Assembly (NCBI GenBank): GCA_018645005.1
Contig: JABGPJ010000110.1
Coordinates: forward strand, 39,429-103,428
DNA: 64,000 nt
Reading direction: 5' to 3'
Source: Deltaproteobacteria bacterium
GTDB taxonomy: Bacteria > SAR324 > XYD2-FULL-50-16
The first letter of the stretch is position 1, and each line of letters starts with the position of its first letter. Made by a program: the position numbers and the translations under genes. The notes under the pieces were generated by a model that saw only the letters and a program-made list of their open reading frames with translations, searched no databases and was not told the origin of the DNA. Of the stretch, positions 1 to 64,000 are shown piece after piece.

Positions 1-659
1 ACCGCAATGATGGTTCCGGCATAATTCTGAAGATGGATCTCCAACCAGGCTACGGTTTCAGCGTCAAGATGGTTGGTCGGTTCGTCCAATAAGAGAATAT
101 CGGGTTTTTGCAACAAAAGCCTGCAGAGGGCGACCCGCCTCTTTTCCCCACCGGAAATCACCCGGATGGGCGTATCCCCTTCAGGACAACGCAGGGCGTC
201 CATAGCCATTTCCAAGCGGGAATCGAGATCCCAGGCATCCATGTTGTCGATTTTTTCCTGCACGGTCCCTTGTCTTTCAATCAAATCATTCATTTCATCG
301 TCCGACATGGGCTCTGCGAATTTCTCATTGATTTCGTTGAACTCTTTCATCAGGTCAACCGCTTCCTGGATCCCTTCCTCAACAATTTCTTTGACAGTTT
401 TATTCTCATCCAGCTCGGGTTCCTGCTCCAGCAGACCCACGGTATGACCCGGACTCAGAATCGTCTCCCCATTGAATTCACTATCTTTTCCTGCCATAAT
501 GCGCAGCAATGAGCTTTTCCCGGACCCGTTCAAGCCGAGCACGCCGATTTTGGCTCCGTAAAAATAGGAGAGGGAGATATCCTTGATGACCTGTTTTTGA
601 TTGTGGAATTTATTTACACCTATCATTGAATAGATGATCTTATTCGGTTCAGCTGCCAT
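1..659 (-). CDS. ettA: ABC-F ATPase, energy-dependent translational throttle protein EttA-like (partial; runs off the left edge)
   Basis: Reverse-strand translation from 659 gives MAAEPNKIIYSMIGVNKFHNQKQVIKDISLSYFYGAKIGVLGLNGSGKSSLLRIMAG...VISGGEKRRVALCRLLLQKPDILLLDEPTNHLDAETVAWLE: Walker A, ABC signature, Walker B and the EttA-type N-terminus. Confidence 0.9.
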   Translation of the reverse strand, partial: MAAEPNKIIYSMIGVNKFHNQKQVIKDISLSYFYGAKIGVLGLNGSGKSSLLRIMAGKDSEFNGETILSPGHTVGLLEQEPELDENKTVKEIVEEGIQEAVDLMKEFNEINEKFAEPMSDDEMNDLIERQGTVQEKIDNMDAWDLDSRLEMAMDALRCPEGDTPIRVISGGEKRRVALCRLLLQKPDILLLDEPTNHLDAETVAWLEIHLQNYAGTIIA

Positions 660-1066
660 TTTGTTGAATCTCTCTCCTGTCAGGTTTTGGACTTTTTAGT
701 TGCCAAATGTAAGTTCCGGCATTGCAGTCTTTAGCCCCATTTCTATCAGAATAATTGAAAATTGAAAAGCGAATCCATTGGAACAAACCTCCGCGTCAAA
801 ACTATTGCAGGTCATATTTTTTGAAAATTTTACCCGGGAGTTCATCTGGTTTTTAAAATCACTGAAAAGTAAATGATAAATTGAGGGCTTTTCTCCTTCT
901 GTTAACCCCATCAGTGGTTGCAGGAAGAGAATAAAAAACTATTATAACAGTCAATAATGAGAATTTATTTGATTTTATTGGTTCGACCGAAAAAAATTTG
1001 ACAAACTATCATATCAGTCAGCGAATTGCCACACCAGGTTGAAATCGGACCTGTCGCAACTTGCAC

Positions 1067-1170
1067 TTAGGGATCGTACAAAAATAACCTGGTAAAATCT
1101 GTCCGCAAAAGTCCCGTAAAGACTGGACATTTTGCAGACAAAATGCCAAGTAATTTTTGAGCCAACCCCC
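1067..1170 (+). repeat. Dispersed intergenic repeat, copy 1, with imperfect terminal inverted repeats and internal hairpin
   Basis: TTAGGGATCGTACAAAAATAACC...TGTCCGCAAAAGTCC...GGACATTTTGCAGACA...TAATTTTTGAGCCAACCC closely matches a second copy at 63851-63990. The ends are imperfect inverted repeats. Confidence 0.75.
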
Positions 1171-1241
1171 ATTAATTTAACTGATTCATCAGAATACAGC
1201 CACCGGTTACAATTCCGTCAATACTTAAGAGATAGAGAAAA

Positions 1242-2660
1242 ATGTGTGGAGTTTTCGGCATCGTTGGTCATCCCCAAGCGAAACAATTTTTTCCAACTGT
1301 CCTGGCATCACTGCAGCATAGAGGACATGATGCCGCTGGCATGGCTGGATTTCTGACAGAAGGCCCGGTGTGTATTGAGACTGTCAAAGGCATCGGTAAA
1401 GTTGCAACCGTCATCACAAAAGATGCATTAGAAAAATTTAAGGGGACCACATTCATCGGGCATACCCGTTATTCAACCAGAAACAAGGCCGGTTCCGTCA
1501 GGGAGATTCACCCTCACTGGGCGCAGAGCATGAGGGGGAAGCTGGCAATCGTGAGCAATGGTGATATTATCAATATTGAGGAACTGAAACAACACGTCGC
1601 TTCCAAAGAAGTAAAAGTCTACACTTCCAATGATGCTGAAATGATCGCAACCCTGATCAATATACAGATTCGCAGGGCTGGCAAAAAGGTTTTTCAGGCC
1701 ATTAAGGAAAGCATGAAGCAATTGAAAGGAGGATATGCTGCGTTGGTGATTATGGAGGATGACAACCGGATTTTTGCGTTCAGGGATCCTTGGGGAATTC
1801 GCCCCTTGCATGTGGGGGAATTTGTGATCAACGGTCAGAAGTGTGTGGCTTTTGCTTCTGAAACCTGTGCTTTTGATGTTATCCAGCGTTATAATGAAGC
1901 CCGGTATCCGGAAAACAAAATCTCGTATACCCATCGTGAGGTGCTTCCCGGGGAAGTTGTTGCGGCAGATGCCAATGCCCTTGTGGAATCGTCCCTGTTC
2001 CAGAATCCGGCAGCTGACCGGATCGGATGTGTTTTTGAGGGGATCTATTTTTCAAGGCCTGACAGTCAGCAAAGAGGAGAATCCTTTCAGGTACTCCGGG
2101 AACGAATGGGTATGGAGTTGTTCAAGGAATCTCCGATTGATGCAGATATGGTCACATCCGTTCCCAAAGGGGGGATTCCATCAGCTGTCGGATTCTCCAA
2201 GGTTTCGGGGCTACCTTATAGTATCTCGATACTTGAAGAACCCACTACGGGAGGCATACGATCCTTCACCACCAATTCTGACGAAAGACAAGCTCTGGCA
2301 ACAATGAAGTATAATATCCTCCCGGATGTAGTTACAGGAAAGCGGTTGATTGTGATCGATGATTCCATCGTCAGGGGGACGACGACCCGTTTGTTGGTCC
2401 GTAATTTGTTCCGGGCTGGAGCCAAAGAGATTCATCTGCGTATCCCCTGCCCACCCTACAATTACCCTTGCCACTACGGCATCGCGACCCGCGATCCGGA
2501 AACACTGATTTCCCATAATCGGACTGTAGATGAAATCTGTCGAGAGATCGGGGCAACAACCCTGGCATACTTAAGTCTTGAGGGCCTGTATCGGGCCATC
2601 GCCAAGCAGAGGACACAATTCTGTGACGAATGTCTATCTGGTCGCTCCCCACTTAACTGA
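1242..2660 (+). CDS. purF: Amidophosphoribosyltransferase
   Basis: MCGVFGIVGH N-terminal Cys nucleophile (class II Gln amidotransferase), LQHRGHDAAGMA, PRPP-binding motif VIDDSIVRGTTTR. Confidence 0.95.
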   Translation: MCGVFGIVGHPQAKQFFPTVLASLQHRGHDAAGMAGFLTEGPVCIETVKGIGKVATVITKDALEKFKGTTFIGHTRYSTRNKAGSVREIHPHWAQSMRGKLAIVSNGDIINIEELKQHVASKEVKVYTSNDAEMIATLINIQIRRAGKKVFQAIKESMKQLKGGYAALVIMEDDNRIFAFRDPWGIRPLHVGEFVINGQKCVAFASETCAFDVIQRYNEARYPENKISYTHREVLPGEVVAADANALVESSLFQNPAADRIGCVFEGIYFSRPDSQQRGESFQVLRERMGMELFKESPIDADMVTSVPKGGIPSAVGFSKVSGLPYSISILEEPTTGGIRSFTTNSDERQALATMKYNILPDVVTGKRLIVIDDSIVRGTTTRLLVRNLFRAGAKEIHLRIPCPPYNYPCHYGIATRDPETLISHNRTVDEICREIGATTLAYLSLEGLYRAIAKQRTQFCDECLSGRSPLN

Positions 2661-2901
2661 CCGGTTTAAGGAGGCGGTGTTTTGACTTGATTTCCAGATC
2701 AACGTTCCGTCACGAAGGTCAATCGGGGCAGCGAGCCAGAAAATGAAAAACCTGAAATTTAGGAGATAGATTTGTATCTGTTCAGCTCACTTGCCAGATA
2801 TCCGGCAAGCCCTTGGTAGTACTTTCACTCAACGCTGCCGCTTAACTTCCCTGAAGCACCACCAGTAGCTTGGCTTCATTGGTGTATTTGGCGAAAAAGG
2901 T

Positions 2902-2927
2902 GGATAGTTATTTAAATTTAACTATCC
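2902..2927 (-). terminator. Hairpin consistent with an intrinsic terminator for the minus-strand porin-like gene
   Basis: GGATAGTTA-TTTAAATT-TAACTATCC, a perfect 9 bp stem. On the minus strand it is followed within a few nt by CCTTTTT. It lies between convergent genes. Confidence 0.55.
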
Positions 2928-2952
2928 CCTGAAATTGCAATTTGATCTATTC

Positions 2953-4041
2953 TTAAAAGTTCCAACCCAAATTAACCCGGTATCCTTTGGGTTCAAAGGT
3001 AATTTCGGTTCCATCTGTGAGAGATTTTGTTGTTTTAGCATTCCACATGTAGGCAGAAACTATCAGGCCTTCTTCCGGCATCCAACCCGCACCAAAGAGT
3101 GTGATTTGAACTTTTTCTTCATCATCTAAAGCATCAAGATCCAGGCCACTGTCTGCAATATCATATTTTGAAGTTTCGCTGATGTAACTCAGTAAGACGT
3201 CGCCAAACTGGGCTTCAAGAGACATAGTGTTATAATCGGTTTTGTAGTGGCTGTGTGCGGTTTTTCCTGTTTCGGCGGCTTTTACGGATTCAGGAGACTG
3301 AATGATGGCATATTCTACCCTGAATCGGCTCTCGCCAGGGTCTCCAACCAATAAACCCAATCCAACGATTGTATTGGTCCAGGCATTATCAACCGAGTCG
3401 GATCCGATGTCCGAGCTTTTTTTGATATCGACATTCTCCATCCCTCCTGCCACATAAAAAATATCCGCCAGTTTGAGTGACGCACTGACCATAAGACCGG
3501 TTTCCGTCTCCTTTCCATCCACACTTGTGACTGGAGAAGAAAGGGGAATAGCACCAAGGACTGGGAGGATGAGGGATCCAGAAATTGTTTGCTCCTCTTT
3601 AGTTTCGTTTAATCGATATCCCAGTCCGACAGAGAGTGCTTCCCCAAAAACATATGCCAGATTCAACCGGTTTTCGGGTAGTTTCTGTTCAGTTTTAACT
3701 GCTTGATTTGGGATACCAGTTGCAATTGGAATATTCAGATCCACTTTTTTAGTGGTATCAGTTGACACAAACAATTCCAACCCGATCGCTTCACCTTTGA
3801 AAGCGGCGAGAACTGCAGGAATGCTTCCTCCAATTTCAACTTCACCGAGCTCAAAAGAGTCCGCTTTTACCTTACCTGTCGCAGAAAAAGCCTGTAGACC
3901 TACGGTACTCTTATCCCGCCATCCGGCTGCAGCAGAACTCTGGACTTTCATTGTACGATCCAGCAGTGGCGTCGCAACCTGAGCGCTGGCGCTCAAATAA
4001 CTTAAAACCAGTAACATAGTTATCGTTAAACGTTTAATCAT
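2953..4041 (-). CDS. Putative outer-membrane beta-barrel/porin-like protein
   Basis: 362 aa; signal peptide MIKRLTITMLLVLSYLSASAQ; alternating amphipathic segments; C-terminal ...GYRVNLGWNF with terminal Phe. Confidence 0.65.
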   Translation of the reverse strand: MIKRLTITMLLVLSYLSASAQVATPLLDRTMKVQSSAAAGWRDKSTVGLQAFSATGKVKADSFELGEVEIGGSIPAVLAAFKGEAIGLELFVSTDTTKKVDLNIPIATGIPNQAVKTEQKLPENRLNLAYVFGEALSVGLGYRLNETKEEQTISGSLILPVLGAIPLSSPVTSVDGKETETGLMVSASLKLADIFYVAGGMENVDIKKSSDIGSDSVDNAWTNTIVGLGLLVGDPGESRFRVEYAIIQSPESVKAAETGKTAHSHYKTDYNTMSLEAQFGDVLLSYISETSKYDIADSGLDLDALDDEEKVQITLFGAGWMPEEGLIVSAYMWNAKTTKSLTDGTEITFEPKGYRVNLGWNF

Positions 4042-4692
4042 ATTTGCCTTTATAATGCAATTAAGGATAAAAGAGGAAAACTTTTCAAAGCATTTCCTTT
4101 TGCTCAGAATACAAAATAAAATGCATGGAATATACCGCTACATCCAAAATATGGAATAATAAGTTATATTATAGATGGATATTATACTCCGTTGCGGACG
4201 TCTTCATTTGATTTATCTGACACCGTTCAGGAAACTCTGTGAAAGCTCAAGTGGATTTTTTTTGGCACTGACTATTCCCGGAGAGCCGCTGGCGAAGAGT
4301 AAGAAAACGATAATTTTGATTTGAAAGCGTTGTTTCACATTGAGAGTTTCAAAATTTGTTAAGTAAAAGAGAGTGATATAAAGATAACACATGATCGGCT
4401 TGCATCTTTCATATCCCGGGTCCAATGTCAAGGTGTTGATTTGGAGGATCAGAAGGCAATGAGTTCGAGACGCCTTGCAGAACGATACAGGGGTAGGCAA
4501 TCTACCATATGTCTGATATCAGACATGTTTGAATTGATAAAATAGTTTGTATGGTTCAAGATGATAGAAAATATTAGACTATTCGAATGAAAGGAAGTAT
4601 CCCCCCATTGCCCTACCAAATGAAAAAATTATCAGAGGATTTTTGCGAGGGGCGATGCGGGTATTTTATAAAACGAGCAGGGAGATTAGTTA

Positions 4693-5115
4693 ATGAGTAA
4701 AATGAACATCAGCGAAGCAGACGAAAGGGAGTTCACCAAGCTGATTGCAGATGATCTGGAAAGTGGTGCTCTGGAAAAAGTCATCGAACTGTTTCGATAC
4801 AATAAGACTCTTTTCCTGGTTGTTGGCAACCTGTTGAGGGATGACCGCATGAGAGTTCGCCTGGGAGCAAATATGTTGATGGATGAACTCCTTGAGGAGA
4901 AACCGGATGATGTCAAACTGGCATTACCCCATATTCTGCCTTTGTTGCGGGATCAAAGTCCGACTATCCGAGGAGACGCAGCGGACATGCTTGGTATGAT
5001 TGGCTCTGTTGAACATATTGGTTTACTCCAGGACCTTCTCAACGACAGTAATCATCAAGTGGTGGAAATCGCAACCGATGCGATTGATCTAATTCATGAG
5101 AAAAACTCACCCTAA
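4693..5115 (+). CDS. HEAT-repeat-like protein
   Basis: 140 aa with helical repeats (LALPHILPLLRDQSPTIRGDAADMLGMIGSVEHIGLLQDLLNDSNHQVVEIATDAIDLI). Confidence 0.65.
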   Translation: MSKMNISEADEREFTKLIADDLESGALEKVIELFRYNKTLFLVVGNLLRDDRMRVRLGANMLMDELLEEKPDDVKLALPHILPLLRDQSPTIRGDAADMLGMIGSVEHIGLLQDLLNDSNHQVVEIATDAIDLIHEKNSP

Positions 5116-5136
5116 CCAGTATCGATATAATTTCAC

Positions 5137-5652
5137 ATGCCTACATTAATGTTTCTGCATGGGATGGAGAGCAGCCCTCTGGGAACCAAATCTCAGTTTA
5201 TTAAAAGTCATTATCCGGACAGCCTGATTCCGGAACTGCCTCCGGATATCCACGAGCGGAAGTCGGTTATTGAGAAAATTGTCAAAAAATCCGTGCGTAT
5301 CGTAGGATCTTCTCTAGGGGGTCTGAGCGCATTGCTTTATGCCATGTCTTTCCCGGAACGTGTTGAAGGTATGATTCTAATCGCGCCGGCTGTCGGATTT
5401 TTCGATCAGACAGTTTTCAATGAAAATGACAAGGCTTTGATCCGTCAGACCTGTATTCCTGCAGGTATCCCTTGTACGGTGATGATTGGGAAAAAAGACG
5501 ATGTCATACCCCAGGCAGACATTGAGGCGATGATTGCGCGCTCACCCGACCAGGGAATAATCAAAGTCATCAAGCAGGATGATGATCATACCCTGAACCA
5601 ATCGCTGGATCTCTTGCTGATGGAGATTAAAGAGATGATGGCCAGGGATTGA
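5137..5652 (+). CDS. Alpha/beta hydrolase-fold protein (YqiA/UPF0227-like)
   Basis: LMFLHGMESSPLGTKSQ, nucleophile elbow GSSLGG, acidic residue (GKKDDVIP) and catalytic His region (DDDHTL). Confidence 0.7.
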   Translation: MPTLMFLHGMESSPLGTKSQFIKSHYPDSLIPELPPDIHERKSVIEKIVKKSVRIVGSSLGGLSALLYAMSFPERVEGMILIAPAVGFFDQTVFNENDKALIRQTCIPAGIPCTVMIGKKDDVIPQADIEAMIARSPDQGIIKVIKQDDDHTLNQSLDLLLMEIKEMMARD

Positions 5653-5666
5653 ACAAGGATGGGTAG

Positions 5667-6629
5667 ATGAAGCTGATAGAAGAACGGCTCGATAAAGTAA
5701 ATGAGACCCTTGAAAAAGAATCTGCAGAATGGCGGCCTAAAGATCGAGAGGGCAGATCCGGCGGCCTCATTCTGTTACGTCAGGATATTCCAACTCTGAT
5801 CGTTCCTGATTTGCACGGTCGGCGTAATTACCTGCCGGACTTGTTGCGTTACAAATTTAAAGATAAAACTGTTTTTGAACTTTTGAAAACAGACAGGATT
5901 CAGGTCGTCTGCGTCGGTGACGGGATGCATTCGGAAAGAAGAGGCAAGGAGAGGTGGCAGACCGCTTTTGCTGAGTATAAAAACGGGTTTGAAGATTGCC
6001 CGGCCATGACTGAGGAAATGACTGAGAATTTTCAGACGATGGCGATGGTCATGAAACTTAAAGTGGCGTTTCCACAACAGTTCCATTTTCTGAAAGGTAA
6101 CCATGAGAACATTCTGGACGAAGCCGGTAATGGCAACCATCCGTTCAGAAAGTTCGCGGCTGAAGGACCTATGACGGCCTCTTATGTCAAAAAGTTCTAT
6201 GGCGATGCTTTTTTAAACAGGTATGATCGATTTGAGAAGAATCTGCCGCTGTTGACCCGTGGCAAGTATTTTGTGATCACCCACGCTCGTCCCAAGAAAG
6301 TGTATTCGATAGATGAGGTGATCAATTTCCGGTCTGAACCCGCAGTGACCGAAGGACTCACCTGGACCCGCAGTCAGAATGCTGAGGAGGGAGCAATTCC
6401 GAGTATGCTGAACGAACTGATTGATAGCTCAATTACTCCCCGTTTCTGGTTTTGTGGACATACGTCCCTGAAAACCAGATACAAGTATTGGCCTGAGGAC
6501 GCTTTGATCGAAATTCACAACCCTGACTTAAGGACTGTGGTAATCCTGGATCCGTTAGTGCTCTTTGATTTGGAACGGCATATTGTCGATCTTTCACAAT
6601 CCGCCAACGAAGCCCACCAGCCTGAATAA
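5667..6629 (+). CDS. Calcineurin-like/PPP-type metallophosphoesterase with atypical second motif
   Basis: PDLHGRRNYL, GDGMHSERRG (in place of GDxxDRG), GNHEN, THAR, FCGHT motifs. Confidence 0.8.
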   Translation: MKLIEERLDKVNETLEKESAEWRPKDREGRSGGLILLRQDIPTLIVPDLHGRRNYLPDLLRYKFKDKTVFELLKTDRIQVVCVGDGMHSERRGKERWQTAFAEYKNGFEDCPAMTEEMTENFQTMAMVMKLKVAFPQQFHFLKGNHENILDEAGNGNHPFRKFAAEGPMTASYVKKFYGDAFLNRYDRFEKNLPLLTRGKYFVITHARPKKVYSIDEVINFRSEPAVTEGLTWTRSQNAEEGAIPSMLNELIDSSITPRFWFCGHTSLKTRYKYWPEDALIEIHNPDLRTVVILDPLVLFDLERHIVDLSQSANEAHQPE

Positions 6630-6674
6630 TGGTACTCTTTTGCACACTGGTAATTCAGTACATTTTTGATCAGC

Positions 6675-6690
6675 GGCGGATTTTTCCGCC
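6675..6690 (+). terminator. Possible terminator hairpin downstream of the metallophosphoesterase gene
   Basis: GGCGGA-TTTT-TCCGCC, a perfect 6 bp stem about 45 nt after the stop. No long T tract follows. Confidence 0.35.
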
Positions 6691-7054
6691 TCTTACAAAC
6701 ACAGCTGACGAGTATATGTTAATCCTTTTAAAATAGTTAGATAGACTTTAAGAGATAATATGTAATCCGTAAAACAGGTCCTGATCGGCCTAATAAAAAT
6801 TGGATTAAATTATCCAAATTGATTTAAATCAATTTGTTGTTGATTTCACCGCTTAAAAAAATGAGTTCTCTACCTGATTTGCCACTCAAGCAATATTAAA
6901 GGTATGTAAAACAACCTGTTCCGTACTAAATACTAGAAAACACGAAACTTTACAGAAAAAGCCTTGTCAAATGGGGCCGTCGATTTTCTAATATACTAAA
7001 ATTGCAGAAAAAAGTTTTTGATATGACTTTTTTTGTTTTTTAAAGAATATCTGC

Positions 7055-7083
7055 TTGCATTTTAAAAATAGCACTGATAATAT
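7055..7083 (+). promoter_or_regulatory. Putative sigma70-type promoter for the str operon
   Basis: TTGCAT - 17 nt - TAATAT, about 165 nt upstream of rpsL. Confidence 0.4.
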
Positions 7084-7246
7084 CGGTTGATTACGTCAAA
7101 TTTATTTTCTGTTACTCTCAAGTGGCGGAGAAAACGTAAGGGAGTCTGTTAACTAATTAATATTTCATGTTATTCAGCTGTTCAGCAGGCAGCTGTTATC
7201 CCGGCCTGGGATTTTGGAAAATCAAATTTACTAAAGAAACCGAGAA

Positions 7247-7615
7247 ATGCCCACACTAAGTCAGTTGGTTCGAAAAGGTCGAAAGCGGATTCAGGTAAAA
7301 AACAATGTACCTGCTTTACAAGCGTGCCCTCAAAAACGAGGTGTCTGCACACGCGTCTACACAACAACCCCGAAGAAGCCGAACTCCGCTTTACGGAAAG
7401 TTGCACGGGTTCGTCTGACTAACGGAATGGAAGTAACATCCTATATTCCAGGTGTCGGGCATAATCTGCAGGAGCACTCTGTTGTTATGATCCGGGGTGG
7501 TCGGGTAAAAGACTTACCAGGTGTAAGATATCATATTATCAGGGGAACGCTGGATACGCAGGGAGTTGATAGTCGAAAACAGGGCCGTTCCAAATACGGA
7601 ACCAAAAAAGGATAA
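7247..7615 (+). CDS. rpsL: 30S ribosomal protein S12
   Basis: [14 protein letters not shown]...[58 protein letters not shown]. Confidence 0.98.
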
Positions 7616-7627
7616 GAGGATAGAGGC

Positions 7628-8101
7628 ATGTCAAGAAGGCACTCAGCTGTAAAAAGAAAAATTATGCCGGATTCCAAGTATAATAGTCTGTCATTAAGCA
7701 GGTTTATTAACTGCATGATGTTTGACGGGAAGAAGAGCATTTCAGAAAGTATCGTGTACGGGGCTTTGGAACAAGTAGAAGAGAAAATCGAGGGGAAAAC
7801 CGGGATCGAGATTTTCAACGCCTCGATCAACAATGTTCAACCCATGCTTGAAGTGAAGTCAAGACGCGTCGGTGGTTCGACTTACCAGATTCCAGTAGAG
7901 GTTCGTGATGAGCGGCGTTTGGCACTTGCTATTCGCTGGATTATCAACGCGGCACGCTCTCGGGGCGGAAAATCTATGGAAGGGAATCTGGCTGCAGAAC
8001 TGCATGATGCGTTTAACGCCAGAGGTTCTGCTGTTAAGAAGAAAGAGGATACCCATCGCATGGCTGACGCAAACAAAGCTTTTGCTCACTATATGTGGTA
8101 A
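7628..8101 (+). CDS. rpsG: 30S ribosomal protein S7
   Basis: [18 protein letters not shown]...[31 protein letters not shown]. Confidence 0.98.
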
Positions 8102-8116
8102 TCCGAGCTCAAAAAG

Positions 8117-10171
8117 ATGGAACGGACTCCGAAACTTTTGAGCGTACGTAATATCGGCATCATCGCGCACATTGACGCGGGGAAGACGACCACAACGGAA
8201 AGGATACTTTACTACACCGGCAAGAGTCATAAGATCGGTGAGGTTCATGACGGTGCCGCCACGATGGATTGGATGGCACAAGAACAGGAACGGGGTATCA
8301 CTATCACGGCGGCTTCCACAAGTTGTTTCTGGAAGATGGGAGATCAGGTCAATCAAATCAATATTATTGACACTCCCGGCCATGTTGATTTTACGGTGGA
8401 AGTTGAAAGAAGCTTGCGGGTGCTGGACGGGGCTATTGTTGTGTTTTGTGGTGTTGCCGGCGTAGAGCCGCAATCTGAAACAGTTTGGCGGCAAGCGAGT
8501 TCCCATAGTATACCGCGGATTTCATTCATCAATAAGATGGATCGAACCGGTGCTGATTATGAGAATGCCGTTACAAAGATAAAAGAAGTGCTGGGGGCAC
8601 AACCCCTTTGTATCAATATTCCATTAGGGCAAGAAGAGGGCTTTGAAGGAGTGATTGATCTGATTCGTATGAAGGCGGCCTATTTCAGCGAAGAGAGTCT
8701 CGGGGCGAATGTGGTTTGGAAAGAGATCCCCGCTGCGGATCAGGAGAGAGCCCAGACTGCAAGGGAAAAAACGATAGAGACCCTGACACTGTTCGATGAC
8801 GAATTGCTTGAAGCGGTTTTAGAAGAAGATGATTTAAGTGAAGAACAATTGTTGCAGAGTATCCGCGTTGCTTGTCTTCGAGATGATATAACTCCGGTAT
8901 TTTGTGGTTCCGCTTTCAAAAACAAGGGCATTCAGCCATTGCTTGACGGCGTTGTCAATTTCTTACCTTCTCCGCTGGATCGACCTCCTATTCAGGGAAC
9001 GGACCTGAAGGGAAAGAAGACATTGGAGCGGAAGCCTGACGCTGACGAGCCGCTGGCAGCATTGGTTTTCAAGCTTCAGGCGGATAGTTTCGCAGGGCGA
9101 ATCAGCTATCTGCGTATCTATTCAGGATCTCTGGAAGTGGGGCAACAGGTATACAATCCTGTTAAAGAAAAGAAAGAACGCGTTAGCAAGATTTTCTTGA
9201 TGCACGCCAACAAAAGGGAAGAGGTTGACAGCGCTTCCGCAGGAGAGATTGTGGTAGTGGTGGGATTCAATTTCTCCACCACGGGCGACTCGATCTGCCA
9301 GAAAGGTCATGAGATTGTGCTGGAACGGATTGATAGTCCGATGCCGGTCATCTCAATTGCGATCGAACCTAAGACCAAGGCCGATCAGGACAGGCTGGAC
9401 GATAGTCTGCAAAAGCTTGAAATCGAGGATCCCTCCTTTTCGGTGGGAAGAGACAAGGAGACCGGTCAGATTCTAATCTCGGGTATGGGCGAACTTCACC
9501 TGGAAGTCTTGGTGGACCGACTAAAACGCGAGTTCGGGCTAAACGTCAATACCGGCAAGCCGCAAGTTGCCTATCGGGAAACCATCAAGAAAGAAGTGGT
9601 TGCCAGAGAGGTTTTTGATAAGCAGATCTCAGGCAAAGCAGTTTATGCCGGATGCGTACTGAAAGCAGAACCGCTGTCCCAGGATGAGAAGAACATTATC
9701 GAGGTCGTACCGGATCTCAAGATTAACGATGGCGTACTAATGGCCATTCGAGCCGGAATAGAAGAGGGGCTTGTTTCAGGTGTCATCTCAGGCTACCCGG
9801 TTTTAAAAGTAAAAGTGACAGTTAAAGAAGTAGAGTTCAAGGAGGAGGAGGTCGATCCCACGGCATTCAGAATTGCCGCTGCACTGGCATTACGTAAATG
9901 CCTGCTATCAGGGAACCCCGTCCTTTTGGAACCGGTCATGAATGTCGAAATTACAACCCCACCGGAATTCACCGGAGATATAATTGGTGATTTAAATTCA
10001 CGGAAAGGGAGAGTTAGATCAATTGAAGATAAAAAAGAAATACAGATTCTCTCTGTAGGTGTTGCTTTATCGACCATGTTCGGGTATCTTACAATATTAC
10101 GCTCATTAAGTCAGGGTAGGGCATCTTTTTCCATGATGTTTGATCATTATGAGGACGTTCCTCCAACTTAA
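8117..10171 (+). CDS. fusA: Elongation factor G
   Basis: 684 aa; [51 protein letters not shown]. Confidence 0.96.
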
Positions 10172-10246
10172 TTTTCAAATGTTTTTGTTTATAAGGTCGG
10201 CAGAAAATTAATTTTCAACTCACATTATTTATAAGAGGGAGATGGT

Positions 10247-11446
10247 ATGGCGAAGGAAGCATTTAAGCGCGATAAGCCGCATGTTAACGTAGGAACAATC
10301 GGTCATGTTGACCACGGTAAAACAACGCTGACTGCCCAGATAACGAGAGTCCTTGCCCAGCTGGGGCGAGCCGAATATAAAGGGTACGGTGCTATCGACA
10401 ACGCGCCTGAAGAGAGAGAGCGCGGGATTACGATTGCAACAGCACATGTTGAATACTCCAGTGAAACTCGACATTATGCCCACGTGGACTGCCCAGGTCA
10501 TGCTGACTACATTAAAAACATGATTACAGGTGCCGCCCAGATGGACGGATCAATCCTGGTCGTATCCGCAGCAGACGGTCCGATGCCCCAGACTCGCGAG
10601 CATATCCTTCTTTCCAAGCAGGTGGGGGTTCCTTATATTATCGTTTTCCTGAACAAGGTTGATCAGGTGGACGATGATGAACTTCTGGAACTTGTAGAAA
10701 TGGAAGTGCGGGAACTATTAAGTGAGTATGGTTTTCCAGGGGATGACACACCCGTGATTATGGGAAGTGCATTGAATATGGAAGAAACCAAGGAGGACGA
10801 CCCAAATCAGGAAGTATTCAAGCCCATCCACGATTTAATCGCTGCTCTTGACAGTTACATCCCAGTCCCCGAACGCGAAATCGACAAGCCATTCTCCATG
10901 CCGGTTGAAGATATCTTCTCAATTCAGGGACGTGGAACAGTCGCTACCGGCCGAATCGAGCGGGGTGTTATCAAGGTAGGTGAAAAAGTCGAAATCGTAG
11001 GAATCCGCCCGACCCAAGATACAGTAGCAACAGGCGTGGAAATGTTTCGCAAGTTGCTGGACAGAGGAGAGGCAGGTGATAATATCGGATTGCTGTTAAG
11101 AGGAACCAAACGGACAGATATCGAACGAGGGCAGGTTATCTGCAAGCCTGGATCCATTACGCCGCACACCAAATTCAAGGGTGAGGTTTATGTCCTGACC
11201 AAGGATGAGGGTGGACGACATACGCCGTTCTTTACAAATTATCGGCCTCAATTCTATTTCAGAACAACCGATGTGACCGGTATGTGCCAGTTACCAGAAG
11301 GTGTGGAAATGGTGATGCCGGGCGACCATATCACAATGTCGGTTGAACTGATTTCAAGTATCGCTATGGAACTTGGGTTGAGATTCGCCATTAGAGAAGG
11401 CGGTCGAACCGTCGGTTCTGGAACGATTACTGAAATTACCGAATAG
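10247..11446 (+). CDS. tuf: Elongation factor Tu
   Basis: 399 aa; [47 protein letters not shown]. Confidence 0.98.
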
Positions 11447-11461
11447 ATCTGACGAGGATTA

Positions 11462-11770
11462 ATGACTCAAAAAATACGTGTTAACTTTAAGGCCTTTGAT
11501 TCAAAGCAGTTAGACAAGGCCGTAAAGGAGATTGTTTCCATTGTGAAAAGGTCCGGGGCCAACGTGATCGGCCCCGTTCCATTGCCGACCCGAAAGCAGA
11601 AGATTTGTGTTCTTCGGTCTCCGCATGTAAACAAAAAATCGAGAGAGCAGTTTGAGTTCAATACACACAAACGGCTTCTGTATATCACCGAAACGACGCC
11701 GCAGACGATGGACTCGCTGATGAAGCTGGACGTGTCGGCCGGGGTTCAGGTGGATATCAAACTCAAGTAG
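11462..11770 (+). CDS. rpsJ: 30S ribosomal protein S10
   Basis: [21 protein letters not shown]...[39 protein letters not shown]. Confidence 0.97.
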
Positions 11771-11803
11771 TAATTCAACATACAGTAAAGTTTAAAGGAT
11801 TTC

Positions 11804-12427
11804 ATGACTATTTTAAAGGTGTACAATCTTGGAAATCAGGAGACCGGCACCGTTGACCTTCACGACAGCATCGCCGAATCGAAGCTGAATCCTTTTGTGA
11901 TAAAGGATGTAGTGGTTTCCTATATGTCTGAGAGACAACAGGGGACGCACAAGGTCAAAGGTAGATCGGAAGTGGCAGGTACTAGAAAAAAGTTGTTTCG
12001 CCAGAAGGGAACAGGTAACGCCCGGGTAGGATCCCTGCAGTCACCGACACGGAGACATGGTGGAGTTGCTTTTGGTCCCGTTCCAAGGAGCCATGCGGTA
12101 GCCGTCAATAAGAAAGTGCGGAAGAAGGCATTGGTATCCGTCATCGGATCCAAAATCAGAAACGAAGAGATGCTGGTGGTTGAGGACCTGAAACTCCAGG
12201 ACCATAAAACCAAAAACCTCGTAACAATCCTTGAGGCATTAAAACTCGAAAAAACGCTGGTCGTTTTCTCCGAAGAAGACCCTAATTTTGCACTTGCCGC
12301 GCGAAATATCCCAACAATTAAATGTGTACACAGCAAGGGTTTGAGTGTGTATGACGTTCTGAATCACAAGAATCTGGTTATGACGAAAGACGCACTACTT
12401 GATGTTGAGGGGAGGATGTTGAAATGA
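11804..12427 (+). CDS. rplD: 50S ribosomal protein L4
   Basis: RQGTHKVKGRSEVAGTRKKLFRQKGTGNARVGSLQSPTRRHGGVAFGPVPR. Confidence 0.96.
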   Translation: MTILKVYNLGNQETGTVDLHDSIAESKLNPFVIKDVVVSYMSERQQGTHKVKGRSEVAGTRKKLFRQKGTGNARVGSLQSPTRRHGGVAFGPVPRSHAVAVNKKVRKKALVSVIGSKIRNEEMLVVEDLKLQDHKTKNLVTILEALKLEKTLVVFSEEDPNFALAARNIPTIKCVHSKGLSVYDVLNHKNLVMTKDALLDVEGRMLK

Positions 12428-12714
12428 AAAATCAATTCGGGTTTATTTCCAATCCATATATTACGGAAAAGGTTCTGTTCCTCAACGAAGAGCAGAACAA
12501 GGTCGTGTTCAAAATTGACAGAACCGTGAACAAGATCGAGCTGAAAAAAGCTATTGAATCTATCTTCAACGTGACTGTCGAGGCTATCAACACCTTGAAT
12601 GTCAGAGGAAAGAAAAAGAGACTTGGAAAGTGGGAAGGACGCCGCGCCGATTGGAAAAAAGCGGTTGTAACGTTGAAAGAAGGTGACACCATAGAATATT
12701 TTGAAGGCGCCTAA
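12424..12714 (+). CDS. rplW: 50S ribosomal protein L23
   Basis: PYITEKVLFLNEEQNKVVFKIDRTVNKIELKKAIESIFNVTVEAINTLNVRGKKKRLG; overlaps the rplD stop by 4 nt. Confidence 0.95.
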   Translation: MKNQFGFISNPYITEKVLFLNEEQNKVVFKIDRTVNKIELKKAIESIFNVTVEAINTLNVRGKKKRLGKWEGRRADWKKAVVTLKEGDTIEYFEGA

Positions 12715-12764
12715 CCGGCGATCAACGGTTTTTAGAGTTGCACAACAAATACAGAAGATAACAG

Positions 12765-13589
12765 ATGTCTATTAAAAAATACAAACCGACTTCGCCCGGA
12801 CAGAGAGGGATGAGTGTTTCCGGCTTCGATGAAATCACCACTTCGAAACCGGAGAAAAGTTTGCTGGCGCCAAAAAAGAGAATCAGCGGGCGCAATAATA
12901 ACGGTAGAATCACAACCCGACATCGCGGAGGCGGTCATAAAAGACGATATCGCATTATTGATTTCAGAAGGGAAAAATTTGATATTCCCGGAAAGGTGGC
13001 GACCATTGAGTACGATCCCAATAGAACTGCACGGATCTGCCTGATTCATTATGCTGATGGTGAGCGACGCTATATTTTGGCCCCGGACCGCATCAAAGTC
13101 GGTGACACTGTTATTTCTGGGGATAATGTGAATATTGACATCGGCAACACCATGCCGCTGAAAAACATCCCCCTCGGAACACTGATCCACAATATAGAGC
13201 TTAAACCACTCAAGGGCGGGCAATTGGTTAGAAGTGCCGGTACGGCTGCGACCTTAATGGCTAAGGAAGGGCGATTTGCCAACATCAAACTCCGGTCAGG
13301 AGAGATGCGGCTGATTCATCTGGAATGTCGCGCGACGATTGGCCAGGTAGGAAACACCGATCACTCTCTCATAAAAATTGGTAAAGCGGGGAGATCCCGT
13401 CACAAAGGCATCCGACCGACGGTAAGAGGGGTTGCTATGAACCCTGTTGACCATCCGCATGGTGGTGGTGAAGGCCGGACCAGTGGTGGACGTCATCCGG
13501 TATCCCCTTGGGGAAGCCCGACGAAAGGTGCTCGAACACGTAAAAACAAGCGGACCGACCGCTATATTGTAACTAGAAGAAAAAAATAA
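12765..13589 (+). CDS. rplB: 50S ribosomal protein L2
   Basis: [18 protein letters not shown]...[28 protein letters not shown]...[29 protein letters not shown]. Confidence 0.98.
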
Positions 13590-13615
13590 TCTCATAGCCA
13601 ATAAGGAGATGACAA

Positions 13616-13900
13616 GTGCCTAGATCTTTAAAAAAAGGCCCGTTTATAGACGAGCATCTATTAAAAAAATGCACGACAGCAAAAGCGCAAGGAGACCGCA
13701 AGGTCATTAAGACCTGGTCAAGGCGATCTGTGGTCATGCCTGAATTTGTCGGACTTAATGTTGCTGTCCATAACGGAAACAAATTTATTCCCATTTTTAT
13801 TACTGAGAATATGGTGGGACATAAATTTGGGGAATTTTCGCCTACCAGAACCTATCGAGGACACGTTACCAAATCCGATAAACGCAGTAAAAAGGCATAA
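13616..13900 (+). CDS. rpsS: 30S ribosomal protein S19
   Basis: [18 protein letters not shown]...[25 protein letters not shown] start. Confidence 0.97.
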
Positions 13901-14263
13901 ATGAAAAAGAATCTTGATAATTCTAAAAAGAAGACGATTGCCAAGGCGTCGATGAGTCATGCACGGGTGGCGCCGCGAAAAGCAAAATTGGTAATCGATC
14001 AGATTCGTGGTTCAAACGTCACGCTGGCGTTAGCAACACTTGAACACACCAGAAGAAGCTCGAATCCGATCGTTAAAAAAGTGTTGGAGTCGGCTATTGC
14101 AAACGCCGTCGAAAAGGACAGCAGCGTTAACCCGGATGAATTGGTGATTACCGAAGCCCGGGTGGATAAAGGCCGAACATTGAAAAGAATTAGGCCCAGA
14201 GCCATGGGACGCGCATCGCAGATTTTGAAACGATCGAGTCATATCTCCCTGTCAGTGGGTTAA
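13901..14263 (+). CDS. rplV: 50S ribosomal protein L22
   Basis: SHARVAPRKAKLVIDQIRG...PRAMGRASQILKRSSHISL. Confidence 0.95.
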   Translation: MKKNLDNSKKKTIAKASMSHARVAPRKAKLVIDQIRGSNVTLALATLEHTRRSSNPIVKKVLESAIANAVEKDSSVNPDELVITEARVDKGRTLKRIRPRAMGRASQILKRSSHISLSVG

Positions 14264-14315
14264 GATCGCATCAGTCAAAGATAACAAAATCCTGTAAAAT
14301 ATTGGGAGGAAAAAG

Positions 14316-14990
14316 TTGGGACAAAAAGTTAACCCCATTGGACTTAGGTTAGGAATTACAAAGTCCTGGCAATCCAATTGGTACGCGGAAAAGAAGTACG
14401 GCAGTATTCTTTTGGAAGATATCAAAATTAAGAAGTATATCAGTAGGACCCTGAAACATGCGGGTATCGCAAACATCGAGATTGAAAGGGCTGCAAAAAG
14501 TCTGAAAATCTATATTCACGCCATGCGCCCCGGTATCATCATCGGTCGCAAAGGTGAGGAAGCAGACAAAGTCAAAAAGAACATCGCGAAAATCGTTGGT
14601 CATGAAGATCTGGTCGTCAATATTAAAGAAGTCAGAAGACCGGAAATCGACGCCCAACTGATCGCGAATAACATCGCCATGCAGTTGGAACGCCGGGTAG
14701 CGTTTCGCCGGGTGATGAAAAAGACACTGCAAAATGTGATGCGGTTCAATGTGACGGGTTGCAAGATCATGGTTGCGGGAAGACTGAACGGTGCAGAAAT
14801 GGCACGGACCGAATGGATTCTGGAGGGTCGAATACCTTTGCACACGCTAAAAGCGGATATCAATTATGCGGTTTGCAAGGCCAAAACAATCTACGGAATT
14901 ATTGGTGTAAAAGTTTGGGTCTTCAACGAACAAATAGAAGTCGAATCGCAGGTGCGAAGAAGACGAAGAAAGTTTAAAAGGGAGAAATAG
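14316..14990 (+). CDS. rpsC: 30S ribosomal protein S3
   Basis: [24 protein letters not shown]...[14 protein letters not shown] start. Confidence 0.97.
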
Positions 14991-14992
14991 TC

Positions 14993-15403
14993 ATGTTAAT
15001 GCCGTCAAGGACGAAATATCGAAAACGCCAAACCGGACGTAACCGAGGTGAAGCTTCTCGAGGCAACCAGATTAGTTTTGGTTCCCTGGCGATCCAGGCG
15101 ACCGGTCGTGGATTTTTGAACTCCAGACAAATTGAAGCTGGAAGACGGGCAATGACCCGTTTTGTAAAAAGGGATGGAAAGATCTGGATTCGCGTGTTTC
15201 CGGATAAACCAATCTCTAAAAAGCCTGCTGAAACGAGGATGGGAAAGGGAAAAGGATCTGTAGATCAATGGGTCTGCGCAATCAAACCGGGACGTATTAT
15301 TTTTGAGATAGAAGGCGTCAGTCCAGCAATCGCAAGAGAAGCATTCAAACTGGCACAATATAAGTTGCCTATTAAGACAACCATCATCGAAAGAGAGGAT
15401 TAA
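14993..15403 (+). CDS. rplP: 50S ribosomal protein L16
   Basis: [28 protein letters not shown]...RIFPD-like region, [15 protein letters not shown]. Confidence 0.97.
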
Positions 15404-15405
15404 TC

Positions 15406-15588
15406 ATGAAAGCTTCCGAACTCAGGCAGCTCTCAAAGGAAGATCTGAAGGCAAAAGTTGTTAGCCTTGAGGAAAACCTTTTTCGATTACGCTGTAATAA
15501 GAGCATTGGACAACTGGAAGACACATCAGCTTTAAAAATTGCCTGTAAAGATATCGCCCGGGCGAAAACCGTGTTGAACGAGAATTGA
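15406..15588 (+). CDS. rpmC: 50S ribosomal protein L29
   Basis: MKASELRQLSKEDLKAKVVSLEENLFRLR; canonical position. Confidence 0.93.
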   Translation: MKASELRQLSKEDLKAKVVSLEENLFRLRCNKSIGQLEDTSALKIACKDIARAKTVLNEN

Positions 15589-15621
15589 AATCGATGTTTA
15601 TATTTTGGACAATAAACGAGT

Positions 15622-15894
15622 ATGAGTGACAATAAAAAAACAATCCAAAGACGGAAAAAGGTTCTTCAGGGTGTGATCGTCAGTGACAAGATGGAAAAAA
15701 CCGCTGTCGCGCTGGTCAAACGAACCGTTCAGCACCCTCTATATAAAAGAACAGTCAGAAGATCCAAAAAGTACAAGATCCACGATGAGCAGGACGTATG
15801 TCAGATTGGAGATCATGTACGTCTGATCGAATGCAAGCCGATCAGCAAAGACAAACGCTGGCGTCTGCTAGATGTTGTACGGAAGGCGGTCTAG
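15622..15894 (+). CDS. rpsQ: 30S ribosomal protein S17
   Basis: LQGVIVSDKMEKTAVALVKRTVQHPLYKRTVRRSKKYKIHDE. Confidence 0.96.
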   Translation: MSDNKKTIQRRKKVLQGVIVSDKMEKTAVALVKRTVQHPLYKRTVRRSKKYKIHDEQDVCQIGDHVRLIECKPISKDKRWRLLDVVRKAV

Positions 15895-15935
15895 GAGAAC
15901 CCGTCTTAATTATTTGAAAAACAGGAGATTATTCG

Positions 15936-16304
15936 ATGATTCAAACACAATCACGGATGGAGGTCGCTGATAACTCGGGCGCCAAAGAGATTATGTGTAT
16001 TAAGGTGCTCGGTGGTTCAGGTAGACGCTACGCGAGAATCGGTGATGTCATCGTGGCGTCGGTCAAACAGGCTGCACCCCGCGGGAAAGTGAAATCCGGT
16101 GAAATCGTCAAGGCAGTTATCGTGCGTACCGCTTATGCAACACAAAGAAACGATGGGACGGCCATTCGTTTTGATACTAACGCTGCAGTCATTCTGGACC
16201 CTAAAATGGAACCGATTGGTACCCGGATTTTCGGACCAGTCGGTAGGGAACTGCGGTCAAAAAACTTTATGAAAATCGTTTCGTTAGCCCCCGAAGTGGT
16301 TTAA
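15936..16304 (+). CDS. rplN: 50S ribosomal protein L14
   Basis: [44 protein letters not shown]. Confidence 0.98.
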
Positions 16305-16361
16305 CGCTAGATCGAGATACTTATGAAAAAAAGCAATAAAAAGGGAGAAGTCCGTCAAAAG

Positions 16362-16679
16362 ATGAAACTCCTTTTAAAAAAAGACGATGTAGTGGAGGTG
16401 ATCAGTGGCAAGGATAAAGGCACCACAGGGAAAATCCTCAGTATAGATCGCTATAACGCCCGCGTGATTGTCGAAGGTGTCAATATTGTCACCAAGCACG
16501 TAAAACCGACTCAGGCCGGGCAGGAAGGGAGAATTGAAAAATTTGAAGCCCCCATTCATTACTCCAACGTATTGTTATTTTGCAAAGAGAGCGGAAAAGG
16601 CGAACGGCTGAAAATTCGAATCAACGATGATAAATCCAAAACCAGGATGTTCGCAAAATCCGATATTGCAGTCGATTAA
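16362..16679 (+). CDS. rplX: 50S ribosomal protein L24 (start likely at 16362 within the longer ORF)
   Basis: MKLLLKKDDVVEVISGKDKGTTGKILSIDRYNARVIVEGVNIVTKHVKP (KOW motif). Confidence 0.93.
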   Translation: MKLLLKKDDVVEVISGKDKGTTGKILSIDRYNARVIVEGVNIVTKHVKPTQAGQEGRIEKFEAPIHYSNVLLFCKESGKGERLKIRINDDKSKTRMFAKSDIAVD

Positions 16680-16691
16680 TTGAGGTCAAAC

Positions 16692-17234
16692 GTGTCTACA
16701 CTAATTGAAAAGTATAAAAGCTCCGTCATTGATATCCTGCAGAAGGAGATCGGCTATAAAAATACCCATCAGATCCCGAAAATAACCAAAGTCGTGATCA
16801 ACGTTGGTGCCGGGGAAGCGATCCAGAATGTCAAATGCCTGGATGTGATTCAAGAATATATCGGAGAGATTGCCGGGCAGAAACCGATAGTCAGAAAAGC
16901 AAAAAAGTCAATTGCCGGGTTTAAGTTGCGCGAAGGGATGCCTATAGGTGTCAAGGTCACTTTACGCAGGCAGCGTATGTACGACTTTCTGGAACGGTTG
17001 ATCAATACGACACTACCACGGGTACGGGATTTCAACGGAATCTCTGCGAAAGCCTTTGACGGTGCGGGAAATTACACCCTCGGAATCAAGGAACAGCTCG
17101 TTTTTCCAGAAGTCAACTACGAAAAAATCGATCAAGTGCGTGGAATGAACATCACGATCGTTACAACTGCTAAGTCCGATGATGAAGCCAGATTATTGCT
17201 TTCATCTTTAGGGTTACCATTTAGAAAAAGTTAG
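16692..17234 (+). CDS. rplE: 50S ribosomal protein L5 (GTG start preferred at 16692)
   Basis: [20 protein letters not shown]...[22 protein letters not shown]...[11 protein letters not shown]. Confidence 0.96.
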
Positions 17235-17243
17235 GATATCGAT

Positions 17244-17429
17244 ATGGCGAAAAAGTCTTGGATAGCAAAACAAAAAAGACCAAAAAAGTTCAAAGTTAGA
17301 GAATACAACCGATGTGCCATTTGCGGCAGATCCAGGAGCTACATCAGAAAATTTGGTGTCTGCCGGATCTGTTTCAGAATTCGAGCGGGGTTCGGTCAAT
17401 TGCCGGGTGTTACAAAATCCAGCTGGTGA
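17244..17429 (+). CDS. rpsN: 30S ribosomal protein S14, zinc-binding (C+) short form
   Basis: 61 aa; [38 protein letters not shown] with CxxC...CxxC. Confidence 0.97.
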
Positions 17430-17485
17430 TCAAAATTCTATTCTTGAAAATCAAACTGTTAATTCAGTAGTTACTGAGAGTACAT

Positions 17486-17884
17486 ATGTCAATGTCTGAT
17501 CCGATTGCGGATATGCTGACGCGCATTCGCAACGCAATACTGAGAGAGCACAAACAAGTTACGATCCCCTCCTCAAAAATTAAGGAGAACATCGCCAAAG
17601 TGCTGGCGGCAGAGGGATTTATCAACGATTACAATGTTCAAGCAGCCGGTGTCGGGAACGAACTGGTCATTCAACTGAGATACGATAGCAAGGGCGAACC
17701 GGTCATAAGAAGCGTCCAGCGTGTGAGCAAGCCCGGACTTCGAATATTTAAAGGGGCTAAAGAGATCAAACCGCTGTTGAACGGACAGGGAATCTACATC
17801 ATTTCCACATCCAATGGCGTCATGTCAGATGCCCAGTGTCGACAAGAAATGGTCGGTGGCGAAGTGATGTGTGCCGTAAGCTAA
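17486..17884 (+). CDS. rpsH: 30S ribosomal protein S8
   Basis: SDPIADMLTRIRNA...ISTSNGVMSDAQCRQEMVGGEVMCAVS. Confidence 0.97.
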   Translation: MSMSDPIADMLTRIRNAILREHKQVTIPSSKIKENIAKVLAAEGFINDYNVQAAGVGNELVIQLRYDSKGEPVIRSVQRVSKPGLRIFKGAKEIKPLLNGQGIYIISTSNGVMSDAQCRQEMVGGEVMCAVS

Positions 17885-17917
17885 AGGTGGCGCTAAATAG
17901 ATCAAGGAGAAATAGTA

Positions 17918-18460
17918 ATGTCAAGACTGGGAAAACTGCCGATCGCTTTTGATTCAAAAGTCAAGGCTGATTTTAAGGACGATGTGCTTAAAATCAAAGG
18001 GAATAACGGGGAGATGACTTTCAAAGTCCCCGCAGATGTCTCTTTGACTGTCACAAAAGAGAGTATTAAGGTCGATGCTGACCTGGAAACCGCTAATGGC
18101 CGGTCAATGGTCGGTACTGTAGCGTCCATTATCAAGAGCATGATTCATGGTGTGACAGAAGGATTTACGACCGTTTTGGAACTGGTTGGTGTCGGGTACA
18201 GAGCGCAGATTAGCGGGCAGAAATTGACTCTTCTGCTGGGATATTCCCATCCTGTAGAGTACAATCTGCCAAAAGTGGTTAAAGGTGAAGTTGAAGCGAC
18301 GACTAAGATCATTCTGAAAAGCTGTGACAAACAGGTTTTGGGTCAAACAGCGGCGGAAATAAGGAAATACAGACCACCCGAGCCATACAAGGGCAAAGGA
18401 ATCCTTTTTGAAGGCGAACAGGTCAAACGCAAGGCAGGAAAAGCGGCTAAGGCGTCTTAA
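17918..18460 (+). CDS. rplF: 50S ribosomal protein L6
   Basis: MSRLGKLPIAF...GVTEGFTTVLELVGVGYRAQ...YRPPEPYKGKGILFEGEQVKRKAGK. Confidence 0.97.
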   Translation: MSRLGKLPIAFDSKVKADFKDDVLKIKGNNGEMTFKVPADVSLTVTKESIKVDADLETANGRSMVGTVASIIKSMIHGVTEGFTTVLELVGVGYRAQISGQKLTLLLGYSHPVEYNLPKVVKGEVEATTKIILKSCDKQVLGQTAAEIRKYRPPEPYKGKGILFEGEQVKRKAGKAAKAS

Positions 18461-18585
18461 GAAACTGTTTGGGTTTATCACATCATAGTATACTGAAAGC
18501 GGATTTGCCGGATATCAGAACCGGTGTGTTACTGCCGGCAACACTGCTCACAGAGTTAACCGATCAATTATAGCTTGGTAAGTTA

Positions 18586-18957
18586 ATGGAAGCTGCAAAG
18601 AAAAGAATTCTGACAAGAAAAAGAAACAAGGTGCACGTCAGAAAACGCATCAGTGGGACAGAATCCCGTCCCAGGGTATCCGTATTCAGAAGCACAAAAC
18701 ATATCTACGTACAAGCCATCGATGACGTCAATGGCGTTGTGATCGCCTGTACCTCCTCGCTGGGAAAAGATGCGAAGGGAAAAATTGCAGGATACACCGG
18801 GAACAAAGCGGCAGCAGAAACTGTCGGCAAGATGTTCGGAGAAGTGTTGAAAACGAAGGGCGTCGAAAAAATAGTCTTTGACCGTAACGGATTCCTCTAC
18901 CACGGCAGGATAAAAAGCCTGGCAGACGGTATTCGAGAAGCGGGTTTACAATTCTAA
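18586..18957 (+). CDS. rplR: 50S ribosomal protein L18
   Basis: RVRKRISG-like, SRPRVSVFRSTKHIYVQAIDD...FDRNGFLYHGRIKSLADGIREAGLQF. Confidence 0.96.
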   Translation: MEAAKKRILTRKRNKVHVRKRISGTESRPRVSVFRSTKHIYVQAIDDVNGVVIACTSSLGKDAKGKIAGYTGNKAAAETVGKMFGEVLKTKGVEKIVFDRNGFLYHGRIKSLADGIREAGLQF

Positions 18958-18989
18958 AAAGCGAAAAATTACAAATTTTGAGGTAAATT

Positions 18990-19493
18990 TTGGCAGAAAA
19001 AGAAAAGAGCGATCTGATCGAAAAAGTCATTGAGGTCAAACGGGTCTCAAAAGTTGTCAAAGGTGGACGCCGGTTCAGTTTCAGCGCACTTGTCGTGGTT
19101 GGAGATGGCAAGGGACGTGTCGGTACCGGTTTGGGTAAAGCCAACGAGGTAATCGAAGCCGTGCGTAAAGGTACGGAAAAGGCTCAAAAGGCGATGAACG
19201 CATACAGCCTATACAAAAACAGTATTCCGCACCACGTGATCGGAAAACACGGTGCTGCCAAAGTATTAATGAAACCCTCACAGCCCGGGAGTGGAATTAT
19301 TTCGTCAGGCGCTGTCAGGGCTGTTGTAGAGGCGATTGGCATAAAAGATATCAACGCTAAGGCGCTGGGATCAGCTAATGTTAATAATCTGGTTCAAGCA
19401 ACAGTGAACGGGTTGAAACAGCTGAAGAGCTTCGGTGAAGTTGCCGAGAGAAGAAACAAAACCACTGAGGAAGTTTGTTTAATTGACTTTTAA
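18990..19493 (+). CDS. rpsE: 30S ribosomal protein S5
   Basis: [49 protein letters not shown] start. Confidence 0.96.
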
Positions 19494-19502
19494 GAAAAAA
19501 TC

Positions 19503-19685
19503 ATGGCTGGAAAAATCAAAGTAACACAAATCAGAAGTGGAATCGGCTTTACAAGGAAACAGCAGGAAACACTCAAGGGACTGGGTCTGCGTAAAATGCA
19601 CCAGACCCGTGAGTTGGAAGACACACCAGCTGTTCGCGGGATGGCCAAAAAGATATCCCACCTCGTTAGGCTCGAGGAAGCATAG
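19503..19685 (+). CDS. rpmD: 50S ribosomal protein L30
   Basis: [52 protein letters not shown]. Confidence 0.95.
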
Positions 19686-19763
19686 CACTATCAACACCAC
19701 CCGGTCGGTTTGATCTAACCAGAAACCTGCCACACACTGAAAAATCTAACGAAATGACACAAG

Positions 19764-20216
19764 ATGCTGCATAACTTGGAAAACGCGCCTGGGGCTGAAA
19801 ATAGAAAAAAACGCAGAGTCGGAAGGGGTCCCGGGTCAACACTCGGAAAAACCTCTGGGCGTGGACATAAAGGGCAAAACTCCCGATCAGGTAGTAGACG
19901 TCGGGTCGGATTCGAGGGTGGACAGATGCCACTGCACCGTAGACTTCCAAAGCGGGGTTTTAAGAATATCTTCCGGAAAATATACAATATTGTGAATCTG
20001 GGAGATATTGTTGAGTGTAAAAAATTGAAACTTGATGGCACGATCAATAGCGATGTATTAGCTGAGGCCGGCCTGATCAGGGACAATAAACTGCCGCTTA
20101 AGGTACTGGGAGAGGGAGCGGTAGAAGCCGCACTCACTATTGAGGCTCACAAATTCAGCGCATCTGCAGAAAAGAAAGTGACCGACGCGGGTGGAAAAAT
20201 ATCTATTATCGAATAA
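19764..20216 (+). CDS. rplO: 50S ribosomal protein L15
   Basis: KKRRVGRGPGSTLGKTSGRGHKGQNSRSG...GFEGGQMPLHRRLPKRGF. Confidence 0.96.
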   Translation: MLHNLENAPGAENRKKRRVGRGPGSTLGKTSGRGHKGQNSRSGSRRRVGFEGGQMPLHRRLPKRGFKNIFRKIYNIVNLGDIVECKKLKLDGTINSDVLAEAGLIRDNKLPLKVLGEGAVEAALTIEAHKFSASAEKKVTDAGGKISIIE

Positions 20217-20222
20217 GAGCGC

Positions 20223-21536
20223 ATGCTAGAAATATTTAAGAATATTTTTAAAATAGAAGAACTGCGTAATAGAATTGCTTTTACCTTGGCCATGTTGGTC
20301 GTATTTCGTCTGGGCGCTCATATTCCTGTACCCGGGATTGACAGTGCTGCTCTGGCTGAGTTCTTTAATGCGAACAGTAAGGGCTTATTGGGAAATATTG
20401 ACATGTTTTCCGGTGGGGCTTTTCGGAACATGACTATCTTCGCGCTTGGTATTATTCCTTATATCAGCGCCTCCATTATTATGCAGTTGCTGACGGCGGT
20501 TTTCCCATACTTTGAACGATTGTCCAAAGAGGGAGACGCCGGTAGGAAAAAGATCACCCAATACACCCGTTACGGAACCATCCTGTTAAGCGTAATTCAG
20601 GGATTCGGCATTGCCGCAACTCTTGAAAACGCAGGCCTGCAAGGGAACCGGTTGGTATTGGCCGGAATTGATTCCTGGGCCTTTCGTTTAAGTACCGTCA
20701 TCACACTGACAGCCGGCACGGCCTTTGTTATGTGGATGGGGGAACAGATGAGTGAGCGTGGCGTGGGGAATGGTGTTTCTCTGATCATATTCGCCGGGAT
20801 TGTTGTCGGTTTGCCGACAGCTTCGCTGCAGTCGATCGCGTTATTCCAGACAGGTGAACTGACGATTTTTATTCTACTGACGATAGCGATTATCGCACTG
20901 GCTGTGATCGGTGCTGTGATCTTTGTGGAAACCGCCAATCGGAAAATACCGATACAATATGCCAGGCGGCAGCAGGGAAACCGGGTTTTTGGTGGACAGT
21001 TTACTCATTTGCCACTGAAAATCAATTCAGCAAACGTCATTCCACCCATATTTGCCTCATCAATATTGATGTTTCCCGCCACGATTACAAGTTTTACCAG
21101 TATTGAATGGTTACAACGCATGGGGAATAGTCTCATGCCAGGGCGGTTCTTTTACAACGTCCTGTTTGTGATGATGATATTTTTCTTCTGCTTTTTCTAT
21201 ACAGCTATCCAGTACAATCCTGTTAAGATAGCAGATGAAATTAAGCGGGGCGGCGGTTTTATCCCTGGGATCCGTCCAGGTAACAAAACAGCCGTGTATT
21301 TGAACAATGTTTTACAACGATTGACTTTCGGCGGTGCGATCTACCTCTCTGCTGTCTGTGTATTGCCTACTGTGCTCATCACCTACTTCAACGTCCCGTT
21401 CTACTTTGGTGGAACGGCGCTGTTGATTGTTGTTGGGGTCGCTATTGATACAAATATGCAGATCGAAACCTTCTTGCTGAATCAAAACTATGATGGTTTT
21501 ATCCGCAAAAGTAAAAAGAGAAAAAGACGATTTTAG
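20223..21536 (+). CDS. secY: Preprotein translocase subunit SecY
   Basis: 437 aa, multi-pass; NIFKIEELRNRIAFTLAMLVVFRLGAHIPVPGID...GGAFRNMTIFALGIIPYISASIIMQLL. Confidence 0.97.
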   Translation: MLEIFKNIFKIEELRNRIAFTLAMLVVFRLGAHIPVPGIDSAALAEFFNANSKGLLGNIDMFSGGAFRNMTIFALGIIPYISASIIMQLLTAVFPYFERLSKEGDAGRKKITQYTRYGTILLSVIQGFGIAATLENAGLQGNRLVLAGIDSWAFRLSTVITLTAGTAFVMWMGEQMSERGVGNGVSLIIFAGIVVGLPTASLQSIALFQTGELTIFILLTIAIIALAVIGAVIFVETANRKIPIQYARRQQGNRVFGGQFTHLPLKINSANVIPPIFASSILMFPATITSFTSIEWLQRMGNSLMPGRFFYNVLFVMMIFFFCFFYTAIQYNPVKIADEIKRGGGFIPGIRPGNKTAVYLNNVLQRLTFGGAIYLSAVCVLPTVLITYFNVPFYFGGTALLIVVGVAIDTNMQIETFLLNQNYDGFIRKSKKRKRRF

Positions 21537-21555
21537 ACTTGGGTTATGTAATGCC

Positions 21556-21632
21556 ATTTGGATTCAAGCAAAAACGATTGAATCCAAATTACGGCTTGCA
21601 AAACACTAATGGGGATGTTAACATTAGCGTTT
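21556..21632 (+). promoter_or_regulatory. Two strong consecutive hairpins between secY and rpmJ
   Basis: ATTTGGATTCAA-gcaaaaacga-TTGAATCCAAAT (12 bp perfect stem, 21556-21589) and AAACACTAATG-gggatgttaa-CATTAGCGTTT (21601-21632, one mismatch). Confidence 0.6.
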
Positions 21633-21730
21633 AACTTTGATTTTAAGGACCTCAGGCGATTTTGGTGCAAAGTCATCAGAAATGAAAGACGCTTGGGGTG
21701 GTGGAAGCTAACAAAAAAGAGAATGAAGAG

Positions 21731-21844
21731 ATGAAAGTAAGAGCCTCAGTAAAACCTATCTGTCCAAAATGTAAGATAGTAAGACGTAAAAGGGTCTTGC
21801 GCGTAATTTGTGAAAATCCACGGCATAAACAACGACAAGGTTAA
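21731..21844 (+). CDS. rpmJ: 50S ribosomal protein L36 (zinc-binding form)
   Basis: Small ORF below the track cutoff: [37 protein letters not shown]. Confidence 0.95.
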
Positions 21845-21855
21845 GGGAGGAAAAT

Positions 21856-22221
21856 TTGGCGCGTATTGCAGGGGTCGATTTACCGGATAACAAACGGGCA
21901 GAAATCGCATTAACTTATATTTACGGGATCGGTCGCAGCGTTTCTAACAAGATCCTGAAAGATGCTGAAGTTGATAAAAACACCCGTATGAAAGACCTCA
22001 AAGAAGATGAATTGGGGGCTATCCGGAAGATCATACAGTCTTTAATCGTTGAGGGGGATTTAAGACGAACGAGAACAATGGATATTAAACGACTCCTGGA
22101 TCTGGGGTGTTACAGGGGACTTCGACACAGAAGGGGTTTGCCCTGTCGCGGACAGCGTACGAAAACTAATGCGAGAACTCGCAAAGGTCCTCGAAGATTA
22201 GCAGTCGGTAAAAAGAAATAA
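21856..22221 (+). CDS. rpsM: 30S ribosomal protein S13
   Basis: [27 protein letters not shown]...[30 protein letters not shown] start. Confidence 0.97.
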
Positions 22222-22240
22222 ACTTCAGTGAGTAAAATAA

Positions 22241-22636
22241 ATGGCCAAAGCAGTTAAGAGAAAGAGCAGTAAGAAAAAAGAGAAGAAGAATATTCCAAAC
22301 GCGAGAGTGTATATCAGTGCAACATTTAACAATACGATTGTGAGTGTGACTGATTTGGAAGGGAATGTAATTAGTTGGTCGAGCACTGGACTACACGGTT
22401 TTAAGGGGTCCAGAAAAAGCACCCCCTACGCAGCTAGAATAGTTGGTGAAGATGCAATCACCAAAGCGTTGGAGCATGGTGTAAAACAGGTGGAGATAGT
22501 GATTAAGGGCCCGGGAAGTGGCAGAGAGTCAGCTCTAAGAGCCGTCGCGAGTTCAGGAATCAAGGTCAGCCAGATTAGGGATACGACACCTGTGCCTCAC
22601 AATGGATGCAGACCTCCAAAAAGAAGAAGAATTTAG
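22241..22636 (+). CDS. rpsK: 30S ribosomal protein S11
   Basis: [45 protein letters not shown]...[18 protein letters not shown]. Confidence 0.97.
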
Positions 22637-22684
22637 AGTAACATGACCTTGAAAATCTGATTATAAAGTACAGGAGAATCGAGA

Positions 22685-23317
22685 GTGTCTAGATATAGAG
22701 GATCTGTCTGTCGGCTTTGCAGAAGAGAACAACTGAAACTGTTTCTAAAGGGCGATCGGTGTTATACCGATAAGTGTTCTATGGAAACCAAGCCTTATGT
22801 TCCAGGGCCGCACGGCGTCAATCGCAGAAGGGGAAAGCAGTCCGAATACGGGTCTCAACTGCGGGAAAAACAAAAGGTAAAACGGCTTTACGGCGTTCAG
22901 GAAAAGCAATTTCGTTTGATATTTTCCAAAGCTGCTGGCCAAAAAGGGAAAACGGGTGCAAACCTGTTGATCCTGCTGGAAAGAAGATTGGACAATATCG
23001 TTTATCGTATGGGTTTTGCACGATCTTTGGCAGAAGCAAGGCAGTTGGTAAAGCATTCGCACATTCGAATTAACGGCAAAAAGAACAACATTCCATCAGC
23101 GCTGGTCAAAGTAGAGGATGTGGTGTCCGTTCGGGAAAAAAGTCAGAATGTCGCGTTTATCAAGGAATCTCTTGAGTCTTCAGACCGCAAGGGTTTACCG
23201 GGCTGGCTGAGCGTTGACTCAAAAGCATTCAGTGGCAGAGTAGTTGCCTTTCCGAAACGAGATCAGATTACAATTCCTATACAAGAGCAGTTCATTGTAG
23301 AGCTTTATTCGCGGTAA
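22685..23317 (+). CDS. rpsD: 30S ribosomal protein S4 (zinc-binding form)
   Basis: [37 protein letters not shown]...[30 protein letters not shown] start. Confidence 0.96.
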
Positions 23318-23322
23318 TCGGT

Positions 23323-24357
23323 TTGGATAAAAATACAAATATATTGCAAAAAAGCTGGGAAGGCCTAGAAATCCCGGACGATCTGCAAGTTGGACGGGAA
23401 TCCTTCAGTCAAGAATACGGTAAATTTATTCTGGAACCGCTGCACAAAGGATTCGGAGTAACCATCGGTAACGCGATGCGACGAGTACTTCTCTCTTCTC
23501 TACGTGGGTGTGCAGTATACGGAGTTAAGATAGAAGGTGTTTCCCACGAGTTCGAAACGGTCAAGGGCATCCGCGAGGATGTGCTTCAGATCGCGCTGAA
23601 TTTGAAAGGATTGGAGTTAAGGCAGTTTGAGGAAGGTGATATTGCGTTGGAGTTGGTCGTGGCTGGACCTAAAGTCGTAACAGCTGGTGATATCTCCACT
23701 TTCGGAAAAATCGAAGTGATGAATCCTGATCATGTTATTTGTCAATTGGACCAGGAAGCCACACTGGAAATGACATTGTTTGTCCGATTAAACAGAGGGT
23801 TTATATCTGCCGAAGAAAATAATGACAAGGACCTGCCGGTGGGCACGATCTTTTTGGATTCTAATCACTCTCCGGTGAAACGGGTTCAGTATGAGATTAA
23901 AAATACCCGCGTTGGGCAGAAAACCGATTTTGAAAAACTGGTCATGCAGTTGTGGACAAACGGTGGTGTTAGACCGGATGATGCAATGGCGTACGCGTCT
24001 AAAATCCTGAAGGAATATTTTAATCCTTTTATAAATTTTGACGAAGATGCCATTCGGCCGATCGATGAAATTGTTGAAGAGGAAGAAAAGGGTTATGAAA
24101 ACCCGCATCTATATCGCAGCGTGAACGAGTTGGAACTTTCAGTCAGATCGATCAACTGCCTTCAAAACGCAAAAATCGATACCATTGGTGACCTGGTGCA
24201 GAAGACAGAGGCGGAGATGCTAAAAACAAAGAATTTCGGCCGCAAATCGCTGCAGGAAATCAAAACCGTATTAGCATCGATGGGTTTGACGCTGGGTATG
24301 AAGTTAGAGAATTTTGATAATATCACTAAAGACAAACAGAGTCAGTTGACCTACTAA
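23323..24357 (+). CDS. rpoA: DNA-directed RNA polymerase alpha subunit
   Basis: [43 protein letters not shown]... C-terminal [44 protein letters not shown]. Confidence 0.97.
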
Positions 24358-24426
24358 ACAACTCTATTATAGGGTCGGCAGGCACGCTGGATAATTGAAT
24401 AAGCGTATTGGATCGGGTTTAAGCGT

Positions 24427-25068
24427 ATGAGACATTTAAGAGCGGGAAAAAGGCTGGGGGTTACTACCAGCCATCGAAAAGCAATGATGAGAAACTTGGT
24501 GACTGCTCTTTTGGAGCATGGTGAGATAAAAACAACGATCACCAGAGCCAAGGAAATGCGAAAGTATTTCGATAAAATGATCGGTCTGGGGAAGAAGCAG
24601 GATCTACATTCCCGTCGGCAGGCGTTGGCTTTCGTCAAATCAAAGGAAGCAATCAAGAAATTATTTGATGAATACGGACCGTTGTACGAAGACCGAAACG
24701 GTGGCTACACCAGAATTTTCCGATTAGGGCAGCGTCTTGGCGACAATGCGCAAATGGCTTTGATACAAATGGTGGATATAAAGGAGGGCGAAAAGCCCGT
24801 CCAAAAAGATGCGCCAGAGGCTATCGAGGAAATTAAAAGTGAATTAAAAAGCGAAGAAACTGCTGAGGTGACTGCGGTCGAAGTTGAAGCAGATGTTGCT
24901 GAGGTGACTATTGACGAGCCAAAAGCTGAGAAAGCAGAAGAACCGATTGTTGGCGAGCCTGCAGATACGCCTGAAGAGCCAGTTGTTGCGGAGGCACCAG
25001 TAGAAGTAGAACCAGCAGTGGGCGAAGCAACAGAGACCAAAAAAGATTCAGATTCAAAACCTGAATAG
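24427..25068 (+). CDS. rplQ: 50S ribosomal protein L17 with long acidic low-complexity C-terminal extension
   Basis: MRHLRAGKRLGVTTSHRKAMMRNLVTALLEHGEIKTTITRAKEMR (L17 core) followed by about 90 aa rich in E/A/P/V. Confidence 0.95.
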   Translation: MRHLRAGKRLGVTTSHRKAMMRNLVTALLEHGEIKTTITRAKEMRKYFDKMIGLGKKQDLHSRRQALAFVKSKEAIKKLFDEYGPLYEDRNGGYTRIFRLGQRLGDNAQMALIQMVDIKEGEKPVQKDAPEAIEEIKSELKSEETAEVTAVEVEADVAEVTIDEPKAEKAEEPIVGEPADTPEEPVVAEAPVEVEPAVGEATETKKDSDSKPE

Positions 25069-25100
25069 ACTATCCCATCGTACCATCCCACCAACACGTA

Positions 25101-25132
25101 TCACTAACGTTGAAGATATTCAATGTTAGTGA
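25101..25132. terminator. Strong hairpin between convergent rplQ and the 25155 minus ORF
   Basis: TCACTAACGTTGAA-GATA-TTCAATGTTAGTGA, a 14 bp stem with one G-U. No T tract on either side, so it is not a textbook intrinsic terminator. Confidence 0.5.
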
Positions 25133-25154
25133 CGACCTTCAAGCAAGCCTCCAC

Positions 25155-25700
25155 TTATTCAGAAGTGCACAATGACGCATACTGGATGATAGCTGCAAGC
25201 AGCAGTTCAAATTTAAACGTGTTGTCTGTTACGGCAATGGATTTGAGCAGTGCCATAAAATCTTCCCAGCTCTCGATCCTGTCGAACGCTTCAAAACTCG
25301 GGATTGGCAGTTCTTCTTCAAGGCAGACTTGACGGATGGTGTCCGCTTCGAGAAACAAATTCTGGGGATTTTCTTGCAGACGGAGGAGGATATATTTGAC
25401 GAGTTTTGAGATGCTAAATCTGATTTGGCGATCATTTCCGATCAGACTGTTTTCACTTGGATAACCAGCATTAGAAGAAGTGGACTTTTCTTCCGGATTG
25501 AAATATTGGTTTCTGGAGAGATAGCTCTCTTTTTCATTGGAAAAAAAAAGTTCGTAGTAGCGGTTTCTAACGGTCAGTATTTTAGCCTTGGTTTTACTAT
25601 CGTGTGCAAAAACCACCTGGCTGCGTTTCGAGAAAGGGCTTTCATTTTCGATTTTTCGGCGATAATTTGTATCACCGGGCTTAAATTTTATTTTTTTCAT
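25155..25700 (-). CDS. Hypothetical protein, 181 aa
   Basis: Full-length ORF divergent from slt; not overlapped by a better ORF; no recognised motif. Confidence 0.55.
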   Translation of the reverse strand: MKKIKFKPGDTNYRRKIENESPFSKRSQVVFAHDSKTKAKILTVRNRYYELFFSNEKESYLSRNQYFNPEEKSTSSNAGYPSENSLIGNDRQIRFSISKLVKYILLRLQENPQNLFLEADTIRQVCLEEELPIPSFEAFDRIESWEDFMALLKSIAVTDNTFKFELLLAAIIQYASLCTSE

Positions 25701-25753
25701 TCCGGTTTCAAAGGAATGTCGTCATACGCACTGGGTTCATTCGGGATCTCAAT

Positions 25754-27862
25754 ATGGTCTTCCAGACTTTGAAGCTACTTTTGAAAGCAAGTAAGTTACC
25801 TGTTATAATAGTTGCATGCCTGCTTTACACCTCAAATATGAGTGCCGCAGAAAAAAACCTTCTGGCTTTGTCACGGGCCAATATCTCCGGCTATATTGAA
25901 TCACTCCAATTTGATGAGAATCACCGCTACAATGTGTCGCAGTTGTATCTCCTCAACCGTAAATTGTCAAAGTCTGAAGATACTCAGAAAAATGGTGCCA
26001 TTCTTAACCGCCTGGAAAAAATCGCTGATTGGTCAATTAAGCCGATTGTAACAGTTGAACGAATAAACGTGTACCTCAAAAAGAGGGATAAGTTACAATT
26101 ATCAAATTTTTTAGTAGGTCTGGCAAAATCCCCGGAAGTCTCTCTTTACGAGGAAAAAATTTTCAATGTCCTGGTAGAGGCCTATGCTGTCAACCCAGAG
26201 CCGATAGAAATTCGAAGGGTCTTAAAACAGTTGCTCCCCGCTCTGAACTGGTGGCGGCAGGATTCAAGATTTATTATCTGGGCCTTGGGTTATCTGAATG
26301 TTAACGACGCAGAATATGCCAGTCTGATAAAGCAACTATGGGCAATCACTGATGTTATGACCTTTCCGGCATTGTACAACCCTTATCTGACTAAACTAAA
26401 AAAAAATCCTGCCAACGCTCATGAGATCGTGGCGGATCATTTTACCAAACAATATCAAATTAAAAACTGGTCTTATATCATCGCCGAGGCCCCTTATTAT
26501 TTGTCCCGTTTGCCCCATGTGAGTGCTGGATTTTCGAAAATCAGAGGGATCTACATTAAGACGTTTTTTCGGAAACGACAATACTCACAACTTATTCAAC
26601 AGTTGAACTCTTCAAAACAGATACGGCTGTTGTCTTTTACAGATGAGGAGAAGGCGGCATTGCTGTTCCGGTTGTGGCTAAAAAAAGGATGGGCAAGCAA
26701 AGCTGCAGAATATCTCAATTTACTTGAAAAGACAGCATCGGCTAAAGAATTGGCTGATAAGTATTTTGAAATGGCTGAATTTTACTATCAGAAAGCACAG
26801 TTTAAGAAAAGTCTGGGATATTTTAATCGGGTTAAGTTCGGGACGGCTCGTGAACACCTTGTGCCAGTGGTCCAGTGGCGGAAACTAAGGATTTTTGAGG
26901 AATTAAAACAACCCCAGGAGATGGCAAAAATCGCTATCTGGGCTGATTCGTATCTGTTTCAGAGTCGGGAGATCGCGGCTAAATTCTGTTATTGGGGTGT
27001 GAAGTTGAAGCTGTATGGCAAACCCAGAGCTTTAACCTGTTATCAACAATATCCGCATACTTACTACGGATTTCGGTCGCTTCAAATGGGAGCGACTTAT
27101 GCAGGTGTCGAAAAAACAGTTTTAACAAATCTTAAAAAAGGAAATAAAGGCCGCCTGAGTCAACTTGAACACTCTTTCCTTGGATTTGTGCATGTATTAT
27201 ATTTAACTGATGAAACAGCTCTGGCTGATGCATTGGTGATGCGATATTTGAAGAAACGTATCAGCCCACCATTTTTTGCGCATATGGCAGCTGTTCTGTA
27301 TCAGGCTGAACGGTTTTATCTTCAACAGCTATTGATTGATCTGTATTTTAAAGAATACTTATACAACGGGAACAGTGTACAAAGTCAGCTATTAATGGCC
27401 TACTATCCTGCTGGATATCGAGGGGAGGTGGCTCGCCATGCCGGTCAGTCAAAAATGTCACCTATGCTGGTTTATGCCGTTATTCGAGAGGAATCGAATT
27501 TCAGGGCGGAGGTGGAATCGCCTGCAGGTGCTGTGGGGTTGATGCAGCTGATGCCGTCAACGGCCAAATATATTGCGAAAATCAAGCGGATGAAATATGA
27601 ACCAGACCATTTGATTGATCCGGATATCAATGTCAAGTTGGGTGTGGCTTATCTCAACCGTTTGTTGAAGCGTTATAAAGGTAATTTATTCTATACCCTG
27701 GCTGCATATAATGGAGGGGCAACAAATGTCAAACGCTGGATTCGCATAACCGGAGCCAGGGATTTGGACGTTTTTGTTGAATCCATTACCTTCATTGAAA
27801 CCCAGAACTATGTTAAGCGCGTCCTGCGCTCCTATTACATTTATCAGATGCTATATGACTAA
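25754..27862 (+). CDS. Soluble lytic murein transglycosylase-like (SLT domain with helical N-terminal superhelix)
   Basis: C-terminus VYAVIREESNFRAEVESPAGAVGLMQLMPSTAKYIAK...DPDINVKLGVAYLNRLLKRYKGNLFYTLAAYNGG (catalytic E-S, GLMQ, AYNGG). Confidence 0.92.
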   Translation: MVFQTLKLLLKASKLPVIIVACLLYTSNMSAAEKNLLALSRANISGYIESLQFDENHRYNVSQLYLLNRKLSKSEDTQKNGAILNRLEKIADWSIKPIVTVERINVYLKKRDKLQLSNFLVGLAKSPEVSLYEEKIFNVLVEAYAVNPEPIEIRRVLKQLLPALNWWRQDSRFIIWALGYLNVNDAEYASLIKQLWAITDVMTFPALYNPYLTKLKKNPANAHEIVADHFTKQYQIKNWSYIIAEAPYYLSRLPHVSAGFSKIRGIYIKTFFRKRQYSQLIQQLNSSKQIRLLSFTDEEKAALLFRLWLKKGWASKAAEYLNLLEKTASAKELADKYFEMAEFYYQKAQFKKSLGYFNRVKFGTAREHLVPVVQWRKLRIFEELKQPQEMAKIAIWADSYLFQSREIAAKFCYWGVKLKLYGKPRALTCYQQYPHTYYGFRSLQMGATYAGVEKTVLTNLKKGNKGRLSQLEHSFLGFVHVLYLTDETALADALVMRYLKKRISPPFFAHMAAVLYQAERFYLQQLLIDLYFKEYLYNGNSVQSQLLMAYYPAGYRGEVARHAGQSKMSPMLVYAVIREESNFRAEVESPAGAVGLMQLMPSTAKYIAKIKRMKYEPDHLIDPDINVKLGVAYLNRLLKRYKGNLFYTLAAYNGGATNVKRWIRITGARDLDVFVESITFIETQNYVKRVLRSYYIYQMLYD

Positions 27863-28559
27863 AAAATCCATTTTGTTAATCCTGCTTATCGCAGTTGTCA
27901 CTCTGGCGGGATGTCAACAACAGCGAGTCAGGATAGCGACTATAAAAGATGAATCATTCGTCAGGACGTTTGCAGCGCTTCAATCTTACCAGGTCAGTCA
28001 GATAGACCTCGACTATTCAGCCAAATGCAGAATACGGATTAAAACCCCTACCCTGGATGAGAATGGGGTCTGTCAAATTGTCATCACCCGTGACAACCAT
28101 TTTAGTATTACTGTGTTCTCTCCTGTAGGTGGAACCCTGCTGATGGTGTATCAGGACGAGGTCCAGATTCAGGTGTTGAATTATCATGATAAAACCTATC
28201 TGCAATTGAAAAACAGTGAAAAAAATAGAGACAAGGCTTTCGAGATTGTCAACCTCAATGTGGCTGAATTCCGATCGATTTTCTGGGGGAGAGAAATAGA
28301 CGAGGAGGACACCCGGTTGCGCTTCCGTTATAAGGGGGAAAAGCCTGTTCAAATCCGGAAACCGACGCGCCATTCAGATCAGTTGGTAACGATTAAAAAA
28401 TGGCTGTCATATCAGGGAGCATGGTTTCCAAGGACAATCGAATTCGAGGACCGCAGGAGGCAGATATTCTTAAAAGTCGTGATTACATCCTTTGCCCCCG
28501 GCCTGACTGATAAACTGGTGCCGGCGGAGGTCCCGGAAAATTTTCAGATCAAACATTGA
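27855..28559 (+). CDS. Predicted lipoprotein; start at 27855 overlaps the slt stop by 8 nt
   Basis: MTKKSILLILLIAVVTLAGCQQQ signal with lipobox LAGC. Confidence 0.75.
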   Translation: MTKKSILLILLIAVVTLAGCQQQRVRIATIKDESFVRTFAALQSYQVSQIDLDYSAKCRIRIKTPTLDENGVCQIVITRDNHFSITVFSPVGGTLLMVYQDEVQIQVLNYHDKTYLQLKNSEKNRDKAFEIVNLNVAEFRSIFWGREIDEEDTRLRFRYKGEKPVQIRKPTRHSDQLVTIKKWLSYQGAWFPRTIEFEDRRRQIFLKVVITSFAPGLTDKLVPAEVPENFQIKH

Positions 28560-28573
28560 GTCCTGCCCACGGT

Positions 28574-29473
28574 TCAATGATCTCGTTTCAGGACAAAGTT
28601 CGCAAGCTCTCTTAAGCGGACCGTATCCAGCTGAGTTTTCTCCAAGTGGTTCAATGCATTTTCATAACACAGGTTTGCCAACTGTTTTGATTTTTCAAGG
28701 CCAAATACCTGTGGATATGTCAAAGTCTGATTTTTCTGATCGGTCCCCGGTGACTTCCCGAGCCGTTCCTGGCTTCCGGTGACGTCCAGAATATCGTCTT
28801 GAATCTGAAAGCATTTACCAATCTCGGTCCCGAATCCAGTAAGTTGTGCAAAGCCCGCTTCATTTATATCAGCCAACAGAGCCCCTATCTGGATGGCTGC
28901 GGTGATCAGAGCCCCGGTTTTATGGGTGTGGATAAAACTCAGGGCATCTTGCGGTGCCAGCGCCTCCTGCCTTTGAATATCTGCCACCTGACCGGAAACC
29001 ATGCCGAACACCCCGGCGTTTTTCGATAGAATATGGATCGACTTCAGGATGGTGGTGGCGGATGTCTGCTCCAGAAGCGTCGGAGAACTCATGAGTGCAA
29101 AACAGTGCGTTAGCAGCGCATCTCCCGCCAATAGTGCTATATTCTCTCCGTATTTAATATGGTTGGTGAGTTGACCTCTTCTCAGGTCATCATCATCCAT
29201 ACAGGGTAAATCATCATGGATCAACGAATAGGTGTGGATATATTCAACGGCACAGGCCAGAGGCAAAGCGAAGTCGGCGTTTTTTCCGGTACATTCAATA
29301 GTGGTGATTAGTAAAACCGGACGCAGTCTTTTACCTCCCGCTAAAAGAGAATACCGCATTGATTCTTCAAGGATTGCCACCGGCTGCGGAATTTCAGGAA
29401 AGGTAGCAGCCAGAGAGTTTTCAAACTGAGCCACCTTTTCTTTGTAGTAATCTGTAAAAGAAAGTTTTTCCAT
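28574..29473 (-). CDS. ispA: Polyprenyl (farnesyl/geranyl) diphosphate synthase
   Basis: GGKRLRPVL, first Asp-rich motif HDDLPCMDDDDLRRG, second Asp-rich motif QIQDDILD. Confidence 0.92.
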   Translation of the reverse strand: MEKLSFTDYYKEKVAQFENSLAATFPEIPQPVAILEESMRYSLLAGGKRLRPVLLITTIECTGKNADFALPLACAVEYIHTYSLIHDDLPCMDDDDLRRGQLTNHIKYGENIALLAGDALLTHCFALMSSPTLLEQTSATTILKSIHILSKNAGVFGMVSGQVADIQRQEALAPQDALSFIHTHKTGALITAAIQIGALLADINEAGFAQLTGFGTEIGKCFQIQDDILDVTGSQERLGKSPGTDQKNQTLTYPQVFGLEKSKQLANLCYENALNHLEKTQLDTVRLRELANFVLKRDH

Positions 29474-29554
29474 AGGTTATCCGTCTGTTCACAGCCCTTT
29501 GTGATTTCTTAGCTAGCTGCGTTTAAAAATGTATTTTTGTGGTTTCTGGGAGCA

Positions 29555-30460
29555 TCAGGAACCCGATTTTCTGAATATCAGGACCCGATCATGTTCGGCA
29601 TAGTCTTTGATACTTTTAAATAACGTCAGCTCGGTGCTGCGGCTCATCATCTGCTGAATTGACTCACGTTGGTCAAATCCGTGTTCAAAAATTAGAAAAC
29701 CGCCAGGCTTGAGTAACGATTCAGCCGCTTTTTGGAGATAATGGTAAAACGCCAGCCCATCGTCTCCGCCATTCAAGGCGTTTCTGGGCTCCCAGAGTCG
29801 AACCTCTTCCTGGAGCAGGTCGATCTCTTGTGTTGGGATATAGGGTGGATTGCTGACGATACAATCATAAATGGGTTGTCTTTTAATGGAATTGAATCGG
29901 TCACCCTGAATCAGATAGACACGATTTCGCTGATTTTCAATCTCTGCCTGGTAATAGTTAATATTCATCCTGGCGAATGCCAGTGCCTGTTCGCTGATAT
30001 CAGTAGCGATTATAACAAGCTGCTGTTCTTCACTCGAAAGAGCCAGAGGGATGGCTGCGCTGCCAGTTCCAAGCTCAAGTATTTGAAATGTGGATGTCGA
30101 TCTGCTATTTGAGCGAATCAGCTTCAACATAGCGTCGACGAGTACCTCGGTCTCTGGTCTGGGTATCAGTACACCGGGCCCCACCGCCAGGGACAGTGAC
30201 CAGAATTCACAAGTCTCCATCAGGTAAGAACACGGTTCACGGTTACGTCGTCGAATGACCAGTTGCCGGATCGCCTCCTGCTCTTCGAGTGTACATGGTT
30301 TGTCGTATTGCAGATAAATATCCAGACGGGAAATTTTTAATGCATGGCTCACCAGTCTCTCTGCTTCGAGGCGGAGAGAACCTGGGAATCCTCGCTTGGT
30401 GAAATCAGCGCGCATCCATTGGACTAATTTCGGCGGTGTCCAAATATCATCCTTTTTCAT
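29555..30460 (-). CDS. prmC: Peptide chain release factor N5-glutamine methyltransferase
   Basis: ILELGTGSAAIPLAL, NPPY motif CIVSNPPYIP; overlaps the pdxA stop by 4 nt. Confidence 0.93.
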   Translation of the reverse strand: MKKDDIWTPPKLVQWMRADFTKRGFPGSLRLEAERLVSHALKISRLDIYLQYDKPCTLEEQEAIRQLVIRRRNREPCSYLMETCEFWSLSLAVGPGVLIPRPETEVLVDAMLKLIRSNSRSTSTFQILELGTGSAAIPLALSSEEQQLVIIATDISEQALAFARMNINYYQAEIENQRNRVYLIQGDRFNSIKRQPIYDCIVSNPPYIPTQEIDLLQEEVRLWEPRNALNGGDDGLAFYHYLQKAAESLLKPGGFLIFEHGFDQRESIQQMMSRSTELTLFKSIKDYAEHDRVLIFRKSGS

Positions 30461-31461
30461 TCACTATCCAGCTTGGTACGAATTGTTGCCATTCTGAAGG
30501 CGTAATCAATGGCTGATCTCATATTCCTGTGGTCGGCAGCAGCCTGGCCGGCAATATCAAATGCGGTGCCGTGATCCACAGAGGTCCGAATGATGGGCAG
30601 CCCGACAGAGATGTTAACCGCTGTGTCAAAAGCGATCATTTTGATCGGAATCAGTCCCTGATCGTGATATTGAGCCACAACCAGGTCGAATTCTCCTTGA
30701 ATAGCCCGTCGGAAAATCGTATCCGCCGGGAAAGGTCCGGAAGCAGAAATGCGCTCATCGGCTGCAAGTTGAACCGCTGGTTTAATGATCGACTCATCCT
30801 CCATCCCAAAAATTCCGCTCTCTCCAGCGTGCGGATTTAGACCACATACAGCTATGCGGGGAGATGATATTCCCAGTTCCTGCAGAAAACGATCAGCCAA
30901 CCGAATCGTTTCATGAACCCGTTCGATGGACAGCGATCGGGAAACTTCATGCAGAGGAATATGGGTGGTTGTCAGCATGACATTGAGTTTGCACGATGCA
31001 AAGGTCATGCGGTAGTTTTCACACCGGGTTAGTTTGGCCAGGAGGCCCGTATGACCATCAAAATGATGGCCCGCGGTATGCCAGGCCTCTTTTGATATAG
31101 GGGCGGTTACCATTGCGTCGATCTGATGGGTCAAACCCAGGTTGACCGCTTTGATAACAGCTTGATAAGAAAAATTCCCACACCAAAGGTTGACGTGGCC
31201 CATTTGAAACGTTTCTTTCTTTATTTCAGCAAGATCTAAGACGGGAAGTGCCCCCTGTCGGCTTTCAAAAACCGGTTCTGTAATCTGAATGACATCAAGG
31301 TCAAGCCCGAGTTGCCTGACGGTATCACGCATGATGGTGGTGCTGCCGATGACAAAAGGCTGGTAATCGATGCCTGGATTTAGATCGGCATAGGTCTTGG
31401 CGATAACTTCAGGTCCGACTCCAGCCGGGTCGCCCATGGTTATTGCGATAATGGGGCTCAT
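30457..31461 (-). CDS. pdxA: 4-hydroxythreonine-4-phosphate dehydrogenase
   Basis: IAITMGDPAGVGPEVIAK, TAPISKEAW, GHTGLLAKL, GLNPHAGESG, YHDQGLIPIKM. Confidence 0.95.
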   Translation of the reverse strand: MSPIIAITMGDPAGVGPEVIAKTYADLNPGIDYQPFVIGSTTIMRDTVRQLGLDLDVIQITEPVFESRQGALPVLDLAEIKKETFQMGHVNLWCGNFSYQAVIKAVNLGLTHQIDAMVTAPISKEAWHTAGHHFDGHTGLLAKLTRCENYRMTFASCKLNVMLTTTHIPLHEVSRSLSIERVHETIRLADRFLQELGISSPRIAVCGLNPHAGESGIFGMEDESIIKPAVQLAADERISASGPFPADTIFRRAIQGEFDLVVAQYHDQGLIPIKMIAFDTAVNISVGLPIIRTSVDHGTAFDIAGQAAADHRNMRSAIDYAFRMATIRTKLDSE

Positions 31462-31756
31462 GAGGATCGTGTCAATTGTTTTTTGATCAGGAATAAAGCA
31501 GGTGAGAGATTGGGTTTCGAGCTATTCATCGTACTCTAACACACTTTGGACTTCTTTTAAAGCACCAAAAATGGTAATTATACATCAGGGACAGCTGATA
31601 TAGAGCGGGTTTTTGATGCGTTGTATAGGGCTCGTTTCTTCTTTTTCGATACAGTATCAACCGAACCGGGTACTTTTTTTGCCGGTATTGCAGCAAAGAT
31701 TTTGGATTTCTGCAATCCGGAAGGTATCCATAATTGCTGAGGAGTCTTTTAAGATT

Positions 31757-34102
31757 ATGGACTTTCGCTCTTTCATATGCGGCGCACTAAAGCTGCCGGT
31801 TCAGTCAACAGCTGTCCCTCCAATACGCTGCAGACAAACGATTCAACTCGAAAAGGCCCTGAATCAACAGATTCAAAAAAGGCAGGATCTAAAAAAGGTC
31901 CTGATACAGACCCTGGCAAATCTACGGACGCTGATTCTGGATCGCGGCTCTATTATGACCCAAGACTGGCAACCTATTTGTCAGGAAACTGAAAATTTGG
32001 GGTTAGGGGATATTACCTGTTTCATTGAAGGACTAATTGTTCTGAAGACTCAACCCGAATATCTGGGGTGTCTGGATGTCGACCTGTTGCATCAGAATCT
32101 GAATGGTTGCCTGGATCAACTTGACGAAACGATTCGCAATCTTGACAGTTACGGTTTCTTTGAGGACAAGGACGACAGTGCGGATTCAAATCTACTGGAA
32201 AATAAAAATGTCTTGATTGCTGAGGATATGCCTTATAATCGAATTCTATTGAAGAAAATCCTGCAGCGACTCAATTGTATTACCAGTGAAGCAGAGAATG
32301 GCAAAGAAGCAGTTGAGCAATGGACGCAGAATTCCTCATTTGATCTGATTGTCATGGATATGAACATGCCAGTGATGGATGGATTTGAAGCAACCCACGC
32401 TATTCGTCAATATGAAGCCGAAAATGCACTGAAAAGAACCCCGATTATTGCTGTGACGGCACTGGCCATGAGAGGTGATCGGGAAAGATGCCTGGATGCG
32501 GGTTGTGATGAATATATCACAAAGCCGGTTGTTGCCAACCTGTTGATCAATATCTGCCAGCAACTTTTAAGTGGAGTCGAAGCACAATCAGAACCGGCTG
32601 AAGTACAAAGAACAATTGATATTCAGAAAGTTCTGTTGAAAACAGATAATCAGGTATATGAATATATTTTGAAATCTATTCTGGGATCGCATGGTATCGT
32701 TTTTGACCAACTGGACAGCTTAGTGGATATTCAAATAAGCCTGTTAGAAGATCGCTATGATTTTGTGATTTTGGAAGCGGCAGTCGACCTGGCGCTTGCC
32801 TATTTCATAAAAACTCATTTTCCGGATAAGTATGTTATTTTAATCACGACGAAAGAGCATGACAGCAGTATTTTTTCTGCAAAATCAGAGAATAATATCC
32901 TATATCCGTTTGACAGGGATCAGATATCTGCGGTTCTGAACCACTGCTTTCATATGCAGCAATTAGCCAGAAAAAGAGCGGAAAGTATCGCTGATGCTGA
33001 TTCACTGGGCAGAATCAAAGGACGAGCCAGTATCAAAGAGGCTGTTCAGAAGTCGAATCAACAGCTGGCGGTCTGGCAGAAGGCGTTTCGCAAAATTGGT
33101 GGAGACCTGGTCCTCAGCCATGAGTTCAATTTTCATGGCAAGTACGGATTTATCCTGGGTGATGTTTCCGGGCATGACATACAAAGTGGTTATACTGCTT
33201 CATGGTTCGCGGGTCTGGTCAAAGGTGTCTGGGGACAATACAGCAACCCGTACGATCTATTGTGCAATCTGAACAGCTTTTTTGATCATGATGCGGATGA
33301 GGAAGATAAACGATTCGTGTGTGCGCTAATATTGCTCTGGGACCCTCTGCGTCACAAGCTTTACTATGCTAATGCCGGCATTCCCGGCGGAATTCTGGTG
33401 GAGAAAAAAACCGGCCAGACTACATTGATAAAATGGACAGGGATGCCCATTGGATTGTTTCCCGAAATGGACATGTTCGACCATGCCGAAATAGATTTTT
33501 TGCCTGGAGATCGGTTGTATATCGCTACTGATGGTGTTTTAGAAGCAATTCCCAGTGAAATAATCTCAGGTATCGGTGAGTCGAAAAGCAATCAACCACC
33601 GCAGCAGGCGTTGGATTCCATTGTGGACTTTGTCAAACGCTCTATTGAGGTGACCGATGACCTCACCATTGCTGTTTTCGAAGGGCACAATTTCGATGAA
33701 CCGCAAAGGGGATTTCGCAAAGCAATTAAATCCACTTCTGCAGAAATTGAAACAGTACTGAAGTATATCGAACAGTATATCAATGAGCATGACTTAAATA
33801 AGTTTGGTGGAGGCAAAATTTCAGTGGCGGTGCGGGAAGCTTTAATCAACGCTTTGGAACACGGAAACGGCAATGTTGAAGAAAAATCAATCGATATTGA
33901 TCTCGAAATATTTAATAACACGATACAAGTGAGGGTTTCTGATAGTGGTGGTGGTTTTGATCTGAATAGCGAAAAAAAACGATTGAAAGAGGAAGGTGAA
34001 TTGCGCATACACGGGCGTGGAATCGATATGATGGAAACCATCTGCCAGTCCGTGTCTTTTAATGGCGGGGGTGTCTGTCTGGAGTTTGTCGAAACTGATT
34101 AG
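31757..34102 (+). CDS. REC - pseudo-REC - SpoIIE/PP2C phosphatase - HATPase_c (RsbW-like) multidomain signalling protein
   Basis: REC: NVLIAEDMPYNRILL...DLIVMDMNMPVMDG...TALAMRGDRERCLDAGCDEYITKP. SpoIIE: FILGDVSGHDIQSG...GDRLYIATDGVLEA. HATPase: REALINALEHGN...VSDSGGGFD...GRGIDMM. Start probably at MDFRSF (31757). Confidence 0.88.
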   Translation: MDFRSFICGALKLPVQSTAVPPIRCRQTIQLEKALNQQIQKRQDLKKVLIQTLANLRTLILDRGSIMTQDWQPICQETENLGLGDITCFIEGLIVLKTQPEYLGCLDVDLLHQNLNGCLDQLDETIRNLDSYGFFEDKDDSADSNLLENKNVLIAEDMPYNRILLKKILQRLNCITSEAENGKEAVEQWTQNSSFDLIVMDMNMPVMDGFEATHAIRQYEAENALKRTPIIAVTALAMRGDRERCLDAGCDEYITKPVVANLLINICQQLLSGVEAQSEPAEVQRTIDIQKVLLKTDNQVYEYILKSILGSHGIVFDQLDSLVDIQISLLEDRYDFVILEAAVDLALAYFIKTHFPDKYVILITTKEHDSSIFSAKSENNILYPFDRDQISAVLNHCFHMQQLARKRAESIADADSLGRIKGRASIKEAVQKSNQQLAVWQKAFRKIGGDLVLSHEFNFHGKYGFILGDVSGHDIQSGYTASWFAGLVKGVWGQYSNPYDLLCNLNSFFDHDADEEDKRFVCALILLWDPLRHKLYYANAGIPGGILVEKKTGQTTLIKWTGMPIGLFPEMDMFDHAEIDFLPGDRLYIATDGVLEAIPSEIISGIGESKSNQPPQQALDSIVDFVKRSIEVTDDLTIAVFEGHNFDEPQRGFRKAIKSTSAEIETVLKYIEQYINEHDLNKFGGGKISVAVREALINALEHGNGNVEEKSIDIDLEIFNNTIQVRVSDSGGGFDLNSEKKRLKEEGELRIHGRGIDMMETICQSVSFNGGGVCLEFVETD

Positions 34103-34125
34103 GAAAAAAGAGGAGATGAGGTACG

Positions 34126-35451
34126 GTGCCAACTGAAAAAAGTCTTGATCGATTTATACTCGATGCGAATGTGCTGCTCTATGAACCGGACTGTATTTAT
34201 GCCTATCCGGATGCCCATGTCGTCATTCCCATCTCAGTGATCGAGGAGATCGATCACTTTAAAAAAGAGTTCAACGAGATCGGTCGAAATGCCCGCCTGA
34301 TGTCACAAATTCTGGATAAAGTCCGCATGCGCGGATCTTTGACTGAAGGGATCAAGCTTGAAAATGGGGGTTTACTGAGTGTTTTTATCGTCGAAGAGAG
34401 GACAATCCATCTGCCTGCCTTTGTCAATATGAACAAAAATTCCAACAGGGTGCTGGCGGCGACGATGCTGATTCATCAAAAATATCCGCGACAGACTGTT
34501 CTGGTTACCAACGATACCAATCTTCGGGTCCGAGTCTCTGCCCTGGGAATTAAAGTCACGGCCTATGAAGAAAAACTGCCAAATCTGGAAAAATTTTACG
34601 AGGGGATTGTCACCCGTAGAGTTAACGACGATGAGTTTGAATCTGTTGTGCAAAGCGGTGAGCTGAAAGTTCCGGGTAGTGAATATCATGCCAATCAGAA
34701 TGTCCTGCTGCAGTCGTCTGAATCCGATCAGAACAGGGTCTGCCGCTATCATCTGGAAAAAGGAAAACTGGGACTTATAGAGCACTATCCGGACGGTATC
34801 TGGGGTATCAGGGCAAGAAACAGGGAGCAGGAGATTGCCCTGGACCTCCTGATGGACGAATCCATTCATATTGTCATTTTGGCCGGTAAGGCTGGCACAG
34901 GGAAAACCTTGCTGGCACTGGCGGTAGCACTGGAATTAATGCTCTCAGCCAATCAGTACCAGAAAATCTTGGTCTCTCGTCCCATTTTCCCTATGGGAAG
35001 GGATATGGGGTACCTGCCGGGGGATATCGAAAAGAAAATGGAGCCCTGGATGCAACCCATATTTGATAATCTTGAATTTCTCTCGACCAATCATTCCTCG
35101 CCAGGGAGTAAAACAGGCGGCTATCAACGATTGCTGGACATGGGGCTAGTCGAACTGGAACCATTGACATATATTCGCGGTCGGTCCATTCCCCATCGAT
35201 TTATGATTGTTGATGAGGCTCAAAACCTGACGCCCCACGAGATCAAAACCATCGTCACCCGTGTGGGAACCGGTACAAAACTGGTTCTGACAGGGGATCC
35301 TTATCAGATAGATAATCCATACGTAGATGCCGGTTCAAACGGGCTTTCACATGTGATTGAGAAGTTTCAGAATTACAGCCTTTCCGGACATGTTAATCTG
35401 ATTCATGGTGTTCGTTCCAAACTGGCGGAACTGGCATCGAATGTTCTTTAA
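34126..35451 (+). CDS. PIN domain - PhoH ATPase fusion (YlaK/PhoH2-like)
   Basis: PIN: FILDANVLLYEPDCIYAY...VIPISVIEEIDHFK. PhoH: VILAGKAGTGKTLLALAVALE...MIVDEAQNLTPHEIKTIVTRVG; GTG start. Confidence 0.93.
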   Translation: MPTEKSLDRFILDANVLLYEPDCIYAYPDAHVVIPISVIEEIDHFKKEFNEIGRNARLMSQILDKVRMRGSLTEGIKLENGGLLSVFIVEERTIHLPAFVNMNKNSNRVLAATMLIHQKYPRQTVLVTNDTNLRVRVSALGIKVTAYEEKLPNLEKFYEGIVTRRVNDDEFESVVQSGELKVPGSEYHANQNVLLQSSESDQNRVCRYHLEKGKLGLIEHYPDGIWGIRARNREQEIALDLLMDESIHIVILAGKAGTGKTLLALAVALELMLSANQYQKILVSRPIFPMGRDMGYLPGDIEKKMEPWMQPIFDNLEFLSTNHSSPGSKTGGYQRLLDMGLVELEPLTYIRGRSIPHRFMIVDEAQNLTPHEIKTIVTRVGTGTKLVLTGDPYQIDNPYVDAGSNGLSHVIEKFQNYSLSGHVNLIHGVRSKLAELASNVL

Positions 35452-35534
35452 TCTAGTGCGCTCCGAATCGTCACCGTTTCCATGTATTTGTCGTTTTCAA
35501 CCCTTTTCCGGCTGGCTCGGATTGAAACATCAGA

Positions 35535-36878
35535 ATGATTGTCAAGCAGGTTATGCAGAAAACTCGGATCAAAAAAAGTTTTAATTCCAGGCAAACAGCC
35601 GCTCTTGATCTCCTGGAATGGCTTCGAAGCGGTAGAATTGTTTACCGTCGTCGCGAGGATCTCGCTACCCCACAGGATTATGCGCTTTATCGCAATCTGG
35701 TCAGTAGCGTCATTCGCCATAAGGGAAAATTTGTTTTTTTTATTGAGGTTCTGACCGACCGTTCTCTGGAGAAGTTGGATCGGGAAGTAGTTATCTGTCT
35801 GCTGCTCGGCCTGGCACAATTGGATCAGTTATCAGGCATACACGAGTACGCAGCTGTTAATGAAACGGTTGAATTAATCTCCTTTTTTAAAAAAAATCGT
35901 CTTAAAGGTTTTATCAACGGCAACCTGAGATCATTTCTGCGCAGGCGGGACGAACTGGAGGAAAAGCTTAAGCAGCAACCACTGTCTGCTCGGTCAAGCC
36001 ACCCTGAGTGGATGGTTAAACGTTGGCAAAATCAATATGGCAGGGATAAAACGGAAAAAATGTGTACCGCCAACAATCTGCTTCCCAGAATTCGGGTGAT
36101 TGTAAATCCGGCATTTGACAGGGAAAACATTGAAGCAGACCTGGCGAGTCGGTATGAAATTGATGAACAGCATTCAGAAGGCTTCACTCTGAATAATCCC
36201 GCGGGCTTATTCGAGACGCAATGGGCAGATAAGGGGGCTTTTCTGGTGCAGGATCATTCATCCCAACAGATCAACCGCTTAATCCAGCTGCTGCCGAAAA
36301 TGTGTGTTTTGGATGCATGTGCCTCCCCCGGGGGGAAACTGTTTCATATGGAATGGCGATTTGAGAAGGAGATCGACCAGCTTGTCGCCCTCGAAATTTC
36401 AGAAATGCGTCTTGAGCGGTTGAAAGCAAATAAAAAAAAATATCGGAGTCGGGCGCAGCTTGTGCGGATGGATGCTGCCTGCCCAGCTCTGACAACTGGC
36501 TTCGATTTGATACTGGTCGATGCACCTTGCAGTGCGACCGGTACGATCCAAAAACATCCGGAGTTAAAATGGCAACGGTGTGAAGCGGATATTTTACAGA
36601 ATCAACAAAAGCAGCTTGCAATCTTGAATGGCTTACGGGAGGTGGTTAAGGTAAACGGATACCTGCTCTACGTCACTTGTTCACTTGAAAAGGAGGAAAA
36701 TCAGATAGTTATACAGAAGTTTCTGGAAAGGCAATCTCACAGATACAGTCTGATTCCCTTTTCTCCTGCACAGGTTGATGAAAGTAATTTAACTCCAGAT
36801 GGTTTTTATCAGTGTTTGCCCCAGGAATCCACGATGGGTCTTTTTGCAGCCCTGCTGCAGAGAACGGCGGAAAAATGA
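35535..36878 (+). CDS. rsmB: 16S rRNA m5C967 methyltransferase-like RsmB (NusB-like N-terminus plus SAM-dependent MTase)
   Basis: VLDACASPGGKLFHM, LVDAPCSATGTIQKHPELKW, LLYVTCSLEKEEN. Confidence 0.9.
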   Translation: MIVKQVMQKTRIKKSFNSRQTAALDLLEWLRSGRIVYRRREDLATPQDYALYRNLVSSVIRHKGKFVFFIEVLTDRSLEKLDREVVICLLLGLAQLDQLSGIHEYAAVNETVELISFFKKNRLKGFINGNLRSFLRRRDELEEKLKQQPLSARSSHPEWMVKRWQNQYGRDKTEKMCTANNLLPRIRVIVNPAFDRENIEADLASRYEIDEQHSEGFTLNNPAGLFETQWADKGAFLVQDHSSQQINRLIQLLPKMCVLDACASPGGKLFHMEWRFEKEIDQLVALEISEMRLERLKANKKKYRSRAQLVRMDAACPALTTGFDLILVDAPCSATGTIQKHPELKWQRCEADILQNQQKQLAILNGLREVVKVNGYLLYVTCSLEKEENQIVIQKFLERQSHRYSLIPFSPAQVDESNLTPDGFYQCLPQESTMGLFAALLQRTAEK

Positions 36879-37124
36879 GTGGCTTGCCTCTCTTTCTGAA
36901 TCCGCTTAATATAAACAAAAGTTAAAAACAGCTTAATTTCGAATTGAAATCCAGCTGTTGTCATCTGGTGAATCTCCTTGGGGGGATATTGATTTCTACC
37001 CACTTGTTTTGACCCCGGGAAGCAAAGTCTTGTGTATATGAAATACATCGCGCGAATGGGCAGACGTACTGAACAGTGTTCTGGAGTCATCATTTTTTTT
37101 AAATTCTGACAATACGGATTTATT

Positions 37125-37772
37125 ATGGTTAAAGTCGCACCTTCCATTCTTTCAGCTTCCTTTAACAACCTGGCATTGGAAATCGACAATGTTGTAAAGG
37201 CGGGAGCGGATCTTATTCATCTGGATGTCATGGATGGTATTTTTGTTCCTAACGTAACCTTCGGTCCTTTGATATACAAAGATATTCCCAGATATGAAGG
37301 GGTCGAATTCGACGCGCATCTGATGGTGACGCAACCGGAGAAAAATATTCACTCTTTTCTGGAAAGTGGGCTTGATCGAATCTCAATCCATGCAGAATCA
37401 ACCGATCATCTGCATAGATTGCTGCAGATGATCCGCAACCATCAAATAAAACCCGCAGTTGCTCTCAATCCTGCGACACCGCTTGCCGCTGTGAAATGGG
37501 TTTTGGAAGATCTGGATATGGTTCTGATCATGTCTGTTAATCCCGGATTTGGCGGGCAGTCGTTTCTCAAGGGTATGCTTGGAAAAATAGAGCGACTCAA
37601 GGAGATGATTCAACAGCAAGGGCTCACGGTTGAGATTGAAGTCGATGGTGGTGTTTGTCCTGATAATATCAGAGACGTGGTCAATGCGGGTGCCGATATC
37701 GTTGTCGCTGGTTCAGCGGTTTTTGGAAAACCTGATTACGCTGAAGCCATTCGAGCACTTAAGAACCATTAA
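37125..37772 (+). CDS. rpe: Ribulose-phosphate 3-epimerase
   Basis: VAPSILSASFNNLALEI, HLDVMDGIFVPNVTFGP, MSVNPGFGGQSF, EVDGGV. Confidence 0.97.
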   Translation: MVKVAPSILSASFNNLALEIDNVVKAGADLIHLDVMDGIFVPNVTFGPLIYKDIPRYEGVEFDAHLMVTQPEKNIHSFLESGLDRISIHAESTDHLHRLLQMIRNHQIKPAVALNPATPLAAVKWVLEDLDMVLIMSVNPGFGGQSFLKGMLGKIERLKEMIQQQGLTVEIEVDGGVCPDNIRDVVNAGADIVVAGSAVFGKPDYAEAIRALKNH

Positions 37773-37864
37773 CAGTCCGTGCCTACAAAACTTGATCTCG
37801 GATAGCGGGTGGGCGCGAATGGATTTAGGTGGAAATCATCAACAAATCAGCGGGGAAAAAGCGG

Positions 37865-38350
37865 ATGAGAATCGGTCTCGGATATGATGTTCATCAGTTG
37901 CATGAGGGTCGTAAACTGGTTTTAGGGGGTGTTCAGATCCCCTTTAAAAAGGGTTTGCTGGGCCATTCAGATGCGGATGTGCTGGTCCACGCAATTATCG
38001 ATGCGCTGCTGGGTGCGCTGGCTATGGGTGATATCGGAGTACTTTTCCCGGACAATGACGACGGGTACAAAGACATCAGCAGCATCGGACTGCTGGATCA
38101 GGTTGTTGATCGCATCATGCAGAAAGGTTGGTCTGTGGGCAATATCGATGCGGTTATCATGGCAGAACAACCTAAATTACGTCCGTTTATCTCCGAAATG
38201 TCCAGTAGAATTGCTAAATGTTTGCATATCGAAACAGAACAGGTCTCAATTAAGGCAACAACTACCGAGAAACTTGGTTTTGTCGGAAGAGAGGAAGGAA
38301 TTGCAGCTCAGGCGGTTGCTTTACTCATGAAGCGCCACTCCCGGAGTTAA
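37865..38350 (+). CDS. ispF: 2-C-methyl-D-erythritol 2,4-cyclodiphosphate synthase
   Basis: [52 protein letters not shown]...[22 protein letters not shown]. Confidence 0.97.
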
Positions 38351-38421
38351 CCGGAAATGGGTCCCTTTCAGAGAATTCCCCTGGAAAGGTCGGTGCTGAT
38401 CGGTTTTGCAAGTGATATGAC

Positions 38422-41028
38422 ATGAATGAGACAAAGAAGACTATTATCAACCTGCAGACGTTCTTCATCTTCATGAATCGCAGAACGATTCAGAAGTTCC
38501 TGCTGTTTCTAATTATCAGCGCTGTTATCGGCTACCTCATTTCCCCCCGCGTGATTTTTCTGCCGACCGTTTATGAAGAGGGGGACATCATATTACAGAC
38601 CCTGGTGGTGGAAGAGGACCTGCTGATCCCTGACAAAGTTTCAACCCGGCTGAAGCAGGAGAAATTAGTCGAGGAACAACGCCCGGTGTATGATTTTGAC
38701 CCCAACATCCTGGCTAAAAAACGGCAGAATATCGCGCAATCATTTCAATTCATTCGGTCCGGAATGGCGCATCTGGCAGATGAGGAAAAGGAACTGAACA
38801 GTAAGAACAGGCTGCTGGGTCTCGACTATTTTTCATCCATCAAAACACAACACGAAATCGCCGACCAGATTTCGTTTTATAGTAAATATAGACGACTGCT
38901 GCAAAGTCAGTTAAAAACCTTTCAAAAAGGTGTGAAACTGACATCGAAAGGGTTCGAGAAAAAGAAAAAACTGGATGCAGATCTCAATACAGTCAACCAG
39001 TTGTTGTCCGAATTCAAAGAGAAATTAAGCTATTTCAAGACAGAACAGAAAAGTTTTAAGGAACGATTTCAAAAAGCGGATGAAGCGGATATTCAGCAGA
39101 AGAGTCGTATTGAGGAAAAAAAAGAGTCGATAACCCGGGAGTTTATGGATTCCCTGAATATTGATATCGATGAAGTTGGTCAAGATCTGCTGGCGCTCCC
39201 TCTCTTGACGAAAGAGATTGAAGAGAGGTTAATGGCGCTGCTGAACAGCCTGTTGACCAAAAGAATAGTCGCCTCAAAAGGAATTCTGGCACAGGCTGCG
39301 GACAATCGTATTGATATCCGTAATCTGGTCACGGGAGAGGTTGTCATGGTCGAGAGCCTCCAGGCTTTGTACGACATACAAGATGTCAGCCGGATGGTTT
39401 CCGATCTTGCAAAATCCTATTTTCCCGATGATGAAACCGGGCGGAAAAAACCTCTGATCATCATGCTGGCGCAAAAACTGATCAAACCGAATATCACAGA
39501 AAACAGGCTCGAATTTAAGAAGAGAAAAACGGATGTAATCGCCAACATGAGTCCGGTCTATTTCGGTGTCAAAAAGGGAGAAATAATCGCCCGGGCCGGA
39601 GACCGTGGCACAGCGCATCAGGTTGAGTTGATCAGAAGCTATTATGAGGTCGTCTCCAATATGGATAAACTGCCACAGATGGTGGGGAATGTCCTGATCG
39701 TATTGGCTAGCCTGCTTTTGATTTCATTTGCGTTCAGGGTCAATGGCGCGCTTCAACCGCTTCTTTTTAAGAATCAATTGCTGATTATTTCAGCAGTGGT
39801 GATTACACTGATTCTAATTAAAGGGGGTATCGTCCTGGGGGAAATTGTCGAGACTCGCTATGCGGATCTTCCCAGGGAAATATATATCTACATGCTGCCT
39901 ATCGCTCTGAGTTCGATGTTGGTCGGGATCCTCATCAATTTTGAATGTGGGGTGCTGGCAGGTCTGTTAGCAGGCCTTTTTGCCTCCATCATGCTTCAGG
40001 GAAGCCTCTACTATTTTTTCTTTGCTGTTATGGGCAGCACTGTCGCCTCTTTGCCGGTGACCCGTTTTGAATCCCGTTATTCACTGCTGACCCACGGGTT
40101 TAAAATCTCGATGATGAACCTGCCAGTCGTGATTATCATTTACCTGGTCGAAAGAAACCAGATCGGGAATATGATCTGGTTCGATATCTTTTTTGCACTC
40201 ATCGGCGGATTGCTGACTGCTATTGTGACCTCCATACTTTTGCCGTTTTTCGAGTCGATTTTTGACATTACCACCCATCTTAAGCTCCTTGAGTTGTCCA
40301 ATATGAACCACCCGGTCTTAAAGGATTTGATATTCAAAGCCCCTGGAACGTATCAACACTCAATCATCGTTGGGAATCTAGCTGAATCCGGGGCCTTGAA
40401 AATTGGGGCGAACTCACTCCTGGCTCGTGTAGCTTCATACTACCACGATATTGGTAAAGGGGAAGATGCCGTCTATTTTGTGGAAAATCAAGCTCCGAAT
40501 ATGCCGAATATTCATAATAATTTGGCACCCCTGGATTCAGCACAGAAAATCATCGGTCATTTGCGGGATGGGGCAAAAATAGCAGAAAAGCATCGATTGG
40601 GCTCCGCGATTAAAAATATCATGTTGCAGCATCATGGAACCAACCGGGTGACATATTTCTATAAAAAAGCGGTCAAGAATATAGACGAATCCCAGGGTGA
40701 ACCACCGGTTGATGAGAATCTCTTTCGCTATCCCGGACCCAAGCCCCAAAATCTGGAAGCTGCAGTGGTGATGATGGCAGATATCGCCGAAGCGGCTACT
40801 CGAAGTATTGACAATCCTTCTGTTGAGTCCATCACGGAAATGGTGGATAAAGTCTGCTGGAGTATACTCAGAGACGGTCAACTGGATGAATCTGGAATTA
40901 CACTACAAACTTATCATGAAGTTGTTCAGGTCTACAGCAGCATGTTGATCAGCATTCACCACCCCCGAATTAAGTACCCTGAAGACAGTCTGGTTTCGAC
41001 GACTGACTTTCGCGGGCCAAATCGTTGA
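38422..41028 (+). CDS. 7TM-HD phosphohydrolase, PgpH/YqfF-like (c-di-AMP phosphodiesterase family)
   Basis: 868 aa; N-terminal TM plus extracellular 7TMR-HDED-type region, multiple TM helices, HD domain PGTYQHSIIVGNLAE...ASYYHDIGKGED...IMLQHHGT. Confidence 0.9.
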   Translation: MNETKKTIINLQTFFIFMNRRTIQKFLLFLIISAVIGYLISPRVIFLPTVYEEGDIILQTLVVEEDLLIPDKVSTRLKQEKLVEEQRPVYDFDPNILAKKRQNIAQSFQFIRSGMAHLADEEKELNSKNRLLGLDYFSSIKTQHEIADQISFYSKYRRLLQSQLKTFQKGVKLTSKGFEKKKKLDADLNTVNQLLSEFKEKLSYFKTEQKSFKERFQKADEADIQQKSRIEEKKESITREFMDSLNIDIDEVGQDLLALPLLTKEIEERLMALLNSLLTKRIVASKGILAQAADNRIDIRNLVTGEVVMVESLQALYDIQDVSRMVSDLAKSYFPDDETGRKKPLIIMLAQKLIKPNITENRLEFKKRKTDVIANMSPVYFGVKKGEIIARAGDRGTAHQVELIRSYYEVVSNMDKLPQMVGNVLIVLASLLLISFAFRVNGALQPLLFKNQLLIISAVVITLILIKGGIVLGEIVETRYADLPREIYIYMLPIALSSMLVGILINFECGVLAGLLAGLFASIMLQGSLYYFFFAVMGSTVASLPVTRFESRYSLLTHGFKISMMNLPVVIIIYLVERNQIGNMIWFDIFFALIGGLLTAIVTSILLPFFESIFDITTHLKLLELSNMNHPVLKDLIFKAPGTYQHSIIVGNLAESGALKIGANSLLARVASYYHDIGKGEDAVYFVENQAPNMPNIHNNLAPLDSAQKIIGHLRDGAKIAEKHRLGSAIKNIMLQHHGTNRVTYFYKKAVKNIDESQGEPPVDENLFRYPGPKPQNLEAAVVMMADIAEAATRSIDNPSVESITEMVDKVCWSILRDGQLDESGITLQTYHEVVQVYSSMLISIHHPRIKYPEDSLVSTTDFRGPNR

Positions 41029-41044
41029 ATATTAGGCGAACAGT

Positions 41045-41518
41045 ATGGAAAACGAACATATTCAAATTACCTACGAACTCCCATCCGAGACTCTGCCGTT
41101 GCAGACTGAAAAAAGGATAATGGATGTACTTGGCTTATTGATGATGAAACTGGGTTTGAATTGCCGGATTCTTTCACTGTTTTTCTGCTCTGTTGAGACC
41201 ATGATTCAATTGAATGGAACCTATAGAAGTCAGGAAAAACCAACCGATCTTTTGTCCTGGCTTTATCAGGATGTTGAAGCCGAGTTGATTACACCTGATG
41301 AACCATGGGGGGAACTGGTCTACTGCCTGGAGCTGATTCGGAAACAAGCCACTGAGTCCGGCTGGGAACTTGAAGACGAGTTACTGAGACTGACTGTTCA
41401 CGGACTGACACACCTGCTCGGTTACGATCATGAAGACGAGGCGGACGAGGCTGTGATGCTTGCTTTTGAAAAGGATCTCTTGGAACAGATTGGATTGACG
41501 GGGGTTTATGAATCGTGA
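41045..41518 (+). CDS. ybeY: Endoribonuclease YbeY
   Basis: C-terminal metal motif LTVHGLTHLLGYDHE (HGxLHLxGYDH-type). Confidence 0.92.
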   Translation: MENEHIQITYELPSETLPLQTEKRIMDVLGLLMMKLGLNCRILSLFFCSVETMIQLNGTYRSQEKPTDLLSWLYQDVEAELITPDEPWGELVYCLELIRKQATESGWELEDELLRLTVHGLTHLLGYDHEDEADEAVMLAFEKDLLEQIGLTGVYES

Positions 41519-41526
41519 GCGCACAT

Positions 41527-41556
41527 AACGGATCGGAAATCTGTTTTCGATCCGTT
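41527..41556. terminator. Hairpin between convergent ybeY and rpmA
   Basis: AACGGATCGGAAA-TCTG-TTTTCGATCCGTT, 13 bp stem with one mismatch. Confidence 0.5.
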
Positions 41557-41574
41557 AAACAAACCGTGCTTTTG

Positions 41575-41835
41575 CTATGCTTCCGCCGGAACAATATTGA
41601 TCAGTTTCCGGCTTCTGTTCTTTTTGGTGAACTTGACAACACCATCACAGAGCGCGAACAATGTGTAGTCCTTGCCTGTACCAACGTTGCTTCCTGCGTG
41701 AAATGTATTGCCGACCTGCCTGACTATGATGGTGCCTGCCGTCACATTCTCTCCGCCAAATCTTTTGACACCCCTATGCTGCGGATTGGAATCTCTACCG
41801 TTCTTAACGCTACCTTGACCTTTTTTATGAGCCAT
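41575..41835 (-). CDS. rpmA: 50S ribosomal protein L27
   Basis: [62 protein letters not shown]. Confidence 0.97.
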
Positions 41836-41958
41836 TTTTACCTCACATTGCTGATGATAAAACCAATTAATCTAACCGGATTCTTTTAAGTCATCACTGC
41901 CTTCAACTGTAATATTCCGTTGAAAAAAATCGTCTGCTTCGACGGGCAATAGAATTGC

Positions 41959-42273
41959 TTAAACTTTAATATCCGCTATCTGAATTTTAGTATAGTTCTG
42001 CCGGTGACCGGCAGTTTTGCGGTACCCTTTTCTTCTCTTCTTCTTGAAAACAACAACTTTCTTATCTTTGAAGTGATTCAAAATTTTTCCGCTGACTTTT
42101 GCACCGTCAACAAACGGAGTACCAACTTTGTAATCATTCTCTCCGGTTTTTACAAACAATACCTGATCCGATTCAAACACCGAACCCTCTTCTTGATCTA
42201 GTAAATCAACGGTCAGAATATCGTTTTTAGCTACGCGATACTGCTTGCCGCCTGTTTTTATTATTGCGTACAT
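41959..42273 (-). CDS. rplU: 50S ribosomal protein L21
   Basis: MYAIIKTGGKQYRVAKNDILTVDLL...VVFKKKRRKGYRKTAGHRQNYTKIQI. Confidence 0.97.
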   Translation of the reverse strand: MYAIIKTGGKQYRVAKNDILTVDLLDQEEGSVFESDQVLFVKTGENDYKVGTPFVDGAKVSGKILNHFKDKKVVVFKKKRRKGYRKTAGHRQNYTKIQIADIKV

Positions 42274-42464
42274 ATCTTGACTGCTTATGTGGGTGAGTGT
42301 CGCTAATAACGACTGCAGAATAAGTGAATCCTTTAAAAATAATGAAATCTGAAGACTTTGTCAATCGTAAGCTTCAGTTTATTGGCAAGTTGCCGATATT
42401 GAGATGCGTCAGGGGTTTTAATGCCTGGCGCTGGTAGAATTACAGAGATATCCCGGGATTTGGA

Positions 42465-43718
42465 TCAAAACGAAAAACTGTACCCGATCCTGACTTCGCC
42501 CAGTTCGGGTCGAATTTTTAAATCGAGGTATCCTTTATAGCGACCTTCATCTATTAATTCATTATAGCGGCTTCTTACTGTAAAATACTCAAAAGTACTG
42601 TAGGCAAATACACCCAGTGATCCCAGAAGTTTCAAGTCATCACCTGACTGAAATTGACTCAGAAAATAGCCAGATACAACCCCGGAACTCAGCAAGACCA
42701 GTTGCCAGAATTCTCTTTCGTATTTCACTTGTCGTACTTTGAGGATCCATTTTTTTCGAGCAATATCCTCCAGTTGAATGGGAGAGAGCACCACCGATTT
42801 TTTGATCTCGTAGACGTTCCGCTGCTGTGTATCCAGCTCCTTGCGAATTTCAACGATTAGTTGGATTTGCTTGCGTTTGTCCAGATAAGAAGAGACCCGT
42901 TGACCGGGTTTAGGCGTCTCAATAGTCTGGAAATAAACCCCTTCACTTACTTTTTTACCAACTCGGGTGATTTTCAGAATACCGATGTTGTGTCTTCTGA
43001 CAATGTTTGAATTGGCGTCTTCCCCTTCGCCCACTTTTTTATTTCGGTATATTACCAACTGGTCGCCAACCGAAATGCCATGCTGTTCCCCCAGATCGAT
43101 GACAGCGATTTTGTTATTGGCCGTGATCACATTGCCGGTCAGGGGGGCGTTGTTGGCAATCCGGTTGGAGAGCTGATAAAAGCGCCGATCCATATTTTCG
43201 TCTGAAAACCGGATCGTATCTTCAAAAGCGAGTGCGTTATCGAAAATGTGAACCAATTTCACATTGAGACTGAAAAGACCGGAAGGGGTCAGAGATATGT
43301 GCCCTGACAGAACCCAATCAAGATTCGTGATCTTTCCAATTTGTATACCACACCCAATTTCGAAGCAGGGGAGAAGGGAGGGGGCCTGTTTTTGAATCTC
43401 CTCTTCCACAGCATCCAGGGAGATAATTTTAAAACGGCTTGTATTGTCCAGATTCCGCGCAATCATACCACTGAAGGCTCTGGCGGCTGATTCTGTCATT
43501 CCGGTGGAACTGAACTGCAGCACAAAAAGCTTTCGGTCGTCACTTTCAGGTGCCTCCAAAACTTTCTGTATTACCTCTTCAGGATTTGTCTGGGCGAATA
43601 CAGGGACCGTCAACAGTTGAAAAGTACTCAGAACAAAAAGAAAACAATAGAGACTGAATTTATGTATTGGGTTTCCGCTCATGGGCGATTTGCAGATTGA
43701 ATTTTCGGTTTTCATCAA
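42465..43718 (-). CDS. Secreted/OM-associated protein with CsgG/TolB-N-like N-terminal region and FlgT-C-like central segment
   Basis: Signal-like region ending VPVFAQ; LFVLQFSSTGMTESAARAFSGMIARNL...CFEIGCGIQIGKITNLDWVLSGHI; NNKIAVIDLGEQHGISVGDQLVIYR. Confidence 0.55.
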   Translation of the reverse strand: MMKTENSICKSPMSGNPIHKFSLYCFLFVLSTFQLLTVPVFAQTNPEEVIQKVLEAPESDDRKLFVLQFSSTGMTESAARAFSGMIARNLDNTSRFKIISLDAVEEEIQKQAPSLLPCFEIGCGIQIGKITNLDWVLSGHISLTPSGLFSLNVKLVHIFDNALAFEDTIRFSDENMDRRFYQLSNRIANNAPLTGNVITANNKIAVIDLGEQHGISVGDQLVIYRNKKVGEGEDANSNIVRRHNIGILKITRVGKKVSEGVYFQTIETPKPGQRVSSYLDKRKQIQLIVEIRKELDTQQRNVYEIKKSVVLSPIQLEDIARKKWILKVRQVKYEREFWQLVLLSSGVVSGYFLSQFQSGDDLKLLGSLGVFAYSTFEYFTVRSRYNELIDEGRYKGYLDLKIRPELGEVRIGYSFSF

Positions 43719-43937
43719 TCGTCTCCCGGACCTTCCCGTTTTTTTGAGCCCGTGTTCCCGGATTCACAGTTTGCTGCTCTGTTTTCGAGTCTATTCAAGG
43801 GCTGGAGAGAGACGGACGATTCTCTCATTCTGGAAATGCAGGAATCAGGCTAAAACTGATATCTGAATTGCCAAAGGATGAATCGAAGTCAGCAGGATCC
43901 ATCCTTAAAGCCCTCTTTGGGAAGCTTCAGCGCTTTT

Positions 43938-46526
43938 TTAGTCCGCTGGTGTTTCTGCCTCTTTATTTGCTTTTGAGGCTCTTTTTTTTGCTGTTGCCGG
44001 TTTTTTATCAGAACTGGCATTATTGCCCTGAGCTTTTTTCAGAGACTCTTTTTTGGCAGTCGGTTTTTTCGGCTTGCCAGGAGTAGCCTTTGGCTTTTTA
44101 ATAGTTCCAGCTGCTTTTTTCTCGCTCGCTTTGGGTTTCTGAGCCACAGTTTCGACAACGGATTTTTTATCGTCGGCCGCTTTTCTGGTTGCGCCTGCTT
44201 TAGGCGCCGATTTTTTGGGTCGGCTTCTACTGGGGCTCTTTTTTTGTGTTTTAGCCGGTGATGTCTTAGTTACCGTCTCTTTTTCAGCCACCGGTTCCAC
44301 CTTTTCTTCCGATGGTTTCTTGGGCTGACTGGAATCCGACTTCTTCCGTCCGGCTGATTGGGCTCTGCCCGTGGTTGCTTTACGGGGACCCCCTCTTTTT
44401 GGTTTAGAGCTCTGTTTGCGAGACTCACCCGTTTTTCGACCCTCTGCATCCTTCGCTACATCCGTTTGTGAGTCTTCAGGGATGGCTAACGCTTCTGCCT
44501 GTGGGAGCTTGCTAGTCGTTGAATCCGACTCTTTTTTGCTCCCATTATCCCGGTTCTTCCAGAGATACTTCTGATCAATCGGATGGGGGGCTTGATTGTC
44601 GGGTTTGCCTTTGAGGCGGTTTTCAAAAGCGATGGTCATCTCTCCCAGCACTTCAGCGTCAGGTTCCTGAATGTCTAAGAACAGGCACGAAGGATAGATG
44701 GAGCCGTCGGTTGAATGGGCCGGTTTTTTAGCAGCTTTGGGTGGGATTGGTCTGACTGCATCTGGCTTTTTGACGTCCGCAGGCCTCTCATTATCAGCTT
44801 TTGGTTCAGCATCAGCCGAGACGGGAGCCGGTTGCTGTTCGGTGGCTGTTTGTTTCAATTCTTCAGGCACCGTTTCTGTATGTGGCGCCTTTTTGCTGCG
44901 CGAGTCGTCTCTTTTCTCAGGTGGTCTCTTTTTTTTATCTACGGCTTCAGATTTCTTATTGACCCCTTTATCTTTCTGCTGGGATTTCTTTTTTCTGTCA
45001 TCCTCCTTCGGGAATTCCTTTTCAGGCGCGGAGTCCTCTTTCGAATCTTGCGGTGTCTTGTCGAAGATTGTTTTGAGATGTGATTCATCAAAAACAACCA
45101 TTTGAGGTTCACCACGCAGGATGATATCGATTCCGAATTCCAGCTCCAGGTCGGTGATTGACTGACGTCTTTCATTGAGGAGGTGATTGGCCAGTTCCAA
45201 AGGCAAAACCCCTTCAATCTGGACAAGATTCCCCTTGGCGGCAGCTTCACGGATGGATCGCAAAATGAGGTTGGTTGAGGCCAGCAGGGATGGTATGCGC
45301 CCTTTTCCGTTACAAACCGGACAGTTGCTTTCAACAGTACTGGATATTCTGACTGTCATCCGTTGCCGACTCATTTCCAGAAGACCGAATTGGGAAATGG
45401 GGTTGTATTTACGCTGGGCTTTATCTCTGGACATGGCGTTTTGCAACTCCTCTTCCACTTTTTTCCGGGCTTGATCGTGTTCCATATCGATAAAATCGAT
45501 AACGATTAAGCCGCCCAGATTACGCAATCTCAGATGTCGTGCGATCTCATTGGCTGCTTCCAGATTGGTTCGCAAAGCAGTCGCGTCGATATCGCCTTCC
45601 TGATTCGATTTGCCTGAATTAACGTCAATCGCTACCAATGCTTCTGTCTGGTCGATGACAATTGAGCCGCCGGAGGCCAGTTTGACTTCCCGAGAGGTCA
45701 GCTGCTCGACCTGTCTCTCGATTTTGTACGTTGAAAAGAGAGAACGATCACTGATAAACAATTTCAGGTCCTTTTGCCTTCTTGGGGCGACCTGTTTGAG
45801 GAAATTCAGGGATTTCTGAAAGGTTTCCGGGTTGTCTACCCAAATCTCTTCGATGTCCTCAGCATAGTAATCCCTCAGTGTTCGCGTGACGACGTCCGCT
45901 TCCTCAAGGATAATGCCCGGTTTTTTGGTCTCCTTGAAGGACCTGTGAATCTCTTCCCAGGTTTTTTTCAGCGTTGTATAGTCTTTTTTCAGTTCCACCA
46001 GATCTCTGCCAACGCCAGCTGTACGGATAATGACCGCATGTTTTTCTGCGTCAATAGCGGCAGTGAAGCTTTTCAGTCGATCCCGCTCTTCCGAATCATC
46101 TATCTTTTTTGAGATGCCTCCCTTATTGGAATTTGGCATCAATACCATGAAACGTCCTGGCAAAGAGATATTCGTTGTCAGGGCAGCGCCTTTTTGGTCA
46201 ACAGCCTCCCGTGTGACTTGAACCAGTATGGGTTGTCCCTTTTTCAGCTTTTGCTGGATGGGACTACTGTTATGCAGGCCTTTTCTCTGGTACATGGAGG
46301 AATTGATTTCACTGCTGGGTAAAAACCCGTGCTTTTTATTTCCGAAATCAACGAATGCAGCTTGCAGGGAGGATTGGATCTGAACGACCGTTCCTTTGTA
46401 AATATTGTTTTTGGTTTGCTCTATGGTTCGATGTTCAATGAGCATTTCCTGGAGCACGCTATCTTCGGCGATGGCGACTCTGCTCTCATCATCTGTTTCA
46501 TTGATGAGAATGATTTTTTTTGTCAT
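43938..46526 (-). CDS. Ribonuclease E/G family with S1 domain, catalytic core, Zn-link and long basic/acidic low-complexity C-terminal tail
   Basis: IYKGTVVQIQSSLQAAFVDFGNKKHGFLPSSEI (S1); ALVAIDVNSGK; GGLIVIDFIDM; CPVCNGKGR; about 370 aa K/P/E/S-rich tail. Confidence 0.93.
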   Translation of the reverse strand: MTKKIILINETDDESRVAIAEDSVLQEMLIEHRTIEQTKNNIYKGTVVQIQSSLQAAFVDFGNKKHGFLPSSEINSSMYQRKGLHNSSPIQQKLKKGQPILVQVTREAVDQKGAALTTNISLPGRFMVLMPNSNKGGISKKIDDSEERDRLKSFTAAIDAEKHAVIIRTAGVGRDLVELKKDYTTLKKTWEEIHRSFKETKKPGIILEEADVVTRTLRDYYAEDIEEIWVDNPETFQKSLNFLKQVAPRRQKDLKLFISDRSLFSTYKIERQVEQLTSREVKLASGGSIVIDQTEALVAIDVNSGKSNQEGDIDATALRTNLEAANEIARHLRLRNLGGLIVIDFIDMEHDQARKKVEEELQNAMSRDKAQRKYNPISQFGLLEMSRQRMTVRISSTVESNCPVCNGKGRIPSLLASTNLILRSIREAAAKGNLVQIEGVLPLELANHLLNERRQSITDLELEFGIDIILRGEPQMVVFDESHLKTIFDKTPQDSKEDSAPEKEFPKEDDRKKKSQQKDKGVNKKSEAVDKKKRPPEKRDDSRSKKAPHTETVPEELKQTATEQQPAPVSADAEPKADNERPADVKKPDAVRPIPPKAAKKPAHSTDGSIYPSCLFLDIQEPDAEVLGEMTIAFENRLKGKPDNQAPHPIDQKYLWKNRDNGSKKESDSTTSKLPQAEALAIPEDSQTDVAKDAEGRKTGESRKQSSKPKRGGPRKATTGRAQSAGRKKSDSSQPKKPSEEKVEPVAEKETVTKTSPAKTQKKSPSRSRPKKSAPKAGATRKAADDKKSVVETVAQKPKASEKKAAGTIKKPKATPGKPKKPTAKKESLKKAQGNNASSDKKPATAKKRASKANKEAETPAD

Positions 46527-46577
46527 TAATTCTCCGACAAGATAATTAGAAGACGCTCCCTCAGTCTTAATCCGGGT

Positions 46578-46594
46578 GTTGTTCTAAGAACAAC
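46578..46594. promoter_or_regulatory. Near-perfect dyad upstream of the RNase E/G gene
   Basis: GTTGTTCT-A-AGAACAAC, 52 nt upstream of the start codon. Confidence 0.4.
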
Positions 46595-46957
46595 TCCTTT
46601 GCTGGGTCGGGTCATCACTAAATAAACGATTTTTATCGGATTGAGTCCTGGAGGCAGGAGAAGCGGATAGGCAGAAGACAGCTGTCAAAAGCAAGAGTCT
46701 GTCACACTTTTATGTCCATCTGTGGCAGCAAAAAGCGTTTCAGCAGCTCTATTTGTCCTGAATGCTTTTTGGCCGATACTTCTATAAATACCTTTAAGCT
46801 GTATTTGTCGGGTTAACCTATTTCTTCACGTTTTCTCTTCGACGTTGCGAACAGCTTTTATCAATATTTTCTTCAGGAGATATACTCCTGAGATCCTCCT
46901 GACTCGATCCGAATCGTTACAATTGGATTCGAGCTATTTGTTTTTCGTCATGCTTTT

Positions 46958-46980
46958 CAAAAAAGGCCGGTGTTCCCGGC
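46958..46980 (-). terminator. Intrinsic terminator of the leuS-map transcription unit
   Basis: Minus strand reads GCCGG-GAACA-CCGGC followed by CTTTTTTG, about 110 nt after the map stop. Confidence 0.7.
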
Positions 46981-47091
46981 TTTGCCAATCATTATTCTTT
47001 TTAGATGATCCCGATTTCAAATCGGAAGCGATTTGGCTTTCGGGTTTTTTAAAACCACCGCATTTGGTTGTGGGTAGAAAATACCTGGTGT

Positions 47092-48012
47092 TCAGGTCAG
47101 CACCTCTACTCCTGATTCAGTCAGAAAAATAGTATGTTCGAACTGAGCCGAAAGTTTACCGTCAATCGTGACAGCGGTCCAGTTATCCTCTAAAATGTAT
47201 AAATCCTTATCTCCCAGATTAATCATGGGTTCAATGGTAAAAAACATTCCAGGGGTTAATCTGACCCCAGTTCCCCTTCTTCCAAAGTGGGGAACCTGTG
47301 GGTTTTCATGAAACTGTTTGCCGATTCCATGTCCGACAAATTTTTCAACAACTGAGCATCCCATGGAGTGAGCGTAGGCTTGAATTGCCGCACCGATATC
47401 TCCCATTTTGCCATTCGGTGTCGCGGCCTGAATGCCCCTTTTCAAACACTCTTCGGCAACGGCCGTAATCTTTTTGGCGTCTGGAGAACACTCGCCCACC
47501 AGAAAGGTTTTACTCGTGTCACCAAAATATCCGTTAAGATTGCAGGTGATGTCGACATTAATGATGTCACCATCCTTGACGATGGTATCGTCGGGAATGC
47601 CGTGGCAGATGACACTGTTGAGTGATGTACAGGTTGATTTCGGGTACCCTTTATAGTTTAATGTGGCAGGGATAGCGCCATGATCGAGCGTGTATTCATG
47701 TACCCAGGTATTGATAGTGTCCGTGGTAATGTCAGCTCGTATATTTTCACCCACCATTTTCAAAGTGTCCGCTGCAAGTCTGCAACTTTCTCTCATCCCT
47801 TCAATGTATTCACTACTTCTTTCCATCCTGTCAAGCTGGGTTGCGGGTTCTTTACTTCCACCCAGTCGTTGTTTGTCTGAAGCCAGGTGGCATTTTTTAT
47901 ATTTTTTCCCACTACCGCACCAGCAAGGGTCATTGCGTTGCATTTTCCCTAGGTGATTCGGTGCTGAATTTTTCATCGATGGGTGAGGGGTAACCAAAAC
48001 TTTACCTGACAA
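47092..48012 (-). CDS. map: Methionine aminopeptidase with N-terminal SEC-C zinc motif (true start may be internal: MKNSAP or MQRNDP)
   Basis: [16 protein letters not shown] (SEC-C); [59 protein letters not shown]. Confidence 0.93.
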
Positions 48013-50416
48013 CGATGTTCATAATTTTATTCTGAATAAAAACAACTTTAACGACGTTTTTATTATCGAGGTACTTTTGAATCTTGGGGCTCGCATTGGC
48101 AACGGCAAAGACCTGATCTTGGTCGCTCCCTTGCGGTATCGTGATATTATCCCTGACTTTCCCATTCACCTGGACCGGAATCTGATAGGATTCAGTGATC
48201 AGTTTGGTTTCGTCGTGCTGCGGCCATGGTTCGTAGGCCAGACTCGTCTCACCGCCCAGACGCTGCCAGAGTTCCTCCCCGATATGCGGTGCGAATGGAC
48301 TCAGTAACAAAACGAATGTTTTTAAATGATTACGATTCTGCTGCGGCGAATTGATCAGTTCGTTAGAAAGAATCATCAATTGGGAAATGGCCGTGTTTAA
48401 ACGCAGGTTTTCGATATCGTCAGTTACCTTTTTGATGCTCTGGTGCAGTAGTCTGTCCAGTTCTTCGGTTGAAGCTTCGTCAGTGATTGAAGGTGAAAGG
48501 CTTCCCTCATCATCGATCATCAGGCGCCAAGTACGTTTTAAAAACCTGTCGATTCCTTCCATTCCTGACGTATTCCAAGGTTTAGCTTTTTCCAGTGGTC
48601 CCAGAAACATCTCATACATTCGCAGGACATCGGCTCCGTATTCCGAAACGACATCGTCCGGATTAATGACGTTGCCAAGGGATTTCGACATTTTAACCCC
48701 GTTTTCTCCTAAAATCATACCCTGATTGACCAGTTTCTGAAACGGCTCCTTGGTAGAGACGTATCCCAGATCATACAGCACCTTGTGCCAAAAACGAGAG
48801 TATAGCAGGTGCAATACGGCGTGCTCGGCACCGCCAATATAAATGTCAACCGGCATCCAGTAATTTTCAGCCTCCTTTGACCAAGGCTCATCATTGTTAT
48901 GGGGGTCCACAAAGCGGAGAAAATACCAGCATGAACCAGCCCATTGGGGCATGGTGTTGGAATCCCGTTTCATTGGCGTACCATCCGCTAGTGTCGTGTT
49001 GATCCAGTCTGTGACATTGGAAAGCGGGCTTTCACCAGATTCTGAAGGTTGAAAGGATTCCGTTTCCGGAAGCGTTAGCGGAAGCTCATCTTCTGAGAGG
49101 GGAACAACCTCACCGTTTTCTTTGATTGAAAGAGGAAAAGGTTCGCCCCAGTATCGTTGTCGGGAAAAAAGCCAATCGCGTAGTTTGTAACTGATCGCTT
49201 TTTCCCCTTTACCGTTCTGCTTGAGCCACTCACACATTTTCTCTTTGGCGTCATCAACCGTCAGCCCATCCAGGAATTGGCTGTTCATCAGGATGCCGTT
49301 ACCGGTCCAAGCTTCCTTGGAAATATCCTGATCGACAATCAGTGGGATGATTTCAAGATTAAACTTTTGAGCAAACTCGTAATCACGCTGATCATGCCCG
49401 GGAACTGCCATGATCGCTCCTGTACCATAGTTGAGCAGCACATAGTCTGCAATCCAGATGGGTATGGGAGCGTTATTGGATGGGTTAATGGCATAAGCGC
49501 CGATAAAAACCCCTGTTTTCTCCTTGGAAAGATCGGTTCGGTCCAGATCACTTTTGGATTCGCACGCCATTTTATAGGCTCGTACCTGCTCTATATGATC
49601 GGGGGACGCTATTTGGTCAACCAATGGATGTTCTGGTGCCAACACACAATAGGTACTCCCGAAAAGTGTATCGGGTCTTGTGGTGAACACGTCGAAACTA
49701 TGTGTGCTCTCCGCGATGTTGAAGGTTGTCGTTGCTCCAAAAGATTTACCGATCCAGTTACGCTGCATCTCTTTGATCGAATCAGGCCAATCCAGATCAT
49801 CCAGGTCTTCCAGTAACCGATCTGCATACTCTGTGATCTTTAGCATCCATTGACGCATAGGGCGACGAATCACCGGGTGGTCTCCCCGTTCGGATTTGCC
49901 GTCGACCACTTCCTCATTGGACAAAACCGTTTTCAGAGCGGGGCACCAGTTTACAAGTGCGTCTGCCTGGTATGCCAGTCCTTTTTTATAGAGCTGCAGA
50001 AAAATCCACTGTGTCCAGCGATAGTATTTGGGATCGGTTGAGTTAATCTCGCGGTCCCAATCATACGAAAAGCCAAGAGATTTGATCTGGGTGCGGAAAT
50101 AATCGATGTTTTTTGCTGTGGTCTCTGCAGGATGTGTCCCGGTCTGGATAGCATACTGCTCTGCAGGCAGGCCGAATGCATCCCATCCCATAGTGTGCAG
50201 GACGTTGACCCCTCGCATGCGCTTATAGCGTGCGGTAATATCCGTTGCTGTATAACCTTCAGGATGTCCGACATGTAACCCTTGCCCTGAAGGGTAAGGA
50301 AACATGTCCAGGATATAAAATTTTTCCTTGGAATCATCGATTTCTGCTTTGAAAGTTTTGTTGTCTTCCCAATACTTCTGCCATTTGGGCTCGGTGATCT
50401 TTGGATTATAGGACAT
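48002..50416 (-). CDS. leuS: Leucyl-tRNA synthetase
   Basis: [23 protein letters not shown] (HIGH region), MSKSLGN (KMSKS), editing domain [22 protein letters not shown]. Confidence 0.97.
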
Positions 50417-50580
50417 TTTTGAAAGCTTTGAAATAAATGTTATTCAAGGAAACGGACGAAGTTGAATGCGCCTTGAGGCTGGAATGAAGATGAAGTTGTT
50501 TCAAATCCCTTTATAATACCTATTCGTGAGTTTGATGTCAAATAGGGCCTTTGAAGCACATGGATGGTTCGGAAAAACAC

Positions 50581-51495
50581 TTAACGAGGTGGCAGGGAAT
50601 TAAAAATAGAGACATACCCATCGTAAAGTATCGGGTGGATAACTTTTGTGGTCACCGCATCCTTGACGGCACATTGGGGTTCGTGAACATGTCGACAATT
50701 TCTGTGTTTGCACTGCTGTTGAAATGTTTGAATTAAAGGATAGTATTCGTTCAGGTTGGCCTGGGTGATATTCCAGAGGCCGAACTCCCTGATGCCGGGG
50801 GTATCGATCACAAATCCATTTTCCGCAATTTGGTGTGAAATAGTGTATGTTGTCGTGTGGGATCCTTTGTGGGTTTTTAAACCGACATCACCGATCTTGA
50901 TCGAGAGCGCGGGAAAATATTTGTTTAACAGCGATGATTTTCCGGCACCAGATTGACCAGCCAGGACGCTGACGCTATTTTTCAGCAATTTAGAGAGTTT
51001 TGGGTTTTGCTCAAGTTCCAGGGTGGTTGATAAAAAATATTCCAACTCCAGATCGCGAAACGGAGCCAGGAGGTGATCGATCTCTTTTTTCGGGACTAGA
51101 TCCGTTTTTGTGATCACGAGAATGGGTGTGATCCTCCCCACGGACGCAGCAACCAACATTCGATTGATAAGGTTGAATCGAAAAGCGGGATCTTTGGTCG
51201 CTGCGACTATCAGAAGATAGTCGATATTTGCTGCGATGACTTGTTCTGCCTCTTTGCCGACCCTGGTTCTTGAAAGAAAGCTGTTTCTTGGCTCGATTTC
51301 GATGATGAGACCCAGATTGTCTGTTTCGGATTTCTGATAGATAACTCTATCTCCGACCGCTACTTGATTATCAAAACGGCTGTTTTTAAACAAAAGTCCC
51401 TTGATTTTACATTCAACTGTTTGATTGAGGTTATTTCTCAAATAGTAAAAGCCTTTTGTTCTTCTGATAACGGTCCCGAGTTCCCTTTTTGTCAT
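50581..51495 (-). CDS. rsgA: Ribosome small subunit-dependent GTPase A
   Basis: GQSGAGKSSLLN, DTPGIREFGLW, zinc motif CKHRNCRHVHEPQCAVK. Confidence 0.95.
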   Translation of the reverse strand: MTKRELGTVIRRTKGFYYLRNNLNQTVECKIKGLLFKNSRFDNQVAVGDRVIYQKSETDNLGLIIEIEPRNSFLSRTRVGKEAEQVIAANIDYLLIVAATKDPAFRFNLINRMLVAASVGRITPILVITKTDLVPKKEIDHLLAPFRDLELEYFLSTTLELEQNPKLSKLLKNSVSVLAGQSGAGKSSLLNKYFPALSIKIGDVGLKTHKGSHTTTYTISHQIAENGFVIDTPGIREFGLWNITQANLNEYYPLIQTFQQQCKHRNCRHVHEPQCAVKDAVTTKVIHPILYDGYVSIFNSLPPR

Positions 51496-51815
51496 AGGTA
51501 GTTCACATTAACGTTGGCGTCCTGTCCGAAGAGTGCATTGTTATTTCCCGGGACAGCTGTCGCGATCTAAAAAGGCCAATTAGTATATTCGTTGGAAGGT
51601 ATTGCTTTCCTTTCAGGATTAACAAAACAATCCCGTATTGAAAAGGCATCATTTCGGCCAAAAGGCGGGATTGGCAACAATTCAGTTTGATAACCAAATC
51701 AAATAGGTATAGTATAGCTGAAATAAATAGTTTTCGTTGACAAAACGAACCGTATGTGGTTGAAATTTAGTGACTGAATAAAGCGGTTCACTATTGAATT
51801 TTTTCAAAAAATGTG

Positions 51816-52478
51816 ATGAGATTGCAATCAAACGAAAATTTTAAGGATTCTTGGGATGAAGCCCTTGTACAAAAACTTCACGGTGAAATAGCTTTAGACT
51901 TTCTTCGTTGTGAGAATGATCATGCGGTCAACGCATCGGTTGAATTTGTGAAGTTTTTGCACCAAAAAGGTCTGGATAACCAAAATTATCCCTTTTATAT
52001 GCCGCTATTTCTTCACGAGAATGAGAAGGTCATCAGTGCTTTTTTAAGTGACGGGAAAATTCTGAATAGCTTAAAAAAACTGAAACGAAGCCGGCATTTC
52101 ATCGGGCTTTGTTTTGATTTACTGAGGCAGTTTTCTCTGGATACTGTTTATGAAAAGACATTAGAGACCCTTCTTTTGGTTCTCAATCTTAGTTATCGTG
52201 ATGCAGTGTTCGGTTTCGCAAGTTATCCACTATCCCTGAACGAGTTGAATTATATCAGCAAGTTTCTGGATAAGGGCAAACCGCAAGCTAGTAAAATAAA
52301 CAGGATAATTCTTGACATACTCGCGGATTTAGGCGACTTAACTACGAAAGATACAACTGAGCCAACGTTGCTGGAAGTTTGTGCCCGGGCAAATAAGATT
52401 CGAAACGTCTTTTTTGACAACAGAGCTTCTATGGCCGAAATTATTCCGGAGACCATGTTGGTCAAGGGTATCAAATAA
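51816..52478 (+). CDS. Unknown helical family, tandem paralog 1
   Basis: Shares PLSLNELNYISKFLDKGK...NRIILDIL...ANKIRNVFFDNRASMAEIIPETMLVK with the next three ORFs. Confidence 0.75.
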   Translation: MRLQSNENFKDSWDEALVQKLHGEIALDFLRCENDHAVNASVEFVKFLHQKGLDNQNYPFYMPLFLHENEKVISAFLSDGKILNSLKKLKRSRHFIGLCFDLLRQFSLDTVYEKTLETLLLVLNLSYRDAVFGFASYPLSLNELNYISKFLDKGKPQASKINRIILDILADLGDLTTKDTTEPTLLEVCARANKIRNVFFDNRASMAEIIPETMLVKGIK

Positions 52479-52545
52479 TGTAATTTGTTGAGAATGCGTG
52501 CTTTCTGAACTGAGAAGTCCAAAAAATAGTTTACAAGGAGATGAA

Positions 52546-53238
52546 ATGGCCGAAAATAGCGAAACGATTCGCCCAGAGTGGACAACAGAGTCTACCCATC
52601 GGGTTGAAAGCCTCATTTTAAGGAATGCTTTTTCAAGCAGAACCCCCGATGCGACAGAGACCGCCATGGCATATACCCGGTATCTGAGACTGGCAAGAAT
52701 GACAAGCGAAAACTACCCACTGTTTCTGTCACTGTTGGAAATTGAAAACCACTATGTCATCGATTCATTGATCGGTGATGACGACCCTTTTGTCTTTTTT
52801 ACGCCGATTCAACCGACACGCCACTTGCTGAGGGAGTGTTTCAGGTTGCTGACCTTCTGGCATCCGGGCGGCATTTACCCTAAGACCATTTCTATCGTCT
52901 TGGGCGTTTTACAGGCGGCTTATAACCATGCTAAAGACGGCAACGAGATTTACAGGGTTTCTATCAATGACATCAATAACCTTGGAAAGCATTTGAATAA
53001 GGATTCTGGTCAGACGGATCCGGTCAACCGGGCAATTTTAGACGTTCTGGATCGCCTTTCTCTGCTTGAAGGTCAGGGCGACGAAGAGATTGAAGAGTTA
53101 GCCAGGCATTGTCACAATATCAGAACCTATTTCTTTGATCGCAGACGAAAAATGGAAGATATTATCCCACAGGTTCTTCTTGTGAAATCAGACTATCTTG
53201 TGAAAACGGTCGGCCCAAATTTTGTTTTTGAAGACTAA
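52546..53238 (+). CDS. Unknown helical family, tandem paralog 2
   Basis: ENYPLF, HYVIDSLIGDDDPF, SINDINNLGKHLNK, NRAILDVL, CHNIRTYFFDRRRKMEDIIPQVLLVK; RBS AAGGAG upstream of ATG 52546. Confidence 0.8.
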   Translation: MAENSETIRPEWTTESTHRVESLILRNAFSSRTPDATETAMAYTRYLRLARMTSENYPLFLSLLEIENHYVIDSLIGDDDPFVFFTPIQPTRHLLRECFRLLTFWHPGGIYPKTISIVLGVLQAAYNHAKDGNEIYRVSINDINNLGKHLNKDSGQTDPVNRAILDVLDRLSLLEGQGDEEIEELARHCHNIRTYFFDRRRKMEDIIPQVLLVKSDYLVKTVGPNFVFED

Positions 53239-53256
53239 TAAAAACCGGAGGTAATC

Positions 53257-54111
53257 ATGTTATTGACTGATAGACGTAAGATTTATTCGCAGATAGAAAT
53301 AGAACAGATACGAAACGACGTTCTGCAGCAGATTTTGAAGTGTGGTACCCCGGATGCTGTAGAGGCATGCATCACTTACGCTCGGTTTCTGAGTCTGACC
53401 GGTATTACTAATGAGAACTACCCGCTTTTCATTAAGGTGCTGGAGGCTGGTAATCACTGGGTGGTTGACGGACTGATCGGTGATAGGGACCCCTTTCTCT
53501 TTTTGAGTTCCATTCAACCCAATTACAATATTCTTGAATCGTGTTTTAAGCTTCTCACCGAAAAACATCCGGGTGAGCTCTATCCCAAATCTCTTTCGGT
53601 AGTCCTTGGTGTTCTTCAAGCGACATACAATGTTCCTGAAGACGGATACAACATTTACCGGCTCACAATTTACGACTTGAATACACTGGGCAAGCATCTG
53701 AACGAAGAGATTGGCCAGGAAGACTCTTTAAACCGGGTGATTTTAGATATTCTTCATAAAATTGCGCAGCTTAAAGGGATGCTGGGAGCAGAAGGACTGG
53801 AAGGTGAAGACCGGGACAAGGAAGAGCTTGCGATACACGCTAATGAAATCATGAGTCATTTTTTCGATGACACTAAACGCCTCTTCCAGGTGATCCCACA
53901 GGTGCTGCTGATCAGAAAGGATTACCGTAATTATGAAATACAGCCGAGAGCAGAAGTACGTTTTGAGGATTCCAGTATTTATGACCTTGACAATATGGCC
54001 GACGATCCATACAGCGACTCTGCATCCGATGAGGAGTTTGAGGAGGAGGTCTACGAAGAGGAAGAGGTAGTGGAAAGCCCCGAGGAAAATCTTGAGCCCG
54101 ATCCGGCATAG
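53257..54111 (+). CDS. Unknown helical family, tandem paralog 3, with acidic C-terminal tail
   Basis: ENYPLF, HWVVDGLIGDRDPF, TIYDLNTLGKHLNE, NRVILDIL, ANEIMSHFFDDTKRLFQVIPQVLLIRKDY; tail DEEFEEEVYEEEEVVESPEE. Confidence 0.8.
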   Translation: MLLTDRRKIYSQIEIEQIRNDVLQQILKCGTPDAVEACITYARFLSLTGITNENYPLFIKVLEAGNHWVVDGLIGDRDPFLFLSSIQPNYNILESCFKLLTEKHPGELYPKSLSVVLGVLQATYNVPEDGYNIYRLTIYDLNTLGKHLNEEIGQEDSLNRVILDILHKIAQLKGMLGAEGLEGEDRDKEELAIHANEIMSHFFDDTKRLFQVIPQVLLIRKDYRNYEIQPRAEVRFEDSSIYDLDNMADDPYSDSASDEEFEEEVYEEEEVVESPEENLEPDPA

Positions 54112-54127
54112 AATTTAAAGATATCAA

Positions 54128-54147
54128 GGCCGGTTTCTGAACCGGCC
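54128..54147 (+). terminator. Perfect GC-rich hairpin between paralogs 3 and 4
   Basis: GGCCGGTT-TCTG-AACCGGCC, 8 bp perfect stem just after the paralog 3 stop. No T tract. Confidence 0.45.
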
Positions 54148-54294
54148 GGGAACCGATCGTGCAGATTAAAAAGAAGTAAGAATTTACCCCGTGATTTGGT
54201 TCCTCTCTGTGCTTTCGGGAAATCTTTCAACCACCTAATAACTCTGTCTCATTCGAGATATCTGATCAAGAAACATTGTACGCTGGAAACGCAT

Positions 54295-54963
54295 ATGGCT
54301 AAAGAAGAATTCAATCGTTTCATTCAGAATACGATGCTTGAAATTATCGAGTGCAAAGATGTCAGGAGTTCGAGCGCCCTTTATGCCTACGCAAATTTTC
54401 TTAATAGAAAAAAGACCCGCTACGAAGATATCCCACTTTATCTGAAGATTCTCAAAACGAACAACCAATACGCCATCGATGCATTAATGAGGGGCCATGT
54501 CGCTGTAAAATTCTTCGATTTCATTCGAGTTCCCAATATTTATGTGCTGAAAGGTATTTTTGAAATTCTTGAGCTTTATGGGAAAAATAGTCTTTCGAAC
54601 CAGACATTGAAATCTTTTTGTGGCTTTTTCAAGCGGGTGTACCGGATGGCTGCTGAAGGCTTTAGAATCTGTCCACTGACGGTTGCCGAAGTGAACAGTC
54701 TCGGGAAATATCTGGATGAGAAAAAAACACAAAATTACTATTTTAATCGTGAAATACTGGATATTCTCTTCTTTTTAACCGAGCTGGATGATGATTGTGA
54801 GAGTAGTCCTGAGATGAGAGTCGTTGCACGTCAGGCCAGTCGAATTCGTTCCGATTTCTTCGATCAGAAGCGCTCACTCGCTCAGTCCATGACGGAAGTC
54901 GCCCTTAATAAATCAACCGATGAAGGCCCTGGTATCTCACCCGAAGGCGCATTCGTCGAGTGA
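54295..54963 (+). CDS. Unknown helical family, tandem paralog 4 (most diverged)
   Basis: EDIPLYLKIL, QYAIDALM, TVAEVNSLGKYLDE, NREILDIL, ASRIRSDFFDQKRSLAQSMTEVALNK; start likely MAKEEF at 54295. Confidence 0.72.
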   Translation: MAKEEFNRFIQNTMLEIIECKDVRSSSALYAYANFLNRKKTRYEDIPLYLKILKTNNQYAIDALMRGHVAVKFFDFIRVPNIYVLKGIFEILELYGKNSLSNQTLKSFCGFFKRVYRMAAEGFRICPLTVAEVNSLGKYLDEKKTQNYYFNREILDILFFLTELDDDCESSPEMRVVARQASRIRSDFFDQKRSLAQSMTEVALNKSTDEGPGISPEGAFVE

Positions 54964-55027
54964 CCTTGTTTCGTTCGCTGCCCTGAAAACCTGAGGATCC
55001 CTCCCCGAATACCCGTGACAACACCGG

Positions 55028-55984
55028 CTACATATCACCTAATAGATATTTCTGTTTTTTCTGTTTCAGGTCAGCATGTCGAATCTTATATTCCAGGCTG
55101 TTATTGAAGGTAAGATAGGTGCTTTTATCGACCAGATTACTATATAGAATAACATGATTTTTAGAGTCCAGGATATCGACCCAGACAGAATCATCTGTTC
55201 CCCATTTCCACATGGGATTGTGGCCGACGATAAACGGATGTTCCTTTGAGCATCCCAAGGCAGCTCTTTGTCTATCGAGATCATCCGGGCCGTACTCTTT
55301 TTTACTGGGCGAGGAACGCGTTTCGTTCAGGCGGTTCCAGGTGAGTTGTCTCAGCAGCGGTCCGGATTCGGCGCCACGGATGTCGATAAGCTCATCTCGG
55401 TAAATACCACCTCTCACAGGGCCCGCATGGACTGCCAGGAAATGCTTGTGGATAACAAAAACCGGCAGTGAATTGTAGAAAGTCTGCATCAGGTTGACAT
55501 AGTCTTTTCCCCTGGTTTCCTGGACGGCATTGTGGTACGCCAGCCCCTGTTTGATACCGCTCTTTCCGAGAAGTTCACTGAAGGTGTCATGATTGCCAAG
55601 CAGATAAAAAACGTTATCCGGATAGTCATTGATCAAATGGATAATGATATCCATAATTTCAATTGAGGTATCCATTTCCTGGAGATGTCCTACCCTTTCA
55701 TCATGAACTGAGTCTCCCAGAAATATCATGATGGCTTTATTTTGTTTCAGTTTGTACAGGTTCTGGGAATCCATCAGTATCGCCTTTAAATTCTGCTTGT
55801 TTGCATGTAAATCTCCAACGATGATCACCTCGCGATTATCATCTTCCGGAAATTCCAGCAGTCCGCCCGGTTTTTTGTTCGTGTTGAGTGGTCGGATGGA
55901 TGGGTCGATTGCTAATACGTTTCTGATGGCCAACTGTACTTTTTGATGATGTGTTAGTTCGCCGTAGGTGTAGTAGTCAGGCAT
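55028..55984 (-). CDS. Calcineurin-like/PPP-type metallophosphoesterase with atypical second motif
   Basis: IIVGDLHANKQNL, FLGDSVHDERVG, LLGNHDTF, AVHAG, VGHNPMW. Confidence 0.82.
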   Translation of the reverse strand: MPDYYTYGELTHHQKVQLAIRNVLAIDPSIRPLNTNKKPGGLLEFPEDDNREVIIVGDLHANKQNLKAILMDSQNLYKLKQNKAIMIFLGDSVHDERVGHLQEMDTSIEIMDIIIHLINDYPDNVFYLLGNHDTFSELLGKSGIKQGLAYHNAVQETRGKDYVNLMQTFYNSLPVFVIHKHFLAVHAGPVRGGIYRDELIDIRGAESGPLLRQLTWNRLNETRSSPSKKEYGPDDLDRQRAALGCSKEHPFIVGHNPMWKWGTDDSVWVDILDSKNHVILYSNLVDKSTYLTFNNSLEYKIRHADLKQKKQKYLLGDM

Positions 55985-56645
55985 ATCTTCAACTGATGGT
56001 TCCGCTTTTCCTTGTACGTCATTCCAGGCAAAGAAAAGTGAGATTAACTGTCTGAAAATGGATTGATTTTGGCGCCTTTAAAGATCCGACCAGTATCTGT
56101 TCAATGTATCTAAAGTCGTTGTTCACAATTAATAAACTGGTAGAAATTCGGGCCAGAAAATAAAATCGGTCTTGGGATTGATCTTTGCTGTTAAGAAGCT
56201 TTATCATTCTAACCTTTTAATGATTAATAAGGCAAATATCAAATAACAGTTAATAACACCATATGGATAGCGGGCATGATAGGGAGGCCGGATTCTGTGT
56301 TCTCTGGAATCATTTACTTAGATGTCTATCTGTGTAATACTTCTCCAAAACAGACATCAGAGTACTGTAATACACAGATATTTCAGAAAATACAACGGAT
56401 CAGGCCGCACCTCAGAATGGATGCGTCTTTAGCAATCTGGTTGTCAACTGTAGATGATCGGAAGCTATGCTGAAACTGTTTCAATCAAACCACTGAACCG
56501 GTTTCCGCCATGGACGCTCTTTTCCTGTTATGATAGGGTAACAGAGTGTTCACCGCGTTTGATAGCCTGAATGGAAATAGAGATATCCCAAGCAGATTTT
56601 AAATCTTATCTGAAAACAAATAACAGCTTCAGTGATAGGAGCCCT

Positions 56646-57020
56646 ATGTCAGAAAATAGACGTCATTTTAGCCGGGTGGGTTTTCAATCAACCGTAATCG
56701 TAGGGATTCAGGAACAGGAATACCAGGCGGAGTTGATTGATATCTCGCTTAAAGGCGCATTAATAACATTGGAAGGTGATTCATCATTCGAAAATAACAA
56801 ACGGTGTGTCTTTGAACTCAAACTCGATGCAAATTCCATTGCTGTGAAAACGGATGCGCTGATTGTCTACAGTCACGAAAATCAGCTGGGATTGAAGTTT
56901 CAAAATCTGGACCTGGAAAGTATGACCCACTTACGCCGTTTGCTGGAGTTGAACCTGGGCGATTCTGATAAGATCCAGAATGAGCTGTTTTTTCTGGTGA
57001 ATCCGACGCAGGGAAGTTGA
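56646..57020 (+). CDS. PilZ domain protein
   Basis: ENRRHFSRVGFQSTVIVG...EYQAELIDISLKGALITLEGD (RxxxR...D/NxSxxG). RBS AGGAG upstream of ATG 56646; the longer ORF starts at 56571. Confidence 0.8.
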   Translation: MSENRRHFSRVGFQSTVIVGIQEQEYQAELIDISLKGALITLEGDSSFENNKRCVFELKLDANSIAVKTDALIVYSHENQLGLKFQNLDLESMTHLRRLLELNLGDSDKIQNELFFLVNPTQGS

Positions 57021-57329
57021 CTTCTCCCCCAATCCGGGGAATATGATGTGTTACTGTGCGTTAAAAAGATGAATTACCGCAGCGATTTTATTTCGTCGTG
57101 ACCTGTGTTACGAGGCGAAGATCGCATCCGAAATTACCAGGTAGGGAGGGTTTTCAGGTTTATTAGCTCAGGATCGCTATTTATGCCGCAAATGGTATAA
57201 AACTGGCTTATCCTAAATAGCCAAATAAAAGGGTTCATTCATCCTGACCGCCGCGATTCGTTGCAAAAAAACGAACAGCCATTAACTGATAATGAACCTT
57301 CCTGAAAAACCGCCTGAACTGTTCAACGA

Positions 57330-59168
57330 ATGAGAAGGGAGATCATGAGTCCGCTGAAACCTGTCGAACGGTCTTTGAGAAGCCAGAACGGCTCCATCAT
57401 TGACGATTTATCCCAACAAATGCTTCAGCTTGATATTCAACTGAACTCAAACATTCCGTCGACCCTGTTTATCAGTGATCTTCACGGGGCCGGAGACCGC
57501 TTTATTTCGATTCTGCGGGGACGTTTCGGCATGTTGTATCAGACCTGTATCGAGGCCCTGCCCAAAACCTTCAGCTCGCACAAAATCCAGTATATCGTCG
57601 ATATCATCCGCAAACAGCGTTATTTTAAGGACGATAGTGTCAATATGGATATCCAGGACATAATCACCTGCTTTGTTCAGATTCTGAAATATAAATTCAG
57701 CACAATTGAACACAATATTAATGATGTAATTCAGGATGAATACCGTGATATCATAAGCCGGATGATATCCGGCTTGCCAGTCCCAGACCCGGTTTATGAA
57801 GTGAGTATCGTCTCTCATCGAATTATCGAACATCTGGCGTCTGCCATCAAACGGATTCTGCTGGATCGTATCATGGTTCTGGGGGATGTATTTGATCGAG
57901 GGCCGCAACCTGACAAAATAATTCGAATTTTGGCATCCAAGTGGTACCGGAACATGATCCATTATGTCTTTGGCAATCACGACATTTTATGGATGGGAGC
58001 CGTCGCCGGCAACCGGTCTCTTATTGCCGAAGCTATGCGCATCTCCAGTCGTTATGATCACATGGAACTGCTGAAGCGCCTGGGGTTCGATACCTCAAAA
58101 CTGGTAAAATTTGCCAAAAAGGTCTATCCACCTAAAAAGGTTACTGGGAACTTCAAGGCCCAAACCTCCCAGGCTCGAAGTATGGAAAAGGCCCTGGCGA
58201 TCATTCAGTTTAAGCTTGAGGAAGAGACGATTAAAAAACACCCTGAATATGAGATGGACTCGCGGCTCTGGCTGAAAAGACTCATGAAAATGATTGTGGA
58301 TGATGATGTGAAAGAGTTGAACGACACCCATTTCCCGACAATCGATCTGAAAAACCCGCGCCTGCTGTCAAAAGAAGAAAAAGTGGTCATCGACGATCTG
58401 GAGATACAGTTCAAAACCAACAAAAAGCTCAAAAAGTTGATGCGATTCTTCTTTGAAAAGGGGGAAACATTTATTATTCACAATAATATGCTGAATATTC
58501 ATGCGTTGATTCCCTCAACTGAAAACGGTGAGTTTGACGAATTTCTGAGTCGCAAGGGACAAAACTTGTTGAACCATATCCAGAGGAGCATCAAGCGGAT
58601 TGGACAGGCCTACCTTTCAGGTAAAAAACAGAAGGAGGTCGATTTGGCGTTGATGTTTTATCTATGGTGTGGACCAAAGTCTCCTTTTTTCGGCAAAGAT
58701 GCCATGAAAACCTTTGAACGGTATTTTCTGATAGACAAGACGACCCATAAGGAAAAGACCCTATACTGGTCTAAAAACATGGAGAAGAAAGAGTTCAAGA
58801 AAAAAATTATGGATGAGTTCGGCATTAATCGTGTTATTTATGGTCATACTCCGGTTGACTTTACGAAGGGAAAGAGTATGGCCAGTGAAGATGGGGTCGC
58901 AATCAATATCGATGGTGGTTTTGCTGCCGCCTACTATAACCGTGGTCATGCGTTGGTGCACACACCGCATCAGCTATATGGTATTATTTTGCCTACACCG
59001 GAGGAGATGAAAAAGGCCTCCACCAATCTGGAGACCGTTCCATTATCTGTAGAAATCATAGATGAATTCACCTCTCCGGTTAAGTTCAGAGATACCGCCG
59101 AGGGCAAGATAATTAAGAAAAGACGGGACGAGATTCTGAAAGAGCTGAAAACGATTCAACCTGAATAA
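57330..59168 (+). CDS. fbp: Fructose-1,6-bisphosphatase class III
   Basis: 612 aa; [97 protein letters not shown]. Confidence 0.92.
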
Positions 59169-59218
59169 CGATTCTTAGGAAAGACCTTTGGCCACAATGT
59201 ATCAAAGTGCGAGGAATA

Positions 59219-60166
59219 ATGGATATTAACTTTGGGATGGAAATGGTACGTGCGACCGAGATCGCAGCATTGAGTGCCGCACGCCTGCAGGGACTGGGAG
59301 AAGTGAGTAACATTCTCAATTCTACCAGGGAAGCCTTTTATAAAACCCTCAATCGGTTACAGATTGAGGGGGTGATTAAGAATGATAGATTTATGGGCCG
59401 GGAAAATACCTTCCAAATGCCCATTAAAGTGGGAAAGGGCGGATTGAAGAAAGATATCCTGGCAATCGCTCTTGAAGGTCACAACGCTGCTGCAATTGGA
59501 CGGAACAATGCCATGTCCTGTGGTGTTTTGACAGTTGAGGGGGGTATTCAGGCCCTGCCGAACCTGAGTATGTTTAAAATTGTCGTTGGTCCGGAAGCAT
59601 ACGGTGTAGTTGATATCTTGCAACCCCCTGCGATTAACATTAAACGGGTCTCCCGGGCCCTGAAAAAGTATACCGAGAGTGTCACGATTTGCATTCTGGA
59701 CCATGCACGCCATCACCGTCTGATTCACGAAGTAAAAGAGACCGGCGCCCGGATCAAACTGATAACCGAGGGAGAGATTTCCGGCTGTCTGGCCGCTATC
59801 ACGGGTAAAAAAGTCGATATGTTCATGGGGTACGGTTTTGCACCAGAAGGCGTGATGATCGCTGCTGCCGTTAAATGCCTTGGTGGTTATTTTGAAGGGA
59901 AGATATTTTATGAAAACGAGCGAGATAAAGAATTTGCCCGATCAGAAGGTATTGATGATTTTGAGAAGATTTTCAGAGCTGAAGATTTGATTTTGACCAA
60001 TGATGTTGCTATCGCAGCCACCGGTGTGACAGATGGAAAATTTTTAGAAGGTGTTGATTTAACTCCCAATGGAGCGATTACGCACTCCTTTATCGCCAGG
60101 GGGGAATCCCACACATATCGGAAGCTTGAAACACGACACTTTTTTGACTATAAACCGGTTTATTAG
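59219..60166 (+). CDS. GlpX-fold (class II FBPase/SBPase-like) protein with degenerate active-site motifs
   Basis: Full-length resemblance to GlpX (EMVRATEIAALSAAR...VGPEAYGVVDILQP...GYGFAPEGVMIAAAVKCLGG...TNDVAIAATGVTDGKFLEGVD...ARGESHTYRKLETRHFFD), but GEGEIDEAP and DPIEGT motifs are replaced. Confidence 0.8.
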   Translation: MDINFGMEMVRATEIAALSAARLQGLGEVSNILNSTREAFYKTLNRLQIEGVIKNDRFMGRENTFQMPIKVGKGGLKKDILAIALEGHNAAAIGRNNAMSCGVLTVEGGIQALPNLSMFKIVVGPEAYGVVDILQPPAINIKRVSRALKKYTESVTICILDHARHHRLIHEVKETGARIKLITEGEISGCLAAITGKKVDMFMGYGFAPEGVMIAAAVKCLGGYFEGKIFYENERDKEFARSEGIDDFEKIFRAEDLILTNDVAIAATGVTDGKFLEGVDLTPNGAITHSFIARGESHTYRKLETRHFFDYKPVY

Positions 60167-60265
60167 TAGATCGTCGGGTTTTAAACAGGCCTTCCGGACC
60201 GTTGTAATTTAATAAACACTCCCCGTAGACCTCCCGATAAATAGTACTGATGACTTTTTTGGCCC

Positions 60266-60367
60266 TCTCCTGGCGCTGTCATGAACAGCTATGCAGGAGA
60301 AGCGGAAAATCAGTGATTTTAAACGACGGCCAGCCAGTAGCTGGCGTCACAGAGAAATGGGTTTCTC
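60266..60367 (+). promoter_or_regulatory. Hairpin-dense leader: four consecutive potential hairpins
   Basis: 60266-60300 TCTCCTG..GCTGT/ACAGC..CAGGAGA; 60306-60320 AAAATC/GATTTT; 60325-60348 GAC-GCCAGC/GCTGGC-GTC; 60352-60367 GAGAAA/TTTCTC, ending 3 nt before the ATG. Confidence 0.5.
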
Positions 60368-60370
60368 CCA

Positions 60371-61615
60371 ATGAATAAGCTTGTTGAAATAGTACGAAAA
60401 AACAGAATTGGATCTGTAATTGTGGGGATTGCAATTCTGGTTCTTCTCATCGTTGCTATTAGTTTGTTTCGCTCCCCTCGGTTTCCTGATACTATTCCTT
60501 CGGCTGAAAAAAGTGAGATACGGGACCGTGCCTATCAGTCAAGACTGAAATATTTTCAGCAGTTTTCCCGCTATCTCAGGGAAAATCATGGTGGGATGTT
60601 GCTGGCGGAAGCGATTGACCAACAATCACCAACGGGTGAGACATTCGCTGGGGAGTCAAACGTTTATACTTTCAGGCAGCAGTACAAATTTTTGAATCAG
60701 CCGCTGCTAATTGATTTGTCTACCGAATTCTCTGGGAAACATCAAATGCAAGTGGAGATTCGAGACTTGTGTCGTGGCCAAAGTCGGACCACTAGCTGTT
60801 TTGAAATGGACATTAAGAAAGCAGATGCGGTCTGGATACGAGTTCTTCTGGAATCACCAAAAAGTAAAAAAACAACTGAACCGGGCAAGGTTGTTTATAA
60901 AGACAGGGGCGAAACCGACCGCCCGGAGGAGAAGCTTCCAGTACCGGTTGGAAGCGCAAAACTCGTAATTGTAATCGATGATCTGGGGTATCAGATGGAT
61001 GTCTTCAGCAATCTGGTGAAGCTTGACTACGAAATTACCTATTCCATTTTGCCCCAATTGGCATACAGCCAAGATACGGCCGAGATTGCCACTCAGGCAG
61101 GTCGGATGGTTATGCTCCATTTACCCATGCAGCCCAAAGACCAGTCTTTATTCAATCCTGGTCCGGGAGCACTTTTGATCCAGGATTCTTCGGCACAGAT
61201 CAACGCGAAAATGGTCCTAAATCTGAGTACGGTACCTTATGCATTAGGAGTCAACAATCATATGGGATCCGCTTATACGCAATACGCGGAGGGTCTTGAT
61301 ACTATGATGCGTGTCTTGAATGAAAATGAATTGTTTTTTCTGGACAGTAAAACAGCTCCTGGTGATACAGCAAAGCGGGCTGCAAAAAAGCATTCTGTGA
61401 CTTATCTGTCCCGTGACATATTTCTAGACAATGATAAAGAAGAAGCTTTGATACAAAAGCAGCTGTTCAAAGCAGTCAGACTGGCTAGGAAAAGAGGGTG
61501 GGCTATTGCTATCGGACATCCCTATCCCACAACCTACGCTGTGCTGGCAAAATACCTGCCAGAGCTGGAAGCGCAAAGTGTGGTTGTGACGAAGTTAGCA
61601 GATCTAGTGAATTGA
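60371..61615 (+). CDS. Divergent polysaccharide deacetylase family protein
   Basis: N-terminal TM, KLVIVIDDLGYQ...TYSILPQLAYSQDTAEIATQAGRMVMLHLPMQP...GVNNHMGSAYT...FFLDSKT...AIAIGHPYPTTYAVL. Confidence 0.85.
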   Translation: MNKLVEIVRKNRIGSVIVGIAILVLLIVAISLFRSPRFPDTIPSAEKSEIRDRAYQSRLKYFQQFSRYLRENHGGMLLAEAIDQQSPTGETFAGESNVYTFRQQYKFLNQPLLIDLSTEFSGKHQMQVEIRDLCRGQSRTTSCFEMDIKKADAVWIRVLLESPKSKKTTEPGKVVYKDRGETDRPEEKLPVPVGSAKLVIVIDDLGYQMDVFSNLVKLDYEITYSILPQLAYSQDTAEIATQAGRMVMLHLPMQPKDQSLFNPGPGALLIQDSSAQINAKMVLNLSTVPYALGVNNHMGSAYTQYAEGLDTMMRVLNENELFFLDSKTAPGDTAKRAAKKHSVTYLSRDIFLDNDKEEALIQKQLFKAVRLARKRGWAIAIGHPYPTTYAVLAKYLPELEAQSVVVTKLADLVN

Positions 61616-61693
61616 CAGTGTTGGCTGGAGTGGTGTTAGAGACGGCGTGCTAGTGACTGAGGTGTCCTTTCAAATCGCCATCTCCCTGTTTGC

Positions 61694-62917
61694 TTAAACT
61701 TTCACTTTTTCAGGTGAAGGCGTGCTTTCGCTTTGTCCAGGTGAAGGTACACGAAGATTTTCACTAGGGGGTTGAGGTACTTGAACCCTTCCCCGTAAAG
61801 AGTTGTTTTCTCCCTGGGGCAGACCAGGAGCGCTTCTCTGGGGCTGCACCTGACTGGCTGATGCGATATCCCCTGGATGCTGGGCAGATCCTGCACGCGT
61901 CCTTCTGACTGGCTCCATTGATTCTGCGTTTGCGATCTCCTCATTTGCTTCACTTGCCTCTTCTTCCGGCATTTCATCCAAGGCGTGCACAGCTTCTCGG
62001 AGATAAGTAACGTACAGTTCTCTGGACTGTTCGGTGGCTTTTTGCAGTTTTGTATCCTGAATTTGGTTGAGCAAATCGAGAAGGCTGTCTCCGTCCAACA
62101 TTTCAAGTTCCGGAGCGATCTTTCTCTTTTCGATGGTGCTGAACTGCAGATTATTGAGGATCTTGTTCCGGGTTATCTCTTTTGACTTGGCGCGCTTGAG
62201 AGTGGCTTCCAGGTCTTTGAAAATCAATGTTTCACTGAGGGAAAGGTATCGTTCTCCGGTTTCATCGTAAGTGACGAAATTGTGATGCAGAATCTGCTCA
62301 AGGTTGTAGTAGACATGATCGATAATGTCCTGCCCGCCTTCGATCGGTAGAAAAATTTTGGTATAGTTGATATCACTGCCGGCAATAAATATTCGAAAAC
62401 CGATATGAATATCCAACCCTTTTTTGATCGTCTCAGACAGAAATAAATCCCCTGGTTTGGGAACCGGCACTTTATTGACCATTTCTACATGACTCAGCAG
62501 TCTGCCGGCCATGTCCGGCCGCTCTTGCAGTTGACCCATTAATTTTTCTGCCTCTCGCTTGTAAAGGCTATTGAGCTTGCCTTCCAGCAGCACGTTGGCG
62601 ATCCCAAAATGGCTTGAGCGAGGTTCTGCACTAAGATAGTAACCCAGAACAGACTGATAGAGGAGTTGGGCGAAGTTGGACAGTATTTGTTCGTCATCGG
62701 CTTGGAGGGGAACAGCGATAATTGCACGCTCCGGGTTGCTCAGTTCAGTATCCAGGGTCAGACGGACAGCGGCCTTGATATGTAGAAAGCTTCTCAGACT
62801 CTCTTTAATGGACTCTATGATGGTTTCCTGATCATCAAATTTAACATAAGGATCTGTTCCCAGCATATAATTTCTGCCAGGACTGCAATCACTGCGTTGC
62901 CAAATAGATTCACTCAT
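61694..62917 (-). CDS. Hypothetical protein, 407 aa, with Pro/Ser/Gln-rich C-terminal tail
   Basis: Long ORF with consistent coding character; no recognised domain. Confidence 0.7.
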   Translation of the reverse strand: MSESIWQRSDCSPGRNYMLGTDPYVKFDDQETIIESIKESLRSFLHIKAAVRLTLDTELSNPERAIIAVPLQADDEQILSNFAQLLYQSVLGYYLSAEPRSSHFGIANVLLEGKLNSLYKREAEKLMGQLQERPDMAGRLLSHVEMVNKVPVPKPGDLFLSETIKKGLDIHIGFRIFIAGSDINYTKIFLPIEGGQDIIDHVYYNLEQILHHNFVTYDETGERYLSLSETLIFKDLEATLKRAKSKEITRNKILNNLQFSTIEKRKIAPELEMLDGDSLLDLLNQIQDTKLQKATEQSRELYVTYLREAVHALDEMPEEEASEANEEIANAESMEPVRRTRAGSAQHPGDIASASQVQPQRSAPGLPQGENNSLRGRVQVPQPPSENLRVPSPGQSESTPSPEKVKV

Positions 62918-63132
62918 ATATTCTCCGGGTCTGTTGATGATTCAGAAAACGCTCTTGTTCTGAGATGGACGTTGTCCTCAGTGGATGGGAGGGGGGTCTC
63001 ATTCACCGGGCTCGGCAGTCAAAAAAAGCGAAGTCATGATTTTTTCTATAACATATTGTGAAAAAAGCGATCTGTCAATAAAAGTGCATGACAAAAACGG
63101 CAAGATGAAGCGTGCAGATCTGTTGAGTTCGG

Positions 63133-63834
63133 TTAACGTACAGGTAGATAACGCAGTGGGTTTTGTGGTTTGTTTCTCAGCCGGACTTCAAAATGTAGAT
63201 GGACCCCGTTGGATTTACCGCTGTTGCCCATTTTAGCGATGATAGTGCCTCGCCTGACACGGTTCCCTTTTTTGATGTAAAGTTTGGCATTGTGGGCGTA
63301 AAGGGTGGTTAACCTGTTGCCATGGCTGATGATAATTGTCCGGCCATAGCCTTTTTTAATGCCTGAAAAAACAACCGTCCCAGCGGCGGCGGAACGGACT
63401 TCTCTGTTGCCGTCTTTGGTGATATCGATACCATCGTGCATTCTTCCATGTCGCAAGCCGAAGCCAGATGAGATGGTTCCCTTTGCCGGCCAGTTAAACT
63501 TGAGGGCTGTTTTGGTCGCAGAGGTCTCTTTGACAGGCTTCTGCGGTTGAACTTGTTTTACACGGGGAACAAATATCCGCATCCCGATGTTGATATCGCC
63601 AGGATCATAAATATCATTTAGCTGCTGTATCTCAAGCTTAGTGACCGCATATTTTTTACTAATCGTATCCAGGTTTTCTCCCGGCTGGACCGTGTGCCAC
63701 ACCCCATGTTCGATGTATGGCGGTTCGGGCTCGATCTTTGAACAGGAGACGACACTCAGGACAAAGATGAGCGCGACGATGATAAATCTGGAACGTTTCA
63801 AAACGGATAAATTAAATTGGTGAATAGTGGTCAT
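63133..63834 (-). CDS. LysM - M23 peptidase lipoprotein (NlpD/EnvC-like)
   Basis: Lipobox LSVVSC; LysM HTVQPGENLDTISKKYAVTKLEIQQLNDI; M23 GRMHDGIDI...VHLHFEVR. Confidence 0.9.
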   Translation of the reverse strand: MTTIHQFNLSVLKRSRFIIVALIFVLSVVSCSKIEPEPPYIEHGVWHTVQPGENLDTISKKYAVTKLEIQQLNDIYDPGDINIGMRIFVPRVKQVQPQKPVKETSATKTALKFNWPAKGTISSGFGLRHGRMHDGIDITKDGNREVRSAAAGTVVFSGIKKGYGRTIIISHGNRLTTLYAHNAKLYIKKGNRVRRGTIIAKMGNSGKSNGVHLHFEVRLRNKPQNPLRYLPVR

Positions 63835-63850
63835 TTTTCAAGACGGGAAG

Positions 63851-63990
63851 TTAGGGATCGTAAAAAATAACTTCACATAATCTGTTTGCAAAAGTCCCAA
63901 AAGCACTGGACATTTTGCAAACAGAATGTGACAGCAACGTGTTTCCTTTTCATTAATGGGAAACACTTGACTAATTTTTGAGCCGACCCT
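63851..63990 (+). repeat. Dispersed intergenic repeat, copy 2, with inserted extra hairpin
   Basis: TTAGGGATCGTAAAAAATAAC...TCTGTTTGCAAAAGTCC...GGACATTTTGCAAACAGA...TAATTTTTGAGCCGACCCTTA, matching 1067-1170. Confidence 0.75.
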
Positions 63991-64000
63991 TAGTGTTTAA

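Follow-up and report, generated by a model that had tools for sequence, protein, structure and literature searches.

The window, by which we mean the whole stretch of 64,000 nucleotides that was analysed, comes from a genome of a SAR324-like family (hereafter f1) and harbours a tandem array of four genes with a convergent phosphatase gene downstream. The following features were annotated at the locus:

51816-52478, forward strand: p1, paralog type P1, 220 aa, helical, start codon ATG at 51816
52546-53238, forward strand: p2, paralog type A, 230 aa, slowest-evolving member
53257-54111, forward strand: p3, paralog type B, 284 aa, acidic C-terminal tail, start codon ATG at 53257
54128-54147, forward strand: perfect hairpin between B and C, 8-bp stem, no T-run
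54295-54963, forward strand: p4, paralog type C, 222 aa, fastest-evolving among p1-p4
55028-55984, reverse strand: PPP-type metallophosphatase (MPP), 318 aa, convergent with the array, Pfam Metallophos match at 1.6e-10

For p2, the ORF listing offers an alternative GTG start at 52498, but ATG at 52546 is preferred because AAGGAG lies upstream of it and every f1 ortholog has a length of about 230 aa. Likewise, the longer ORF of p4 begins with TTG at 54196, and ATG at 54295 is preferred since the orthologs measure 220-225 aa.

The four proteins are homologous. All six pairwise BLASTP comparisons were significant (every E <= 8e-22), with values of 1e-31 for p1/p2, 1e-26 for p1/p3, 8e-22 for p1/p4, 2e-25 for p2/p4, and 8e-25 for p3/p4, and p2 and p3 were the closest pair (4e-73, 45% identity). 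Smith-Waterman z-scores ranged from 30 to 94 against 300 shuffles. This all-versus-all comparison is in agreement with the original prediction, made from the DNA letters alone, of four consecutive related ORFs on the same strand with the highest identity between paralogs 2 and 3. The shared anchors quoted there are present in the p1-p4 alignment, the acidic tail ascribed to paralog 3 was found (pI 4.4), and so was the perfect hairpin placed between paralogs 3 and 4. The genome of the window, which is 68% complete, contains exactly these four copies of the family.

The array genes are separated by gaps of 67 nt (p1-p2), 18 nt (p2-p3), and 183 nt (p3-p4); in the Spirochaetota operons measured, the A-B gap is 16-28 nt, versus 18 nt in the window. 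The hairpin was considered as a distinctive element and rejected as such, as the 101-nt B-C region folds no better than shuffled sequences (z -1.0). In three of five relatives (G004, G008, and G009), the B-C gap possesses a strong stem followed by a T-run, resembling a terminator. The hairpin of the window is a possible terminator or attenuator, and transcription of C apart from p1-p3, a question raised in the original prediction, is plausible, because these three relatives carry a stem and T-run at that place.

No significant match to p1-p4 was detected in Pfam, NCBIfam, PHROGs, or PDB, and p2 had no match in PADLOC. A Pfam scan of 76 family members revealed no significant family, and the search of PDB with a deep profile was likewise empty. 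The candidates COG6_C (best Pfam score 0.001), Dak2, and ATP-cone were discarded as sub-threshold matches of single members. The AlphaFold2 model of p2, built from 76 sequences, is all-alpha and confident (pLDDT 91.8, pTM 0.86), so that the searches and the model together bear out the description of an unrecognised helical family. The top PDB neighbours of this model in Foldseek are mostly alpha-solenoids of the TOG, ARM, HEAT, and MIF4G kind. Nevertheless, none is significant (best E 0.25, TM mostly 0.2-0.4) and HEAT or Arm Pfam repeats had no match at E 0.01 in the 76 members; the alpha-solenoid is therefore taken as a hint of architecture, and membership is not claimed. The concept of a phosphatase acting on a helical scaffold is akin to what is found with ARM/HEAT/TOG scaffolds. 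Comparison of the p2 fold with viral models gave no match.

The array is present in six out of ten f1 genomes, each with exactly four copies. In the six f1 genomes examined, the gene order is the same, with the array located between a divergent rsgA and the convergent phosphatase. The array was absent from all 42 genomes analysed elsewhere in the phylum of the window lineage. Exact peptide patterns taken from p2 were used to search other phyla, and protein A was the single query for the searches of genome contigs; the genomes compared are mostly MAGs, and the label Spirochaetota is that of the centre record's NCBI lineage. Members of the family were detected in 11 of the 296 genomes of an even draw of the Spirochaetota, mostly in four or five copies. 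Orthologs of p2 share 54-58% identity in Spirochaetota MAGs, most of which have their own set of four.

Phylogenetic analysis resolved five paralog types, namely P1, A, B, C, and D. The proteins p1, p2, p3, and p4 fall in separate groups of the tree, each with Spirochaetota members, whereas no type D protein was detected in f1. Most carriers possess four or five copies, and where these were assigned to types, no type occurred twice in a genome. The joining of the f1 and Spirochaetota B proteins received moderate support, as did that of the two C groups. The P1 group is a single clade with 100/100 support, in which the copies of the Spirochaetota genomes G190 and G116 are 41-42% identical to their best P1 reference, and p1 is 40-80% identical to its orthologs in the five other f1 genomes. 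An assignment of p1 to type D, based on gene order and on a long branch in a first tree, was dropped, as G190 and G116 hold both P1 and D. These two genomes carry all five types, and their P1-A-B-C order matches that of the window. According to the tree, the paralogs are ortholog groups older than the split between the copies of the window lineage and those of the Spirochaetota. This corrects the original prediction, which had invoked repeated duplication, in one respect: the array is not the product of a local burst. The f1 copies of P1, A, B, and C all group with G190 and G116, which suggests that the whole set was transferred between phyla. The Spirochaetota would be the likelier donors, because the family is broader there.

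The types differ in rate. Within f1, the orthologs of p2 (type A) are 75-90% identical and those of p4 (type C) 41-68%. A and B evolve slowly, and P1 and C evolve faster but are constrained; for P1, Ka/Ks was 0.084 between the window and G001, and saturation of synonymous sites affects most pairs. Between G008 and G004, the Ka of type A was 0.044, compared with 0.147 for LeuS and 0.301 for RsgA. With protein A changing at a lower rate than leucyl-tRNA synthetase, the function must matter to the carriers.

The convergent gene at 55028-55984, which had been described as a PPP-like phosphatase possibly linked to the array, belongs to the PPP family. Its nearest solved relatives in a PDB profile search are BSU1 (9e-7) and PP5 (2e-5). 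It shares with PPP Ser/Thr phosphatases such as these a profile similarity with E-values of 9e-7 to 1e-4 and the metal-site motifs: the dinuclear-metal pattern GDxH, GD, GNH, H, and GH is invariant in 19 orthologs, in which GDLH, GD..H, GNHD, H(A/G)GP, and GHN are conserved. However, none of these 19 has the full GDxVDRG and GNHE signatures; a GDxxH(D/N)(D/E)-like motif and GNHD are found instead, and the enzyme is tied to an unrelated helical family. Among 11 relatives, with the window genome included, close MPP orthologs were present in all four genomes with the array and in none of the seven others. In the 296 Spirochaetota genomes, MPP was found in nine of the 11 array genomes, and four weaker matches came from genomes with neither array nor kinase. 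The suspected link between array and phosphatase is supported by this co-occurrence and by synteny recurring across f1 and the Spirochaetota. Genome G116 possesses a second MPP copy adjoining the module and fused to two CBS domains (L089:14924-16327, Pfam CBS 3e-31), hinting at an input of adenine nucleotides. The ORF at L094:5751-7154 matches this fusion in length (467 aa). The window also encodes a second, distant PPP-like phosphatase at 5667-6629 (profile E 4e-13), with similar matches in genomes lacking the array, which is possibly an ancestor-type relative of the MPP of the module.

A second enzyme, a kinase of about 300 aa, is also linked to the array. Its gene adjoins MPP in Spirochaetota clusters and in the f1 genome G006, and in G006 and the majority of Spirochaetota it forms part of the cluster. 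In the genome of the window the kinase gene (C107:6041-6940) shares a contig with the array at a distance of 84 kb, outside the window and so out of reach of the original prediction, as was type D; G001 and G004 have the kinase on a different contig. Among the 11 relatives (own genome included), the kinase was found in four out of four array genomes and in none of the seven others. Nine of the 296 Spirochaetota genomes have a kinase match and all nine carry the array; they are the same nine in which array and MPP occur together. The naive hypergeometric p for the overlap of kinase and array is 1e-15, and this value, like the co-occurrence counts in general, ignores relatedness. No kinase match was obtained in the array genomes G076 and G250, the other two of the 11, which could be due to missing contigs.

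The kinase possesses an invariant DEDRNPNNY motif, an ID(Y/F) motif, and the invariant residues K72, D152, N157, and D174. Neither Pfam, the HipA domains included, nor PDB sequences gave a match. Its AlphaFold2 model (pLDDT 84) is predicted to adopt the fold of the HipA/CtkA/PI4K clan, as Foldseek retrieved CtkA (1.4e-4), PI4KIIalpha (2.2e-4), and HipA (2.3e-4) with probability 1.0 and TM values of 0.4-0.5, and HipT was also among the matches. The ATP-site pattern of Lys, Asp-x4-Asn, and a downstream Asp is shared with these kinases, and we take it to be the counterpart of the HipA residues. The kinase differs from them in its partners, a PPP phosphatase and four to five helical paralogs, and reading the neighbours of kinase and array by eye brought up no HipB. 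The fold is compatible with a protein, a lipid, or a small molecule as substrate. A gene with an MtxA Ig-like and an MtxA C-terminal domain (5e-17 and 1e-15) was found at L070:4579-5523, outside the window but on the same contig. In G000, G001, and G004 such a gene directly precedes that of the kinase, and a DHH-like protein without Pfam match is encoded downstream. A connection with magnetotaxis through the MtxA-like gene was set aside; nothing of the kind was noticed in the Spirochaetota clusters.

The arrangement of the module is partly shared between the phyla. In G006 of f1 and G116 of the Spirochaetota, P1-A-B-C faces the convergent kinase gene, behind which MPP follows on the same strand as the kinase. 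Another Spirochaetota group has a single run of D-MPP-kinase-A-B-C, with MPP and kinase overlapping. One Spirochaetota MAG encodes a natural in-frame fusion of A and B of 442 aa (L056:7980-9305), although this could be an assembly artefact.

Many Spirochaetota clusters encode an additional protein of 500-700 aa with a kinase-like N-terminal domain. The usual HRD and DFG residues are missing from the copies read by eye, and the protein is therefore probably a pseudokinase. Some clusters also harbour a protein with a conserved helical N-terminal domain and a hydrophobic segment, which probably spans the membrane. This protein is limited to array genomes (4 of 296 Spirochaetota). A relationship of its N-terminal domain to the paralog family was tried and dismissed (hhalign E 0.12, probability 0.5). 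A full-length profile of the membrane protein found no match in 11 relatives of the window, a weak negative, and it therefore seems dispensable to the module; neither the kinase-like nor the membrane accessory appears to be needed in f1.

Other genes were noted beside the phosphatase. Relatives possess an HD-domain (HD-GYP-like) gene between MPP and a PilZ gene (L029:5023-6405 and L032:13018-14373); the interval 55984-56571 of the window contains no HD-domain ORF and the PilZ gene is still present at 56571-57020. Further downstream, a Firmicute-type class III fructose-1,6-bisphosphatase (57330-59168, Pfam 2.5e-108) adjoins an unrelated GlpX class II enzyme (59207-60166, 4e-87), and this pair is kept in G001, G008, and G009.

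Several explanations were weighed for the association of the paralogs with the two enzymes. We consider it slightly likelier right than wrong that the paralogs form a hetero-oligomeric helical scaffold or adaptor, with the dedicated kinase and the PPP phosphatase controlling its state. A hetero-oligomer is the most economical reading, because carriers retain a single copy of each of the four to five paralogs. In such a complex, which would be all-helical, P1, A, B, and C would be single-copy subunits, and A and B the putative conserved core: no other pair is as similar, the two genes lie close together, and one genome has them joined in a single protein. The types P1, C, and, in the Spirochaetota, D may be faster-evolving subunits that are peripheral or face the target. 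In this scheme, the kinase would phosphorylate either the scaffold itself or one of its bound clients, the phosphatase would undo the modification, and the output would lie in the state of the complex. Complex formation, the action of the enzymes on the complex, and the direction of signalling are what we infer from the observed associations.

Instead of forming a scaffold, the helical proteins could be kinase substrates, or regulators that inhibit the kinase like an antitoxin, in the manner of HipB and HipA; the module would then serve growth control or be of toxin-antitoxin type, with the phosphatase as antidote. The kinase fold, nearest to CtkA, PI4KII, and HipA with HipT among the matches, and the sporadic distribution of the array are in line with this. 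Yet four to five co-conserved paralogs are too many for an antitoxin, a HipB-like protein was not noticed nearby, the array adjoins the housekeeping genes rsgA and leuS in a context stable across f1, A is more conserved than LeuS, and neither plasmids nor phages nor viral contigs yielded a relative, so that we regard this explanation as improbable. The patchy distribution and the probable transfer between phyla would also suit an anti-phage defence system, as would a weak similarity of the kinase to KwaB of PADLOC (7.8e-4). However, that match covers only about 80 residues, PADLOC was empty for p2 and the phosphatase, and no mobile or defence-island context was found; the chromosomal context is conserved and purifying selection is strong. 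Defence is thus very unlikely, and it becomes less likely, together with the toxin-antitoxin reading, because of the housekeeping context, the stability in f1, and the lack of plasmid, phage, or viral relatives among those found.

An explanation of a different kind gives the paralogs the role of binding partners or chaperones for an assembly in the membrane or envelope, with kinase and phosphatase as accessories and the pseudokinase-like and single-TM neighbours as anchors. It draws on the presence of both neighbours in Spirochaetota clusters and on the restriction of the latter to array genomes, but is set against the unmatched membrane protein in the relatives of the window, itself a weak negative, and we judge it to be unlikely.

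Returning to the scaffold under control of the two enzymes, a broader proposal can be put forward tentatively, and we think it rather less probable than its opposite. The locus would encode a platform of four to five co-inherited paralogs under a PI4K/HipA-fold kinase and a PPP phosphatase, passed between the Spirochaetota and the SAR324-like lineage, and serving as a signalling or cell-organisation complex without a described counterpart, in its logic similar to eukaryotic phosphatase-scaffold complexes. A search of the open-access literature, with subscription papers outside its coverage, found nothing describing the module. Four genes that would otherwise be annotated as hypothetical become part of a module open to testing: a paralog family without entry in the libraries searched is tied, through synteny and co-occurrence in two phyla, to one particular kinase and one particular PPP phosphatase. 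If true, the phospho-switch would be an undescribed bacterial signalling architecture.
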